Notes under the pieces: model-generated | What the model was told of the DNA's origin: nothing | Seen by the model: the letters and a program-made list of their open reading frames with translations, nothing else | Database searches by the model: none | Position numbers and translations under genes: made by a program | From: an uncultured SAR86 cluster bacterium | Lineage (GTDB): Bacteria > Pseudomonadota > Gammaproteobacteria > Magnimaribacterales > D2472 | Assembly (NCBI GenBank): GCA_943788515.1 | Contig: CALSQM010000011.1 | Coordinates: 23,005-87,004, forward strand | Reading direction: 5' to 3' | Length of the DNA: 64,000 bases | In this document: positions 1 to 64,000 of the stretch, piece by piece | Position numbering within the stretch: the first letter of the stretch is position 1 | Layout of the letters: each line of letters starts with the position of its first letter

Positions 1-429
1 TGGAGATGGTTTGAATTACTTAGCTTTATTTCAGAGCAAGAGATAAGCGCTCTTAAGAAGAAGATGGAAGAAGGAACCAACCCAAGAGATATTAAATTTC
101 TTTTAGCAGAAGAATTGGTGGATAGATTCCATTCAGAAGGCGACGGTACTAAATGTAAGGAAGCTTTTCTTCAAAGATTTCAAAAAGGCCAAATGCCTGA
201 CGATATACCTTCCATGTCAGTTGATGTTGGAACTGAGGGCATGCCGTTAGCGAACCTTTTAAAGAATTGTGATATGACATCAAGCACATCTGAGGCAATG
301 AGGCTTGTTAAACAAGGTGGAGTCAAAATCGACTCTGTAAAAATAGAAGATCCAAAAATGCTAATCATGAAAGGGCAGGAGTCTATTTATCAAGTTGGCA
401 AAAGAAAATTTTTAAAAATTAAAACATAA
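1..429 (+). CDS. tyrS: Tyrosyl-tRNA synthetase, C-terminal part (5' end outside window)
   Basis: The reading frame is open from base 1 (WRWFELLSFIS...), so the ORF-track start at an internal Met is not the gene start. The visible 142 residues match the end of bacterial TyrS: the helical anticodon-binding region with a WR(W/Y)(F/Y)ELLSF stretch, then an S4-type RNA-binding domain (SEAMRLVKQGGVKIDSVKI) over the last 60 residues. The enzyme charges tRNA-Tyr in the cytoplasm. The catalytic domain with the HIGH and KMSKS motifs lies upstream of the window. The stop codon overlaps the next start (TAATG), implying co-transcription with the FKBP gene. Confidence 0.9.
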   Translation, partial: WRWFELLSFISEQEISALKKKMEEGTNPRDIKFLLAEELVDRFHSEGDGTKCKEAFLQRFQKGQMPDDIPSMSVDVGTEGMPLANLLKNCDMTSSTSEAMRLVKQGGVKIDSVKIEDPKMLIMKGQESIYQVGKRKFLKIKT

Positions 430-893
430 TGAAAAATAAAACAGTCCAAATATTTCTTCTTCTTTTTATAGTTGCCTGTAATCAGGATAGCCCTAATATT
501 AAACAGATTAGCAATATGCAGTATTTTATCGACAATGAAATAAGGGAAGGGATTTATTCTGTTGAACCAGGTCTTCAATACTCAATTATCCAAAATGGCG
601 AAGGTAATTCTGACTCTCCATTACTAGAGGATACGATTACAGCTCACTTTCACGGCACTCTTACAGATGGCTCAGTTTTCTGGAGTTCTGTTGAGATGGG
701 CGAGCCATTAACTGTTCAGCTCTCAGGATTAATTGTTGGATGCCAAAAAATAATTTCTATGATGAAAAAAGGAGATGAATGGAGAGTATTCATTGATCCA
801 AGCATGGCATATGGAGACGAAGCCAAGCCAGGAATACCTTCTAACTCAATTTTAATATTCGATATCGAATTACTGGATATTCAAAAAAATTAA
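429..893 (+). CDS. FKBP-type peptidyl-prolyl isomerase, lipoprotein
   Basis: This 154-residue protein starts with a short hydrophobic signal ending in a lipobox (LFIVAC), so it is probably a lipid-anchored envelope protein. The C-terminal half is an FKBP domain: an HFHGTLTDGSVFWSS stretch, then GDEWRVFIDPSMAYGD and a closing SILIFDIELLDI strand. FKBPs catalyse cis-trans isomerisation of X-Pro bonds and assist folding of exported proteins. The N-terminal Mip/FkpA dimerisation helix is short or absent, so this is a minimal form. Its 3' end overlaps the convergent peptidase gene by four bases. Confidence 0.88.
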   Translation: MKNKTVQIFLLLFIVACNQDSPNIKQISNMQYFIDNEIREGIYSVEPGLQYSIIQNGEGNSDSPLLEDTITAHFHGTLTDGSVFWSSVEMGEPLTVQLSGLIVGCQKIISMMKKGDEWRVFIDPSMAYGDEAKPGIPSNSILIFDIELLDIQKN

Positions 894-3004
894 TCCTTGT
901 CCATAACAGACAAAGCATATCCATAAACCTCAGCAACCTGATTAATAATTTTATCTTTAGGTGTGCCAGCTCCATGCCCGGCCCTTCCCTCAACTCTGAT
1001 CAATATAGGATTATCACAACCCTGATACTCTTGAAGTTTCGCAGCGAATTTGAATGAATGCGATGGAACCACTCTATCATCTCGCTTAGCAGTTGTAATA
1101 AGTGTAGTTGGATAACATTCACCCTTAACAATATTATGCAGAGGTGAATAGGCTAGTAAGTTTTCAAATTCATCTTTCTTATCAGGAGAGCCATAGTCGC
1201 TTTCCCAGGCCCATCCAATTGTAAACTTGTGAAACCTCAACATATCCAAAACACCAACTTGTGGAATTGCAACTTTAAATAAATCAGGATTTTGTAACAT
1301 GGTTGCTGCCACTAACAAGCCTCCATTAGAACCACCTTGAATAGCAGTTGATGATGGAGAGCCAATTTCTTGTGAGTGTAAAAATTTAGCAGAATATGCA
1401 AAGTCATCAAAAACATTTTGCTTATTAAAAAGCCTACCTGCATCATGCCAGTCATCACCATATTCACCACCACCTCTTAGATTAACTACAGCAACTATTC
1501 CCCCTTGGTTCATCCAAGTAAGATAGCTTTTACTAAAACCAGGCAGTCTTGAAATATTAAAACCACCATATCCATACAAGAGTATTGGAGTATTGCTATC
1601 TATTTTTAAGGACTTTTTGTAACTAAGATGGATGGGTATTTGTGTTCCATCTTTGGATGGGAAGAATTTAAAGTCAGATACAAATAGACTTGAATCATAT
1701 CCTTTAAGATCTTCTTTCCAAAAAAGTTCTTGTGACATATTTGTTAGATTAATTTTGTATATTTCTCGAGGAGTTACAAAATTTGTAAATGAAAAATAAG
1801 ATACTTCATCATCAATTTCACCACCAAAACCACCCATTGTTCCTTTTCTTTCTGTTGCTAGCTTATTTTTATATACTCCTTCTAAATCAAAGAAGTGAAC
1901 CTCAGTAAAAGTATCAACTAGATAAGAAACTACAATTGAATTATTTATAAAGCTAACGCTTCTAATAGAATTAGTACTTTCACTAATAACATCGTCCCAA
2001 ACCAATGATCCATTTTTTATTGTAAGTGATACTACTTTTCCATTTGTAGCATTTTCAGTTGAGTAAAACCAAAAAGTATCATTCTTGCTTTCTAAAAAGC
2101 TATAAGCGCCAATTAGCTCATCTACTAAGGGTATAAAAGGCTGATCAGGGCTTAGCTGAACATAGAGTCTATTTCTTTCATCTGTGCCTTCACCAATAGA
2201 GAGAAACTTGATCTTAGAATCTTTTACAACACTTATTCCCCAGCTCCATCTTGGCTTTTCAGGATTTTCATAAATAATAACGTCCTCATCCTGAGCAGTA
2301 CCAATTTTATGGAACATTAACTTTGGAGCAGTGTTAATATCTTTTAAGAGCTCTTCAGATGGCTCATCATATTTTTGGTAATAAAATCCAGAATCATCAT
2401 TTTCCCATGAAGCACCTGAAAATTTTGCCCATTCAATCCTATCATCAAGAGTTTTTCCAGATTCAATATTAAGCACTTTCCAGGTTCTCCAATCAGATCC
2501 ACCATCTGATATTGAGAATGCTAGAAGAGAGGCATCATTACTAACACTAGTACTTGCAAGAGAGATAGTTCCATCCTCTGAGAACTTATTTGGATCAAGT
2601 AAAACCCTTTCTGGGCATTCTTCACAATCCTTAATCATCAGCTTACTTTGTTGCCATGATCCATCATTGAAGTAATAGAACGTCTTTTTATTAACTTGAT
2701 AGGGCATGCTTATTGAATCTGTATCCCAAACTGCGTGCAGGTTTTTGGCAATAGACTTTTTATATTTATTTTTCCCTATAAATTTTTGTGTGAAATTATT
2801 TTGTCTTTCGACCCAGTCTGTTGATTCCTCACTTGTAAAATCTTCCATCCATCGATAAGCATCATTTATTACATATCCATGAACTTCTTCGCTAAAAGGT
2901 ACTTTATTTGATTCAGGATATTCAAAATTATCTATTTGATTTGAGCAGCCAACTAAAATTAATAGAGCTGCCATGTGTATATATTTATTGTGCATAAAAA
3001 TCAT
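890..3004 (-). CDS. Prolyl oligopeptidase family serine peptidase (S9A), lipoprotein
   Basis: The 704-residue product starts with a lipoprotein signal (LLILVGC). An N-terminal seven-bladed propeller is followed by an alpha/beta-hydrolase domain. The catalytic triad is visible: Ser in GGSNGGLL, Asp in RDDRVVP and His in AGHGAG. The oxyanion region GYGGFNIS and the LRGGGEYG motif are typical of prolyl oligopeptidases. These enzymes cut short peptides after proline. The lipobox implies an envelope location, fitting scavenging of dissolved peptides. The length is normal for the family. The first Met is used; a second in-frame Met three codons later is also possible and would keep the lipobox. Confidence 0.92.
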   Translation of the reverse strand: MIFMHNKYIHMAALLILVGCSNQIDNFEYPESNKVPFSEEVHGYVINDAYRWMEDFTSEESTDWVERQNNFTQKFIGKNKYKKSIAKNLHAVWDTDSISMPYQVNKKTFYYFNDGSWQQSKLMIKDCEECPERVLLDPNKFSEDGTISLASTSVSNDASLLAFSISDGGSDWRTWKVLNIESGKTLDDRIEWAKFSGASWENDDSGFYYQKYDEPSEELLKDINTAPKLMFHKIGTAQDEDVIIYENPEKPRWSWGISVVKDSKIKFLSIGEGTDERNRLYVQLSPDQPFIPLVDELIGAYSFLESKNDTFWFYSTENATNGKVVSLTIKNGSLVWDDVISESTNSIRSVSFINNSIVVSYLVDTFTEVHFFDLEGVYKNKLATERKGTMGGFGGEIDDEVSYFSFTNFVTPREIYKINLTNMSQELFWKEDLKGYDSSLFVSDFKFFPSKDGTQIPIHLSYKKSLKIDSNTPILLYGYGGFNISRLPGFSKSYLTWMNQGGIVAVVNLRGGGEYGDDWHDAGRLFNKQNVFDDFAYSAKFLHSQEIGSPSSTAIQGGSNGGLLVAATMLQNPDLFKVAIPQVGVLDMLRFHKFTIGWAWESDYGSPDKKDEFENLLAYSPLHNIVKGECYPTTLITTAKRDDRVVPSHSFKFAAKLQEYQGCDNPILIRVEGRAGHGAGTPKDKIINQVAEVYGYALSVMDKD

Positions 3005-3023
3005 AATACTTTACAATTACTCA

Positions 3024-3698
3024 ATGAATCAATTCATTCAAGCATGGAAATTTTTTGCAAGTAATTGGAATTTTTTTATTATACTTGCCGCTCCAGTTAT
3101 GATGCTAGAAATAGCAACCGCATCTATGCTAGCTCCAATTCAAAATGCGACTCAGCCTGAGGATATTGTTAATTATTTTGCAGAAAATTTAATATCCTTA
3201 CTTTCTATTGCCCTGCTGGGCCTAGTTTTAAGCAATGCTTTCATGGGAGCAATTTTCATTGCATATGCTTCAATCGATTCAGATAGTAAAGTTGAACCTC
3301 TAAATACTCTATTTTTAGGGGTAAAGAAATTTTTTCCACTTTTTAGCAGCTCTTTAATTACACTTGTAGCAGTAACTTTTGGTTTTTTACTTCTTGTAAT
3401 CCCAGGATTTTATGTGTTGGCTAGGCTCTCTCTATTTCCAGCTTTTATTATGCTTGAAAATAAAGGCACTTTAGAGTCACTTCAATTATCATGGGAAAAA
3501 ACAGAAGAGCATGGCTGGACTTTATTTGGATTAACCATTATATTTTTCTCTTTGACCTTAATCCTTTCCCTTGTTACTCAATCTATTCTCAGTCCTGGGC
3601 TAACCTTACTAGTAGTTCTTGCAATAATTGAATACGTTATAAAAATTCCTTGGGGTTATGTATATTTTAGTTTGTATAAGTCTTTAAAAAGGTATTAA
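3024..3698 (+). CDS. Multi-pass inner-membrane protein, YciC-like
   Basis: The start is placed at the Met of MNQFIQAWKFF, because the upstream codons of the tracked ORF run into the divergent peptidase gene and lack homologous character. The 224-residue protein has about six hydrophobic segments, with a VIPGFYVLARLSLFPAFIML stretch like the VVPG segment of the YciC/UPF0259 group. Function is unknown in that group; an envelope role is likely. It is divergent from the prolyl oligopeptidase, with only 19 bases between the two starts. Family assignment is moderate, based on topology and a few motifs. Confidence 0.6.
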   Translation: MNQFIQAWKFFASNWNFFIILAAPVMMLEIATASMLAPIQNATQPEDIVNYFAENLISLLSIALLGLVLSNAFMGAIFIAYASIDSDSKVEPLNTLFLGVKKFFPLFSSSLITLVAVTFGFLLLVIPGFYVLARLSLFPAFIMLENKGTLESLQLSWEKTEEHGWTLFGLTIIFFSLTLILSLVTQSILSPGLTLLVVLAIIEYVIKIPWGYVYFSLYKSLKRY

Positions 3699-3810
3699 TT
3701 AGATTAGCTAAAAGAAATTAATACAAACCTTTTCGTTTACAAAGAAACACACCACTCTTATAATCCATGATCCAAAGATTTGTGATTTGTTGATTCATGC
3801 AAATAACTTT

Positions 3811-3888
<78 letters not shown>

Positions 3889-3961
3889 TTCTTTTAACAT
3901 TCTTCCCTTTTTAAGTTTTAACATACTTTCTAACACACCGTTTTTTAGGCATACTATTAGT

Positions 3962-4294
3962 ATGAAGAAATTATTACTAGTAACTTTTTTTATTACTTCC
4001 TTTAATTTAACCGCTCAAAGCCAAGATGAGTTAATTTTAAGGTGCCCAATGAATGATGTCGATCTAGTCGCAATATATAAAATTAATTTTAAAAATAATA
4101 TTGTTCTATCATCTATGGAAGGTTTCGGTTCATCTAAAGAATATCCCTTTTCCTTCAGAGATAATAAAATCTTTATACCTCCATCAGAATTTGGTGAAGA
4201 AGTAATCAATTTATCTAATTATGAAGTTAACACTAGAGCAGGTTATGAAGGTGCTAGTTGGAAATCATATAAATGCGCAAAACTTGAACTTTAA
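3962..4294 (+). CDS. Small secreted protein of unknown function
   Basis: This encodes 110 residues with a clear Sec signal peptide (MKKLLLVTFFITSFNLTAQS). The mature part of about 90 residues has two cysteines, in RCPMND and SYKCAKLEL near the two ends, which could form a disulfide in the periplasm. I do not recognise the family. It sits alone between the intact tRNA-Ile and the degenerate tRNA 3' copy, a position typical of small acquired inserts. It has no close neighbour in the same direction to suggest a pathway. Confidence 0.65.
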   Translation: MKKLLLVTFFITSFNLTAQSQDELILRCPMNDVDLVAIYKINFKNNIVLSSMEGFGSSKEYPFSFRDNKIFIPPSEFGEEVINLSNYEVNTRAGYEGASWKSYKCAKLEL

Positions 4295-4327
4295 TTTTAT
4301 AAAGTTAGAAAATTTAAATTTTAGCAG

Positions 4328-4381
4328 CCCCTGATAAGAGTGAGATCTGTGGCTCGAGCCCACACAGACTAACCATTCTTT
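4328..4381 (+). repeat. Degenerate copy of the tRNA-Ile 3' half
   Basis: This segment aligns without gaps to bases 3841-3894 (anticodon loop to six bases beyond CCA) with 46 of 54 identities. The CTGATAA anticodon loop and CCATTCTTT end are retained. The T arm still folds, as TGTGG/CCACA, because two of the changes are complementary. No 5' half is present, so it cannot be a tRNA gene. It forms a direct repeat with the real tRNA around a small insert, like an old integration scar or a local duplication. Confidence 0.85.
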
Positions 4382-4436
4382 GAGCTCTAACTTTCATTTC
4401 CTTTATACTTATTCTTAACTAAATAAGGAGAGTATT

Positions 4437-4529
4437 ATGGCTAAAGGTTTAGACAAGCAAAAGAACAACAAGAAGAAAGGTAAAACTCTTAAAGAAAAAA
4501 GAGCAGCAAAAAAAGAAAAAAAGAAATAG
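4437..4529 (+). CDS. Very small Lys-rich basic protein (30 residues), below ORF-track size
   Basis: A 30-codon ORF (MAKGLDKQKNNKKKGKTLKE...) starts six bases after an exact AAGGAG ribosome binding site, which is among the best Shine-Dalgarno sequences in this AT-rich window. About half of the residues are lysine and there are no hydrophobic segments, so the product should be cytosolic and may bind nucleic acid or ribosomes. Short proteins beginning MAKG and ending in Lys-rich tails occur in other gammaproteobacteria, from memory, without known function. It stands alone between the tRNA fragment and the convergent metal operon. Confidence 0.6.
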   Translation: MAKGLDKQKNNKKKGKTLKEKRAAKKEKKK

Positions 4530-4547
4530 TTTTTTAGAAGGCTATTG

Positions 4548-5225
4548 CTATCTAGTCGACCTAGAGACGTCTTTGAAATCTATTTTAAAGAACAACATTA
4601 TTCCGGTCACCGAACTCACTAAAGCTAATATAGAAAATATTTTTAAAAGAAGGTTGTCGATATTATCTCTTTCTTTCCAATCCATAATATGAAACCCCCA
4701 CATAAGATCCCATATCTTCCATTTATTAGATCTAATGGCCAAAATTTCTCCTGAATAAACATTGATGTAAACGTTCACTTCAGCACTTTTACTATTTTTA
4801 CTTTTTACTTTATAAATTGGAAGTGATCTTCCTCTGTATTCAGATCCTGATTTTTTATTTGTCACTTCTTCAGCAGCAAATGGCAAAAGGGTTGTTTGGC
4901 TTGAAACAGAATCCATCGCATCTTTTGTAGAGATTTTTGTTACAGGCTCTCCAAGCATATCCAGATACCTTGTCGTACCCTTTGTTTTAATGATAACGAT
5001 CTCTTGACCTAGTCTTTTTTTGAATTCAACCTCTTCGGCCTTTTCTATTTCAAAACCTAACTTACTTAAATCAAAAGATGTTTCTTTGAGGTTGAGGTAT
5101 TGTTCGCCTCTTACAAGTTCAATCTTATTAAAAGCAAAATATATGCCTGAGATAGTCCATAGTAATAATTGAAGAGAAATAAAAAAGCTAAGATACTTAT
5201 GTATTTTTCTAACTAAAAAGTTCAT
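4548..5225 (-). CDS. PepSY-domain membrane protein, last gene of metal operon
   Basis: The 225-residue protein has an N-terminal transmembrane helix (YLSFFISLQLLLWTISGIYFAF), a periplasmic middle region with PepSY-like strands (EVNVYINVYSGEILAIRSNKWKIWD), and a C-terminal helix (LLLKIFSILALVSSVTGIMLFF). This is the arrangement of PepSY-associated TM proteins, some of which act in iron or copper handling and reductase chemistry. Its start overlaps the CsoR-family stop (ATGA), so it is translationally coupled to that operon. I infer a membrane partner role in metal handling; no catalytic motif is visible. Confidence 0.7.
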   Translation of the reverse strand: MNFLVRKIHKYLSFFISLQLLLWTISGIYFAFNKIELVRGEQYLNLKETSFDLSKLGFEIEKAEEVEFKKRLGQEIVIIKTKGTTRYLDMLGEPVTKISTKDAMDSVSSQTTLLPFAAEEVTNKKSGSEYRGRSLPIYKVKSKNSKSAEVNVYINVYSGEILAIRSNKWKIWDLMWGFHIMDWKERDNIDNLLLKIFSILALVSSVTGIMLFFKIDFKDVSRSTR

Positions 5226-5482
5226 CTTTTCATAATCTTCATTATTTCATCAATTTTGATATCAAACTCATCATCACCTTTAAGAGATTCTTTAATGCAT
5301 TCCCGTAAATGTGTTTTAAGAATCTTTCCTTCAACAGTAATAATTGAATTCTTTAATGCTTTTATTTGATTGAGAATATCAACGCAATACTTGCCTTCCT
5401 CAATCATTCCTTGAACGCCTCTTACCTGGCCCTCTATTCTTTTTAAGCTTGTTAATTGTTCTTTATGACATGGATGTTTCAT
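5222..5482 (-). CDS. CsoR/RcnR-family metal-sensing repressor
   Basis: This is an 86-residue all-alpha protein of the DUF156 (CsoR/RcnR/FrmR) family, at normal length, with the SLKRIEGQVRGVQGMIEEGKYC signature. The ligand pattern Cys33, His58 and Cys62 matches the C-H-C set of Cu(I) sensors; an N-terminal His3/Cys5 may add a ligand, as in Ni or aldehyde sensors. Such proteins bind GC-rich pseudo-palindromes and release DNA on metal binding. A matching operator lies at the head of this operon, so autoregulation is likely. Copper is the best guess but the metal is not proven. Confidence 0.9.
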   Translation of the reverse strand: MKHPCHKEQLTSLKRIEGQVRGVQGMIEEGKYCVDILNQIKALKNSIITVEGKILKTHLRECIKESLKGDDEFDIKIDEIMKIMKR

Positions 5483-5484
5483 TT

Positions 5485-5850
5485 TTATAAAAACCTCGGA
5501 ACTATATATGTAAAGATTGTAGCGAATAAAAAAATTGATACAGATGCATAGTACAGATACCTAGATTTTTTTCTAGTCTCAGAACATACTCTGCCTAGCT
5601 CAGGATCTGCAGGACAAGGCATATGATAAGTTTTATAGTTAACATAGCCTGCAATGACTATCATCACCAAAGCAAATAGAGTTATATAAAATTTATATTG
5701 AGATAGAGTAATTAAAAATGGAAATACAGTTACCAGGCTTGCAAAACTTGCTCCTGCGCCAAGCGCAACAAAAATTGCTGGCAAAGCACAGCATATTAAC
5801 GTAGACGAAGATGCAAACAATGAAAAGAAATTTGATGACTTGTCATTCAT
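5485..5850 (-). CDS. MerT-like metal transport membrane protein
   Basis: I place the start at the ATG of MNDKSSNFF (121 residues); the tracked TTG three codons earlier is possible and would couple to the upstream stop. There are three hydrophobic segments. The first carries a vicinal Cys pair (TLICCALPAIFVALGAG), and a loop has a second Cys pair (MPCPADPELGRVC), the hallmark arrangement of mercuric transporter MerT and relatives. In mer systems MerT carries Hg(II) inward from periplasmic MerP. Here there is no merA, and the regulator is CsoR-like, so the substrate may be copper or another soft metal. Confidence 0.78.
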   Translation of the reverse strand: MNDKSSNFFSLFASSSTLICCALPAIFVALGAGASFASLVTVFPFLITLSQYKFYITLFALVMIVIAGYVNYKTYHMPCPADPELGRVCSETRKKSRYLYYASVSIFLFATIFTYIVPRFL

Positions 5851-5855
5851 AGTTA

Positions 5856-6263
5856 TCAAATTTCTAGGATTTGAAGATCAGACATATTTTGACCATTAGA
5901 AAGAATTTTCTTTTCAATTTCAGAATAAGTAATCTCTTTTGATTTAGAAAAGGCAATTACGACCTTACCATTATCAAGGTCGACATCTATTTTTTTAACA
6001 TTTTTATCTTTCAAAAAAGTTTTTGAAATACCCCTTGCACAGAAATCACAAACCATTCCCTTTACACTTACTATTGCTATATTTACATTTGATAATTCTT
6101 TAACAAACATATCAAATCTTTCAGGGTTAACATCAAGACCTTTCCCATCAACCATAGTTTCATGTAAATGCCCTTCATGAGAGTGCCCATGCATTCCACT
6201 ATGATCATTCTCAGCAGCGATGAGGCTACTTGAAAATAAAGTAATTAATAATAATTTTTTCAT
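5856..6263 (-). CDS. Periplasmic His-rich heavy-metal-associated (HMA) domain protein
   Basis: This encodes 135 residues: a Sec signal (MKKLLLITLFSSSLIAA), a His-rich segment (DHSGMHGHSHEGHLHE), then a MerP/CopZ-like HMA domain with metal-binding GMVCDFCARG and a beta-alpha-beta pattern to the C terminus. The CxxC binds soft metals such as Cu(I) or Hg(II); the His cluster may buffer or capture metal. It is the natural periplasmic partner of the MerT-like protein encoded next. A good GGGAG ribosome binding site precedes the ATG. The fusion of a His-rich leader to a periplasmic HMA domain is unusual. Confidence 0.82.
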   Translation of the reverse strand: MKKLLLITLFSSSLIAAENDHSGMHGHSHEGHLHETMVDGKGLDVNPERFDMFVKELSNVNIAIVSVKGMVCDFCARGISKTFLKDKNVKKIDVDLDNGKVVIAFSKSKEITYSEIEKKILSNGQNMSDLQILEI

Positions 6264-6275
6264 ATTTTTCTCCCT

Positions 6276-6881
6276 TTAAAATCTGTACATAAAATGTAAA
6301 TCCCAGTCAGTGACAGCACTATAGCCAAACTCAACAAGGGTATTACCATAAAAAAATTTCAATTCTGGATATGTGGATGATTTATTCGTTACAGTATTTT
6401 TTTTAGTTTTAACCATAATCCATGTATGTAAATTATTGTAATCAGCAACGTAAGGAGCGAAACCTAGTTGTATATATTCTTCCTTATAGTCTTTGCTAAA
6501 TTTATTGTTAATATCCTTTAACCCAAAACCCGCATACCACTTACGAGTTTCCCAGTCACCATGTATGCCATAAAAATTATTTTCAACACCTCCAGGCACA
6601 ACTCCTGATTGAAAATATAAATTTCTTTGGGATTTAAAAGTATTTTTTCTATTCACTAAATAAGTAAAACGAAAATAGTTTTCTGTATTTTTATAAAATT
6701 TATTTTTAGCCCTTTCTAGACCTATGGAATATTTATAGGTTGGTGAATAGTGGAGGTAAACAGAATCATTAAAGGTATCTGATTTATACATTATGGTTGT
6801 TCCACCAGAATAGGATATTGGTCTTGCATCAGCATTAAGGACTGTTAAAAAGACTAGAATAATTATTTTATATATACCCAT
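6276..6881 (-). CDS. Probable outer-membrane beta-barrel protein, first gene of metal operon
   Basis: The 201-residue product has a signal peptide (KIIILVFLTVLNADA), then many alternating aromatic strands, and ends in HFMYRF, the C-terminal aromatic signature read by the Bam complex. It looks like an 8- to 10-strand barrel. I do not recognise the family. As first gene of the CsoR-type operon it may pass, bind or sense a metal at the outer membrane. The start codon lies inside the operator, and no alternative start codon preserves the signal peptide, so the mRNA is probably leaderless or nearly so. Confidence 0.65.
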   Translation of the reverse strand: MGIYKIIILVFLTVLNADARPISYSGGTTIMYKSDTFNDSVYLHYSPTYKYSIGLERAKNKFYKNTENYFRFTYLVNRKNTFKSQRNLYFQSGVVPGGVENNFYGIHGDWETRKWYAGFGLKDINNKFSKDYKEEYIQLGFAPYVADYNNLHTWIMVKTKKNTVTNKSSTYPELKFFYGNTLVEFGYSAVTDWDLHFMYRF

Positions 6882-6891
6882 AGGGGGTATA
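6873..6891 (-). promoter_or_regulatory. CsoR-type operator at head of metal operon
   Basis: On the plus strand TATACCC-ATAGG-GGGTATA is a perfect 7-bp inverted repeat with a G-tract core. It is very like published CsoR sites of the form ATACCC...GGGGGTAT. It covers the ATG of the first operon gene and follows a TATGAT -10-like hexamer on the minus strand, so a bound repressor would block both transcription and the start region. The operon encodes its own CsoR-family protein. Confidence 0.85.
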
Positions 6892-6909
6892 CTATCATAA
6901 AATAGTAAA

Positions 6910-8262
6910 TTAATTTCTGGTATCTCTCCAAGCGCCTCTTTTTAATGCTAAAACCATTAGAACACCAAACAATATCATCGCAATTGCGGATGAATAAAAT
7001 ATCCCAACTATGCCAGTTGATAGCCAATATACAGAAATTATAGCTGCAACTGTGAATACGATAAATCTCAATGCTGTAATAATAATAGGCCACTTCATAG
7101 CATTTGCTCCCTGAGATGCAAAGTAAAGAGACAATCCAAGCCCTTGGAATAAATAACAAACTCCAAGTATTTGAATGTACTGTTTCGTGACCATTAGTGC
7201 TGCTTGGTCTGAGGTAAAAATTTTAATCCAAATATCAGGAGTCAAGGCTAGAATGAGTCCTATTGCTCCTGAAAGCAGACCTGCTGATGTAGCCCCTGTT
7301 ATTCCAATTTTTTCCGCCCTATCAATATTATTAGCGCCAATATTAGTTCCAACCATGGTTGTCATGGCAGTACCAATACTAAATACAATAGGTATAAGTA
7401 AGAACTCTACTCTAGAACCTATTCCATATCCTGCGATTGCAGATGTACCAAATTGACCAATTAAACCAGTAAGCACAAGCACAGTTCCAACTGTAAAAAT
7501 TGGTGAAAGAGATGCAGGAAGTGCAACAGAAAAGATATCTTCAAATAGATCTTTTTCAAAAGAAATTTTCTGGATTTTTAGTTTCACAGAACTGTCCTTG
7601 CTAATAAGTTTTATGATGCATGCTAAAGCCATAAATGAAGAAGTTGCTATCATCGACCACGCAGAGCCAACTAAGCCTAGCTTAGGGAATCCAAACCAAC
7701 CAAGAATAAAACCCGCCGATAGGAATATTTGTATACCCGCACAAACCACAGTTAGTTTTGCTGGAAACTGCATATCTCCCATACCTCTGATGGCTGCAGT
7801 TAGACTACCTGATAGCCACACAACTAATCCACCCGATAAATAAACCAAACAATATGCTAAAGACTCTTTTAGTAAATTCCCAGACCCACCTAAAGTAACT
7901 AGAAGCCATTCACCAAAAAAGATGAAAACTAAAAAGAAGACTAATGCTCCTAAAAATGAAATATATAAAGAGTGCCATAATAACCTTTCTGCTCTATTTA
8001 AATCATTTGCTCCTAAGCTTCTCGATATAGACGAAGAGACAGCACCGCCAAGGGCCCCAAAAGCCATTTGTTGTGTAAGCATAATTGCAGGAAATGCCAA
8101 TGTAATTGCTGCTAAAGGAATGATACCGAGCTGGCCTATAAACCAAAATTCAGCCAATACTACAAATGCATTTATTAAGAATGCCATCGTATTTGGAGCA
8201 GACATCTTTATCAGAAGAGGAAAGATTGGGTCTTTTAGAAGTTGCTCTGTTCTTTTATCCAT
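6910..8262 (-). CDS. MATE-family multidrug/cation efflux transporter
   Basis: The 450-residue protein has twelve hydrophobic segments in two homologous halves, at normal MATE/NorM length. The N terminus (DPIFPLLIKMSAPNTMAFLINAFV), AFGALGGAVSSSISRSLGA in the first half and SIGTAMTTMVGTNIGANN in the second are characteristic. MATE proteins export cationic drugs or metabolites in exchange for Na+ or H+. It ends 28 bases before the metal-operon start, so the operon promoter lies in its 3' end. The substrate cannot be deduced. Confidence 0.9.
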   Translation of the reverse strand: MDKRTEQLLKDPIFPLLIKMSAPNTMAFLINAFVVLAEFWFIGQLGIIPLAAITLAFPAIMLTQQMAFGALGGAVSSSISRSLGANDLNRAERLLWHSLYISFLGALVFFLVFIFFGEWLLVTLGGSGNLLKESLAYCLVYLSGGLVVWLSGSLTAAIRGMGDMQFPAKLTVVCAGIQIFLSAGFILGWFGFPKLGLVGSAWSMIATSSFMALACIIKLISKDSSVKLKIQKISFEKDLFEDIFSVALPASLSPIFTVGTVLVLTGLIGQFGTSAIAGYGIGSRVEFLLIPIVFSIGTAMTTMVGTNIGANNIDRAEKIGITGATSAGLLSGAIGLILALTPDIWIKIFTSDQAALMVTKQYIQILGVCYLFQGLGLSLYFASQGANAMKWPIIITALRFIVFTVAAIISVYWLSTGIVGIFYSSAIAMILFGVLMVLALKRGAWRDTRN

Positions 8263-8312
8263 ATAAGTGCAATTCCTAGTTTGTATATGAAGATGTTATT
8301 AAAAGTCTCATA

Positions 8313-8330
8313 TTACCTGAATAGAGGTAA
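8313..8330. repeat. Short inverted repeat between MATE gene and thiamine operon
   Basis: TTACCT-GAATAG-AGGTAA is a perfect 6-bp inverted repeat with a six-base spacer, about 50 bases upstream of the MATE start. It could be an operator or a weak hairpin. No matching copy was noticed elsewhere. Confidence 0.35.
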
Positions 8331-8378
8331 AGAAGCTTAATTAAGATTGTCTTTTGAAAAGAATAATTATTATGTTCC

Positions 8379-8405
8379 TTGATTTTAGTTAAATAGATTT
8401 ATAAT
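8379..8405 (+). promoter_or_regulatory. Candidate promoter of the thiamine-salvage operon
   Basis: A perfect TATAAT -10 (8400-8405) lies 15 bases after a TTGATT -35-like hexamer (8379-8384). Transcription would start near 8412, immediately before the TPP aptamer, leaving almost no extra leader. Confidence 0.6.
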
Positions 8406-8415
8406 ATTAACTAAC

Positions 8416-8495
8416 TGTAAAGGGGTGGCTAAAAAGCCTGAGATCTTCGGAAACTCTTTGAACCTGATCCATACAATAATGGCGGAGGAATTACA
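8416..8495 (+). promoter_or_regulatory. TPP riboswitch (THI element)
   Basis: The conserved blocks are present in order: AAGGGGTG, a GGC/GCC hairpin, CTGAGA, TTTGAACCTGAT, a CCAT/ATGG hairpin, and GGCGGAGGAA. The closing P1 helix pairs TGTAA (8416-8420) with TTACA (8491-8495), which contains the A of the start codon and adjoins the GGAGG ribosome binding site. TPP binding should therefore mask translation initiation directly, with no separate terminator. It controls the TonB receptor, PnuT-like and kinase genes that follow. Confidence 0.95.
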
Positions 8496-10606
8496 TGAAA
8501 ACCATTAAAAATAATTCAATCTATTTAACATTCTTAATATATTTTTTGAGTATAGGAATTAACTCTCAAACTATCGAAGAAATAGTTATTAAAGGAAATT
8601 GGAGAGATACCAATCTTTCAAAAGAAGATTCTAGTATTGCTGTGCTTAATTCTAAAACTATCGAATCTCAGGCTTTAAAACATTTTGAAAATCTTTCGTA
8701 TCTAGTGCCAAATTTAAATTTTGCTGCAAGTGATTCTAGGGCAAGACATTTTCAAATAAGGGGAATCGGAGAAAGATCAGGTTATGAAAGAACTCCAAAT
8801 TCAGCAGTAGGTCTTTTGATTGATGATATAGACTTTTCTGGGCAAGGAGGGATTGCTACAACCTTTGATGTTGATCAAATTGAAGTCCACAGAGGTCCCC
8901 AGGGAGCAAGAATAGGATCTAGCGCAATGGCAGGGCTGATATATATTTCTACAAAAGAGCCAACAGAAAACTTTGAAGGTAAGAGTGAAATAGTTATGGG
9001 AACATATGGAACTATTAATTCTGGAATTGCTTTTGGCGGTCCTGTAAATTCTAATAAAGACCTTACTTATAGGTTGGCTATAAAGAAAGATTATTCTGAT
9101 GGGTTTAGAAAGAATTTATTTTTCAATAAGTCTGATACTTCTAAAAAAGATGAGAGCACTTTTAGATTAAAAGTGAATTGGATATCTGATAACCAAACCA
9201 CTTATAAATTTCTAGTATCTCGAATAGAGTTAGATGACCCTGCAGATATATGGACTATAGACGGAAGCCTAAATACCTTATCTGATAAGCCTGGAATGGA
9301 TTCTCAAAAAAGTAATGCCTATGGAGTAAAAATTTATCATCAATTTGAAAAATTTGAATTTCAAAGTCTATCAAGTGCAACAAATACTGATGTTGTTCTT
9401 AGTTATGATGCTGATTGGGGCAATCCTGAGTCTCATTCACCCTATATTTATGACTATTTTTCGGAAACTATAAGAAATAGAGACACTTATAGCCAAGAAT
9501 TTAGACTTGTATCCCAATTCTTAGATAAAAATACAAAAAAAAGTATCGAATGGGTTATTGGAGCTAGTTTTGTAGATATAAATGAAACAAATGCTAAAAA
9601 AGATACTGGTATTTATGGAGATCCATCAGATCCATATGGTCCTTACTCAAGTAATTCTTCATCTTTGAGCGATTTTTCTTCTAGAAACTATTCTTTATTT
9701 GGAAATGTTGATTATTTATTTAATGAGACAACAAAAATTTCATTTGGTGGAAGATGGGAAAATTTTGAATCTAATTATTTTGATTCTTATGACGAATCAT
9801 TCTCGCCTTCAAATAAAATGACTGGTGGGAAATTGTCACTAGTAAAAACCCTTAATAATAATTCTAATATTTATTTTAATATTGCTAGAGGTTATAACCA
9901 GGGTGGATTTAATTTAGGGCTTGGTCTTGATAAAAATTCATCAAATAGAAATTTATATTACGATCCAGAATTTTTAACTAATTATGAAGTTGGAATTAAT
10001 AGTAAATTTTTCCAGTCAAAATTGAACCTTGGAGCAGTTCTTTTTTATTCTGATCGAAAAAATCAACAGGTCTTAATTTCAACCCAGGTTGATCCTTCAG
10101 ATCCCAACACTTTTTTATACTTAACCCAAAATGCTGCAGAAGGAATCAACAATGGCTTAGAGGTAAATATAGATTTTGCATTGAGTGAATATCTGGATGT
10201 ATTTGCTAATTTTGGATTGCTAAATACAGAAATAAAAAATTGGATTTCAAGACCAGATATAGAAGGTAGAGAACAGGCACATGCCCCAAAAAATAGTTTT
10301 TCAATAGGCATCAATTGGAAGCCAACAAACCAATCTTATTTATCATTGAATGTTGTTGGTAAAAGTAAGTTTTATTACTCTGATTCTCATAACAATACAT
10401 CTGAGTCATACAACTTAACTAACATTAATTATGGATATGAATATGGACAATGGACTTATTCATTATGGGCAAGAAATATTTTTGATAAGTACTATTCAGT
10501 AAGAGGTTTTTACTTTGGGAATGAAGCACCTAATTTCATAGATACTCTTTATAGAAGACATGGAGATCCAAGACATATAGGAGTCATGGTCCAATATGAT
10601 TTCTAA
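8495..10606 (+). CDS. TonB-dependent outer-membrane receptor, thiamine-related
   Basis: The 703-residue product has a signal peptide, a TonB-box-like segment (IEEIVIKGN), a plug domain with FQIRGIGERSGY and DQIEVHRGPQGARIGSSAMAG, and a 22-strand-type barrel ending in VMVQYDF. These receptors import scarce compounds using TonB-ExbBD energy. The upstream TPP riboswitch and the downstream PnuT-like permease and kinase indicate that the ligand is thiamine or a thiamine moiety. The initiation codon lies in the riboswitch P1 helix. Receptor class is certain; the ligand is inferred from context. Confidence 0.92.
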   Translation: MKTIKNNSIYLTFLIYFLSIGINSQTIEEIVIKGNWRDTNLSKEDSSIAVLNSKTIESQALKHFENLSYLVPNLNFAASDSRARHFQIRGIGERSGYERTPNSAVGLLIDDIDFSGQGGIATTFDVDQIEVHRGPQGARIGSSAMAGLIYISTKEPTENFEGKSEIVMGTYGTINSGIAFGGPVNSNKDLTYRLAIKKDYSDGFRKNLFFNKSDTSKKDESTFRLKVNWISDNQTTYKFLVSRIELDDPADIWTIDGSLNTLSDKPGMDSQKSNAYGVKIYHQFEKFEFQSLSSATNTDVVLSYDADWGNPESHSPYIYDYFSETIRNRDTYSQEFRLVSQFLDKNTKKSIEWVIGASFVDINETNAKKDTGIYGDPSDPYGPYSSNSSSLSDFSSRNYSLFGNVDYLFNETTKISFGGRWENFESNYFDSYDESFSPSNKMTGGKLSLVKTLNNNSNIYFNIARGYNQGGFNLGLGLDKNSSNRNLYYDPEFLTNYEVGINSKFFQSKLNLGAVLFYSDRKNQQVLISTQVDPSDPNTFLYLTQNAAEGINNGLEVNIDFALSEYLDVFANFGLLNTEIKNWISRPDIEGREQAHAPKNSFSIGINWKPTNQSYLSLNVVGKSKFYYSDSHNNTSESYNLTNINYGYEYGQWTYSLWARNIFDKYYSVRGFYFGNEAPNFIDTLYRRHGDPRHIGVMVQYDF

Positions 10607-11192
10607 TTTTATAAGTGAATTTTGGATGGAAATAGCAGCTGTTATACTTGCTATTATTTATTTATTACTTGCTGTAAAACAAGACGTAAAGTGTTGGTTT
10701 GCGGCTATAATTAGTTCAACATTATATTTCTTTATTATGTATGATGCAGGCTTATATATGGAAGCTTACCTGCAAATTTTTTATATCATGATGGCCTTTT
10801 ATGGGCTTCAACAATGGAGAGGTGTTGATAATGATGCTCCTCAATTTATTGTTAGAACATGGGATAAAAGGATGCATATCAAGACCATCACATTAATAGT
10901 TATCATGACTTTAATATCTGGATTTCTATTAGAAAAATATACTAATGCTGTCTTGCCATTCATAGATGGGCTAACGACATGGGGAGCAATAGTTGCGACA
11001 TACATGGTTGCTAAAAGACTTCTTGAAAATTGGATATATTGGTTTGTTATAGATTTTATTTCTATCTTTTTATTCATGTCCAGAGGACTTTTTTTAACCT
11101 CAGGATTATTCTTTATTTATCTTGTAATAATATATTTTGGTTACATGTCATGGGTAAAAATAAGAGACGAGATAAGTGCAGAATCTTCATAA
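10596..11192 (+). CDS. pnuT: PnuC-family vitamin transporter, probably PnuT (thiamine)
   Basis: The 198-residue inner-membrane protein has about seven hydrophobic helices and the PnuC signature (QDVKCWFAAIISSTLYFFIMYDAGLYMEA, FYGLQQWRG, WGAIVATYMVAKRLLENW). Members transport nicotinamide riboside, riboflavin or thiamine by facilitated diffusion with metabolic trapping. The TPP-riboswitch operon and the downstream small-molecule kinase point to thiamine (the PnuT type). It overlaps the receptor gene by 11 bases and the kinase gene by 17, so the three genes form one transcription unit. Confidence 0.88.
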   Translation: MISNFISEFWMEIAAVILAIIYLLLAVKQDVKCWFAAIISSTLYFFIMYDAGLYMEAYLQIFYIMMAFYGLQQWRGVDNDAPQFIVRTWDKRMHIKTITLIVIMTLISGFLLEKYTNAVLPFIDGLTTWGAIVATYMVAKRLLENWIYWFVIDFISIFLFMSRGLFLTSGLFFIYLVIIYFGYMSWVKIRDEISAESS

Positions 11193-12003
11193 AAATCTAG
11201 TTTTAAAGAATCATAATCTAGAGATTATTGAAACAATCAAATCAGGCCCTGTCTCTGAAATATCTATTTGTAATTTTGATAGCATCAAAGCAATCTTAAG
11301 AATTGATTATCCATGTGCAAGTGAAATAAATGTTGATCGAAAAAATGAAATTTTTACGCTTAGTCGGATTAAAGTTTTAGGCAATACGCCAGAAGTTTTG
11401 TTCAGTGATTTGCCTCATGGAATTTTAGTATGGAGATATATCGAGGGTATTGAATTTTCACTTGATGAGGATTCCAATAAAGTTTTTTTAAAAACACTTG
11501 GAACCCAATTAAAAAAAATTCATGATATTGATCTTCCCATAAGCAAAAAAAAATATTTTAACAATGACATAAATTTTTATAGAAATTTACTAAACGAGGT
11601 CCCTGAAAATATAATTCTTCATAGAGGATTTGATTTATATGACAAACTCAATAAATCTGATAATTATGTTTTCTCTCATAATGACTTGAATAAGACAAAT
11701 CTTCTTTGGAGAGATAGATTATTTTTTTTAGACTGGGAGTACTCGAGTTTTAACAATCCTTTTTTTGATATTGCTTCGATATCGAATGCTTATAACTTAT
11801 CAAAAGTTGATAGGGCAATTTTATGGAAAGCTTATACAAATAATGAATATTCAGCATTAAATGATAAAAATCTTAGAGAATGGATGCTTTTTTGTCATTA
11901 TTTAGAGTACATATGGAGCATTTCGTTAATCCAAAATGGAAAAATTGATCAGAATGTCCTAAATCTAAAAAAATTAGAGAAAAAATTAGAAAATATTATT
12001 TAA
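11176..12003 (+). CDS. Aminoglycoside/choline-kinase-fold phosphotransferase, probable thiamine kinase
   Basis: This 275-residue protein begins at GTG inside the pnuT 3' end. It has the protein-kinase-like phosphotransferase fold, with the catalytic loop VFSHNDLNKTNLLW and the metal-binding LFFLDWEYSSFNNPFFDIAS motif. Family members phosphorylate choline, aminoglycosides or thiamine (ThiK). In a TPP-riboswitch operon with a PnuT-type permease, thiamine to thiamine monophosphate is the natural reaction, trapping imported thiamine. ThiL would still be needed to make TPP. Function is inferred from operon context, since sequence alone cannot set the substrate. Confidence 0.8.
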   Translation: MQNLHKNLVLKNHNLEIIETIKSGPVSEISICNFDSIKAILRIDYPCASEINVDRKNEIFTLSRIKVLGNTPEVLFSDLPHGILVWRYIEGIEFSLDEDSNKVFLKTLGTQLKKIHDIDLPISKKKYFNNDINFYRNLLNEVPENIILHRGFDLYDKLNKSDNYVFSHNDLNKTNLLWRDRLFFLDWEYSSFNNPFFDIASISNAYNLSKVDRAILWKAYTNNEYSALNDKNLREWMLFCHYLEYIWSISLIQNGKIDQNVLNLKKLEKKLENII

Positions 12004-12078
12004 ACTTCAAGTATTGCGCATCCTTTAGTTCTTGTTTTACTATTATGTAAGAAATTTACATTTAAATGGGGGTTTGAT

Positions 12079-13275
12079 ATGAAAATTTTATGTGTCTTAT
12101 ATGATGATCCAAAAACAGGTATGCCAGAGAGGTACGCCAGAGACGATTTACCAAAGTTAGATAAATATCCTGATGGAATGACACTTCCATCTCCAAAAGC
12201 TATAGATTTTACGCCCGGTGAATTGCTTGGTTGCGTATCTGGAGAACTCGGACTTCGAAAGTTTCTTGAAGATGCCGGCCATACGTTAGTTGTTACTTCT
12301 GATAAGGATGGAGAGGGATGTGAGGCTGACAAAGAATTAGTAGATGCCGATATTGTAATATCTCAACCTTTCTTTCCGTACTATTTAACAAGAGACAAAA
12401 TGCAAACAGCACCTAATTTAAAAATGGCAATTACCGCTGGCATTGGATCCGATCATGTTGATCTTCAAGCAGCTATGGATAATAACGTTGATGTTGTTGA
12501 AGTGACTTATTGTAATTCTCGCTCGGTAGCTGAACACATTGTGATGATGATCCTATCTATGGTTCGTGACTATCACACTCAGCATAGAATTGTTAAAGAG
12601 GGTGGATGGAATATAGCTGACGCAGTCCAGCGATCTTATGATGTAGAGGGTATGCATGTTGGAACAGTAGCTGCTGGAAGAATTGGTATCGACGTTTTAA
12701 GAAAGATGAAGCCATTTGATGTGCATTTGCATTACTTTGATATTCATAAACTCTCTGATGAAATAGAAGCAGAACTAAACCTTACTTATCATGATTCTGT
12801 AGAGTCATTAGTTGCTGTCTGCGACGTAGTAAATATTAGTTGCCCATTGCATCCTAAAACTGAACATTTATTCGATGATGAAATGATCAGTAAAATGAAA
12901 AGAGGTGCATATATTATTAATACTGCTCGTGGAAAGATTTGTGATAAAGATGCAATTGTAAGAGGTTTAGAGTCTGGTCAGTTAAGTGGATATGCTGGAG
13001 ATGTTTGGTTTCCACAGCCCGCTCCAAATGATCATGTATGGAGAACAATGCCTAATCATGGTATGACTCCTCATACTTCAGGCACCTCATTATCTGCACA
13101 AACAAGATATGCCGCTGGGGTTAGAGAAATTCTAGAATGTTACTTTGCTGGTGAGCCAATTAGAGACCCATATTTGATTGTTCAAAATGGTGATCTTGCA
13201 GGTATGGGCGCCCACTCTTACACAAAGGGCACAGCCACAGATGGATCAGAAGAGGCCGCTAAGTATAAAAAATAA
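12079..13275 (+). CDS. fdh: NAD-dependent formate dehydrogenase
   Basis: The 398-residue protein is collinear with the single-subunit, cofactor-free FDH of Pseudomonas sp. 101 along its length. It shares ARDDLPK, LPSPKAIDFTPG, TSDKDGEG, SQPFFPYYLT, AGIGSDHVDLQ, VTYCNSRSVAEH, GTVAAGRIG, INTARGK, WFPQPAP and MTPHTSG. The catalytic Arg, Gln and His are retained, and the Asp after the Rossmann strand (YFDIHKL) favours NAD+. It oxidises formate to CO2 and makes NADH. It is monocistronic, with a GGGGG ribosome binding site, and faces the next gene tail-to-tail. It may let the cell draw energy from one-carbon waste. Confidence 0.96.
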   Translation: MKILCVLYDDPKTGMPERYARDDLPKLDKYPDGMTLPSPKAIDFTPGELLGCVSGELGLRKFLEDAGHTLVVTSDKDGEGCEADKELVDADIVISQPFFPYYLTRDKMQTAPNLKMAITAGIGSDHVDLQAAMDNNVDVVEVTYCNSRSVAEHIVMMILSMVRDYHTQHRIVKEGGWNIADAVQRSYDVEGMHVGTVAAGRIGIDVLRKMKPFDVHLHYFDIHKLSDEIEAELNLTYHDSVESLVAVCDVVNISCPLHPKTEHLFDDEMISKMKRGAYIINTARGKICDKDAIVRGLESGQLSGYAGDVWFPQPAPNDHVWRTMPNHGMTPHTSGTSLSAQTRYAAGVREILECYFAGEPIRDPYLIVQNGDLAGMGAHSYTKGTATDGSEEAAKYKK

Positions 13276-13278
13276 TTT

Positions 13279-14247
13279 TTAGAACTTACTTAGCCTCTCT
13301 TTAATTATAGAGTCTGCCTCTACCATAATGCTATGCATTAATTCTTCCACTGTCGGGATGTCATTAACTAGTCCAGCAACCATTCCACATGACCAGGCTC
13401 CAACCTCCATAGTTCCTTCATGCATAATTTTTGGGTAGACTCCTGCAACCTCATCCACAATATCAGCAAAAGTTAATTCATCACCAAGAGCTTTTTCTTT
13501 TTCAATCAATCTCTCAACAGCTTCATTATTGAGAACCCTTTCTGTATTTGTTAATGATCTCATGATAAGTCTAGTATCTAGCTCAGAGGCATTTACGATA
13601 GCCTCTTTTACATTCTGATGAACAGGTGCATCTTGAGTAGCAATGAACCTAGTTCCCATATTCATCCCTTCAGCACCAAGGGACATAGCAGCAACCAAGC
13701 TTCTCCCATCTGCCATTCCACCCGACGCAACAAATGGTATTTCAAGCTCGTCTGCTGCTCTAGGTAAGAGTATGAAATTAGGAATGTCATCCTCTCCTGG
13801 GTGTCCGCCACACTCAAAACCATCTACAGAAACAGCATCGCAACCTATTGCTTGTGCTTTTAATGAGTGCCTTACAGAGGTGCATTTATGAATAACCTTT
13901 ATTCCTGCTTCTTTTAAAGCTGGGAGATATTCTGCAGGGTTTCTTCCAGCAGTCTCTACGACAGGAACCCCTGCATCAATAATTACTTTTATTAAACCAG
14001 GATAGTCTGGAGGTGTTAGTGATGGTAAAAATGTTAAATTAACAGCAAATGGCTTATTAGTCATTTCTTTGCATCTGGCAATTTCATTTGCTAATTTCTC
14101 AGGCGTACCCTGTGTTAGACCAGTAATTGTTCCAAGCCCACCTGCATTTGATACTGCCGCTGCAAGCTCGGCAAAACCAACATGGTGCATTCCACCTTGA
14201 ATGATTGGATGTTCTATACCAAATAATTCAGTTATTTTAGTTTTCAT
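13279..14247 (-). CDS. Nitronate monooxygenase-like flavin oxidoreductase
   Basis: The 322-residue TIM-barrel protein has the 2-nitropropane-dioxygenase/NMO signature: EHPIIQGGMHHVGFAELAAAVSNAGGLGTITG at the N terminus, CDAVSVDGFECGGHPGEDD, and VASGGMADGRSLVAAMSLGAEGMNMGTRFIAT for FMN phosphate binding. Family members oxidise alkyl nitronates or act as NADH:quinone reductases or enoyl reductases. The next upstream gene on the same strand, 10 bases away, is an SDR, suggesting a shared catabolic or fatty-acid role. The true substrate is unknown. Confidence 0.85.
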   Translation of the reverse strand: MKTKITELFGIEHPIIQGGMHHVGFAELAAAVSNAGGLGTITGLTQGTPEKLANEIARCKEMTNKPFAVNLTFLPSLTPPDYPGLIKVIIDAGVPVVETAGRNPAEYLPALKEAGIKVIHKCTSVRHSLKAQAIGCDAVSVDGFECGGHPGEDDIPNFILLPRAADELEIPFVASGGMADGRSLVAAMSLGAEGMNMGTRFIATQDAPVHQNVKEAIVNASELDTRLIMRSLTNTERVLNNEAVERLIEKEKALGDELTFADIVDEVAGVYPKIMHEGTMEVGAWSCGMVAGLVNDIPTVEELMHSIMVEADSIIKERLSKF

Positions 14248-14256
14248 AATACTCTC

Positions 14257-15045
14257 CTATTTATCTTCCATTGGGGTTAAAAAATCTTCATATTGAGTTT
14301 GAAGTCTTTGCATGCCACTTATCCACCTATCTCTGTCATTCCCTTTTCTTTTAACATATTCTAGAACCTCGCTATGAGGAGTTACTAAAAACCTCTCCTC
14401 CTCGATGGCGTTAAGAACATCTTTTGCAACAATATCAGCTTCCATCATGCCATCAACTCCTGCTACGCCAGGACCATTTGCAGTCATAGCAGTTCTAACT
14501 GCTTGAGGGCATAAACAGGAAACGCCGATACCTTTATTTCCATATGTAATTTTTATCCACTCAGCAAAACTTACAGCCGCAGCTTTTGTAACTGCATATC
14601 CAGCTGCACCTAGTTGAGTTAAAAGACCGGCCGCTGAGGATGTATTCATAAGATAGCCCTCACCTTGTTCTATCATTTGAGGAAGTACATGTTTTGCAGC
14701 ATGAATATGAGACTGAACATTTACACCCCATATCATGTCCCAGTCTGAAGTATCTGCTTCAAAAAATCCTGGCTTTCCACCGATACCTGCATTTGAACAA
14801 AATATATCGATACCACCAGAAAATTCGTTAGCCTTTTGTATAACATTTATAATGTCGCTTTCTTTGGAAACATCAGCACTTACTGCAAGCCCATTAACAC
14901 TCTTGGCTGCTTCCTCTGCCCCATTTAAATTCATATCAACACATACTATAGAACTTGCCCCAGATGCATGAAACTCTTCACATAAAGCTTTGCCAATTCC
15001 ACTGGCAGCCCCTGTAACCACGACTCTTTTATTATTAATTTTCAT
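14257..15045 (-). CDS. Short-chain dehydrogenase/reductase (classical SDR)
   Basis: This 262-residue Rossmann-fold enzyme has VVVTGAASGIGKALCEE for nucleotide binding (TGxxxGIG), an acidic VCVDMN after the second strand that favours NAD(H), FCSNAGIG (NAG motif), and the catalytic Ser (NTSSAAG) and YAVTKAA (YxxxK). It is upstream of the nitronate-monooxygenase-like gene, 10 bases apart, likely one operon. SDRs oxidise or reduce alcohol/ketone groups on many substrates; none can be chosen here. The long C-terminal tail (RDRWISGMQRLQTQYEDFL) is typical of unassigned SDRs near acyl-CoA enzymes. Confidence 0.88.
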   Translation of the reverse strand: MKINNKRVVVTGAASGIGKALCEEFHASGASSIVCVDMNLNGAEEAAKSVNGLAVSADVSKESDIINVIQKANEFSGGIDIFCSNAGIGGKPGFFEADTSDWDMIWGVNVQSHIHAAKHVLPQMIEQGEGYLMNTSSAAGLLTQLGAAGYAVTKAAAVSFAEWIKITYGNKGIGVSCLCPQAVRTAMTANGPGVAGVDGMMEADIVAKDVLNAIEEERFLVTPHSEVLEYVKRKGNDRDRWISGMQRLQTQYEDFLTPMEDK

Positions 15046-15198
15046 AAATTGACCTTACTTTTTAATTTTTTTTAAATAACTCTATTGCTTAGATAGTTTA
15101 TTACAAAACAACAATACTTAATATTGCAAAATCGCACACCCATCTTTATAAATTTATTGCTATTATTAGTTCTAGAAAATGAAATATTGGGACTTAAT

Positions 15199-15912
15199 AT
15201 GAAGAATGTTGCTGTTATTGGCTCTTCCGGGGCAATAGGAAAAGCCTTTATTGATAGCTATATCAATGATGATGATGTTGAAAATATATTTTCATTTTCA
15301 AGAACAGGCCTTTCCATTGAGGATAAAAAACTCCAGAGTTTTTTTATTGATATTGAGGATGAGACTAGTATTTGTGATGCCGCAGAGAAGATAGACAAGT
15401 CCTCAATCGATGAAATTATCGTCGCAAGTGGAATACTTCATAATAAAGATTTTGGGCCAGAAAAAAGTATTAGAGATTTAAAGGCAGATAACCTTTTAAA
15501 GGTCATTAAGGTAAATACTATCGGCCCAACAATTGTTGGGAAGTATTTCATTCCATTGCTTAATAAAAAAGAAAAAAGCGTCTTAGCATTTTTAAGCGCA
15601 AGAGTCGGCAGCATTTCTGATAATAAGACAGGTGGTTGGTATGCATATAGGGCGAGCAAAACTGCACTTAATCAAATCATTAAAAGTTTTAGTATTGAAT
15701 TACGAAGAACTAATCCAAATGCTATTGTTTTTGGTCTACAGCCAGGAACAGTAGATAGTGAATTAAGCGAACCTTTTAAAAGAAATGTAAAAGAAGGTAA
15801 TTTATTTACTCCAGAATATAGTGTGTTGCAGCTAAAAAATATTATTGATATAGCAAGTCCATCTTATTCAGGCAAACTAATTTCTTGGGATGGGGAAGAG
15901 ATTCAGCCATAG
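15199..15912 (+). CDS. SDR-family oxidoreductase, CsgA-like
   Basis: The start is set at the ATG of MKNVAVIGSSGAIGKAF, because the earlier tracked TTG adds a leader that does not fit a cytosolic SDR. The 237-residue product has a GxxGAIG nucleotide-binding loop, a VASGILH strand, and the catalytic pair in LSARVGS and YAYRASKTALN (YxxxK). It resembles C-factor/CsgA-type SDRs. The substrate is unknown. It faces away from the preceding SDR operon and precedes the acyl-CoA ligase by about 50 bases, so the two may be co-transcribed. Confidence 0.8.
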   Translation: MKNVAVIGSSGAIGKAFIDSYINDDDVENIFSFSRTGLSIEDKKLQSFFIDIEDETSICDAAEKIDKSSIDEIIVASGILHNKDFGPEKSIRDLKADNLLKVIKVNTIGPTIVGKYFIPLLNKKEKSVLAFLSARVGSISDNKTGGWYAYRASKTALNQIIKSFSIELRRTNPNAIVFGLQPGTVDSELSEPFKRNVKEGNLFTPEYSVLQLKNIIDIASPSYSGKLISWDGEEIQP

Positions 15913-15960
15913 TTGGTTATGAATATATTTCCATATTAGAATAAATTTTTAGGGGAAAAA

Positions 15961-17475
15961 ATGAGTATTAAATATTATGATTGGTCTAAATTTCAGGCCA
16001 ACACTAGGCCAAATAAAGTTGCCATAAGAGAGCTAGATAATAACAAGATTTATACCTACGGAGAATTGGATAAAAGGTCATCAAGGCTTGCATCACATCT
16101 TCAGAGTTCAGGAATAAAAAAAGGAGATCGTATTGCGATATTATCGCTAAATTGTTCAGAATTTTTTGAGCTAGAATTTGCTTGCGGAAAGATTGGGGCA
16201 ATAGAGATACCATTAAATTGGAGATTAACGAAACCCGAACTCAGTTATATTCTTAATGATAGTGAGCCAAAAACTCTAATTTATGATGTTCAGTTTGAAG
16301 AAATGGTAAGAGAGCTAAAAGAAGAATGTAATATTTCTGAAATCATAGCTCTTGACCAATCTGACCAAGAAAGTGATTATGAAAATTTTTTGAGTAATGC
16401 TTCAGACATTTATCATCAGGAAGAAGTTGATCTAGAAGATAACATTATGATTATGTATACCTCTGGAACAACCGGTCACCCTAAAGGCGCCATGATCACG
16501 CACAAAATGCAGCTTTTTAATGTTATTAATTTAGGTATTTCAGCAGCTGTTTCTCCCGAATCAGTCCATTTAGTTGTTCTTCCTTTATTTCATACTGGTG
16601 GAATGAATTGTTATTCAAATCCAATTCTTCATGCTGGTGGCGAGTTAATATTACTTAAAGAGTTTGAGCCTGGAAAAGTTCTATCAATTATCGGTAGCTC
16701 TGACTATGGAGTCACCCATCTGTTTGCAGTTCCGGCCCCTTATCAATTTATGATGAATCATCCAGATTTTGAATCAACAGATTTGTCAGGAGTTAAGTAT
16801 GCTGGAGTTGGCGGCGCACCTTGTGCAGAGGCTATTTTGAAGACTTACATAAGTAAGGGTGTTTCGATGCAGCAAGGCTGGGGTATGACAGAAACTAGTC
16901 CAGGTGCTACTGGGCTTGAATCGTCCGAGGCTGAAAGAAAAATAGGATCTGCAGGCAAACCTCTTTTGCATACTGAGGTAAAAGTAGTTGGAGAAGATGG
17001 CAGTAAGCTTCCTGCTGGTGAGGTGGGCGAGATTTATATTAAAGGACCAAATATCACACCAGGCTATTGGAGAAAAGAGGAGGCTACCAGAGATTCTTTT
17101 GAGGATGGTTGGTTAAAAACAGGTGATGCTGCTTATTTTGATGATGAAGGTTTTTTATACATAGTTGACAGATGGAAGGATATGTATATCTCTGGCGGAG
17201 AAAATGTTTATCCAGCTGAAGTTGAAAATGTTATCTACCAGTTACCACAGATTGCAGAAGTTGGAGTTATTGGTATTGATAGCCCCTTGTGGGGTGAAAC
17301 TGGAAAGGCCTTTATTGCTTTAAAATCCAACAATGAATTGACAGCAGAAGAGGTGATAGACCATTGTTTAAAGAATTTAGCAAAGTATAAGATTCCAGAA
17401 GCGATTGAGTTTATTGAGGCTCTTCCAAGAAATGCTACAGGCAAAGTTCTTAAAAGAACATTAAGAGACATGTAA
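15961..17475 (+). CDS. Acyl-CoA synthetase (AMP-forming)
   Basis: The 504-residue protein is a full-length ANL-superfamily ligase. It has the P-loop-like IMYTSGTTGHPKGAMITH, GWGMTETSPGATG, YIKGPNITPGYW, the hinge region GWLKTGDAAYFDDEGFLYIVDRWKDMYISGGENVYPAEVE, and a C-terminal catalytic Lys in PRNATGKVLKR. It activates a fatty or aromatic acid to its CoA thioester through an acyl-AMP. It probably feeds beta-oxidation or carboxylate degradation together with the nearby oxidoreductases. Chain-length preference cannot be read from the sequence. A strong bidirectional terminator follows. Confidence 0.92.
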   Translation: MSIKYYDWSKFQANTRPNKVAIRELDNNKIYTYGELDKRSSRLASHLQSSGIKKGDRIAILSLNCSEFFELEFACGKIGAIEIPLNWRLTKPELSYILNDSEPKTLIYDVQFEEMVRELKEECNISEIIALDQSDQESDYENFLSNASDIYHQEEVDLEDNIMIMYTSGTTGHPKGAMITHKMQLFNVINLGISAAVSPESVHLVVLPLFHTGGMNCYSNPILHAGGELILLKEFEPGKVLSIIGSSDYGVTHLFAVPAPYQFMMNHPDFESTDLSGVKYAGVGGAPCAEAILKTYISKGVSMQQGWGMTETSPGATGLESSEAERKIGSAGKPLLHTEVKVVGEDGSKLPAGEVGEIYIKGPNITPGYWRKEEATRDSFEDGWLKTGDAAYFDDEGFLYIVDRWKDMYISGGENVYPAEVENVIYQLPQIAEVGVIGIDSPLWGETGKAFIALKSNNELTAEEVIDHCLKNLAKYKIPEAIEFIEALPRNATGKVLKRTLRDM

Positions 17476-17490
17476 TATTTTTTAAACCAA

Positions 17491-17518
17491 AAAAAACCCA
17501 GCTTAAGCTGGGTTTTTT
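17491..17518. terminator. Bidirectional rho-independent terminator
   Basis: AAAAAACCCAGC-TTAA-GCTGGGTTTTTT is a perfect inverted repeat with a GC-rich stem flanked by A and T tracts. It lies between the convergent acyl-CoA ligase and proteorhodopsin genes, so it can end transcription from both sides. Confidence 0.95.
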
Positions 17519-17544
17519 ATTTAACTATTTAAAGTTATTTAATG

Positions 17545-18336
17545 CTAAGCATTTGAAGATTCTTTAACAGCAACATGCCATATAATTAAACCAAATAGAA
17601 TCTTGTTAACAAAGTCAGCAAGATTGTATATTAAGTTCAAATTAGCAGTATCGACACCTGTCATTAAGTAACCTGCGGCATACCCAATAGGATATATTGA
17701 CCAACCTACTATTACGATCCACATCATAGCGCTATAAGCTGAATTAACAGCAGGACTTGCAGATGTTACAGCTGATTTGCCTTCACCCATCCATAGTTCA
17801 TAAATCATGTATAACCATGCAGCCATTCCTATAGCAAAAGGAAGCATAACGCCAGTAACAGCTACTCCAGAATCTATCGCAGCGGATCCATTAGACTCGC
17901 CAATGTACCCAGCGATAAGCATAACCAAAGAAGCACCAAGTAGTTTTTTAAATAATGAACCGGCAACATTTGTGCAAGCAGCAAGTATTAAATAGAACTC
18001 TACCATTAGCAATGGAACTGTTAACAACCAGTCAACATATCTAAATACTATTGGAGAGTCTCCAACACCTACAGGATCGACTCCCATACTAGTTACCCAG
18101 ACATTCCTCATATACATATAATGCATAAATGCTATACCTGTAACTAAACCAGCAACAGTAAGTGATGTTTTCCACTTAGCACTTACATTATCTCTTTCAA
18201 CAAAGAAGAAAACCGTAGAAGCCAACATAGCAGCAGAAACAAGCCAGAAAGAAACTCCAGTCAGATCTCCTGCGTCAAGATCAGCAGCAAAAGCAGGAAG
18301 CGCAAGAACACTACCTAGTATTAGTAATAATTTCAT
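17545..18336 (-). CDS. Proteorhodopsin, green-type light-driven proton pump
   Basis: The 263-residue product has a signal peptide (MKLLLILGSVLALPAFAA) and seven helices. Key residues: Asp102 acceptor in RYVDWLLTVPLL (Asp97 of the reference protein), Glu113 donor in MVEFYLI (Glu108), His72 in FMHYMYMR, and the retinal Schiff-base Lys in FVNKILFGLI. Leu at the position equal to 105 predicts green absorption. The B-C loop is about eight residues longer than in the classical SAR86 protein. I chose the ATG of MKLLL, preceded by AGGAGAG; an in-frame ATG 11 codons upstream also has a ribosome binding site. No carotenoid or blh gene is in the window. Confidence 0.97.
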   Translation of the reverse strand: MKLLLILGSVLALPAFAADLDAGDLTGVSFWLVSAAMLASTVFFFVERDNVSAKWKTSLTVAGLVTGIAFMHYMYMRNVWVTSMGVDPVGVGDSPIVFRYVDWLLTVPLLMVEFYLILAACTNVAGSLFKKLLGASLVMLIAGYIGESNGSAAIDSGVAVTGVMLPFAIGMAAWLYMIYELWMGEGKSAVTSASPAVNSAYSAMMWIVIVGWSIYPIGYAAGYLMTGVDTANLNLIYNLADFVNKILFGLIIWHVAVKESSNA

Positions 18337-18401
18337 ATATAACTCTCCTATATTAATGATAGGAAGCATAATTACTCCCCCCTAATTAAATATGAATCTT
18401 T

Positions 18402-18430
18402 ATATTAACTAATAATAAAAGAGGTTACAA
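18402..18430 (-). promoter_or_regulatory. Candidate proteorhodopsin promoter
   Basis: Read on the minus strand, TTGTAA (18425-18430) and TAATAT (18402-18407) are separated by exactly 17 bases and would start transcription about 60 bases before the proteorhodopsin ATG. This is a sigma-70-like match of four bases in each hexamer. Confidence 0.5.
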
Positions 18431-18537
18431 ATAAAAGCATATATTTTCTTTATGAGAATTTCTTGCAAAAAAAACCTTAAATTATCAAATTTAAAATTTA
18501 TTTTGCATAAATAGACTTGTTTAGTATTATGTTAATT

Positions 18538-19020
18538 ATGAAAGTTGCTATATATCCCGGTTCATTTGATCCTATTACTAATGGCCATACAGATATTATT
18601 GATAGGGGCTGCGTTCTTTTTGATAAGATTGTTGTTGCAGTAGCCAAAAGCGAATCAAAAAACCCTCTTTTCAGTTTAGAAGATAGAATTCACCTAGCAC
18701 AGTCTATTTATGAAGGAAATGATAAAGTAGAGGTCGTTGGTTTTCCAAGACAGTTAACAGTTGATCTTGCAAAAGAATATGGAGCTTGTGCAATTATAAG
18801 AGGCCTTAGGGCAGTATCTGATTTCGAATACGAATTTCAATTAGCAACAATGAATAGGTCATTAGCCCCTAATATTGAAAGCATTTTTTTAACACCAAAA
18901 GAAAGTCTCATTTATGTATCTTCTAGCTTAATTAAAGAAATATCAGACCTAAAAGGGGATATATCTAAGTTTGTTGATCCTATAGTAGAACAGGCGCTTC
19001 GAGCTAAGCTAGATACTTAA
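18538..19020 (+). CDS. coaD: Phosphopantetheine adenylyltransferase
   Basis: The start is set at MKVAIYPGSFDP, giving 160 residues, the normal CoaD length; the track starts seven codons earlier. Nucleotidyltransferase motifs are clear: YPGSFDPITNGHTDI (TxGH type), the GLRAVSDFEYEFQLATMNR stretch and the C-terminal YVSSSLIKEI motif. CoaD transfers AMP from ATP to 4'-phosphopantetheine, the penultimate step of coenzyme A synthesis. It faces the mutM gene tail-to-tail with a four-base overlap; the coaD-mutM adjacency is common in proteobacteria. Confidence 0.96.
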   Translation: MKVAIYPGSFDPITNGHTDIIDRGCVLFDKIVVAVAKSESKNPLFSLEDRIHLAQSIYEGNDKVEVVGFPRQLTVDLAKEYGACAIIRGLRAVSDFEYEFQLATMNRSLAPNIESIFLTPKESLIYVSSSLIKEISDLKGDISKFVDPIVEQALRAKLDT

Positions 19021-19829
19021 CTCTGACAAGTTTCACAAAAAAAAGTAGCTCTTTGATTGATTGTCATTTTACAAACAGTGCCCTTACACTTATTGCAGCG
19101 TTCGCCTTCTCTACCATATACATTTAACTTAAATTTAAAATATCCTGGACTACCATCAGCTGAATAGAAGTCTTTTAATGTAGTTCCTCCAAACTCTATT
19201 GCTTGCTCTAGTATCTTTTTTCCAGCAGCTACTAATCTTTTACAAGCATCTAAATCTAACTCATTGGCATTTTTTATCGGATTAATTTTAGCTAAGAAAA
19301 GGCTTTCAGACGCATAAATATTGCCGATACCAACTACATTTTTTTGATTCATTAAAAAGCTTTTAATATTTGTTTTAGATTGAATGCATGCTGAAAAAAA
19401 ATCTTTTGCATTAAAATTTTTAGAAAGAGGCTCAGGCCCAAGGTTTTTTATTAACTTATGTTTATCGATATCAGAAGTAAGATGCATTGATCCAAACCTT
19501 CTGGGATCATTATAAATAATTCTTTCCTCATCAAAAATTAATTCAATATGATCATGTTTGATAAAGAAGTTTTCATTATTTTTTGCAATTCTAAGACTGC
19601 CAGACATTCCTAAATGAAGAATAATTTTTTTATCATTAGATAGTTTAAAAATTATATATTTTGCTCTTCTTTCTAAACTTTCGACAACTTGTTCTTTTAC
19701 TGAAGTTTCAAAGCTATCCACCACTTTCCATCTAAGATTTCTGTTGTGTACCTTTGCCTCTTTTAGCAAAGAGCCTTTAAATTTTTTAATTGCTCTCAGG
19801 GTTGTTTCAACCTCTGGAAGTTCGGGCAT
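19017..19829 (-). CDS. mutM: Formamidopyrimidine-DNA glycosylase
   Basis: The 270-residue protein has the N-terminal catalytic MPELPEVET (Pro2 nucleophile, Glu3), the helix-two-turn-helix with KNVVGIGNIYASESLFLAKI, and a C-terminal four-Cys zinc finger (CNKCKGTVC...CETC). It removes 8-oxoguanine and ring-opened purines from DNA. The length is normal (E. coli 269). It lies two bases after the tolC-like gene on the same strand, so the two could share transcripts. Confidence 0.97.
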   Translation of the reverse strand: MPELPEVETTLRAIKKFKGSLLKEAKVHNRNLRWKVVDSFETSVKEQVVESLERRAKYIIFKLSNDKKIILHLGMSGSLRIAKNNENFFIKHDHIELIFDEERIIYNDPRRFGSMHLTSDIDKHKLIKNLGPEPLSKNFNAKDFFSACIQSKTNIKSFLMNQKNVVGIGNIYASESLFLAKINPIKNANELDLDACKRLVAAGKKILEQAIEFGGTTLKDFYSADGSPGYFKFKLNVYGREGERCNKCKGTVCKMTINQRATFFCETCQS

Positions 19830-19831
19830 TT

Positions 19832-21160
19832 TTAACTGAGTAAATTATTAATTTTTACTATGTCAGCTGGTGTAATTGTTCCCGATGCAAGCCCAAGTCT
19901 TAGGTTGGCAAGAATATAATCATATTTTGCATTAGCGAGATTTTTTTCCGCACTGTATAAGTTTTTTTCTGCTTGCAAGAGATCAACAACGTTTCTTGTT
20001 CCAACTCTGTAGCCAACTTGAGTCGCTTCTAGGGCACTAGTGGCCGAAATCACTGCTTGTTTTTGAGCATTTACATTTGCAACTAATGTTAAAACATTTG
20101 AAAACTGGGATCTAACTTCTTGAATAATCCTTCTTTCAGTAAATAGTGTATTTTCATTTGCTCTTTCATACTGAGAATATGCTTGCTTTCTTCTTGAGTT
20201 AACGGCTCCACCTTGAAAGAGTGGCATACTTAGCTGAATTGCATAATTCCTTCTTCCTGTTACTGATGGAACTGGAATGCCTTGGCCATTAATATTAAAA
20301 CCTTCATAGTTAAATTGGTTTGTTTCAGACTCTGACTGACTTCCAACAATGTCTATCTTAGGTAAATGATTTGAAGCCACACTTCTTGCACTGCTTTTCG
20401 CTGCTTTCTTTCTTAAATATGCTGCTTTCAACTGGTAGTTATTTTCCAATGCTAATTCAACCCATTTCTCTTTTGAACTTGGTGTTGGTAGGTCAATAAG
20501 CAAACCATCTCCCAATTCATTTAAGCTGAATATTTCTCTACCAATCAGAGCATTTAAAGATTCTCTTGCAGAATAAAGGGATCCTTCTGTTCTAATTCTT
20601 GCGGCCTTACTTAGATCAAATGCCAATTGAGCCTCTTGAACTCCAGTAATGGCTGATAATCCAACTTCGAATCTTTGTTTTGCTTGATCAAGTTGTTTTT
20701 TAATAGCTTTTTCTTCAGATATTGCTGCATTTAGATTATCAATAGCTCTAAGTACGCCAAAATAAAGCTCAGCAGTTCTAACTAAAAGATTTTGCTGCTC
20801 AAATGCAAAGTCTGCTTCTGCGGCATCTGTAAGAGATTTAGATTGCCTATATTGAAACCATGTATCTAGTCTAAAGAGCGGCTGAGTAACCCTGGCAGAT
20901 GTAGAAAAAGAGTTATATTGCTGCTGCAGCTCTTTGTTTTGATAGTATTCGTTCCAGTTAGTTGATCCACTCAAGGTAATACTCGGGAGAAGCGCAGCTC
21001 TTCCTTGAACTTTAAGCTCTTTATCTGCTAAATACGAATATTCCGCTGCTTTATATGTAGGGTCATTCTCAAGCGCCTCATTATAGATATCCAAAAGACT
21101 TTCAGATGAAATATTAAATGAGATAAAAAGTGCTAAAAATGATTTTGTGTAAATTTTCAT
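19832..21160 (-). CDS. tolC: TolC-family outer-membrane efflux channel
   Basis: The 442-residue protein has a signal peptide and the two-fold TolC repeat: SLLDIYNEALENDPTYKAAEY, long coiled-coil helices, RVTQPLFRL, then SMPLFQGGAVNSRRKQAY and a second helical hairpin ending in GTRNVVDLLQAEKNLYSAEKNLANAKYDYI. TolC trimers form the outer-membrane duct for type I secretion and RND/ABC efflux pumps. No pump genes flank it, but its promoter region has a perfect palindrome matching the operators of the TetR-controlled MFP-RND pump at 55-59 kb, so it may be that pump's outer-membrane component. Confidence 0.93.
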   Translation of the reverse strand: MKIYTKSFLALFISFNISSESLLDIYNEALENDPTYKAAEYSYLADKELKVQGRAALLPSITLSGSTNWNEYYQNKELQQQYNSFSTSARVTQPLFRLDTWFQYRQSKSLTDAAEADFAFEQQNLLVRTAELYFGVLRAIDNLNAAISEEKAIKKQLDQAKQRFEVGLSAITGVQEAQLAFDLSKAARIRTEGSLYSARESLNALIGREIFSLNELGDGLLIDLPTPSSKEKWVELALENNYQLKAAYLRKKAAKSSARSVASNHLPKIDIVGSQSESETNQFNYEGFNINGQGIPVPSVTGRRNYAIQLSMPLFQGGAVNSRRKQAYSQYERANENTLFTERRIIQEVRSQFSNVLTLVANVNAQKQAVISATSALEATQVGYRVGTRNVVDLLQAEKNLYSAEKNLANAKYDYILANLRLGLASGTITPADIVKINNLLS

Positions 21161-21181
21161 AACTTATTTTAACCTATTAAT

Positions 21182-21202
21182 AATGTTTGCAGTGCAAACA
21201 TT
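21182..21202 (-). promoter_or_regulatory. 21-bp perfect palindrome upstream of tolC, TetR-type operator
   Basis: AATGTTTGCA-G-TGCAAACATT is perfectly symmetric and lies 21 bases before the tolC start codon. Its inner 19 bases, read on the tolC strand, match the second operator of the TetR/RND intergenic region at 17 of 19 positions (ATGTTTGCACTGCAAACAT against ATGTTTACACTGCTAACAT). Confidence 0.75.
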
Positions 21203-21299
21203 TAATTTTTTTTAATTTTATTGAATTTATTTTATATTTCTTAGAGTAGAATATCTCTAACAAGTTCAATAATTTTTTATAATAAAAAGGCTTTAAAAA

Positions 21300-23195
21300 T
21301 TGGCTAAAAACTCATATGACGCTCAGGCAATTGAAGTCTTATCTGGACTAGATCCTGTCAAAAAAAGACCTGGGATGTATACGGATACATCTAACCCAAA
21401 TCATTTAATTCAAGAAGTTCTTGATAATTCGGTTGATGAAGCTCTATCAGGTTATTGTTCAAACATAAAAGTATCTGTTCTAAAAGATGGCTTTATTAAG
21501 GTCTCTGATGATGGAAGGGGCATGCCAATTGATGAGCACCCGGAACATAAAGTTTCAGGTGTTGAGCTCATCCTTTGTAAACTTCATGCTGGAGCGAAAT
21601 TCTCTGGAGATGATTATAATTTCTCTGGCGGCCTTCATGGTGTTGGAGTTTCTGTTGTAAATGCTCTATCTGATGAATTAGAGGTTAGAGTGAAAAGAGA
21701 TTCTAAAGAATACCAAATCACTTTTAATAATGGAGATAAGTCTTCTGAATTAAAGCCAATTGGAGAAGTGGGGCTCAGAAATTCTGGGACATCAATCAAA
21801 TTCAAACCAAATCCTATATATTTTGAAACTATAGAGATTCAGATAAAACAGCTTAAGCATTTATTAAAGGCCAAAGCAGTTCTTTGCCCTGGATTAACAA
21901 TAGAGTTCGTTAATGAAAACAAGACTGATGATAAACAAAAGTGGTATTTTGAAGATGGGCTCAAAAGCTATTTGATTGATTTCTCCGAGGGAGCAGACTT
22001 GGTTTTGCTAGATTCAATCGTATGCTCTAAAAAATCTCAAGCTCAAGAGCTTGAGTTTGCAATCAATTGGTCATTAAGACCCCCAAAAAATAAACTTGAT
22101 GAAACCTATGTAAATCTCATACCCACTGCTCAGGGTGGCTCACATTTAAACGGCTTTAAGGCTGGGCTTTTAGATTCATTAAAAGAATTTTGTGAATATA
22201 GAAATCTATTGCCTAAAGGTTTAAAAATTAATGCAGACGATGTTCTTAATAATGCAATTTTTATAATCTCATCTAAGCTTCAGAATCCTCAATTTGCAGG
22301 GCAAACCAAGGAAAGACTAGATTCAAAAGATCACATGTCATTCGTCTCAAGTACGACAAAAGACATTTTAAGTATTTGGCTTAATACTCATACTGAAGAA
22401 GGCGAAAGAATAGCAGAACTCGCAATTATGTCTGCGCAAATGAGAGCAAAAGTTTCTAATATAGTTGAAAGAAAGAAAACCTTTAGAGGCCCAGCATTAC
22501 CTGGAAAACTTTCGGACTGCAATAGCCAGGACTTAAATGAAACAGAGCTTTTTTTAGTTGAGGGGGACTCAGCTGGCGGATCCGCAAAACAAGCAAGAGA
22601 AAGATCTTTCCAGGCAATCATGCCTTTAAGAGGGAAGATTTTAAATACTTGGGATTTAGAGAGTGCAGAAATAATAAAATCTCAGGAGATAAAAAACCTC
22701 TCAACTGCAATTGGAGTTTTGCCAGGAAATAACGACCTTTCATCACTAAGATACGGAAAAATTTGTATTCTTGCAGATGCTGATTCAGATGGTCTGCATA
22801 TTGCAACTTTACTCTGTGCATTGTTTCTAAGGCATTATAAATCTTTAGTACAAGAGGGAAGGATATATATTTCAATGCCTCCTCTATATAGAATCGATTC
22901 TGGTAAAGATGTTCTATATGCACTTGATGATAAGCAGCGAGATGAAATAGTTACTGAATTTAAAAAGAAGAAGGGCAAGCCTAAAGTAAACATTCAAAGG
23001 TTTAAAGGGCTGGGTGAAATGAATCCACCACAACTAAGAGAGACTGTAATGGATCCTGCTACTCGTCAGCTTGTTCAGCTTTCTGTCAGTTCAAGCGATA
23101 ATGCAAATTCCATGATGGACTTACTTTTGTCCAAAAAGAACGCACCAGCAAGAAAAGAATGGCTTGAAAAGAAAGGGTCTCTAGCAAAAATATAA
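21300..23195 (+). CDS. parE: DNA topoisomerase IV subunit B
   Basis: The 631-residue GHKL-ATPase protein has normal ParE length (E. coli 630). Visible are [29 protein letters not shown] (ATP-binding N-box), [29 protein letters not shown], the TOPRIM motifs [17 protein letters not shown] and DADSDGLHI, and the C-terminal [22 protein letters not shown]. It supplies ATPase and metal-binding functions to topoisomerase IV, which decatenates chromosomes. The start codon is TTG, supported by [14 protein letters not shown] aligning with family N termini. parC follows two bases later. Confidence 0.96.
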
Positions 23196-23197
23196 AT

Positions 23198-24547
23198 ATG
23201 AAGGAACAAGAACAAATAACCTCAATTAGCCTCAAGCAATATGCTGAAGAGTCTTATCTTAACTATGCAATGTATGTCATTTTAGATAGAGCTTTGCCTA
23301 ATATTGGAGATGGCCTTAAGCCTGTTCAAAGAAGAATACTCTATGCAATGTCTGAGCTTGGGCTTGATGCTGGCTCAAAGTACAAAAAATCAGCAAGAAC
23401 TGTTGGAGATGTAATAGGAAAATTTCATCCCCATGGAGACGGTGCTGCATATGAAGCCATGGTTTTAATGGCTCAAAATTTCTCATTCAAATACCCTTTT
23501 GTAGATGGTCAAGGTAACTGGGGTTCCCAGGATGATCCAAAATCTTTTGCCGCAATGAGGTATACAGAATCTAAGTTAACTAAATTTGCAAATCTTTTAA
23601 TCTCTGAATTGAAGTCTGGAACAGTCGATTGGCAGCCTAATTTTGATGGCTCTCTTTTAGAGCCAGTAATTTTTCCAGCCAAACTCCCGTCTATTTTATT
23701 GAATGGCACTTCTGGAATTGCAGTAGGAATGGCAACAGATATTCCATCTCATAATATTAATGAAATTATTGATGCCACAGTGCATCTTATTGATAATCCA
23801 AAATCACAGTTGGTTGATTTACTAAAGATAATTAATGGCCCTGATTTCTCAAATAATTCGCCAATAATCGCTAGCAAAGATGAGTTGAATGAAATTTATT
23901 CGACTGGAAAAGGCGGCTTTAAAGCTCAAGCCCAATGGGCGCAAGATAAGAATCAAATCGTTATCAACGCATTACCTTATCAAGCATCTGGATCTAAAAT
24001 TTTAGAGCAAATAGCTGATCAAATGCTTAAGAAAAAAATTCCAATGGTAGTTGATCTTACTGACGAAGGAGACCACAAGGAGCCAGTAAGGCTTGTCATA
24101 ACTTTAAAATCGAACAGAGTAAATGCTGAAGATGTAATGAATCACCTTTTTGCATCAACTGATTTACAAAAAAACTATAGAGTAAATATGAATTTGATTT
24201 CATTGAAAGGTGGACCAAAAGTTTTCTCCCTAGCCGATTTATTGAAAGAATGGTTAGTCTTTAGAAAAGAAACTGTAACAAGAAAACTTGAACATAGACT
24301 CGACCAGGTAAACGATAGGCTGCATATCCTTGAGGGGTTATTAATTGTTTATTTAGATTTGGATAAAGTAATAAAGATTATTAGAGAATCAGATGAGCCA
24401 AAGAAAGATATTATTACAGCTTTTAAACTTTCTGATATCCAGGCAAATGCAATCCTTGAGATTAGGTTAAGGCAACTAGCCAAGCTGGAACAAATCAAGT
24501 TAGAACAAGAAAGAGATGCTTTGGGAGCAGAACAAACTAGATATTGA
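23198..24547 (+). CDS. parC: DNA topoisomerase IV subunit A, N-terminal portion (frameshifted gene)
   Basis: These 449 residues hold the ParC breakage-reunion core: [57 protein letters not shown], and the active-site Tyr in [10 protein letters not shown]. They continue to [24 protein letters not shown], then leave the ParC frame at a GGG run (24523-24525) and stop. Removing one G joins it to the next ORF as [14 protein letters not shown], giving a 751-residue protein, the usual ParC size. Because topoisomerase IV is essential, a sequencing or assembly indel is the likeliest cause; programmed frameshifting is possible but no slippery heptamer with a downstream hairpin was recognised. Confidence 0.92.
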
Positions 24548-25454
24548 AAAAATACTAAGTTCTAAGACAAGACTTAAAACATTAATTAAAAATGAGCTTA
24601 TTGAAATAAAAGATGAGTTTGGAGAAGAAAGAAAATCTCCAATAAAAGAAGCAACAGAAGCTAAAGTTTTCTCTGAAGAGGAAACTCTTGTCACTGAACC
24701 TATTACAGTAGTCTTGTCTGCAGCTGGCTGGATCAGAAGTGCCAAAGGCCATGAGATAGACCCCAGCTCACTTTCCTATAGGGGAGAAGATGTACTTCAA
24801 GATTATGGAAGAGGAAAGAGCAATCAAGTTTCAGTTTTTCTTGACTCAAATGGGAAGGCTTACTCACTTGCAAGTCACTCTCTTCCATCTGCTAGAGGAA
24901 TGGGTGACCCTATTACCGGAAGGGTATCTGCAGATTCTGGAGTAAAGTTCATTTCTTCATTGATTGGTAATGATGAAGACAAATTCATGATTATGAATAC
25001 TGCTGGATATGGTTATATTTCAGAGTTTAAAAATATGGTTTCTAATAAGAAGTCAGGAAAAGCATTTATGAAAATTCCTCATGAAGCAGACCTTCTTAAA
25101 GCCATTAAAGTAAGAGATGATCATTTGTATATAGCAGCAGTTTCAAATATTGGCAGACTTTTAATTTTTAAGATTGATGAATTGCCAATTCTTGGAAAGG
25201 GCAAAGGGAATAAAATAATAAATATACCAACCGCTAAATTTATAGCAAAAGAAGAGTTAATGACTCATGCGCAACTTGTTTCTGAGGCTAGCTCTTTGAG
25301 GATTGAAAGCGGGAAGAGATTCCTCACTTTAAAACTTAAAGATCTAGAAAACTATATTTCTACAAGAGCAAAAAGGGGTAACATGCTTCCACAAGGATAT
25401 AGAAAGGTAGATAAAATGATCGAAGAGGTTGAACTAGAAGTTAAAGAAGACTGA
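24516..25454 (+). CDS. parC: DNA topoisomerase IV subunit A, C-terminal portion (frameshifted gene)
   Basis: This is the continuation of parC in the +1-shifted frame, genuine from about base 24526. It carries the end of the coiled-coil arm ([31 protein letters not shown]) and the C-terminal beta-pinwheel that steers DNA ([48 protein letters not shown]). The apparent Met start inside the first ORF has no ribosome binding site and is not a real start. It ends by overlapping the convergent aminotransferase 3' end by 14 bases. Confidence 0.9.
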
Positions 25455-26262
25455 TTATAGATTTCTCAAAGATTTTCAGACCCTCATCAACTAGCTCATT
25501 TTCTATTATTAGGCTTGGAGAAAACCTAACAGTAGATGCATTCGCCTTGAGAATCATCAACCCATTATCATGAGATTTTTTTATTAAATCATCTATTTGA
25601 ATTTTGCTATCCTTGTTTACCTCCACCCCGACCCATAAACCAGCAGAAGTTATTTTTTCAAAACATTTGTGCTTCTCATTTATTTTATTCAACAAATTGA
25701 TAAATCTAACTTCTTTCTTTAAAACCTGATTTAAAAATGATTTTTTAGAAATGGTATCTATAACTTCATTACCTATGGCACATGCAATTGGGCCTCCTCC
25801 AAAAGTCGTGCCATGAGACCCTGCCGACATATGTTTTGAAACTTTATCTGAAGTAAGAATGCCTCCTAGTGGGAAGCCATTAGATATACCTTTAGCAAAA
25901 CAAAGAATATCAGGAGTAATGTTAAATTGCTCATAGGCAAAGAGTGTTCCAGTCCTACCAATCCCAGATTGAACTTCATCAATTATGACAAGTGCCTTAT
26001 GTTTTTTTGCAAGTTTCTTTATTTTTGCTATAAATTTTTTATCTGCTTTTGTTATTCCAGATTGCCATTGAACCAGTTCTAAGATAACCGCTGCCGTCTT
26101 ATCTGAAAAAACCTTTTCTAGATTACTAATGTCATTATATGGATGATTTTTTATCCCTCTAGGCAGAGGCGCAAAACCCTCTGTAAGATGCTTAGCTTTA
26201 GCTAAAGCTATACCAAGCATAGTTCTTCCATGAAATGACGTTGAAAATGAAATGACTCTCAT
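25441..26262 (-). CDS. argD: Acetylornithine-type aminotransferase, C-terminal portion (frameshifted gene)
   Basis: These 273 residues contain most of a class III PLP aminotransferase: SFHGRTMLGIALAKAKHLTEGFAPLP, VIIDEVQSGIGRTGTLFAYE, the PLP Lys in CFAKGISNGFPLGG, and TTFGGGPIACAIGNEVI. The family takes ornithine derivatives, acetylornithine or related diamines with 2-oxoglutarate. The frame is broken from its N-terminal part by one extra base in an oligo-T run (plus strand, 26262-26272). With the break repaired the protein is about 399 residues, typical of ArgD. The apparent Met start is internal and not real. Confidence 0.88.
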   Translation of the reverse strand: MRVISFSTSFHGRTMLGIALAKAKHLTEGFAPLPRGIKNHPYNDISNLEKVFSDKTAAVILELVQWQSGITKADKKFIAKIKKLAKKHKALVIIDEVQSGIGRTGTLFAYEQFNITPDILCFAKGISNGFPLGGILTSDKVSKHMSAGSHGTTFGGGPIACAIGNEVIDTISKKSFLNQVLKKEVRFINLLNKINEKHKCFEKITSAGLWVGVEVNKDSKIQIDDLIKKSHDNGLMILKANASTVRFSPSLIIENELVDEGLKIFEKSIISLL

Positions 26263-26641
26263 TTTTATTTTTATTAAATGTTGATGAGCAAAATTTTCTT
26301 GCTATCTTAACTGCAGCCTCAATTGACTCTGCCCCTGAATTGCAAAAAAATACTTTATCTGCAAAAGAATTCTTGCATAACTTTTTTGCCAAAGTAACTG
26401 AGGGCTCATTTATGTATAGATTTGATAAATGCCAAAGCTCCTCAGATTGCTTTTTAAGAATTTTTATTAGATCTTTATTTGAATGACCAAGGTTGGTGAC
26501 GGCAATGCCTGCCGTGAAATCAATATATTTCTTATTATTTAGGTCCCATACATGCGAGCCACTTGCTTTTTTTACAACAAAATCTGCAGGAGCGTAAAAA
26601 GGCACCATATAATTAGTATATTCTTTAATTATTTCTTTCAT
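26198..26641 (-). CDS. argD: Acetylornithine-type aminotransferase, N-terminal portion (frameshifted gene)
   Basis: The start is set at MKEIIKEYTNYMVPFYAPADFVV, since the longer tracked start reaches across the divergent gene. The segment has VWDLNNKKYIDFTAGIAVTNLGHSN, LWHLSNLYINEPSVTLAKKL and VFFCNSGAESIEAAVKIARKF, all ArgD-like N-terminal motifs including the PLP phosphate region. After KNKNE the frame changes and translation ends in unrelated residues. The start codon is 15 bases from the divergent DUF2244 gene, so the promoters must overlap the coding ends. Confidence 0.88.
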   Translation of the reverse strand: MKEIIKEYTNYMVPFYAPADFVVKKASGSHVWDLNNKKYIDFTAGIAVTNLGHSNKDLIKILKKQSEELWHLSNLYINEPSVTLAKKLCKNSFADKVFFCNSGAESIEAAVKIARKFCSSTFNKNKNESHFIFNVISWKNYAWYSFS

Positions 26642-26655
26642 AAATATATTGTATC

Positions 26656-27156
26656 GTGGTTTCAGTTCAAAAATTAAATGACCAAAAATTTCTAATATCT
26701 TTAAAACCAAACAGCTCACTCATTGGTGTTAATAGAATAATATTTATTTCTAGTATATCTATTGTATGCGGTGGCATAGCATTGATATTTTTCTTTTTTG
26801 GAGCAACGCTCATTTTGCCTTTTGCTGGTTTAGAGCTTGGCATTCTATTCACTGCATTTTATTTAAGTTTTAAATGGAGTGATAAAAAAGAAAAAATATT
26901 TATTTCTCAAGATCTTGTAACTATAGAAAAAGGCTCTAATTATGCTGAATATAAATGGGAAGAGTTCAGGTCATTTACCTCTTTCCAGGTTTCAAAAGAT
27001 AGAAGAGAACTTCTTAAACTAAGCTTTAGATCTAAAGGCGAGGATGTTGAGGTTGGTAGCTTTCTAAATGAAGATGATAAAAATGTATTAATAGAAGAGC
27101 TAACTCAGATTATAGATACATTAAATCTTGATTCCTTCTCAAACCCAGAGCTTTAA
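26656..27156 (+). CDS. DUF2244-family membrane protein
   Basis: This 166-residue product starts at GTG. Two adjacent transmembrane helices (IIFISSISIVCGGIALIFFFFGATLILPFAGLELGILFTAFYL) are followed by a cytoplasmic beta-rich domain (WEEFRSFTSFQVSKDRRELLKLSF...VEVGSFLNEDDKNVLIEEL). This matches the DUF2244 layout, found in many proteobacteria without assigned function. It is divergent from argD and its 3' end overlaps the convergent phosphofructokinase gene by 18 bases. Confidence 0.78.
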   Translation: MVSVQKLNDQKFLISLKPNSSLIGVNRIIFISSISIVCGGIALIFFFFGATLILPFAGLELGILFTAFYLSFKWSDKKEKIFISQDLVTIEKGSNYAEYKWEEFRSFTSFQVSKDRRELLKLSFRSKGEDVEVGSFLNEDDKNVLIEELTQIIDTLNLDSFSNPEL

Positions 27157-28137
27157 TTTCTTTTTAACTTCTTTTAGTTTTAATTCTTTTATTTCAGGGA
27201 TGCCATTTCTAAAATTTGGAAATGATTCTCCCTGTATTAATGGCATAAGATATGCAATTGCCTTTGGGGTAACATCCATGCCATTTTTAGCTATAAAAGA
27301 TTTTGGTAATTTCTTTTCTAAATTAGCTATTTTTGCCAGTGGAGCTGGTTCAATTGTCCAGCTATATTTTTTAGTTTTACCTCTAACTATTATGGGCATA
27401 ACACCATTCATGCCTTCTACCGCATACTGAACTGCCTTGGCCCCAACAGCCATAGCTTGTTCTAGGTCTGTTTTGGAGGCAATATGTCGTGCACTTCTTT
27501 GAAGATAGTCAGAAACAGCCCAATGATTTTTTAGTTTTAATTTATCAGTAATTAAGTTGGCAATATAAGGCGCAACTCCACCAAGTTGAGCATGACCAAA
27601 TGCATCTTTTGTTGCTGATTCTGAAAGAAATTTGTTCTTATTATTTTTCAACCCTTCGGATACCACAACAACACAGTAGCCATTTTTTTTAACAACACTT
27701 TTAACTTCTGCTAGAAATTTTTTTTGATTGAAGGTTATCTCAGGTAATAAAATTATATGAGGCGCATCTCCTTTTTCTTTTCTTGCAAGAGAAGATGCAG
27801 CTGCCATCCAGCCAGCATGCCTGCCCATAACTTCTAATATAAAAACTTTTGTTGATGTTGCTGCCATTGACTGAACATCTAATGAGGCTTCTAGAGTTGA
27901 TGTTGCTATATATTTAGCCGCCGACCCAAATCCAGGACAGCAGTCTGTTAATACCAAATCGTTATCAACAGTTTTTGGAATGGCTATACAGTTAATTGGA
28001 TAGTTTAATTTTTTACTTATCTGTGAAACTTTAAATGCAGTATCAGCTGAATCATTACCACCATTGTAAAAAAAATATCCTATATTGTGCGCCTTAAAAA
28101 CATCAATAAGCCTTTTATACTCTCTTTCGCTTGATTC
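27139..28137 (-). CDS. pfp: PPi-type 6-phosphofructokinase, C-terminal portion (frameshifted gene)
   Basis: The frame is open upstream of the tracked start to about 28137 and reads ESSEREYKRLIDVFKAHNIGYFFYNGGNDSADTAFKVS...PKTVDNDLVLTDCCPGFGSAAKYIATS...VMGRHAGWMAAASSLA. GGNDS and PKTVDND are features of the pyrophosphate-dependent group rather than ATP-PFK (GGDGS). The enzyme interconverts fructose 6-phosphate and fructose 1,6-bisphosphate reversibly. One extra base near 28138 separates it from the N-terminal part; joined, the protein is about 416 residues, a normal PFP size. Cofactor use is inferred from the motifs. Confidence 0.88.
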   Translation of the reverse strand, partial: ESSEREYKRLIDVFKAHNIGYFFYNGGNDSADTAFKVSQISKKLNYPINCIAIPKTVDNDLVLTDCCPGFGSAAKYIATSTLEASLDVQSMAATSTKVFILEVMGRHAGWMAAASSLARKEKGDAPHIILLPEITFNQKKFLAEVKSVVKKNGYCVVVVSEGLKNNKNKFLSESATKDAFGHAQLGGVAPYIANLITDKLKLKNHWAVSDYLQRSARHIASKTDLEQAMAVGAKAVQYAVEGMNGVMPIIVRGKTKKYSWTIEPAPLAKIANLEKKLPKSFIAKNGMDVTPKAIAYLMPLIQGESFPNFRNGIPEIKELKLKEVKKKLKLWV

Positions 28138-28390
28138 AAGATTCTTTTAACTTAAACCTACATGACCCAAAAGCCCCACCAGGCCTATATTTCAATGACT
28201 CTAATGCAGATATTGATTCTTTTGATGTATCTATAAGTTCCTCATGCAGCGCACCCAATATTCCATTCTTGCCTGCATAAATTTTACCGATATCTTTATG
28301 CTTCTTGGCCTCTAAAATTAGAGCACTAGCTGTAGCATTTATAACTGCGGTAACGCCGCCGGATTGAGCATAAAATGCATTTTTTTTCAT
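28136..28390 (-). CDS. pfp: PPi-type 6-phosphofructokinase, N-terminal portion (frameshifted gene)
   Basis: These 84 residues begin the PFK fold: NAFYAQSGGVTAVINATASALI (phosphate-binding loop), GKIYAGKNGILGALHEELID and LKYRPGGAFGSCRFKLKE. Translation stops just after this point. Dropping one base in CTTGA (minus strand) continues as KESESSEREYKRL in the downstream frame. The ATG and position match family N termini. It is divergent from mpl, with 53 bases between start codons. Confidence 0.87.
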   Translation of the reverse strand: MKKNAFYAQSGGVTAVINATASALILEAKKHKDIGKIYAGKNGILGALHEELIDTSKESISALESLKYRPGGAFGSCRFKLKES

Positions 28391-28443
28391 TTTTTCTCCA
28401 TCAAATGTACTGAAATAAAAATATGTAAAGTATTATAACTAAT

Positions 28444-29754
28444 ATGCGAATACATATCTTAGGAATCTGCGGAACCTTTATGGGTGGCCTTGCTCAGATA
28501 CTTAAAGAGTCAGGGCATGAAATATCTGGATCAGATATTCAATTTTATCCTCCCATGTCAGACTATCTTGATAGCTTTGATATTGAAATGATAAAGGGCT
28601 ATGACATAAAAAGCATGCCAGATGCCGACTTGTATGTGATTGGTAATGCGCTTTCTAGAGGCAATGAATCCGTTGAGTATATTTTGTCCAATTCTCTTCC
28701 GTATAAGTCAGGCCCTGAAATGCTTGGAGAGATTCTAAAAAATAAAAAAGTTTTGGCTGTATCTGGAACGCATGGCAAAACAACAACCTCATATATGTTG
28801 ACTCATATTATGTTAGATCAGGGTAGGGATATCGGTTTTCTAGTTGGTGGAATATCAAATAATATATCTGGCTCTGCATCCCTTGGGTCAGATACAACTT
28901 TTGTGATTGAGGCAGATGAATATGATTCTGCATTTTTTGATAAAAGGTCAAAATTTATCCACTATTCACCAAGCACTATAGTTATCAATAATATTGAATT
29001 TGATCATGCTGATATTTTTAATAATTTAGATGACATTAAAAGACAATTCCACCATCTAATTAAAATAATTCCATCAAATGGAAATGTTATTTATTTTGCT
29101 GATGATAAAAATATAAGAGATCTTATTGATATGGGAATTTGGTCAAATCAGATAGCAATTAATAATAATGCTCATTCAATTGAGGCAGTTTATTCTGATA
29201 AGACTCTAAAATATGAAGGAAGTATTTATTCATTAAGTGAGTTACCTTTAATAGGCGAACATAATTTTAAAAACTACATTGCGGCTATTTTGGCAGCAAA
29301 GTCAGATGGAGTTCAAATTCAAGATTCCATTAAATCATTAGCTAGCTTTGATGGCGTAAAAAGAAGATTGGAACATATAGGAAGTTTTGATGGTATAGAA
29401 ATTTATGATGATTTTGCTCATCATCCAACCGCAATAGAATTTTCTTCTAATGCCCTTGTAACAAAAAATCCATCAAAAAAAATACTTGGTCTCATTGAGT
29501 TAGGTTCCAATACTATGTCTGGAGGGTCTCATGGCTTATCCTTGGTAGAGTCTGCAAAATCTTTGACCCATGTTATCTGGCTAGATCATAATAATGTCTT
29601 ATCAGAGAATTCTAGTATTGAATCTACAAACAACACTGAAGATTTTATTTCTTTGGCGATGTCTGCTATCTTAGATTATGATGTTGTTATTTTGATGACC
29701 AACAAAGATAGTCAAAAAATACTAAAACCTATTAAAGATTATTTTGAAAAATAA
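28444..29754 (+). CDS. mpl: UDP-N-acetylmuramate:tripeptide ligase
   Basis: The 436-residue Mur-ligase protein has MRIHILGICGTFMGGLAQILKESGHEISGSD, the ATP loop SGTHGKTTTSYMLTH, EADEYDSAFFDKRSKF and YDDFAHHPTAI. These mark Mpl rather than MurC. It reattaches recycled L-Ala-D-Glu-meso-DAP peptide to UDP-MurNAc, so the cell recycles peptidoglycan. The length is slightly short of the E. coli enzyme (457). It overlaps the next gene by 11 bases. Confidence 0.95.
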   Translation: MRIHILGICGTFMGGLAQILKESGHEISGSDIQFYPPMSDYLDSFDIEMIKGYDIKSMPDADLYVIGNALSRGNESVEYILSNSLPYKSGPEMLGEILKNKKVLAVSGTHGKTTTSYMLTHIMLDQGRDIGFLVGGISNNISGSASLGSDTTFVIEADEYDSAFFDKRSKFIHYSPSTIVINNIEFDHADIFNNLDDIKRQFHHLIKIIPSNGNVIYFADDKNIRDLIDMGIWSNQIAINNNAHSIEAVYSDKTLKYEGSIYSLSELPLIGEHNFKNYIAAILAAKSDGVQIQDSIKSLASFDGVKRRLEHIGSFDGIEIYDDFAHHPTAIEFSSNALVTKNPSKKILGLIELGSNTMSGGSHGLSLVESAKSLTHVIWLDHNNVLSENSSIESTNNTEDFISLAMSAILDYDVVILMTNKDSQKILKPIKDYFEK

Positions 29755-30334
29755 TAATTTACCGGTTTTTCCTTTAGGAATAGTAGCGCTTCCAGGCAGC
29801 ATTCAATCTCTTCAAATTTTTGAACCTAGATATATTCAAATGGTTAAAACATGCTTATCCCAGAACCATGGATTTGTGATTGTTTTTAATGCAAGCAATG
29901 AATCACAAGACAATTTCAATTTCTCTAAGAAGGGGAGTTTTGTTGAAATCATAGACTTTAATAATTTACCAAATGGCCTTCTTGGAATAACTGTAAAATC
30001 TATAAATAAGGTGATAATCAGTAACATATGCCAATTAGAAGATGGTCTACATATTGCTGACATAAGGCCACAGGTTGATCCAGAAGTTGATAACCAAGCA
30101 GTTTTGGCAGAGTATCCTGAGATATCAAGCATTCTTTCTCAGCTCATAAAACACCCTAAGATTATCAATCTTTCTATTAAAGTTGATTTTAGTTCTGCTG
30201 ACTCTGTTGCATATCACTTAGCGGGTCTCATACCTCTAAGCTCTAGTGAAAAACAAAAACTTTTAGAAGCATACGATGCGGCACAGCGTATGAGAATCCT
30301 TTCAGATTATATAGAAAAGATTTCTGATAATTAA
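29744..30334 (+). CDS. LON substrate-binding (N-terminal) domain protein
   Basis: The 196-residue protein consists only of the LON N-terminal domain: LPVFPLGIVALPGSIQSLQIFEPRYIQMVK, then a beta-rich body and a helical end (LIPLSSSEKQKLLEAYDAAQRMRILSDYIEK). It has no AAA+ or protease domain, so it is the stand-alone type found in many proteobacteria. Binding of unfolded peptides has been proposed for the domain; the role here is unknown. It overlaps mpl by 11 bases. Confidence 0.85.
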   Translation: MKNNNLPVFPLGIVALPGSIQSLQIFEPRYIQMVKTCLSQNHGFVIVFNASNESQDNFNFSKKGSFVEIIDFNNLPNGLLGITVKSINKVIISNICQLEDGLHIADIRPQVDPEVDNQAVLAEYPEISSILSQLIKHPKIINLSIKVDFSSADSVAYHLAGLIPLSSSEKQKLLEAYDAAQRMRILSDYIEKISDN

Positions 30335-30339
30335 ATTAC

Positions 30340-30771
30340 TTATCTTCTTAATTTTATTGGCGGCTTATTTGACTTGGCTCTAAGCCAGTTGATAGATTTA
30401 AAAACCGCAGGTATCTTTATAAATTTTTTTTCAATATAGTATTTTCCTGGGTAATTACTAAGCATTAACCCAATAATAATTGTAAATAAACCTTGCCCAG
30501 GCAATACAAGCATCATAACTCCCCCAATAACAAGAGAATACCCTAAGATATTTTTTATGATTAGAACCAAATACCACAAGAAAGAATTATTGACCCTAAA
30601 CTTTGATGTGTTTTTTCTTATAAAATAATCACTTGGTATTAACCCAGCAAGCCATCTCATGCTTACAAGACTAAATAAAAAGATAAATAAAGATATTGAG
30701 CTCAGCCAAAGTATAAGGCCTTTATAAGGCTCAAAAAAAATTACGACGGTATTCAGAGCATTAAAATCCAT
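30340..30771 (-). CDS. PGPGW-type small transmembrane protein
   Basis: This encodes 143 residues with an N-terminal helix (LILWLSSISLFIFLFSLVSM), a short charged region, then two helices spanning LGYSLVIGGVMMLVLPGQGLFTIIIGLMLSNYPGK. The VLPGQGLFTIIIGL segment corresponds to the PGPGW membrane family. The C terminus (KPPIKLRR) is basic and probably cytoplasmic. Function is unknown. It sits alone on the minus strand between two plus-strand operons. Confidence 0.7.
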   Translation of the reverse strand: MDFNALNTVVIFFEPYKGLILWLSSISLFIFLFSLVSMRWLAGLIPSDYFIRKNTSKFRVNNSFLWYLVLIIKNILGYSLVIGGVMMLVLPGQGLFTIIIGLMLSNYPGKYYIEKKFIKIPAVFKSINWLRAKSNKPPIKLRR

Positions 30772-30855
30772 AATTACCCACCTTTTTAATTAATAATGAT
30801 TTAGTATAGCAATGACTAAAAATAAATTTAAAAAATAGATAAATATACAATAATT

Positions 30856-31200
30856 TTGTTAAAAAGAGCCTTAAATCATATTTGTACTGAAACTCTCAGC
30901 AATAATAAAGCCGAAAATGTAATATCACTCGATATTAAGGGCATTTCTTCTTTTGCTGATAACATCATTATTGCCAGCGCAACATCAAACAGGCATGCAA
31001 AATCGCTATCTGAAAAACTTATTGAGGAAATAAAAGCTAATAAAATTAGCATTATTGGAGTAGAAGGAAAGATAGAATCAGGATGGATATTGGTAGACTG
31101 TGGCGAGGTTGTAGTAAATATTATGAAAAATGATATTAGAGAGTTTTATGACTTAGAAGGTCTTTGGGGCGAAAATACCCTAATTGATTCTTCGAAATAA
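30856..31200 (+). CDS. rsfS: Ribosome silencing factor
   Basis: This 114-residue protein begins at TTG and has the RsfS/Iojap pattern: ENVISLDIKGISSFADNIIIASATSNRHAKSLSEKLIEEIK, then EGKIESGWILVDCGEVVVNIMKNDIREFYDLEGLWG. RsfS binds ribosomal protein L14 (uL14) and keeps subunits apart in starvation. It starts the rsfS-rlmH-mrdA-rodA-mltB-dacA-dat series, with rlmH following directly after its stop codon. In E. coli nadD precedes it; here nadD is absent. Confidence 0.93.
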   Translation: MLKRALNHICTETLSNNKAENVISLDIKGISSFADNIIIASATSNRHAKSLSEKLIEEIKANKISIIGVEGKIESGWILVDCGEVVVNIMKNDIREFYDLEGLWGENTLIDSSK

Positions 31201-31665
31201 ATGCTCTTAAATATTATAAGTGTTGGTAACCAACCCTCACCTTGGGAGTCAACAGGAATAGAGTATTACACTAAGCAGATTCCAAAAGAAATCAGTCTTA
31301 ACTGTATAAATGTAAAGGGGCAGCAGCACCCTAAGAGATCTATAAAGGAAGTTTTAAAACTTGAATCCAAACTAATCTCTTCCAAAATAGATCCCAATGG
31401 ATATATTGTTTGCTGGGATTCAAAAGGAGAAATGTTAGATAATTTTGAATTCAGTAAATTTTTTGAAGAATCTTTGCTTCAGAACATGAAGCTTTATTTT
31501 ATAATTGGCGGTTCTTTTGGACTACCACTCGATATTCTTGGTAAATCTAATAAGATAATATCTATATCAAGCCTTACATTGCCTCACAGACTTTTTAAGA
31601 TAGTTCTTTTAGAACAAATCTTTAGGTCTTTTTCAATTCTTAAAAACCTTCCATACCACAAATGA
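31201..31665 (+). CDS. rlmH: 23S rRNA pseudouridine-1915 N3-methyltransferase
   Basis: The 154-residue SPOUT methyltransferase has normal RlmH length (155 in E. coli). The SAM-binding trefoil knot is visible as FIIGGSFGLP followed by ISSLTLPHRLFKIVLLEQIFRSFSILKNLPYHK, the typical RlmH C terminus. It methylates pseudouridine 1915 in helix 69 of 23S rRNA. Its start directly follows the rsfS stop, and its stop overlaps the mrdA start (ATGA). Confidence 0.95.
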   Translation: MLLNIISVGNQPSPWESTGIEYYTKQIPKEISLNCINVKGQQHPKRSIKEVLKLESKLISSKIDPNGYIVCWDSKGEMLDNFEFSKFFEESLLQNMKLYFIIGGSFGLPLDILGKSNKIISISSLTLPHRLFKIVLLEQIFRSFSILKNLPYHK

Positions 31666-33500
31666 TTGATTTAAATAAAAGAGATATTGAAAAACAGAGT
31701 TTTTCTAGGAGATTGCTGCTTATATATTTCTTTTTTGGCTTGATATTTTTAATTTTGCTATTCAAAACTTATTCTTTGCAGATTTCTAGCTATTCTGAGT
31801 ATGAATTAGCTGCGCTTAAGAATAAAACAAAAGAAGTTTTAGTTCAGCCTACCAGAGGAGTTATATATGATAGAAATGGAAATATTCTTGTTAATAATGT
31901 ACCTACATATGACTTAATAATCCAACCATCAAAAATTAGAAATTTGGATGATTTCCTTAGCAATATTTCTAAAATAATAGAGCTATCAGCTGCAGAAATT
32001 GAAAATATTAATAAAAATTTTAAAAGGAAAGCAAATTACAATAGAGAGCTAACAATTAAAAAAGATCTCTCGAATGAAGAAATAGCTAAATTTGAAGTAA
32101 GAAGTTACCAATTTCAGAATGCATTTATAGATGTTAGATATAGTAGAGAAAACAAATATCCTTATTTATTTTCACATGCACTTGGTTATGTTGGCGGCCT
32201 AAGTAACGAAGAAATTCAATCAATTTTAGAAAACCAAAATTTAAAGCAATCCGAAACAACTTTTAAGTATTCAGGCGGGTTTATTGGTGGAAAAACAGGA
32301 TTAGAGAATATATATGACTCAAGCCTTAGAGGGTTTTTTGGAAAAAAATTATATGAAGTTGATGCGAGGGGAAGACTTTTAAAAGAATTAAGTTTTAAGA
32401 AACCCATTAATGGAAATAATCTTTTTACTAATCTAGATTTAAATGCACAAAGAAAAGCTTTTGAAAAAATGGCCAACAGAAGAGGAGCGGTTGTTGCCTT
32501 AGAGCTTAAATCTGGTTCTATAGTTACCTACCTAAGCACCCCAAGCTTTAATGCAAATGGCCTTTCTAATGGCATGTCATCATTAGAATTTAATAAACTA
32601 ATTAATGATGCTAACAAGCCATTTTTTGATAGAGCAGGGCAAGGAAGATACTCTCCAGCTTCTACAATTAAACCAGCTATAGCACTATTTGGTATTAAGG
32701 AAAAAATAGTAGATTGGAACTTCACACTTAAAGATCCAGGATATTTTGTGTTGCCAGAAGATCAAAGGATTTATAGAGGATGGAAAAAAGGAGGCCATGG
32801 AACAATCGGTATGAAGGATGCGATCATAGAAAGTTCTAATACATTTTTCTTTTCTCTTGCTTATAAATCTAACATTAGTGATTTAATTAACCACCTTTCT
32901 GAATTTGGTTTTGGTAGGAATGTTTGCAAAGATTGCTTTAATCCAGATTCTGGATTACTCCCAACACCTGAATGGAAAATGAATAACCTTAATTTTGGTT
33001 GGTTCAAGGGAGATACCGTTAATTTAGGAGTTGGGCAGGGGTATATGAGCGCTACCCCAGTTCAACTTGCATATTATTCTGCATTTCTTGCAAAAAAAGG
33101 GAATCTTCAAGACTTGTCTTTTATAAAGAATGACATTATTAACGACTCTGACTTTATAAATAATTTAAAGATAGATGAATCAGATTGGAATAAAATTCAC
33201 TCTAGCATGATAGGAGTTATTGAAGATCCTAAAGGAACTGCTAAAAGATTAAAACCTTTAAAATCATATTTTGTTGCTGCAAAATCTGGAACTGTTGAGC
33301 TTGTAAGCACAGAAACCAAGGAAGATTATAAATTAGTAAGACAAAATATTGGCAACAGAGACCATGCAATCATTATAGCTTTTGGCCCAATGCCAAACCC
33401 AGAATATGCGGTAAGTGTTATTATTGAAAACGGTGAAAGCGGGGGTTCTGTTGCAGGACCTGTTGCTATAGCTGTCTTAAATGAGCTTATAAACGAATGA
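31662..33500 (+). CDS. mrdA: Penicillin-binding protein 2 (elongasome transpeptidase)
   Basis: The 612-residue protein has one N-terminal membrane helix (LLLIYFFFGLIFLILLFKTYSLQIS), a dimerisation domain starting with VQPTRGVIYDRNGNIL, and a transpeptidase domain with SPASTIKP (catalytic Ser, SxxK), SSNTFFFS (SxN) and KSGTVEL (KTG box as KSG). It cross-links peptidoglycan during rod elongation with the glycosyltransferase RodA, encoded next with a four-base overlap. The length is near that of E. coli PBP2 (633). Confidence 0.96.
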   Translation: MIDLNKRDIEKQSFSRRLLLIYFFFGLIFLILLFKTYSLQISSYSEYELAALKNKTKEVLVQPTRGVIYDRNGNILVNNVPTYDLIIQPSKIRNLDDFLSNISKIIELSAAEIENINKNFKRKANYNRELTIKKDLSNEEIAKFEVRSYQFQNAFIDVRYSRENKYPYLFSHALGYVGGLSNEEIQSILENQNLKQSETTFKYSGGFIGGKTGLENIYDSSLRGFFGKKLYEVDARGRLLKELSFKKPINGNNLFTNLDLNAQRKAFEKMANRRGAVVALELKSGSIVTYLSTPSFNANGLSNGMSSLEFNKLINDANKPFFDRAGQGRYSPASTIKPAIALFGIKEKIVDWNFTLKDPGYFVLPEDQRIYRGWKKGGHGTIGMKDAIIESSNTFFFSLAYKSNISDLINHLSEFGFGRNVCKDCFNPDSGLLPTPEWKMNNLNFGWFKGDTVNLGVGQGYMSATPVQLAYYSAFLAKKGNLQDLSFIKNDIINDSDFINNLKIDESDWNKIHSSMIGVIEDPKGTAKRLKPLKSYFVAAKSGTVELVSTETKEDYKLVRQNIGNRDHAIIIAFGPMPNPEYAVSVIIENGESGGSVAGPVAIAVLNELINE

Positions 33501-34597
33501 AGAAAAAAATAGATTTTAAGAATTTCAGCATTTATTTTGATCAATATTTATTTATTGCGATAACTCTGTTATCTGTCATGGGCCTATTTTTCTTATACAG
33601 CGCCTCACAAGAAGATATCAGTACTGTTGCAAAGCAAGCTATATTCGTTGGTTTTGGTTTGCTGTTAATGTTTTTAGTTAGCCAGCCAGACCCTGATTTT
33701 TATAAAACATTCTCAGGCCTATTTTTAATTTTTTCACTCTTGCTAATTTTCTTAACTATGATTTTTGGCAAAGAAATCAATGGAGCCAAAAGGTGGCTTG
33801 ACTTAGGGTTTTTTACTTTACAATCTTCTGAGATTATCAAAATATCTTTGCCAATTTTCTTATCATCATATTTATACAATAAGCCTCTTCCAATAAGTTC
33901 TAAACATACTTTTATTTCATTGATATTAATAGGTTTTATATTTGCACTTGTAGCTAGACAGCCAGACTTAGGAACCAGTTTAGTAGTATTTATGTCAGGA
34001 GGTTATGTATTATTTTTAGCAGGTTTAAGCTGGAGGTTTATTGGCTCTGCAGCAGCCTTATTCTTATTATCTCTACCTTTTTTATGGAATAATTTTCTAG
34101 CACCATTCCAGCAAAAAAGAATTTTAACTTATTTAAACCCAGATACAGATCCTTATGGCACTGCATGGAATATAACTCAATCAAAAATAGCAATAGGATC
34201 AGGAGGAATTAATGGAAAAGGATATCAAGAGGGCTCTCAAGCGCATCTTGATTTTTTACCTGAGACAGAAACCGATTTTATTTTTGCTGTTATTGCTGAA
34301 GAATTTGGTTTTATTGGAGTTTGTATTTTACTATCAGTATTTTTCTTTATATTGCTCAGATGTTTATATTTAGCATTTAATGCAAGAGATAGGTTTTGTA
34401 GATTGGCTATTGGAGGCCTTAGTCTGGTTTTTGCATCTACATTATTTATCAATTTGGCAATGGTTGTTGGTGTTGTTCCTGTGGTTGGAATGCCTTTGCC
34501 ATTTATCAGCAAAGGCGGCTCATCTTTGCTATCCTTTTATATAGCTTTTGGGATTATAATTTCTATGGCGACACATAAAAAATTAATGCAAAGATGA
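33497..34597 (+). CDS. rodA: RodA, peptidoglycan glycosyltransferase of the elongasome
   Basis: The 366-residue SEDS protein has about ten helices and the family motifs GAKRWLDLGFFTLQSSEIIKI, ARQPDLGTSLVVFMSGG, SGGINGKGYQEGSQAHLDFLPETETDFIFAVIAEEFGFIG and GMPLPFISKGGSSLL. SEDS proteins polymerise lipid II; RodA works with PBP2. It is translationally coupled to mrdA upstream and mltB downstream (four-base overlaps), so synthesis and remodelling enzymes are made together. Confidence 0.96.
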   Translation: MKKKIDFKNFSIYFDQYLFIAITLLSVMGLFFLYSASQEDISTVAKQAIFVGFGLLLMFLVSQPDPDFYKTFSGLFLIFSLLLIFLTMIFGKEINGAKRWLDLGFFTLQSSEIIKISLPIFLSSYLYNKPLPISSKHTFISLILIGFIFALVARQPDLGTSLVVFMSGGYVLFLAGLSWRFIGSAAALFLLSLPFLWNNFLAPFQQKRILTYLNPDTDPYGTAWNITQSKIAIGSGGINGKGYQEGSQAHLDFLPETETDFIFAVIAEEFGFIGVCILLSVFFFILLRCLYLAFNARDRFCRLAIGGLSLVFASTLFINLAMVVGVVPVVGMPLPFISKGGSSLLSFYIAFGIIISMATHKKLMQR

Positions 34598-35481
34598 AAA
34601 AAATTATACTTATAACTTTAATATTTACTATTTCAATTACTGCAGACTATTCTAATCACAAAGATAGCCAAATGGTAATTGATGAACTGGTCACAAAACA
34701 CGGCTTTAAGGAATCTTATGTTACTGCAATCTTAAAAAATGCAAAAAAGCGTGATGAGATGCTCCAATCAGTTGCTAACCCTGCTGAAAAAACAAAAACA
34801 TGGGATGAATATAGAGCGATTTTTATAAAAACAAAAAGAGTTTCAGAAGGCAAAAAATTTATAAAAAAAAATATTAATGCTTTAGAGAGAGCTGAGAAAG
34901 AATTTGGAGTTCCTAAAGAAATAATTACTGCTATTTTAGGTGTAGAAACTAATTATGGTAGCAATAAAGGTGGATACAGAGTTTTAGATAGTCTTACCAC
35001 TCTAGGTTTTGATGACCCGCGTAGATCTAATTTTTTTAGAAGAGAGCTTATAGAATTTTTCCTTTTAACAAGAGAAAATAATTTAGATATCAAAACAACC
35101 AAAGGCTCATATGCCGGAGCTATGGGATATGCACAATTTATATCGTCTAGCTACCGAGCCTATGCTGTAGACTTTGATGGAGATGGCTATGTTGATTTAT
35201 TTAATTCTGTTGATGATGCAATTGGAAGTATTGCAAATTATCTTTATGTTCATGGGTGGAAGAGGGATGGAAAGGTCGTAACAAAAACTTACCCAAACAA
35301 TGTTAGAAAATTTTATAAACCTCATGAGTCTTTAACAAGGTTCATACCCTTAACCTTTAATGAAGATGGAAAAGATCTTTTTTTTATTGGTGATGATAAC
35401 TTTAGGGCTATTGCTAAGTATAATATTAGTGATGTCTATGCAATGGCAGTTTATTATTTATCAGAAGAGTTAAAAAAATGA
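34594..35481 (+). CDS. mltB: Membrane-bound-type lytic murein transglycosylase B
   Basis: The 295-residue protein has a signal sequence (KKIILITLIFTISITA). It lacks a clear lipobox Cys, so it may be soluble periplasmic. The catalytic Glu lies in EIITAILGVETNYGSNKGGYRVLDSLTTLGFD; KGSYAGAMGYAQFISSSYRAYAVDFDGDGYVDLF adds the family's substrate-cleft and calcium-loop-like motif. It cleaves the glycan backbone with 1,6-anhydro product formation, feeding recycling via mpl. It overlaps dacA by four bases. Confidence 0.92.
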   Translation: MKKIILITLIFTISITADYSNHKDSQMVIDELVTKHGFKESYVTAILKNAKKRDEMLQSVANPAEKTKTWDEYRAIFIKTKRVSEGKKFIKKNINALERAEKEFGVPKEIITAILGVETNYGSNKGGYRVLDSLTTLGFDDPRRSNFFRRELIEFFLLTRENNLDIKTTKGSYAGAMGYAQFISSSYRAYAVDFDGDGYVDLFNSVDDAIGSIANYLYVHGWKRDGKVVTKTYPNNVRKFYKPHESLTRFIPLTFNEDGKDLFFIGDDNFRAIAKYNISDVYAMAVYYLSEELKK

Positions 35482-36635
35482 AAAAATTATTATTCACATT
35501 ACTATCAACCTCAATATTTATTCAAGCACAGAGTTTTGTTCCAGATTCTCCTGAGTTAGATCTTAAGAGCTATATCCTAATTGAGCCAAACACTAACACT
35601 GTTATTGCAGAATTTAATTCAGACTTGGAAATAGAACCAGCTAGCATGACTAAAATTATGACTAGCTATGTTGTGGCTGATCAGATTGCCAATGGTTTAA
35701 TATCTCCTGATGACGAAGTATTAATTAGTGAAAAAGCATGGAGAATGAAGGGGTCTAAGACCTTTATAGAAGCTGGAAAAAAAGTTACAGTATCTGATCT
35801 TTTAAAAGGTATCATGATTCAGTCAGGCAATGACGCCTCTGTTGCAATTGCAGAATATTCAGGCGGCACTGAAAGAGGTTTTGTTGACTTAATGAACTCT
35901 TATGCTGCTTCTTTGGAAATGAATAATACAATCTTTCAGAATTCAACAGGGCTTCCAAATGAAAATCATTTTTCATCAGCAAAAGATTTAGCCAATCTGA
36001 CAGCTAACTACATTAATAAATTTCCAGAAGAGTATGCTTTATATAAGCAGAAGCAATATACTTTTAACAATATTAAGCAATTAAACAGAAATAAGCTTTT
36101 ATGGAGAGACGATTCAGCAGATGGTGTTAAAACCGGTCATACAGAAGCTGCTGGATACTGTTTAGTTGGCTCAGCAAAAAGGGGCGGTATGAGGCTTATT
36201 ACAGTTGTTGCAGGAAGTAAGTCCGATAATGATCGTTTTTTATCTTCCCAAAGATTGCTTGAGTATGGATTTAGATTTTTTACAACACAGAAGATGTTAA
36301 GTGCAAAAAAAGAATATCATCATATTACAGTTTGGGGTGGGCAAGAAAAGGTGCTTGGCGTTGGCGTTTTAGAAGATGTATCTATCACTCTTCCTAGAAC
36401 AAGCTTCAAAAATGTTGAAACTGTTTATAAGGTTAATAACAATATCCAGGCTCCTATTGTAGTTGGTCAAAAAGTTGGGACTCTAGAAATAATTAGTAAT
36501 GATGAAGTTGTTCTTGTTACAGATTTAGTTGCTTTAAGAGATATTGAAGCTAAAGGTTTTTTTGGAAGAATGTGGTCGAAGTTCGTTCTTTGGGTATTTA
36601 GCTTATTTGGCCTAACAGATGAAAACACCACTTAA
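35478..36635 (+). CDS. dacA: D-alanyl-D-alanine carboxypeptidase (PBP5/6 type)
   Basis: The 385-residue protein has a signal peptide and the penicillin-binding motifs SMTKIM (SxxK), SGNDAS (SxN) and KTGHTEAAGYCLVGSA (KTG). A beta-rich PBP5 C-terminal domain and a final amphipathic anchor (FGRMWSKFVLWVFSLFGL) follow. It trims the terminal D-Ala from pentapeptides, releasing D-Ala. The neighbouring dat gene could use that product. It overlaps dat by 17 bases. Confidence 0.95.
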   Translation: MKKLLFTLLSTSIFIQAQSFVPDSPELDLKSYILIEPNTNTVIAEFNSDLEIEPASMTKIMTSYVVADQIANGLISPDDEVLISEKAWRMKGSKTFIEAGKKVTVSDLLKGIMIQSGNDASVAIAEYSGGTERGFVDLMNSYAASLEMNNTIFQNSTGLPNENHFSSAKDLANLTANYINKFPEEYALYKQKQYTFNNIKQLNRNKLLWRDDSADGVKTGHTEAAGYCLVGSAKRGGMRLITVVAGSKSDNDRFLSSQRLLEYGFRFFTTQKMLSAKKEYHHITVWGGQEKVLGVGVLEDVSITLPRTSFKNVETVYKVNNNIQAPIVVGQKVGTLEIISNDEVVLVTDLVALRDIEAKGFFGRMWSKFVLWVFSLFGLTDENTT

Positions 36636-37449
36636 AGGCGTTTTTAATGGGGTTTTTGATACTGTAGATAATATAAAAATATCACCCTTTTCTCGAGCAT
36701 ATACTTTTTCTGATAGTGTATATGAAGTAGTACCTTTCTTTAATTCAACTGCAATTGCTTTCGATGAGCATATAAAAAGATTAGAATTTTCTGCTAGTCA
36801 ATTAGCGATGGCCGTAGATTTAAAAGAAGTTATATTTGAAATTAATTCTTTAATAACATCCTCTGAATTTAGTAATGGCTATGTCTATTATCAAGTTACT
36901 CGAGGCGTTGATCCAGTAAGATCTCATATCCATGAACCAAGTCTAAAAATAGAAACCTTTGGTTATGCAAAGGCGCACTTATTCCAATGGAAGCCATTAA
37001 GAGTATCAGTGTGTGATGATATTAGGTGGGGTAGATGTGATATTAAATCAACATCATTGCTTGGTAATATTATGAACATGAATGCAGCAAAAATAGATAA
37101 TTGTGATGAAGTTATTATGCACAAAGATAATTTGTTGACCGAGGGTGGCGCATCTAATCTTTTTTTTGTAAAAAATGACTCAATCTGCACCCCGGCTCTA
37201 AATGGAAATATACTTCCCGGCATAACGAGAGCATTACTAATTAATGAATTAAAAAATTATAATATAGAGGTCATCGAAGATAACTTCAGGCTAGAAGATT
37301 TATCTAATGCTTCTTGTGCATGGCTCACAAGCGCTACGAAAGGGCTGGCTCCCATTTCTGAAATTAGTAACCTAGAATCTCACTTAGATTTATACCATCC
37401 TCTTTTTAAAAAGAGTGAAGAAATTTTTAATAAGAAGTTCCTTAGCTAG
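36619..37449 (+). CDS. dat: Class IV aminotransferase, probable D-amino acid aminotransferase
   Basis: The 276-residue protein is a fold-type IV PLP enzyme: GVFDTVDNIKISPFSRAYTFSDSVYEVVPFFN at the N terminus, the PLP Lys region CDIKSTSLLGNIMNMNAAK, DEVIMHKDNLLTEGGASNLFFVKND and GITRALLINEL. It resembles DAAT more than branched-chain aminotransferase. Placement after dacA suggests D-Ala/D-Glu interconversion for peptidoglycan. Substrate is inferred. Its 3' end overlaps the convergent holA by eight bases. Confidence 0.85.
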   Translation: MKTPLKGVFNGVFDTVDNIKISPFSRAYTFSDSVYEVVPFFNSTAIAFDEHIKRLEFSASQLAMAVDLKEVIFEINSLITSSEFSNGYVYYQVTRGVDPVRSHIHEPSLKIETFGYAKAHLFQWKPLRVSVCDDIRWGRCDIKSTSLLGNIMNMNAAKIDNCDEVIMHKDNLLTEGGASNLFFVKNDSICTPALNGNILPGITRALLINELKNYNIEVIEDNFRLEDLSNASCAWLTSATKGLAPISEISNLESHLDLYHPLFKKSEEIFNKKFLS

Positions 37450-38428
37450 AAGTCAGTTTAATAACTATATTATCAAGCTCGTACCAAAAATCTTTATCAC
37501 TAAGACCTTTATTTGCAAGATCGAGCTCAAATACATTTTTTTGGAGCTGTATTAAGTTTCGTAGTTTGTGATTTTTAATAAAATGCATATATTCAGAAGT
37601 TTTATTTTTCCAAACTCCAGATTTAATTAGACTATCTACAGGATTTTTACTTTGTCTAGCATTGGCTGCACTGTTAATAATTTTACCAACTATCCAAACT
37701 AGAAGAGGTGCATAATGATCTTCCACTGATTTTATTGAATGGATAATTTTTAAAGCTTGCTTGGTATTATTTGAAATAATTTTATCCTCAAGCTCAAATG
37801 GCATAAATTCTGCAGACTCCGCAGAAGATTTTCTTTCCTGGCCATCACCATCCTTGTAAGTCAGTCTTAGAAGCTTTACTTCATTCTGTTGGGCAACTAA
37901 GTTTCCGGAGTTCATTTCAGATATATTTTGCACCAAAGAGGGCCTGTCTTTTTCAGAAATAAAAGATAGTTGATGCTTAAGCCAAATCTTTTCTTCAAAA
38001 GATTTAAGTTTCCCGCAATCAATGATTAGGGCTATCTCATCCATCTGTTTTACCCATTTAGTTGTGAGATTAAGCTTTTCATTACTTGAATTAATAATTA
38101 TTGCAATATTATCCATATGGTTAATATTTTCAATTTGGGATATTTTAATTATTTGATCAGGGATTTTTCCTTGATCATGATTAATCTCAACTATTATTTT
38201 TGAGCCAAATAAAGATCCAGAAGCATTTTCAATAATAGTCTGATCTATTTTATCAAACCCATCTTTATTAATAATTATTTTTTCTTTGAACCCCTTATTT
38301 GATAAATGCTTGAGCAAAAGATCTTTAGAGTTATTTTTTAGGACAACCTCAGATCCAAAAATAAAGAAGATATTTTGTGACTGATCTAAATATTTTTGAG
38401 TTGTCATTGCCTCACATTTCAAAAGCAT
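37442..38428 (-). CDS. holA: DNA polymerase III delta subunit
   Basis: The 328-residue protein follows HolA architecture: an N-terminal FIFGSEVVLKNNSKDLLLKHL (the LxxYxxxGxE-like opening of clamp-loader delta), a middle domain, and a C-terminal helical collar (KIIHSIKSVEDHYAPLLVWIVGKIINSAANARQ...LRNLIQLQKNVFELDLANKGL). Delta opens the beta clamp in the clamp loader. Its 5' end overlaps lptE by 17 bases, keeping the usual leuS-lptE-holA order. Confidence 0.9.
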   Translation of the reverse strand: MLLKCEAMTTQKYLDQSQNIFFIFGSEVVLKNNSKDLLLKHLSNKGFKEKIIINKDGFDKIDQTIIENASGSLFGSKIIVEINHDQGKIPDQIIKISQIENINHMDNIAIIINSSNEKLNLTTKWVKQMDEIALIIDCGKLKSFEEKIWLKHQLSFISEKDRPSLVQNISEMNSGNLVAQQNEVKLLRLTYKDGDGQERKSSAESAEFMPFELEDKIISNNTKQALKIIHSIKSVEDHYAPLLVWIVGKIINSAANARQSKNPVDSLIKSGVWKNKTSEYMHFIKNHKLRNLIQLQKNVFELDLANKGLSDKDFWYELDNIVIKLTSS

Positions 38429-38876
38429 TCACCTCAAAAATTATTTGATCAATTAACTCCTTCTGCATTTCAGACTCAAGAGATTTAATCATTTGATCTT
38501 GTGCAAATGGATTAAGTTCATTCGATTTATATCTTTTGTAACTAATAAGCTTTTTACTTATTTGTTTATTTCCAATCATTTTTATATGTATTTCTAAATT
38601 AATTTCTCCTTCAAGGGCTCTAAGAGAAGAGCCTCCATAGATATCATATTTATTTAAAATATAGTCTTGTATTAGAATCTGATTTTGACGATTCTCAGCT
38701 TTTTTTTCTGTATCGAAAAGGATTGCTAGCTTTTGCTCAAAAGAATTAGGGACGCTACTATCAAACTGAAAATTAAATAGAATTTTTTTATCTAGATCTA
38801 TATTTAGTTGATTAAATTGGCAGCCAGTTAAAGATACCAACATACAAGTGTATAAAAAGAAAGGTCTTAGTTTCAT
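38412..38876 (-). CDS. lptE: LPS-assembly lipoprotein LptE
   Basis: This 154-residue protein has a lipoprotein signal (FLYTCMLVSLTGC) and a small alpha/beta body of normal LptE length. The identification rests on the lipobox, the size and the conserved position between leuS and holA, since LptE diverges quickly. LptE plugs the LptD barrel and delivers lipopolysaccharide to the outer leaflet. Confidence 0.82.
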   Translation of the reverse strand: MKLRPFFLYTCMLVSLTGCQFNQLNIDLDKKILFNFQFDSSVPNSFEQKLAILFDTEKKAENRQNQILIQDYILNKYDIYGGSSLRALEGEINLEIHIKMIGNKQISKKLISYKRYKSNELNPFAQDQMIKSLESEMQKELIDQIIFEVNAFEM

Positions 38877-38920
38877 AACCTCATAGTATCTATCAGAAGA
38901 ACATATATCAAAGATTAATT

Positions 38921-41335
38921 TTAAATAACAAAATTTATTATTTTTTCTTTAATATAAATAGTTTTTTTAATAGCAGAATTGTTTATTGTTGATGCCACAT
39001 TATTGATAGCCAGTGCTAAATCTTCTATATCTTTTTGCTCAAGGCTTTTATTTATCATGACCTTACCTCTGACCTTTCCATTTACTTGAACTATTAAATT
39101 AAATTCAGAAACTTCTAATAACTCCTCTCTAAGAATAGGCCAAGAAGATTCAATTTCTTCGTTTGCAAAGTCAAAGTAAAAATTATTCCATAAATGTTGT
39201 GAGATATGAGGCGCAATAGGATTGAGAGTTTTAAGAATAATTATTATTGCCTCATTAAGACAATATTGATTTGAGGTCGACGCATTATCTTCTTTAAAAG
39301 AATCAGGTATAAAGTTAACTAGCTCCATTATTGAAGCAATGGCTGTATTAAATGAGTATCTTGTTTCAAAGTCATTTGTAACCTTTTTAAGAGTATTATG
39401 TGATTTTCTTCTAAGCTCTACTTCTTGTTTTGAAGGGTCTTTGGGCTCTTCTAGGTCAATAAATTTTCTATTGCTGACTAAGTTCCATATTTTTTTCATA
39501 AACCTTGAAGCACCTTCTACAGATGACTCTGACCATTCTAGACTTTGCTCAGGGGGAGCTGTAAACATCATATAAAGCCTTACAGTATCAGCGCCATACT
39601 TTTCTATATAAGATTGAGGATCTACAGTATTTCCTTTTGATTTGGACATTTTAGCCCCATCTTTAAGAACCATGCCTTGTGTAAGAAGCTTTTTAAAAGG
39701 CTCATTGCCTTCAACTAAATCCATATCTCTAAGCGCCTTATGAAAAAATCTTGAATATAGTAAGTGCAGTATCGCATGCTCAATACCTCCTATATATAGA
39801 TCAACAGGCAGCCAATATTTTGAATTTTTATCAAACATTTCATCTGCATTGTCTGATGAAGTAAATCTTGCGTAATACCATGATGAGTCCATAAATGTAT
39901 CAAAAGTATCTGTCTCTCTTTTTAGTCCATCAGAAATATTATAAAAATTTTCATTTTGACTTAAGGGAATAGGTGCCGAGTTCTTTTTTAGCTCTGGAAG
40001 CACTACAGGCATATCTTTTTCATCAAGAACTCTTGGTTCACCATTTTCATAAATAACCGGAATAGGGCAACCCCAATACCTTTGTCTGCTCACGCCCCAG
40101 TCTCTTAATCTGAACTGGATTAACTGCTCACCAAGCTTTGCATCTGCTAAATCCTTAATAATTGCAAGAGATGCCTCATCAGAGTACATCCCATCATATT
40201 TATCAGAGTTTATTAATTTGCCTTTTTGTACAACTGGAAGTTCATTATTATTATCAGAACTAATAACTTGAGGAATCTCTAAATCATATTTTGATGCAAA
40301 TTCGAAATCTCTTTGATCATGAGCAGGAACACCCATCACTACTCCGGTTCCATAATCAAGAAGTACAAAATTTCCAATCCATACGGGTATTTTTTTCTTT
40401 GTAATTGGATGAATTACATGCATTCCACTATAAATTCCAAGTTTTTCAGCTTTAGCCATATCAGCTTCAGCAGCTTTCACTTCTTTGCATTTGTTTAGAA
40501 AGTTTTTTATCGATTCATTATTTTTTGACAACTCTATCGATATAGTGTGATTTGGTGATATTGCTAAAAAAGAAACACCAAAAATTGTATCTGGCCGTGT
40601 TGAAAATGCCATTAAAGAATCATCAGAACCCTCAATCATGTATTTAATCTCTGCTCCGTGAGATTTCCCAATCCAATTCTTTTGCATTGTTTTAACATTC
40701 TCAGGCCAATCTACTTCATCTAAAGATGTTAAAAGTTCGTCCGCATAGTCTGTAATTTTTATAAACCATTGATCAATTTCTTTTATTTCAACTTGCGCCC
40801 CAGACCTCCATCCTTTTCCATCTATAACTTGCTCATTTGCTAAAACTGTTTCATCAACTGGATCCCAGTTCACTAATGATTTTTTCCTATAGACCAGACC
40901 TTTATCATAAAACTTTTTAAATATTAACTGTTCCCACTTATAGTATTCCGGCTCACATGTTCTAAGCTCTTTCGACCAATCATATCCAAGGCCCAGGGAT
41001 ATAAGTTGCTGTTTCATGTGTTCAATATTTTCATTAGTCCAATCTTTTGGACTAACTTTATTAGCAATCGCTGCGTTTTCAGCGGGAAGCCCAAATGCGT
41101 CCCAGCCCATAGGCTGAAAAACATTAAAGTTATTCATTCTTTTATATCTAGATATGACATCACCAATCGTATAATTTCGAACATGACCCATATGCAATTT
41201 ACCTGATGGATATGGAAACATTGATAGACAATAAAATTTTTCTCTATCATCAGGACTGGCTTTAAACTTGTCTTCTTTTAACCATTCATTTTGAATAGTT
41301 TTCTCTATTTGACTCGGGTTGTATTCAGGATTCAT
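38921..41335 (-). CDS. leuS: Leucyl-tRNA synthetase
   Basis: The 804-residue class I synthetase has [25 protein letters not shown] (HIGH), the zinc/CP1 region, an editing domain with [20 protein letters not shown] and [40 protein letters not shown] (KMSKS), and an anticodon domain. It is shorter than E. coli LeuS (860), suggesting a trimmed insertion. It charges tRNA-Leu and proofreads noncognate products. Its start overlaps the accC stop by four bases, so it is coupled to the fatty-acid operon. Confidence 0.97.
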
Positions 41336-42675
41336 TTTTTTAGGAACTCATTTTCTAAGTAATTAATAGTATGTCTATTTTCTTTAAAGGTATCATCATG
41401 AAGAATCCTCTGGTGAAGAGGATGATTTGTTTTAATGCCCTCTATAAAAAACTCATCTAAAGCACTAAGCATTCTTTTAATGGCCGAGCCTCTAGAATTT
41501 GCCTGAGTAATAATTTTTGCTAGCAGTGAGTCATAGTGAGGAGGGACCTTATATCCTCCATAAATATGAGAATCATACCTTATGCCAAAACCTCCAGGTG
41601 TATGCATTTTTGTAATTGTTCCCGGGGATGGTTGAAAATTATCCGGATCTTCTGCATTAATTCTGCATTCTAGTGAGTGGCCATAAAAATTAATATCATC
41701 TTGATTTAGCTCAATTGGCATTCCAAGAGCAATTCTCAGTTGTGCTTTTACTAAATCAAAGCCAGTTATCATTTCTGTTACTGGATGTTCAACCTGAATT
41801 CTTGTATTCATTTCTATAAAATAGAATTGATTGTCTTCGTACAAAAATTCAATAGTGCCTACTCCTTCATAATTTATCTCTTCACATAAATTGATACAAG
41901 CTATCAGTGTTTTATTAAGAGCTTCTTGATTTATATTAAGTGCTGGAGCCTCCTCAATTATTTTTTGATGTCTTCTTTGCATACTGCAATCCCTAGTACC
42001 TAAATGAATCGCCTTTCCTTTGCCATCACCAACAATTTGAACTTCAATATGCCTAGGATTCCCAATAAATTTTTCAAGATAAATGGTTTCATTGCCAAAT
42101 CCATTTTTAGCTTCCTGCATTGTTATTTCTGCATGGCCAATAAGATCTTCCTCTCTTTCAACAACTCTCATTCCTCTTCCACCACCACCAGCAGTCGCCT
42201 TAATCATAATTGGGTAACCTATATCTCTAGCAATTTTTTTAAACTCATCATTATTAGATGGAATCTCATCTTTATAACCTGGCACGATTTGAATTCCGGA
42301 TTTTTCAGCCAGTGTTTTTGCAGTTATTTTGTCGCCCATTTTTTGGATTGTTTCTGAAGTTGGCCCAATAAATTTAAATCCACTTTTTTCACACATTTCT
42401 GCAAAATTATGGTCTTCGGCAAGGAACCCATATCCAGGGTATATCGCATTAGCACTTGTAAGTTCTGCAGCAGAGAGAATAGCAGGTATATTTAAATAGC
42501 TTTGAGTCGGAGATGCGGGGCCAATACAAACTGTTTCATCAGAGAACTTTAAATGTTTTAGATCTTTATCGGCTTCTGAGTAAACAGATACTGTCTTGAT
42601 GCCAAGCTCTTTACAGGCCCTGATAGCACGAAGAGCAATTTCACCACGATTGGCAATAAGAACTTTGTAACTCAT
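41332..42675 (-). CDS. accC: Biotin carboxylase subunit of acetyl-CoA carboxylase
   Basis: The 447-residue protein has the exact family length and landmarks: [41 protein letters not shown], the ATP-grasp glycine loop [32 protein letters not shown], and [20 protein letters not shown]. It carboxylates the biotin on AccB with ATP and bicarbonate, starting fatty-acid synthesis. accB precedes it by one base; leuS follows with overlapping codons. Confidence 0.97.
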
Positions 42676-42676
42676 T

Positions 42677-43120
42677 TTAATTAACAGTTATTATTTTTTG
42701 CCCAAATTCAACTGGACTTCCATCTTCCACATCAATGCTGGCAACTTTGCCATCAAACTCTGATTTAATTTCATTCATCATTTTCATAGCTTCAACTATA
42801 CATAGAACGTCACCGATCTGGACGCTGTCTCCTACTTTTACAAAAGGATCTTTTTCTGGGCTTGGGCTTCTATAAAAAGTTCCAACTATTGGCGAAGTAA
42901 CAGCATTTCCTGTAATAGGTTGTGTAACTTGATTAAATTGATGAGTGTCTGGGGAGCTAACTGGATCATTTTTAACTATAACTGGCTTTGAAATAAACTC
43001 TTGATGAGAACTGTTATCTCTAGAAATTCTTACAGACTCGTCTCCCTGACTTACTTCGATTTCTTTAAGATCTGATTCTTGAAGCATCTCTATAAGTTTT
43101 TTTATTTTTCTAATATCCAT
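42677..43120 (-). CDS. accB: Biotin carboxyl carrier protein
   Basis: The 147-residue protein has an N-terminal helix-turn segment ([33 protein letters not shown]), a Pro/Gln/Thr linker, and a C-terminal biotinyl domain with the biotinylation Lys in [18 protein letters not shown]. It carries the carboxyl group from AccC to the carboxyltransferase. The length is near that of E. coli (156). Its start lies directly after aroQ. Confidence 0.97.
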
Positions 43121-43561
43121 TTATTTACTCCTGTATTTTAGAATGCCTTTAAGCATAGCTTCTTCATATCCCTTAGCGCCCAACCCTGTTATTACTTCTT
43201 CAGCTATATCTGACAGATAAGAAAAATGTCTATATTTCTCTCTAGTCTGTATATCTGAAAGATGAACTTCGTAGAATGGTATCTTGACACCAAGAAACGC
43301 ATCTCTTATTGCTATACTCGTATGAGTGTATGCAGCAGGGTTTATGATCACAAAATCTATTTTTGCTTCAACAGCACCATGAATTGAGTCTATTATTTCA
43401 TGCTCTGCATTACTTTGAAATGTTAATAAATTGCATTGATGTTCGTTTGCTAAGACTAACAAATCTTGCTGAATATCTTCAAGTGATTTGCTTCCATATA
43501 ATTCTTTTTCTCTAGTTCCGAGAAGGTTAAGATTAGGGCCATTAATAAGCAATATATTCAT
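43121..43561 (-). CDS. aroQ: 3-dehydroquinate dehydratase, type II
   Basis: The 146-residue protein carries the type II motifs: [21 protein letters not shown] (active-site lid with Tyr and Arg), [33 protein letters not shown] and [20 protein letters not shown]. It dehydrates 3-dehydroquinate to 3-dehydroshikimate in aromatic amino-acid synthesis. The aroQ-accB-accC order is common in gammaproteobacteria, often preceded by dsbD; here only a dsbD N-terminal-domain gene lies upstream. Confidence 0.96.
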
Positions 43562-43612
43562 AAATTAGATTTTAACAGAAATTAAACGATTTTTGCGGAT
43601 TTTATAGATAGT

Positions 43613-44029
43613 TTATAAGAGTTTATTTTTTTGCATGGGATAGCAAAACCCTGCCTCTGAACACCCTTGATAGTATATAAAAACTTCTGATAAGTTCAAT
43701 GACGGATTTACATTAATAGTTATTACAAATTTATCCCTAAGAATTTCAGTTTCACCAAAAAACTCATCTTTATATAGCTCTTTCTTTGATTCAAGAATCC
43801 TGAATGGAATCAACTCATTTTTATATTTAAACTCAATACTATCCAAATACATATAATAACCATCTCTTATTTGCCAGCTTACAAGTGCTGCATTCATTTC
43901 TATATTACTTGATAGAGAAAATACTTCTTTGGCAATTGGTATTGTATTTTGTTCCTCAAAAAGGCTTGCTGAATTTAATTCAAATACAACTATATTACAT
44001 AGTAGTATAATTAATAATCTGTTAGTCAT
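43613..44029 (-). CDS. Stand-alone DsbD alpha (N-terminal) domain protein
   Basis: The 138-residue protein has a signal peptide, then a domain matching only the periplasmic N-terminal part of thiol:disulfide interchange protein DsbD. It includes VSWQIRDGYYMYLDSIEF and the redox pair YYQGCSEAGFCYPMQK. Full DsbD also has eight membrane helices and a C-terminal thioredoxin domain (about 565 residues); neither is encoded here, and translation ends right after the Cys pair strand. The conserved dsbD-aroQ-accBC position suggests a shortened descendant. Both cysteines remain, so it may still pass electrons from another partner. Confidence 0.8.
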   Translation of the reverse strand: MTNRLLIILLCNIVVFELNSASLFEEQNTIPIAKEVFSLSSNIEMNAALVSWQIRDGYYMYLDSIEFKYKNELIPFRILESKKELYKDEFFGETEILRDKFVITINVNPSLNLSEVFIYYQGCSEAGFCYPMQKNKLL

Positions 44030-44100
44030 ATAGGATAAAGAATAAACCCCAAAGAAGTTAAAATAAAGATTTTATTAAATAATATGGTAAATACAAACTC

Positions 44101-45108
44101 ATGCTACAGATCTTCGCACTAAAACTTTTCTTTTATGTACCTATTTGGCTTTTAAAAATAGTTTTTTATAAAAAAAGAAAAATATTAAGAGGCCATCAAT
44201 TCGACGCTCAAGCAGCTGCACTTTTGTTTATTACTCCAAAAACTGATTTATCTGTTCTTGCAGACAACGAAATACCAAATACCAGAAACTCAATTAATAA
44301 AAATAGAAAAAAAACTAAACTTTCATTAATACCCTCAAGAGAGGTAAAAAAAATTGACCATGTTTTACCAAATCATAAGTTACTTTTGAGGGAATATCAG
44401 CCTGTTAATTTAGATAAAAAAAGAGCGGTACTATATTTTCATGGAGGAGGATATGTTCTCAGTTCTGTTGATACCCACGATGATATGGTGTCATACATGT
44501 CGGACAGTGTGGGAGTAAAGTTTTATTCACTAGACTATAGGCTTTCACCAGAGAATAAATATCCTGACTCTCTAGATGACGCATTAGAAGCATATGCATG
44601 GCTAATCAAGCAAGGCTTCAATCCTAAAGAAATTTCAGTTTGTGGAGACAGTGCAGGTGCACATTTAGCAGCCTCATTAGTTCATGATCTCTCAAACCGA
44701 GATGAAAATCTTCCAGCAAGTCAATTTTTGATATACCCGATGTGCGATCCATCTTGTTCTTCAAAGTCATACGAATTGCTCTCATCAGGATACTTACTTA
44801 CAAAAAATAATATGATTTGGTTCTGGGATAAGCTCAGAGGCTCCAGAAAAGATGATATTAATCCAACATTTAATCTATTAAAATTTAATTTTGAAAAAGC
44901 GCTTCCGCCTACAATAATCGTAACAGCTGGCTTTGATCCACTTTGTGATGATGGAGAAATATATGCATATTTATTACATAAAGGTAAACATAATGTGAAA
45001 CAATTACACTATCCAACATTGTTTCATGGTTTTGCATCTGTAACTAAGTTAAAAGCAGCTCAAACTGCTGTTGAGGATTTTTTAAAAGAATATAAAAAAA
45101 TATTATGA
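44101..45108 (+). CDS. Alpha/beta hydrolase, hormone-sensitive-lipase family esterase
   Basis: The 335-residue protein has a hydrophobic N terminus ([17 protein letters not shown]) that may anchor it in a membrane. The HSL-type motifs are clear: HGGGYVLSS oxyanion motif, [22 protein letters not shown] with the nucleophile, the Asp in FDPLCDDGE and the His in LFHGFAS. It hydrolyses short-chain esters or lactones; the substrate is unknown. It overlaps the following ABC ATPase gene by four bases, suggesting co-expression. Confidence 0.88.
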
Positions 45109-46703
45109 GTAAAATTTTAGAAGTAAATAATTTAAGCATCAATTTTTCAACAAGAGATGGATTGTTCAATGCTGTGGATGACATAAGTTTTGACATTGAA
45201 AAAAATCAGACATTAGCCTTAGTTGGTGAATCAGGTTCGGGTAAATCTGTAACTGCTATGTCAATTCTTCAACTTCTTCAAAAACCTCAAGCTTCTTATT
45301 CCAAGGAATCTTCTATTAAGTTCAATGGCGATGAGATTATAGATGCTAAGTATGAGAAGCTGCTCTCTTTAAGAGGAAATATTATATCTATGATATTTCA
45401 AGAGCCTATGACTTCACTGAACCCGTATCATAGAGTAGGAAACCAAATCACTGAATCAATATTACTTCACTCCAATAGCTCAAAGAAAGAAGCTTTAGAT
45501 GAAGCAAAAAAATTAATGGCGCTTGTTGAGATTGATGATGTTGAGAGGCGTTTTTACGCATACCCTCATGAGCTTTCTGGCGGGCAGAGGCAAAGGGTTA
45601 TGATTGCTATGGCGCTAGTTAATAAACCTGAGCTATTGATAGCTGATGAGCCAACGACTGCTCTTGATGTGACTATTCAAGCCCAGATACTGGATCTTAT
45701 GTCTAAGCTAAAAAATGAACTAGGCATGTCAATACTTTTTATTACTCATGATCTTGGACTTGTTCAAGAATTTTCTGACAATGTTTGTGTTATGAAAAAT
45801 GGCAAAATAGTTGAAAAAGGAAATACTATTGAAGTATTTGATAATCCCTCTCATGAATATACAAAAAAACTTTTAGATGCAGAACCGCAACCAAAAGAAG
45901 ACAACCCTGTAAGTGATGATCCGATAATTGAGATCAATGACTTAAATGTTTACTATTCAATACCCTCAACGAATTTTTTTAAAAAAAATAGCTTCCATGC
46001 AGTTAAAAATACCTCATTTAGCATATACAAAAATACTACGATTGGTTTAGTTGGAGAATCTGGCTCAGGCAAGTCCACCCTGGGCAAGGCCATAGCAAAT
46101 TTAATTGCCTTTGAAGGAAATATTAAATTTAACGGAAAAGATATTGATTCAAATTCGCAAAAAGAAAATAAAGAATTGAAAAAAAATGTCCAAATTGTTT
46201 TTCAAGACCCATATGGTTCTTTATCGCCTAGAATGACGGTTGGAGAAATAGTTGGCGAGGGTTTGGGTGTTCACTTCAAACTTTCAAAAAAAGAAAGAGA
46301 TGAAAAGATAGATAAGGTGCTTTCAGATGTTGGTATCGAAATAGCAGCTAAGAACAAATATCCACATGAGTTTTCAGGGGGTCAAAGGCAGAGAATTGCA
46401 ATTGCTAGGTCTTTAATTATGAATCCTGCTTTTATGATTCTTGATGAGCCAACATCAGCATTAGATAGATCTATTCAAATCCAAGTAATAGACTTGCTAA
46501 AAGAGATACAAAACGAATATAGACTTACTTATCTATTTATCAGTCATGATTTGAAGGTTATTAGATCGATGTCAGATTTTATTTTTGTTATGAAGAATGG
46601 TGAAATAGTAGAATCAGGACCTTCTTACCAGGTCTTTGAAAACCCAGAGCAAGACTATACTAAAAAATTACTCTCAGCTGCTTTAAAATATGCATCCGAA
46701 TAA
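45105..46703 (+). CDS. Double-NBD ABC transporter ATPase, peptide/microcin type (YejF-like)
   Basis: The 532-residue protein contains two complete nucleotide-binding domains. Domain 1 has [28 protein letters not shown] and [14 protein letters not shown]; domain 2 has [28 protein letters not shown] and [14 protein letters not shown]. This fusion resembles YejF and oligopeptide/dipeptide importers (DppD-DppF fused). No permease or substrate-binding protein genes lie in the window, so its membrane partners must be elsewhere. The upstream esterase overlaps its start. Confidence 0.9.
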
Positions 46704-46718
46704 TTTAATATATTAAAT

Positions 46719-48380
46719 ATGACAAATAGAAAATATTCTAAAGAGCTTGTCGATGGACCAAATCAAGCGGCATCCAGATCAATGCTTAGAGGGGTAGGAT
46801 TCACATCTGAGGATTTTACAAAACCATTTGTTGGAATTGCTTCCACAGGAGCAAAAGTAACCCCATGCAATATGCACATAAATCAACTTTCAGAGATTGT
46901 TGAAAAATCAGTTGATAGCTCCGGTGGTAAGGGAGTTCTTTTTAACACTATTACTGTTTCTGATGGAATTTCTATGGGCACACAGGGTATGAAATACTCT
47001 CTTGTCTCCCGAGAGGTAATTGCTGATTCAATAGAAACTGTTGTGGGTTGTCTTGGGTATGATGGAGTTATTGCTGTCGGCGGTTGTGATAAAAATATGC
47101 CTGGTTGCATTATTGGAATGGCAAGATTAAACAGACCATCAATATTTATATATGGCGGCTCTATAAAACCCAGTAAAGAAAATACTGACTACGTTACAGT
47201 TTGTGAGAAAACTGGAGAATACTCAAAGGGTGATCTTAAAGAATCCGAACTGATTTATGTTGAAAAGATTTCCGTAAAAGGGCCTGGGTCTTGTGGCGGC
47301 ATGTATACAGCAAATACCATGGCTTCTGCAATTGAGGCTCTGGGTATGAGTCTTCCTGGAAGCAGTAGTCAAGACGCAACCTCAGGTGATAAAGAAAACG
47401 ATTGTGCTAAAGCTGGCGAAGCAATAATGAACTTATTGGAAAAAGATATTAAGCCATCAGATATTATGACTAAAAATGCTTTTGAAAATGCTATAACAAT
47501 GGTTATATCGCTTGGGGGATCAACAAATGCAGTTTTGCATTTATTGGCTATGGCGCACTCTATTGGCGAAGACTTAGAGTTAGATGACTTCACAAGAATA
47601 GGTAAGAAAACACCTGTAATGGCAGATCTCAAGCCCTTTGGTTCCCACTATATGTCAGAACTTAATGCTAACGGTGGTATTCAGCCCCTAATGAAGACTT
47701 TACTCGAAAAAGGTTTATTGCATGGGGAATGTCTTACGGTTACTGGAAAAACCCTGGCTGAAAATCTTGCTGAAATAAAGCCTTATGATGCTGATCAAGA
47801 CATAATAAAATCATTTAACAATCCAATTAAGGCAAACAGCCATCTTAGGATTCTGTATGGCAATTTAGCTAAAGATGGTGCCGTTGCAAAAATTACAGGA
47901 AAAGAAGGAACCTCTTTTAAAGGAAGTGCCCGTGTTTTTGATTCAGAAGAAGAGGGGGTAGAAGCAATCCTATCAAAATCTATAAAAGCTGGAGATGTTG
48001 TGGTAATTAGATATGAGGGGCCAAAAGGAGGTCCGGGCATGAGAGAAATGCTAAAACCTACATCTGCCATAATGGGTCAAGGTCTTGGCGATAAGGTAGC
48101 TTTTATAACAGACGGTCGTTTTTCAGGAGGCACTCACGGATTTGTTGTTGGGCACATTACTCCTGAGGCTGCAGATGGCGGCTTAATTGCAATAATTGAA
48201 GATGGTGACTCTATATTAATCGATGCAGATTCAGATAAGTTAATTCTTAATATTTCTGAGGATGAAATTTCAAATAGACTAAGTAGATGGGTAAACCCAA
48301 AAACACCTCCCAAAAAAGGAGTCTTAGCAAAATTTGCAAAAAGTGTTAAATCAGCTAGTCTTGGAGCGGTAACAGATTAA
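46719..48380 (+). CDS. ilvD: Dihydroxy-acid dehydratase
   Basis: The 553-residue protein has the IlvD/Edd family signatures: [32 protein letters not shown] (Fe-S Cys), [29 protein letters not shown], and the C-terminal [12 protein letters not shown]...[16 protein letters not shown]. It dehydrates dihydroxyisovalerate and dihydroxymethylvalerate in valine/isoleucine synthesis. Its pathway partners ilvB-ilvN-ilvC lie 13 kb downstream. hemB follows two bases after its stop codon. Confidence 0.96.
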
Positions 48381-48382
48381 AT

Positions 48383-49381
48383 ATGTATTTTAAAAGAAAA
48401 TTTCCCAATAGTAGACTAAGAAGAATACGTCTCAATTCAAATCTTAGAGACTTGCTTGCTGAAGTTAGATTGTCTACAAATGATTTAATTCAGCCTTTAT
48501 TTATAAAAGAAGGCTTGAGTGGAAAAGAGGCTATTGAAAGCATGCCCAATATTAATAGATATGGACAAGATTCAATTTTTGCAGAAATAGAAGAGCTACT
48601 AGAGCATGATATAAATACGATTGCTCTATTTCCAGTTATTAATCACTCCAAGAAAAATAGCACTGGAGATGAGGCTATCAATGCATCTAATTTGATGTGT
48701 GAAACTATTAGTAATATAAAGAAACGATTCCCTGAAATAATCTTAATATCTGATGTTGCTCTAGATCCATATACCGATCATGGGCATGACGGTATTTTAA
48801 AAAATGATTATGTTGATAATGATGAGACTTTAGCTGTTTTAAGGAAGCAATCACTAACATTGGCTCAGGCTGGGACAGACATAATTGCACCATCAGATAT
48901 GATGGATGGAAGAATAGGCTCTATAAGAGAGGCATTGGACGAAATGGATTATAAAAATACGATCCTACTATCATATGCAGCAAAATATAATTCAAAGTTT
49001 TATGGTCCATTTAGAGATGCTGTTAATTCAGCTTCAAGTCTAGGTAAGTCTTCAAAAGCCAGTTATCAAATGTCACCAAAAAATATAAATGAAGCTCTCC
49101 ATGAAGTTGCTATGGATATTAATGAAGGTGCAGACATAGTAATGGTTAAGCCGGGTATGCCTTATCTAGATATAATTTCAAAAGTAAAAGAAACCTTCAA
49201 AGTACCAACCTTTGCATACCAGGTTAGTGGTGAGTACAGCATGCTTAAACTGGCGATCGATAAAGGATGGCTTGAAAGCGATGTTATGTTAGAATCATTA
49301 ATAAGCTTTAAGAGAGCTGGAGCTGATGCTATTCTAACGTACGCAGCTAAAGAAATTTCCAAGGAGATAACTAACAAATGA
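48383..49381 (+). CDS. hemB: Delta-aminolevulinic acid dehydratase (porphobilinogen synthase)
   Basis: The 332-residue TIM-barrel enzyme has LIQPLFIKEG, LISDVALDPYTDHGHDGIL, the active-site Lys pair in LLSYAAKYNSKFYGPFRDA and VMVKPGMPYLDII, and a C-terminal DAILTYAAKEIS. The DPYTDHGHDG loop, with the first zinc-type cysteines replaced, points to a Mg-dependent form. It condenses two 5-aminolevulinate molecules to porphobilinogen; HemC and HemD, encoded 2-3 kb downstream on the other strand, act next. It overlaps trxA by four bases. Confidence 0.96.
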   Translation: MYFKRKFPNSRLRRIRLNSNLRDLLAEVRLSTNDLIQPLFIKEGLSGKEAIESMPNINRYGQDSIFAEIEELLEHDINTIALFPVINHSKKNSTGDEAINASNLMCETISNIKKRFPEIILISDVALDPYTDHGHDGILKNDYVDNDETLAVLRKQSLTLAQAGTDIIAPSDMMDGRIGSIREALDEMDYKNTILLSYAAKYNSKFYGPFRDAVNSASSLGKSSKASYQMSPKNINEALHEVAMDINEGADIVMVKPGMPYLDIISKVKETFKVPTFAYQVSGEYSMLKLAIDKGWLESDVMLESLISFKRAGADAILTYAAKEISKEITNK

Positions 49382-49704
49382 CCAACGTGATAGAAATTCA
49401 TGATGAAGAAAACTTTAATAACGACGTTTTAAATTCAGAAAAGCCTGTATTGGTTGATTTTTGGGCTGAATGGTGTGGACCTTGCAAACAGCTTGCACCT
49501 ACTGTTGAGGCAGTTGCCGCAGAAAAATTAGAAACATTAAAGGTTTGCAAAATGGATGTTGACTCAAATAGAGAAATTGCTGCCAAATATGGAATAAGGT
49601 CAATACCTTCATTAATAATTTTTAAAAATGGAGAGCCTGCAGGAGTTGAGGTAGGAGCGCTAACTAAACAACAATTAGAGGATTTTATAAGTACAGTAGT
49701 TTAA
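49378..49704 (+). CDS. trxA: Thioredoxin
   Basis: The 108-residue protein has the classic fold and the active site DFWAEWCGPCKQLAP, the cis-Pro loop GIRSIPSLIIF and no signal peptide, so it is the cytoplasmic thioredoxin. It reduces ribonucleotide reductase, PAPS reductase and other disulfides. rho follows on the same strand after 129 bases, the common trxA-rho order. Confidence 0.96.
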   Translation: MTNVIEIHDEENFNNDVLNSEKPVLVDFWAEWCGPCKQLAPTVEAVAAEKLETLKVCKMDVDSNREIAAKYGIRSIPSLIIFKNGEPAGVEVGALTKQQLEDFISTVV

Positions 49705-49707
49705 CTT

Positions 49708-49725
49708 TGCAAAGAGTTCTTTGCA
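49708..49725 (+). promoter_or_regulatory. Perfect hairpin in the trxA-rho intergenic leader
   Basis: TGCAAAGA-GT-TCTTTGCA is an 8-bp perfect inverted repeat just after the trxA stop codon. No T tract follows, so it is not a canonical intrinsic terminator. It could cap the trxA mRNA 3' end or be part of a rho leader. The remaining roughly 100 bases to rho are A/C-rich with no other structure noticed. Confidence 0.45.
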
Positions 49726-49833
49726 TATTGCAAGAAATAGGATTATCATTTCAACTTCTTCGGCTTTAAGCCATCTAAAACAAAAACTCACTTTTTCAAT
49801 CACAAAAACAACAATTAGAACGGAAATAATTAA

Positions 49834-51111
49834 ATGAATCTTACTGAAATTAAAATAAAACCAATAAATGAACTTGTGGATATAGCTACTGAGCTTGGGC
49901 TTGAAGATGTTGGAAGGCTTAAAAAGCAAGAGATAATATTTAGAATTTTTAAGCATAAAGCTTCTGAGGGTGTTGATATCTATGGCGGCGGAGTTCTCGA
50001 GATTTTAAATGATGGTTTTGGATTTCTACGTTCCCCAGAGGGTTCTTACTGTGCTGGTGAAGATGATATCTATGTTTCACCAAGTCAAATCAGAAAGTTT
50101 AGCCTTCGAAAGGGAGACTCAGTTGCTGGAAAAATTAGAACGCCTAAAGATAAAGAGCGCTATTTTGCATTAATTCAAGTTGATACAATTAATGGTGAAG
50201 AGCCAAGAAATACCAAAAATAAGATTCTCTTTGAAAATTTAACTCCTCTTTTTCCTAATGAAAGACTAATCCTCGAGCAAGGCACAGGATCTAATGAAGA
50301 TTTATCCTCTCGAATAATTGACTTGATTGCTCCGATCGGAAAGGGGCAGCGTGGCCTTATTGTTTCTCCACCCAAGGCTGGTAAAACATTAATGCTCCAA
50401 AGCATAGCTCATTCGATAAAAAGCAATAACCCAGAAGTTGAGCTTATAGTTCTTTTGATTGATGAAAGGCCTGAAGAGGTGACAGAGATGTCAAGAACCG
50501 TAAAAGGAGAGGTTGTAGCTAGTACTTTTGATGAACCGCCTACTCGACATGTTCAAGTCGCAAATATGGTTATTGAAAAAGCCAAAAGACTTGTTGAGCA
50601 TAAAAAAGATGTAGTTATCTTGCTAGATTCTATTACTCGTCTTGGAAGAGCTTATAACTCAGTTCAACCTGCATCAGGAAAAATCTTGAGTGGTGGAGTT
50701 GACTCTAATGCATTAGAAAGACCAAAAAGGTTTTTTGGTGCAGCTAGAAATCTTGAAGAGGGTGGAAGTCTTACTATTCTTGCTACAGCCCTAGTAGAAA
50801 CAGGATCGAAGATGGATGAGGTTATTTATGAAGAGTTTAAAGGCACAGGCAATATGGAAATTCATCTTGAAAGAAAAATAGCAGAAAAAAGAATATATCC
50901 AGCTATTAATATCAGAAGATCAGGAACAAGAAGAGAAGATTTACTGACTGCTGAAGATGAGTTGCAAAGAATGTGGGTTTTGAGAAAAATTCTAGATGAT
51001 ATGGAAGATGCTCAGTCAATTCAATTCTTAATAGATAGATTGAAATCACACAAAACAAATGATGAATTCTTTACCTCAATGAAAGGAGGTAATGGCAAGA
51101 AAACTAGATAA
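49834..51111 (+). CDS. rho: Transcription termination factor Rho
   Basis: The 425-residue hexameric helicase has an N-terminal Rho domain ([22 protein letters not shown]), a cold-shock-type RNA-binding domain ([20 protein letters not shown]...[19 protein letters not shown]), Walker [13 protein letters not shown], Walker [17 protein letters not shown], and the Q/R loops and [20 protein letters not shown]. It terminates transcripts at untranslated C-rich sites. The length is near that of E. coli (419). It is tail-to-tail with hemD, overlapping by eight bases. Confidence 0.97.
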
Positions 51112-51808
51112 AGTTTTTTACCATCTCAATCATCATCTCGTCTGATGGGCTAGATGATACATAAACCTCTAACTCTTTCGAGTCATCTCTCAATTTCTTT
51201 TTGATATTTTCTGATGCAACAATAAATATCTTTTTTTTCAAAATAGTTTCATCTAAATGATCAATTAAAAATTTAATAGTACCAAAGTTATAAATAAGTA
51301 CTATTTCCTTGTTATTGTTTATTTTTTTTAATTCTTCAGCCAGATAGATCACCTCATAACACACAATTTCATCTAAATCTTTTCCTAGGTTGTCTTGAAG
51401 GATTCTGTTGGAGTTATTCCCACAAAATAAAAGACTTTTACCAGGAAAATTAGTGCGAATTAAACCTAGGATTCCTTCAGATGAGAGCTCATTAGGAAAA
51501 ATAGACTGAATACCTTTTTTTAATAGTTTATCTGATGTCGTTGGTCCGGTCGTGAGAATATTATGATGAAGCAAATCTATAACATTTAAAGACTTAATAA
51601 TTTCTAGCCCATTTATAACCGAATTCTGACTTGTAAAAATTATATTGTTATACAAATGAATATTTTCAATTTTTTTAATAGATCTTTTATCAGGGTTAGT
51701 AGACACAATTTTAGAAAGATGAATATTACTTATTTTTATGCCTTGATCGTTAGATAAGTTTTTTAGGTTACTAGATAAGTTTTTTGGTCTTGTATTAATA
51801 ATTATCAT
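51104..51808 (-). CDS. hemD: Uroporphyrinogen-III synthase
   Basis: The 234-residue protein has the two-lobed HemD pattern with weak motifs ([49 protein letters not shown]). HemD is poorly conserved, so identity rests mainly on position: its start overlaps the hemC stop by four bases, the usual hemC-hemD pair. It closes and inverts the linear tetrapyrrole to uroporphyrinogen III. It is rich in Lys and Asn, as expected for this AT-rich genome. Confidence 0.85.
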
Positions 51809-52707
51809 TTCAAAATCAAAGTCTTTGCTCCTTCCGAAATAAATTTATTAGCAAATAAAACTATATCCTTTTTGATATCTTTGAAAGAAGATTTTGTTTC
51901 CTTGTAGATCAATTTATCGCCCTCATAAGAAAGAACTTTGCCAATAATTTTTATCTCATCACCAGAGTCCTGACAAAGAATTGCAATTGGAGAAAGGCAA
52001 TCACCATCCATTAAAGCAACAAATAACCTTTCTGCATTTGCAAGAATTAATTCCTTAGAATCTCCTATATTTTCCAGTATTTTTATCATGCTTTTATTGC
52101 TGGATAAGCATTCTATTGCAATGTGACCTTGAGACGCCGCAGGCAACATTTCATCAATTGAAAACTCATATGAATTTTTTTTTAAACCCAACCTGGTCAC
52201 AGCTGCTTTTGCAACAACTAAGCCATCAAATTGACCTTGTTTAAGTTTGTTTATTCTTGTGGCAATATTTCCCCTTACGGGAATGGTTTTTATATCAGGC
52301 CTTAAGTTATTTATTTGTGCTTTTCTTCTTGGCCCAGATGTTCCTATTGTTGCATTCTCTGGAAAATCATAAAATGGCTTGCCATCATGAGACAAAAGCA
52401 GATCACCAGGTGATTCCCTTTTAAAAACACTTACAATTCTGAATTTGGGGTCTAGTCTTGCAGGAACATCTTTTAGACTATGAACAGCAATATCTGCTTT
52501 ATTAGATTCAAGAGCAGATTCTAATGTTGAGATAAAAAGACCCTTACCACCTATCTCATGAAGTGGTTTATCGGTCTGATCTCCTTCCGAGGTCATTGGG
52601 ATTAATTCAATCTCAACATTTTTTATGTTATTTTTAATCTCATTAGCAACAAAATTAGCTTGGTACATTGCTAATTCTGATTGACGGGTAGCTATTCTTA
52701 TTTTCAT
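51805..52707 (-). CDS. hemC: Porphobilinogen deaminase
   Basis: The 300-residue protein has IRIATRQSELAMYQANFV, IPMTSEGDQTDKPLHEIGGKGLFISTLESAL, ADIAVHSLKDVPA, GTSGPRRKAQI, PVRGNIATRINKLKQGQFDGLVVAKAAVTRLG and the dipyrromethane-cofactor Cys in LMDGDCLSPIAIL. It polymerises four porphobilinogens. It overlaps rsmD and hemD by four bases at each end, forming rsmD-hemC-hemD. Confidence 0.96.
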   Translation of the reverse strand: MKIRIATRQSELAMYQANFVANEIKNNIKNVEIELIPMTSEGDQTDKPLHEIGGKGLFISTLESALESNKADIAVHSLKDVPARLDPKFRIVSVFKRESPGDLLLSHDGKPFYDFPENATIGTSGPRRKAQINNLRPDIKTIPVRGNIATRINKLKQGQFDGLVVAKAAVTRLGLKKNSYEFSIDEMLPAASQGHIAIECLSSNKSMIKILENIGDSKELILANAERLFVALMDGDCLSPIAILCQDSGDEIKIIGKVLSYEGDKLIYKETKSSFKDIKKDIVLFANKFISEGAKTLILK

Positions 52708-53258
52708 TTTTTCTTTAGTAAAAGAGCTCTAACATCACCTACATTTTTATCTTTTAAAATTTCAAATTCTTCGGGAACTTCAACTATAGTAAATTTACTA
52801 TGTTCTAGGTATATTTTACATGATGGCTTTATATCACTTTTACGAGCAATTAACTTAAGAATTTTCATTTCAAAATCTTGATTAAAAGGAGGGTCTAGTA
52901 ATATGAGATCAAAATAAGATAAGTCATTTTTCCTTACCCATTCAAATGCATCTTTAAATATAACTTTAGATTTATCTTTTATATTTAAAAGCTTGATATT
53001 TTTTGTTAATACTGAATAATTTTTTTTATTAAGCTCTACAAAAAAAACTTTTTTTGAATTTCGTGATATTGCTTCAATTCCAAGAGATCCAGTTCCAGCA
53101 AAAAGGTCTAGACAAACCATGTCATTGATTTCAAATTGCAGCCAATTAAAAATGATTTCTTTGAGCTTATTTGAAGTTGGTCTCAGAGTATCCTTGAAAT
53201 CAAAAAGAATTTTTTTTCCTTTAAGATGGCCTCCAGAAATTCTAATATTATTCTTCAT
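52704..53258 (-). CDS. rsmD: 16S rRNA (guanine966-N2)-methyltransferase
   Basis: This 184-residue SAM-dependent methyltransferase shows IRISGGHLKGKKILF at the N terminus (family RxxGGxxKG pattern), RPTSNKLKEIIFNWL, the SAM-binding VCLDLFAGTGSLGIEAISR, and the catalytic LILLDPPFNQ (DPPF). It methylates G966 of 16S rRNA. It begins the minus-strand rsmD-hemC-hemD unit; linkage to heme genes is not a known functional one. Confidence 0.93.
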   Translation of the reverse strand: MKNNIRISGGHLKGKKILFDFKDTLRPTSNKLKEIIFNWLQFEINDMVCLDLFAGTGSLGIEAISRNSKKVFFVELNKKNYSVLTKNIKLLNIKDKSKVIFKDAFEWVRKNDLSYFDLILLDPPFNQDFEMKILKLIARKSDIKPSCKIYLEHSKFTIVEVPEEFEILKDKNVGDVRALLLKKK

Positions 53259-53336
53259 TGCTTATGTGCAAAACATGTATGCATATTCACCGAAAATTTA
53301 TAGTTAAAAGTCATTTAAACTAAGTATAATTCATCC

Positions 53337-53801
53337 ATGAGCTTACAAGATACTTTTAGACAAGCAATGAGAAGCTATATTTACTCAGTAAGCGTTATGT
53401 CAAATATTGATTCCTATGGAAAGCATAGTGCCATTACAGTTTCATCAGTTACCTCTGTTTCTCTAGACCCGCCAAGTTTATTGGTATGTATAAATAAATC
53501 AGCAGGTATCCATGAAACTATTCAAGAAGGGTCTAGTTTTTGCATCAACCTTTTAACAAAAAACCAAGAAGATATTTCAAACTTATGTAGTTCATTTCAA
53601 ACAGAAGGAAAAAGATTTAATGATCAGGACTGGGATTTAAAAAATATTCCATTTTTAAAAAGCGCTCAAGCTAATATTTTCTGTACTGTTGATAAATTAA
53701 TTCCATATCATACACATACTATTGTTATTGGACATGTAACAGATTCTTTTAGCAATCAAGAAATTAATACACTGACTTACGTAGATGGCTCTTATCAATA
53801 A
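53337..53801 (+). CDS. Flavin reductase-domain protein
   Basis: The 154-residue protein matches small FMN-binding flavin reductases (HpaC/RutF type): [64 protein letters not shown], and the C-terminal [14 protein letters not shown]...LTYVDGSYQ. Such enzymes supply reduced flavin to monooxygenases or act as flavoprotein oxidoreductases. No partner oxygenase is adjacent. Its 3' end overlaps the DUF4399 gene by 17 bases. Confidence 0.86.
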
Positions 53802-54270
53802 AAACTTTAGAAAAGTATTTCTAGTCTTGATATTTTTTAGTACCTCTGTGTCTGCCTCTAACGGATCTTCAAATTTGAATGACTGCCCGGAAAAACCAAG
53901 TGTTTTCATAATTTCTCCACAAAATGGCTTCATTTCAGACTCTAATAATGTGAAGGTTGTTTTTGGTTCAAAGAATGTAGAGATTAATCCAGCTGGTAAA
54001 GGAGAAATTGCAACTAATAAATGCTTTGCAAGCGGACATCATCATTTATTAGTTAATATCGAAAGCCCTCCAGAAAGCTTTATCCCTTTTGATAAAGGTT
54101 ATTATCATTTTGGAGGAGGTCAAACCGAAACAGTTCTTGATTTAGAGCCTGGAACCTATTCTCTTCAACTCATTCTTGGTTCATATGTGCATAATTCAAA
54201 AATGCAGGTAAATGATTTTGCAGGACAAGGACCCTTTTTGTCTAAAAAAATAATTATTAAAGTTAATTAG
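53785..54270 (+). CDS. DUF4399 periplasmic protein
   Basis: The 161-residue protein has a signal peptide ([18 protein letters not shown]), then a beta-sandwich-like domain with [59 protein letters not shown] and a final [12 protein letters not shown]. The HHH stretch and GGGQTE are DUF4399 hallmarks. The His-rich site hints at metal binding, but no function is known. It starts inside the flavin reductase gene and converges on the TetR gene, overlapping it by eight bases. Confidence 0.85.
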
Positions 54271-54877
54271 AGATTAGACCACTTATAACTTTATCTAGAT
54301 GCTCTTCTAGGTTATCAGCAATCTTACTCGCAGTTGAAATCGGGCCAGAACCTTCATCGAAATCATCACCTGCCACATTTACTTTTCTTATGATTCCTAC
54401 AAGGCCGTGCAACATTGACCATAGAGTTATACATTTAAAGGCAACCTCTTCCTCAGAATCATTTGCTAAATTCGAAAAATTATCTTTCATATTATCGTAT
54501 GTCTGGTTCGCAGAAAGAAGAAGATCAGGGAAGTCGGCAAAGTTACCAACAGACGTCCCAAACATCAAATCATATGTATTTGCATTGTTTAAACCAAATT
54601 CTATATATTTACTTGAACTAGCAATAATTGTTTTCTTTGTAACCTTCTCACTTCTATTAAAAAAAACAAGCTCATTGAGTTTTTTAAAACCCACTGTTGC
54701 AACGGCTGCATATACACATTCTTTTGTTTTAAAATGTCTGTAAGGAGCAGTTTGAGAAACACCACTTTCCTTCGCAAGTGATCTAATGCTTAATTTAGTA
54801 TAACCGTCTCTATCACAAAGCTTACAAGCACATGCGATGAGCTCTTCTTTTAGGTTTCCGTGGTGATAGGTATTCAT
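54263..54877 (-). CDS. TetR-family transcriptional regulator
   Basis: The 204-residue protein has an N-terminal helix-turn-helix ([32 protein letters not shown]) and an all-helical ligand-binding domain with a C-terminal WHG-type segment ([14 protein letters not shown]). It is divergent from the MFP-RND operon; the intergenic region carries two matching 19-bp operators, one starting 13 bases from its own start codon. It therefore probably represses itself and the pump, with release by a pump substrate. The tolC promoter carries a close operator match and may be a third target. Confidence 0.92.
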
Positions 54878-54889
54878 TATTTAAATTTA

Positions 54890-54908
54890 ATGTTGACACT
54901 GCTAACAT
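54890..54908. promoter_or_regulatory. TetR operator, copy 1
   Basis: ATGTT-GACACTGCT-AACAT has perfect 5-bp inverted ends around a nine-base centre. It includes the TTGACA -35 (54893-54898) of the pump operon, and it lies next to the tetR start. Copy 2 begins 32 bases later, about three helical turns. Confidence 0.8.
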
Positions 54909-54921
54909 GTACTATGTTATT

Positions 54922-54940
54922 ATGTTTACACTGCTAACAT
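54922..54940. promoter_or_regulatory. TetR operator, copy 2
   Basis: ATGTT-TACACTGCT-AACAT differs from copy 1 at one base only and from the palindrome before tolC (read on the tolC strand) at two. It lies in or just after the -10 region of the pump operon, so a bound repressor would block RNA polymerase. Confidence 0.8.
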
Positions 54941-54977
54941 TAAGTTTATTAAGAATAAAAGTCAAATAAATATATAC

Positions 54978-55961
54978 ATGAACATAACAAAAACAAATAA
55001 AACTAGAATAGCTTTTTTGCTATGCAATATATTTTTAATAAATCTTGAAGCTTTAGAAGTTCTTGAGATTAAAATTCTTGACGAATATTCTGTAACTCGA
55101 GAATTTCCAGGAAAACTTATACCGACAGAGCAGTCTAAGTTGGCATTTGAAATACCTGGAAAAATAAATACCATTAATGTTGATATTGGAGATGAAGTTC
55201 TCTTTGGTAATGAGCTTGCTACATTGGATGATAGAGAGGCTCTAGCTCAACTCAATCAATCCAAAGCTAAATTTGATTTAGCTGAACAATTACTGGCTAG
55301 ATATATAGATTTAAGAAAGGATGGGCACATATCTATTCAAGATCTTGATAAAGCCAAGTCTGATCAAATAGTAGCTAAGTCACAATATGATTTCTATAAG
55401 GTTAAATTGGATCAAACTAAGCTATTAGCTCCTTTTAACGGAGTGATTCAGAATAGATTTCTAGATACTGGATCAGTAATCAACTCAGGCGCTCCTGTTT
55501 TAGAAATTTTGGGCTCTAGTAATGTTGAAGCCAGAATTTCAATCCCAACAAATTATATGAACAAAATTAAGATTGGAGATGAGTATGAATTTGATATCAA
55601 TGGGATATTTGCAAAGGCTAAATTAGCTAGGCTTGCTCCTATGTCAACTGGAGGCTCTAATAATAGATTGGCAATTTTTAGATTCGATACTTTCTTTAAT
55701 CCAGGATCAATAGTAAAGCTCAAGCTCAGTATTTCTCAAAAAGCAAAAGGTACATGGGTTCCAATTAAATCATTGTCTCAATCGGAGCAGGGTATTTGGG
55801 CTATTTATACTATTAATGAACAACAAGTGGTAGTTAGAGACTTGGTTGATGTTATTTATTTTGAAGATGAATATGCTTTTGTTAGTGGCACAATTAAAGA
55901 TGGCGATTTAGTAATTTTAGGTGGAGCTCAAAAGATTATTGAAGGCAAGATAATAAAATAA
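54978..55961 (+). CDS. RND efflux periplasmic adaptor (membrane fusion protein)
   Basis: The 327-residue protein has an N-terminal signal or anchor (IAFLLCNIFLINLEA), a barrel-sandwich half with REFPGKLIPTEQSKLAFEIPGKINTINVDIGDEV, a short helical hairpin (QLNQSKAKFDLAEQLLARYIDLRKDGHISIQDLDKAKSD), LDQTKLLAPFNGVIQNRFLDTGSVI (the returning lipoyl half), then beta-barrel and membrane-proximal domains. It bridges the inner-membrane pump to a TolC channel. The RND gene begins one base after its stop codon. Confidence 0.93.
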   Translation: MNITKTNKTRIAFLLCNIFLINLEALEVLEIKILDEYSVTREFPGKLIPTEQSKLAFEIPGKINTINVDIGDEVLFGNELATLDDREALAQLNQSKAKFDLAEQLLARYIDLRKDGHISIQDLDKAKSDQIVAKSQYDFYKVKLDQTKLLAPFNGVIQNRFLDTGSVINSGAPVLEILGSSNVEARISIPTNYMNKIKIGDEYEFDINGIFAKAKLARLAPMSTGGSNNRLAIFRFDTFFNPGSIVKLKLSISQKAKGTWVPIKSLSQSEQGIWAIYTINEQQVVVRDLVDVIYFEDEYAFVSGTIKDGDLVILGGAQKIIEGKIIK

Positions 55962-55962
55962 A

Positions 55963-58900
55963 ATGAGTGTTATTAATTTTTTAATAGAAAAACCTAGAAT
56001 ATTATTTCTTACTCTAGCATTTATATTACTTTCTGGGATTTCTTCTGGGCTATCGGTTCCAATTCAAGAAAATCCTGAACTGGCGGAAAGATGGGGAGGA
56101 GTTCGTATATTTCTTCCTGGTGCATCTCCTGAAAGAATAGAAACAGAAATAGTTAATGCTCTAGAAATTAAACTTAGAGAAGTTGAAGAAATACTTGAAC
56201 TTGAATCAATAATTACTCAAGGCTTTTCAACGATTGTAGTTGAATTAAATCAAAGTGTTTCACCTATGCTTATTGAAGAGACTTGGTCTAAAGTGCAAGA
56301 CAAGCTGAATCAAATACTCATTCCGCAAGGAGCAGAAATATTTCTTGATAGAAGCAGTGGACCGCCTATTACCGTTCAGTATGCTGTTACTTGGAACGGC
56401 GATGGAGAAGTTCCACTTATAATGATGTCTAGGCTGGCAAACCAGCTTAAGAGGAAGTTAAGCTCGATAGGTTCTTCTCATCAAACTGCAATTTTTGGTG
56501 AAGCAGATGAAGAAGTTCTGATTGAACTAGACTCATCAAAGTTATCTTCACTTGACTTGTCATTCCAAGATATCTCAATAGCCATTCAATCCTTAGATGC
56601 TAAAAAACCCATTGGAGTATCCTCAAATAATAATTCTGAACTTTTATATAGACTTAAAGACAACATACAGAGTGTTCAAAAGATCTCAGAAATTCCTATT
56701 AAAGTTATTAATGAATCAGAGATTATCCAATTAGACGATGTGGCATCTATTACAAAAGCCCCAGTTTCTCCCGTTGAAGATATATTTTTGTTCAATGGAA
56801 AGGTAGTTGTTTCTGTTGCTGGAACTGGATCGTTTTCTCAAAGAGTTCATGATTATGTTGACCGAGCAACAATCGTTGTTGATGATATGAGAGAAACTCT
56901 TCCTAGTGAGATCTCTATAGATTTGGTTTACGACGAGTCTGCATACACAACTAAAAAATTCAACGAACTTGTCAAAAGCTTTTCATTGGCAATATTTCTT
57001 GTTTTAAGTTTAAGCCTTTTCTTTCTTGGAATAAGATCAGCAATAATTGTCACTCTCATCCTTCCGTTTTCTATTTGTTTGGTTATGGTAGGTTGTAGGC
57101 TTATAGGCTTACCTCTTCATATGACATCTATCACTGGGATTATTATTGCTCTCGGCTTGCTTATAGATAATGGAATTATTGTTGTTGAAGATTACAAAAA
57201 CAGAAGAGCATCTGGATTAAGTATCAACGACTCAATTTCTCAAGGGTTAAAAAACTTATCTGCACCTCTGGCGGCTGCAACAGCCACAACTGTATTTTCT
57301 TTTCTTCCCATAGTTACTGGAGAAGGGTCAAGTATAGAATTCGTAGGTGGCATGGCAATGACAGTGATTATGTCAATTACCTCTTCTTTGGTTTTAGCAC
57401 TATTAATGGTTCCAGTTCTGATGAGCTATATGGAGAAGATTCCTTACTTTCATAACCGAGACATAAGTCAGGAGGGATATAGAAATGAAAAAATCCTTAA
57501 GACATATAGGGCTTTTTTAAACTGGGCATTCTTGGTTCCCAGACGAGCAATTATGATATCGCTTGCTTTGCCTGTTTTAGGATTTCTGCTTTTCAATTCC
57601 CTGCCTAAAGATTTTTTTCCGGCTCAAGATAGAGATATGTTTAGAGTTAATATAGAACTTCCTTCTAATGCATCTTCACAAAAAACAATGGAGAGAGTAA
57701 AAGAAATAAGGGAAGACATTTTTAAGAGTGGGCTAATTTCAATAGAAAAAGATTATTCATTTATAGGCAGAATGATGCCAAGAGTTTTGATGAATGTTGT
57801 AGGCGGTGAAGAAAAACAAGGATCCAATAATATTGCACAGTCTGTATTTTTTGCAACAGATTATTATGAGATGATTGAAAACCTTCCGGAGCTATCAAGA
57901 AGACTTGTTAAAAATAATCCAGATATCATAGTTCTGGTTGATAGCTTCTCTTCTGGGCCACCAGTTTTTTCAGATGTCAGTTATGTAATCTTTGGAGATG
58001 ATCCAGACTTGCTTAAGTCTCTCGGTGAAGAGCTCGAACTAATCATTAATAATTCACCTGATGTGAATCTTACAAAGTCTGCAACTTCAGACTCAACTAC
58101 CAATGTAGAGTTTGAACTTAATAGCTCAAATATTTCACTGTCTGGTAAAAATGCAAATGATCTTATCAATGAAATGTTTACAGCAAATAATGGAATAATC
58201 GTTGGTACCATGCTCGATTCGAACAAAGAAATTCCAGTTCGCTTGAAGGGCCTATCCAATAAAAATAATCTCACCGGGAATACTGGTTTTATAACAATAC
58301 CCTCTCAAGATGGTTTTGAGTATTTTGATAGTTTTGGTAAGAGCTCATTAACAAATAAATCATCGACAATCACCAGGCTTGATGGTCAAAGAACAAATGA
58401 TGTAGAGGGTTGGATTTGGACGGGCACACTTCCATCAGCCACCGAAGAAGCTATTAAAAAAGATGTTCAAGATTTTGAATCAAGACTGCCAATAGGGTAT
58501 TCATTAAAACAACTTGGCGAAGCAGAAAGCAGAGGCCAATCTCAAGCCTCATTATTTTCTTCAGCATTTATGTATTTCATTCTTATAATAGTTGGCTTGG
58601 TAATGGCGCTCAATTCCTTTAGAGAAGCTGGCCTAATTCTCTCTGTTGCATTTTTATCAATTGGATTATCTTTTCTTGGTTTATTTGTAGGCCAGCAAAA
58701 CTATGGATTTATTGGAACTATAAGTGCTGTAGGGCTAATAGGCTTATCAATAAATGATTCAATTATTGTTTTATCGCATATCAAAGAAGAGGCTGACAAG
58801 AAATCAATAACTAAAGCTGAACTTATTGAGGTTGTTATAAGGTCTACACGACATATCATTACCACTTCTTTAACAACACTTGGTGGATTTTTTCCACTTA

Positions 58901-59025
58901 TCTTTGCAAGTGTGTTCTTTAAACCGCTTGCTTGGGCAATGAGTATTGGAGTTTTAGGAGCAACTATTACAGCCTTATTATATATTCCTGCAATGTTTAT
59001 GATTATGAGAAAGGTTAAGTACTAG
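55963..59025 (+). CDS. RND-family efflux transporter
   Basis: The 1020-residue pump has twelve helices in two halves with large periplasmic loops, as in AcrB and CusA-like proteins. Motifs include an N-terminal ILFLTLAFILLSGISSGLSVPIQENPE, ITGIIIALGLLIDNGIIVVEDYKNRR in helix 4, FFPAQDRDMFRVNIELP at the second half, and GLIGLSINDSIIVLSHIKEEAD in helix 10. The helix 4 Asp suggests proton coupling. It expels drugs, bile-like compounds or lipids. It is co-transcribed with the adaptor under the TetR regulator and needs an external TolC channel. Substrate is not deducible. Confidence 0.94.
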   Translation: MSVINFLIEKPRILFLTLAFILLSGISSGLSVPIQENPELAERWGGVRIFLPGASPERIETEIVNALEIKLREVEEILELESIITQGFSTIVVELNQSVSPMLIEETWSKVQDKLNQILIPQGAEIFLDRSSGPPITVQYAVTWNGDGEVPLIMMSRLANQLKRKLSSIGSSHQTAIFGEADEEVLIELDSSKLSSLDLSFQDISIAIQSLDAKKPIGVSSNNNSELLYRLKDNIQSVQKISEIPIKVINESEIIQLDDVASITKAPVSPVEDIFLFNGKVVVSVAGTGSFSQRVHDYVDRATIVVDDMRETLPSEISIDLVYDESAYTTKKFNELVKSFSLAIFLVLSLSLFFLGIRSAIIVTLILPFSICLVMVGCRLIGLPLHMTSITGIIIALGLLIDNGIIVVEDYKNRRASGLSINDSISQGLKNLSAPLAAATATTVFSFLPIVTGEGSSIEFVGGMAMTVIMSITSSLVLALLMVPVLMSYMEKIPYFHNRDISQEGYRNEKILKTYRAFLNWAFLVPRRAIMISLALPVLGFLLFNSLPKDFFPAQDRDMFRVNIELPSNASSQKTMERVKEIREDIFKSGLISIEKDYSFIGRMMPRVLMNVVGGEEKQGSNNIAQSVFFATDYYEMIENLPELSRRLVKNNPDIIVLVDSFSSGPPVFSDVSYVIFGDDPDLLKSLGEELELIINNSPDVNLTKSATSDSTTNVEFELNSSNISLSGKNANDLINEMFTANNGIIVGTMLDSNKEIPVRLKGLSNKNNLTGNTGFITIPSQDGFEYFDSFGKSSLTNKSSTITRLDGQRTNDVEGWIWTGTLPSATEEAIKKDVQDFESRLPIGYSLKQLGEAESRGQSQASLFSSAFMYFILIIVGLVMALNSFREAGLILSVAFLSIGLSFLGLFVGQQNYGFIGTISAVGLIGLSINDSIIVLSHIKEEADKKSITKAELIEVVIRSTRHIITTSLTTLGGFFPLIFASVFFKPLAWAMSIGVLGATITALLYIPAMFMIMRKVKY

Positions 59026-59236
59026 AGCACCTATCTGAGCAATAACTCTTCCCTAGTTTTTTTATGACAAGTGATTCGTGAGTATAAGTCTCACAAGAGT
59101 CACATTTAATCATAGAGTTATCAATCTTATTTTTATGAGTATTTGATATAAGAGATCTAAAAAAGAATACAGCAGGTATTATCAATATAAATATGACCAA
59201 TGGAATCAAAAATAATATTGATTTTAATAAGGTCAT
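59015..59236 (-). CDS. PP0621-like small zinc-ribbon membrane protein
   Basis: The 73-residue protein has one N-terminal helix (SILFLIPLVIFILIIPAVFFF), then a small zinc-ribbon-like tail with Cys pairs (MIKCDSCETYTHESLVIKKLGKSYCSDRC). This matches PP0621-type proteins, which are widespread in gammaproteobacteria and uncharacterised. Two CxxC/CxxxC-type pairs could bind zinc. It lies two bases after bamD on the same strand and converges with the RND gene, overlapping it by 11 bases. Confidence 0.75.
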   Translation of the reverse strand: MTLLKSILFLIPLVIFILIIPAVFFFRSLISNTHKNKIDNSMIKCDSCETYTHESLVIKKLGKSYCSDRCSST

Positions 59237-59238
59237 TT

Positions 59239-60057
59239 TTAGTCACTAGATGCTGGTTTACTATTTCTTATAAAATTCCAAGACCAACCAGAGTTGTCTT
59301 CAGATTTTTTTGATTGCTCATCTTGGTAGTTAATAGAAATTATTTTTTTAGTATCTTCAAGCAATTCAACATATCCCAAAGACTCGTATGAAGCCTCCAA
59401 TATCTTAAGAGCTCTGAAATTTTCACTTGAGTTAGGAATATTTTCAATTACATAGTTAGCTCTTCTTATCGCCGCAATATGTGCATCAACACTAACATAA
59501 TAATCGGCTGCTGCAAGTTCATTTCTTGCAATCATATTCCTTAGGTAGATATTTCTTTGTTTAGCATATGTAGCATATTGGCTGTCTGGAAATCTAGTTA
59601 AGAATTCAGTTAATTCTGAGAATGATTCCTTTGCCCCAGAGATATCTCTATTAGATAAATCAGTATCAGTCATTCTTACAATGAAACTATTATCTCTTGT
59701 ATAGCTAGAAAGGCCCTTCATAAAATATGCATAATCAATATTTGGATGCCTAGGATGAAGTCTTATAAATTTTTCTGCTGCAGCATGCGCAGCTTCAGTC
59801 TCAGCATTCATAAATTGAGCATAAATAAGCTCTACTTGCGCCTGTTCAGCATATTTACCAAAAGGATACCTTGATTCAATTGCTTCTAATGAATCAATAG
59901 CGCCAAAATAATTTTTTCCAGCCATTCTTCTTTGGGCTTGATCGTAATAAATTTTTTCAGGCTGTTCTATTTCTGGGCCATCAGAATTACAACTAATCAA
60001 TAACAGAGTTACAATTGGCAATACTATAAATAGTTTTAAAATTAGTTTATCTTTCAT
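59239..60057 (-). CDS. bamD: Outer membrane protein assembly factor BamD
   Basis: The 272-residue lipoprotein (start at ATG of MKDKLIL; the tracked start is a GTG three codons earlier) has a lipobox in LLLISC. Five TPR-like repeats begin with YYDQAQRRMAGKNYFGAIDSLEAIESRYPFGKYAEQAQVELIYAQF, including the RYPFGKYA motif typical of BamD, and LHPRHPNIDYAYFMKGLSSY. It is the essential partner of BamA for inserting barrel proteins. It is divergent from rluD, the common bamD-rluD arrangement. Confidence 0.95.
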   Translation of the reverse strand: MKDKLILKLFIVLPIVTLLLISCNSDGPEIEQPEKIYYDQAQRRMAGKNYFGAIDSLEAIESRYPFGKYAEQAQVELIYAQFMNAETEAAHAAAEKFIRLHPRHPNIDYAYFMKGLSSYTRDNSFIVRMTDTDLSNRDISGAKESFSELTEFLTRFPDSQYATYAKQRNIYLRNMIARNELAAADYYVSVDAHIAAIRRANYVIENIPNSSENFRALKILEASYESLGYVELLEDTKKIISINYQDEQSKKSEDNSGWSWNFIRNSKPASSD

Positions 60058-60137
60058 TATTTGCACATTCTACCTGCATTATCGTAATTTAAGCTTGAAA
60101 ACATCTATTTAGATTAATTTTTTTATAATAAGTTCAT

Positions 60138-61070
60138 ATGATTGTTAAAAATGTTCCAAATGATCTCTCTTCAATGAGGCTAGACAAAGCTACAGCAGAA
60201 ATGTTTACAGATTATTCCAGAACTCAGATAAAAAAGTGGATTGAGGAAGGTAGAGTTCTTATAAATGGAGAGGTATCCCAGCCAAGAGATAAAGTTTATG
60301 AGAATGATCAGATTGAATTAAGCCCTAAAGAAGAACAAAAAGTATCATGGGAAGCCGAAGATATAAATTTTGAAATTCACTTTGAAAATAAAGACTTTAT
60401 TATAATTAATAAACCGGCTGGCTTAATAATGCATCCAGGTTCTGGTTGCTATGATGGAACTCTTGCAAATGGGCTCATTTATAAATTTCCAGAATTGGTC
60501 AATATTCCAAGATCAGGAATTGTGCATCGTTTAGATAAAGACACTTCAGGTATATTACTAGTTGCTAGAAATGAGTCTTTTAGGAACTTCTTTATAAATG
60601 AGATGCAGGAGAGAAGAGTTGTAAAAAAATACACCTCTGTTGTAATTGGCTCTACTCTAGGGAGCTTTTCTATTGAGGACTCTATTGGAAGAGATAAAAA
60701 CAATAGAACCAAAATGGCAATTCGAGAAGATGGCAAAGATGCTTTAACTTTTGTGAAGCTAAAAGAAAATATTGGAAATTACTCTGTGCTGGATATAAGA
60801 ATAGAGACAGGAAGAACTCACCAGATTAGAGTCCACTTGTCTTCAAAAAAATTACCAATAGTTGGTGATAAAACCTATGATCCAAGCAGGTCTATTGCAA
60901 GAGACACACCTGAAGAACTAATTAATACTATTCGAAGCTTCCCAAGACAGGCATTGCATGCAACTCATCTCTCATTCAATGACCAAAAAACAAATAATAT
61001 TCTTTCTTTCGATATCCCTACTCCAAATGATATGGAGGAGTTGCTTGAAGAGTTAAGAAAATTTAACTAA
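60138..61070 (+). CDS. rluD: 23S rRNA pseudouridine synthase D
   Basis: The 310-residue protein has an N-terminal S4 domain (MRLDKATAEMFTDYSRTQIKKWIEEGRVLINGE) and the RsuA/RluD catalytic domain with the Asp in GIVHRLDKDTSGILLVAR, plus ETGRTHQIRVHLSS and PRQALHATHLSF. It makes pseudouridines in helix 69 of 23S rRNA; RlmH encoded at 31 kb then methylates one of them. The length is near the usual 320 residues. Confidence 0.96.
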   Translation: MIVKNVPNDLSSMRLDKATAEMFTDYSRTQIKKWIEEGRVLINGEVSQPRDKVYENDQIELSPKEEQKVSWEAEDINFEIHFENKDFIIINKPAGLIMHPGSGCYDGTLANGLIYKFPELVNIPRSGIVHRLDKDTSGILLVARNESFRNFFINEMQERRVVKKYTSVVIGSTLGSFSIEDSIGRDKNNRTKMAIREDGKDALTFVKLKENIGNYSVLDIRIETGRTHQIRVHLSSKKLPIVGDKTYDPSRSIARDTPEELINTIRSFPRQALHATHLSFNDQKTNNILSFDIPTPNDMEELLEELRKFN

Positions 61071-61144
61071 TAGTAACTAAAAACTTGTTTTTTGATGCAT
61101 AAAATAATATAAACCTTATTCCTAAGAGTATTTTTGGTAAGAAA

Positions 61145-62874
61145 TTGAAATTATCTGGCGCAGACATGCTAATGCAGGCACTTCATGATGAAGGTGTTGA
61201 GCTTATTTTTGGCTATCCAGGTGGAGCAGCGCTTCATATATATGACGCAATTTTTAGACAAGATAAGATAGACCATATTTTAGTAAGACACGAGCAAGGC
61301 GCAACCCATGCTGCAGATGGATATTCTAGGGCTACAGGTAAACCCGGAGTTGTTTTAGTAACATCTGGTCCAGGTGCTACAAATGCTATTACAGGCATAG
61401 CTACTGCATTCATGGACTCCATCCCAATGGTGGTTATTTCTGGCCAGGTAGCTAGTCACTTAATTGGTACCGATGCCTTCCAAGAAACAGACATGATTGG
61501 CGTATCTCGACCAGTTGTTAAACATAGCTACACAGTTTTTAATGCTGAAGAAATACCGAAGATAATTAAAGAAGCTTTTTATGTTGCAACTTCAGGAAGA
61601 CCTGGTCCTGTTGTTATAGATATCCCAAAAGATATGACAGCGCCAGATAATCTTTTTGATTACTCATATCCTGAAGAAGCTATAATAAGATCATATAATC
61701 CACCAATTCAACCAGAACAAGATCAAATAGATAGGGCAGTAGAAGCTATATTGATTGCAAAAAAACCTGTCATATATGCTGGTGGCGGAGCGATTGCCAG
61801 CAATGCTGAAAAAGAATTATTTGAACTAAATAAAATTATTGATGCGCCTGTTACAAACACCTTAATGGGATTGGGGATTTATCCAGCCAGTCATCACAGA
61901 TTTCTTGGCATGCTTGGAATGCACGGAACATATCAAGCAAACATGGCAATGCATAATGCAGATTTAATCATTGCTATTGGTGCTAGATTTGACGATAGGA
62001 TTACAAATAAACCATCCAAGTTTGCACCCAATGCTAAAGTAGTTCACTTAGATGTAGACCATTCATCTGTATCAAAAATTATAGAAGCAAATGTGGCTGT
62101 TTTTGGACAAGTAAAAAATTCTTTAAAATTAATTAAGGATACCCTCGAGAAAAAATTAGATTCTTATAATTCAGCGACTATTCAGCCTTGGCATGAGCAG
62201 ATAAAAGAATGGAAATCACAACATGGCTTAAATTATGATCTTTATAAAGATCAATCGGATAGTCATCCTATTTTACCTCAGGCTGTAGTTCAACATGTTC
62301 ATGAGATCACAAATGGAGAGGCATATGTAACTTCTGATGTTGGCCAGCATCAAATGTTTGCAGCTCAATATTATCATTTTGATAAACCAAGAAGGTGGAT
62401 TAACTCCGGGGGTCTAGGAACCATGGGTTTTGGATTGCCAGCAGCAATGGGTGTGAAGTTAGCTTTCCCAAAAGATGAAGTTGTTTGCATTACAGGTGAG
62501 GGTAGCATTCAAATGTGTATACAAGAATTATCCACATGCCTTCAATATAATCTCCCGATAAAGATAATTAATATCAATAACGAGGCGCTTGGGATGGTTA
62601 AGCAATGGCAGGATATGAATTATGGTGGCAGACACTCTGAAAGCACTTATCAAAACTCGCTACCAGATTTTATAAAACTGGCAGAATCATATGGTCATGA
62701 AGGAATTAAAATTGAAAAAAATTCTGAATTGAAAGATGGCCTAAAAAAAGCTTTTGCAATGAAAGATAAACTTGTCTTTGTTGATATCTATGTTGATCCA
62801 TCGGAGCATGTTTACCCAATGCAAGTTGCGAATGGCAGCTTAGAAAATATGTGGCTATCAAAGGATAAACAAAC

Positions 62875-62878
<4 letters not shown>
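61145..62878 (+). CDS. ilvB: Acetolactate synthase, large subunit
   Basis: The 577-residue ThDP enzyme starts at TTG (MKLSGADMLMQALHDEGVELIFGYPGGAALHIYDAI), which fits family N termini. It shows the catalytic Glu region LVRHEQGATHAADGYSRATGKPG, the FAD-binding middle domain and the ThDP-binding GEGSIQMCIQELSTCLQYNLPIKIININNEALGMVKQW (GDG-N type motif as GEG). It makes acetolactate and acetohydroxybutyrate for valine/isoleucine synthesis. It overlaps the small-subunit gene by four bases. Confidence 0.95.

Positions 62879-64000
<1,122 letters not shown>

Follow-up and report, generated by a model that had tools for sequence, protein, structure and literature searches.

Most cells remove copper with P-type pumps (CopA and relatives), and in csoR-copZA operons such an ATPase is encoded with an HMA metal carrier under a Cu(I)-type CsoR and a type-2 operator at the promoter. 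The locus described here lies in a 64,000-nucleotide stretch of DNA from an uncultured SAR86 cluster bacterium (the window); it shares this type of regulator, operator and carrier, but it has no CopA ATPase, its HMA protein is a secreted one, and MerT-like and outer-membrane-type proteins are present instead. It also recalls merTP, which encodes MerT, a protein known as an importer, in having a three-helix MerT-like protein with four Cys residues and a secreted MerP-like HMA partner; in this cassette, however, the MerT-like protein falls below the Pfam cut-off, CsoR replaces MerR, MerA is absent, and a barrel protein and a His-rich HMA protein are added. Vibrio plasmids carry sets of MerR, GDCCVxC, MerT-like and HMA genes (L133:5221-7356 and L134:4222-6092) that resemble ours in the MerT-like protein, the secreted HMA protein and an adjoining secreted, possibly barrel-type protein, but they differ in the MerR regulator, the gene order and the GDCCVxC protein, and the third protein may be unrelated in sequence. 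Beside the L134 set lie genes for CopB, a multicopper oxidase and a P-type ATPase; this copper context of a similar set favours a copper role for the cassette, and the Vibrio arrangement is possibly convergent. Finally, CruR-CrtA-CrpH of Bordetella pertussis similarly places a PepSY_TM protein in a copper operon, but that operon includes a TonB-dependent receptor and is induced by copper starvation; moreover, CrpH-type proteins have four or more TM helices along with four heme His (PMC13038864), whereas the SAR86 PepSY protein is shorter, with two TM helices and two invariant His. Literature searches returned no description of the barrel-HMA-MerT-CsoR gene set and no metal system that matches it under other names.

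The locus consists of five ORFs arranged head to tail on the minus strand from 6881 to 4548, overlapping or separated by at most 12 bp, as the initial annotation had placed them. That annotation proposed a five-gene unit, and five genes are indeed present here, but the conserved unit is of four: barrel-HMA-MerT-CsoR is the gene order in every complete copy among the family's genomes, and the recurrence of this synteny in every complete SAR86 copy examined argues against a chance adjacency. The PepSY gene is optional, lying downstream in 17 SAR86 copies, divergently upstream in 6 and unlinked in 9 (in 7 of these 9, it is found elsewhere in the genome). PepSY homologues were found in 34 of the 38 SAR86 genomes tested, including most cassette-free ones, so we regard this protein as a partner that joined the cassette rather than as a core part, and this breadth together with the variable placement rules it out as a fixed member. 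Because the four neighbours are conserved together in relatives and no described system has this gene set, the initial annotation escapes both the objection that the genes are scattered elsewhere and the objection that they belong to a known system, and its proposal of a minimal envelope metal route stands as the best reading.

Of 107 family genomes, 32 gave a barrel gene; a MerT gene was found in these 32 and in two more whose contigs are cut. The closest named contigs sharing the gene order belong to SAR86 cluster records, in line with a SAR86 host. Relatives of the barrel protein were found in 45/151 genomes of the order and, outside the order, in 8 genomes of a class sample (369 genomes); a phylum sample gave one distant match besides this genome, and a search of plasmids and viral contigs gave none. 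In the copies outside the order, barrel, HMA and MerT are kept together where the contig allows; a CsoR was recognised in L108, L110, L111 and L115, and the four-gene synteny extends to L108, L110 and L111. We thus reject confinement of the cassette to one genus, as it is shared by SAR86 genomes of three families and several other gammaproteobacteria.

The first gene (6276..6881, minus strand) encodes a secreted protein of 201 residues, which the initial annotation called an unrecognised barrel protein. It is unrecognised in that it has no Pfam, NCBIfam or PDB relative, a PDB profile search giving a chance match alone (E 0.25); the traits behind its barrel label, all read from the sequence, are a signal peptide, strands of amphipathic character and an aromatic beta-signal (YRF) at the C-terminus, the AlphaFold model (from four input sequences) being unusable at a pLDDT of 35. 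These traits would place it in the outer membrane with a barrel fold, as a new barrel-like family, and two of its residues, H44 and H152, are invariant across 52 copies. The second gene (5856..6263, minus strand) encodes a secreted HMA-domain protein (PF00403, 35.6 bits against a cut-off of 24.8) with a His-rich N-terminus and a CxxC metal site (CDFC) kept in 52/52 copies; it scores below the NCBIfam curated cut-offs for both CopZ (37.3 of 91) and MerP (17.7 of 92.55). The MerT-like gene (5485..5859, minus strand) most likely starts, as in relatives, at the ATG at 5850, giving 121 residues. Its product scores below the curated cut-off of Pfam PF02411 (20.9 versus 32.9) and has the MerT architecture of three TM helices with one Cys pair in TM1 and another in a loop; the four Cys are kept in 52–53 of 53 copies and align with both pairs of real MerT. 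The last gene (4548..5225, minus strand) encodes a short PepSY_TM protein (31.9 bits against a cut-off of 28.8) in which H9 and H179 are the invariant His. A near-identical copy of this PepSY (98%), with one of the end of the window's MerT-like gene, is found in genome G012 (L137, contig C126 near 71552-72620); G012 also carries its own diverged cassette, and the contig is possibly mis-binned.

The regulator (5222..5482, minus strand) belongs to the CsoR family (PF02583, 88.6 bits against a cut-off of 22.8), and its closest PDB chain, 4adz, is a CsoR. Y32, C33, H58, C62 and E79 are invariant in 49–50 copies, as is H6 near the N-terminus, and the Cys-His-Cys, Tyr and Glu correspond to the residues that bind Cu(I) and form the second shell in Mycobacterium tuberculosis CsoR. 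At the promoter lies a 21-nt pseudopalindrome, ATATACCCCCTATGGGTATAT (6872..6892, minus strand), which encloses the ATG of the barrel gene and has a TAC-N9-GTA core (6875-6889) with G tracts, the form described for type-2 CsoR operators, whose Streptomyces consensus is ATATACCCCTNAGGGGTATAT (PMC3902906). In 48 of 52 copies an exact TACCC-N5-GGGTA, with poorly conserved flanks, stands at the start of the barrel gene; this genome has no other exact match. The operator of L078 has a 1-bp deletion; L112–L114 do not have the operator form and no CsoR was recognised in their cassettes, L112 and L114 having a Shine-Dalgarno-like stretch in its place. A −10 hexamer, TAGTAT (6889..6894, minus strand), ends 7 nt before the A of the ATG, and the four fixed positions of its T-A-x-x-A-T pattern are kept in 47–48 of 48 copies. 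Given this spacing, the start codon is probably also the transcription start, which would give a leaderless mRNA and an operator built around the start codon of a leaderless gene. The initial annotation had listed Cu, Hg, Ni and Zn without choosing between them; CsoR, with its full Cu(I) fingerprint, and the type-2 operator point to Cu(I), and would bring a MerT-like protein under copper control.

The absence of a P-type ATPase, at first noted for the operon, extends to the whole genome: with copper genes searched family by family, this genome (79% complete) and 32 other SAR86 genomes yielded no P-type ATPase of any kind (0/33; 19 of the 33 are 90% complete or more), while each of the 14 control genomes gave matches. 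Among the eight other gammaproteobacteria with the cassette, three of which have genomes of 2.4–3.2 Mb, one had a match, and that was weak and partial. P-type ATPases occur in 313/369 genomes of the class sample, and their frequencies in cassette-positive and cassette-negative genomes were 1/11 and 312/358 (p = 3e-8, uncorrected for relatedness), or 1/8 and 312/357 with SAR86 removed (p = 6e-6, likewise uncorrected). The cassette occurs almost only in bacteria without P-type copper pumps. Lineage and genome streamlining could partly account for the missing ATPases, and because the 17 cassette-free SAR86 genomes tested lack them too, a cell without these ATPases can do without the cassette as well. 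No HME-type (CusA-type) RND pump scored above the curated cut-off in 26 SAR86 genomes; one did in 1/8 of the other cassette-bearing gammaproteobacteria. SAR86 is among the most abundant groups of the surface ocean, and we found no study of its copper biology in the literature; since all SAR86 genomes tested are without P-type ATPases, the cassette would offer a concrete and testable account of how its carriers survive copper. The initial annotation had not mentioned the start-codon operator, the promoter of a probably leaderless mRNA, the genome-wide lack of P-type ATPases or the likely transfer of the cassette among SAR86 lineages.

We consider it moderately probable that these genes form a Cu(I)-inducible, P-type-ATPase-free cassette for handling copper in the envelope. 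One could envision apo-CsoR sitting on the operator over the start point and the start codon of the first gene and so blocking transcription; a rise in cytosolic Cu(I) would lead CsoR to bind Cu(I) and let go, yielding a leaderless mRNA for all genes. The MerT-like protein would then relay Cu(I) across the inner membrane between the Cys pairs of its loop and of TM1, the CxxC of the secreted HMA protein would take up or hand over Cu(I) while its His-rich tail buffered it, the barrel-like protein would give copper passage at the outer membrane, and the PepSY protein, when linked, may keep periplasmic copper reduced. Metal binding, the outer-membrane location of the barrel-like protein, the flow of copper and a net purpose of detoxification are what we infer here, and the same is true of any decision between export, sequestration and supply: CsoR control favours a response to excess copper, and MerT homology favours import. 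Against detoxification stand the known role of MerT proteins as importers and the lack of an evident energy source for export. An outward route replacing CopA, in which the MerT-like protein moves copper from cytosol to periplasm without ATP and the HMA and barrel-like proteins carry it out, is a tentative possibility. If true, streamlined marine bacteria would possess a novel way of exporting copper without an ATPase.

Alternatively, like the CrtA/CrpH operon of Bordetella, the cassette might bring scarce copper inward to the periplasm and the oxidases; the PepSY protein, possibly a Cu(II) reductase, would then act as the reductase. Import is what MerT and MerP-type proteins do, ZnuD-like receptors adjoin some copies, the PepSY protein is widespread in SAR86 as described above, and CrpH has been proposed to reduce copper in the periplasm in support of heme-copper oxidases (PMC13038864); yet a CsoR-type repressor lets go when copper is in excess, the opposite of what acquisition would call for, and PepSY is not a fixed member, leaving this a doubtful explanation. 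Envelope copper handling under CsoR could also amount to sequestration, the HMA protein and its His-rich tail acting as a periplasmic copper sponge with the MerT-like and barrel proteins as minor partners and no net transport. The conserved His-rich N-terminus (H29, H32 and H34 in 45–48 of about 48 copies) would suit such a sponge, but the Cys quartet of the MerT-like protein equals the HMA CxxC in conservation, and every copy has the barrel gene in first position, so we judge sequestration alone to be unlikely. We also think it unlikely that a CsoR-family sensor here responds to another metal (Ni, Zn or Hg): the Ni sensor InrS has the same C-H-C ligands (Foster et al., PMC4235346), and the invariant H6, the MerT resemblance and the zinc genes adjoining L114 would fit, but InrS lacks the second-shell Tyr that is invariant in the cassette CsoR and that appears predictive of Cu(I) selectivity in the family, the complete Tyr-Glu pair occurring in no known Ni sensor (Foster et al., PMC4235346), and the cassette has neither MerA nor MerR. 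Mercury resistance as such is rejected, the latter two being absent from the cassette; the absence of merA had been remarked on from the outset.

The genes flanking the cassette differ widely between copies, and a phylogeny built from barrel, HMA and MerT splits the copies from the window's own genus (p-AU 0.0047 for a single group); a grouping of the SAR86 copies apart from the f48 copy (L108) had a p-AU of 0.81. A dozen SAR86 copies have a tRNA-Phe gene next to the cassette or close by, and it is the sole tRNA found in the vicinity of the SAR86 copies fetched from other genomes; in the window there is a tRNA-Ile at 3811-3888. From the differing flanks, the split genus and the nearby tRNA-Phe, we infer that the cassette has been exchanged among SAR86 lineages, often at a site linked to tRNA-Phe, and this suggests tRNA-Phe(GAA) as an island insertion site.

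The tRNA-Phe(GAA) gene may be on either side of the cassette, within about 100 bp in L074, L077, L078, L085, L086, L116 and L127 and further off in L081, L082, L089, L091 and L120. A MerC-domain protein is encoded near the cassette, often just upstream, in L079, L080, L083, L087, L088 and L093 (PF03203 was tested for the L093 copy). Three copies outside SAR86 (L109, L110 and L114) have ZnuD-like TonB receptors or Zur/Znu genes as neighbours, a hint, counter to the copper reading, that zinc may be involved in these lineages. In the window, the operon is followed on the opposite strand by a Lys-rich ORF of 30 residues, MAKGLDKQKNNKKKGKTLKEKRAAKKEKKK (4437-4529, plus strand), that is kept in the closest relatives.
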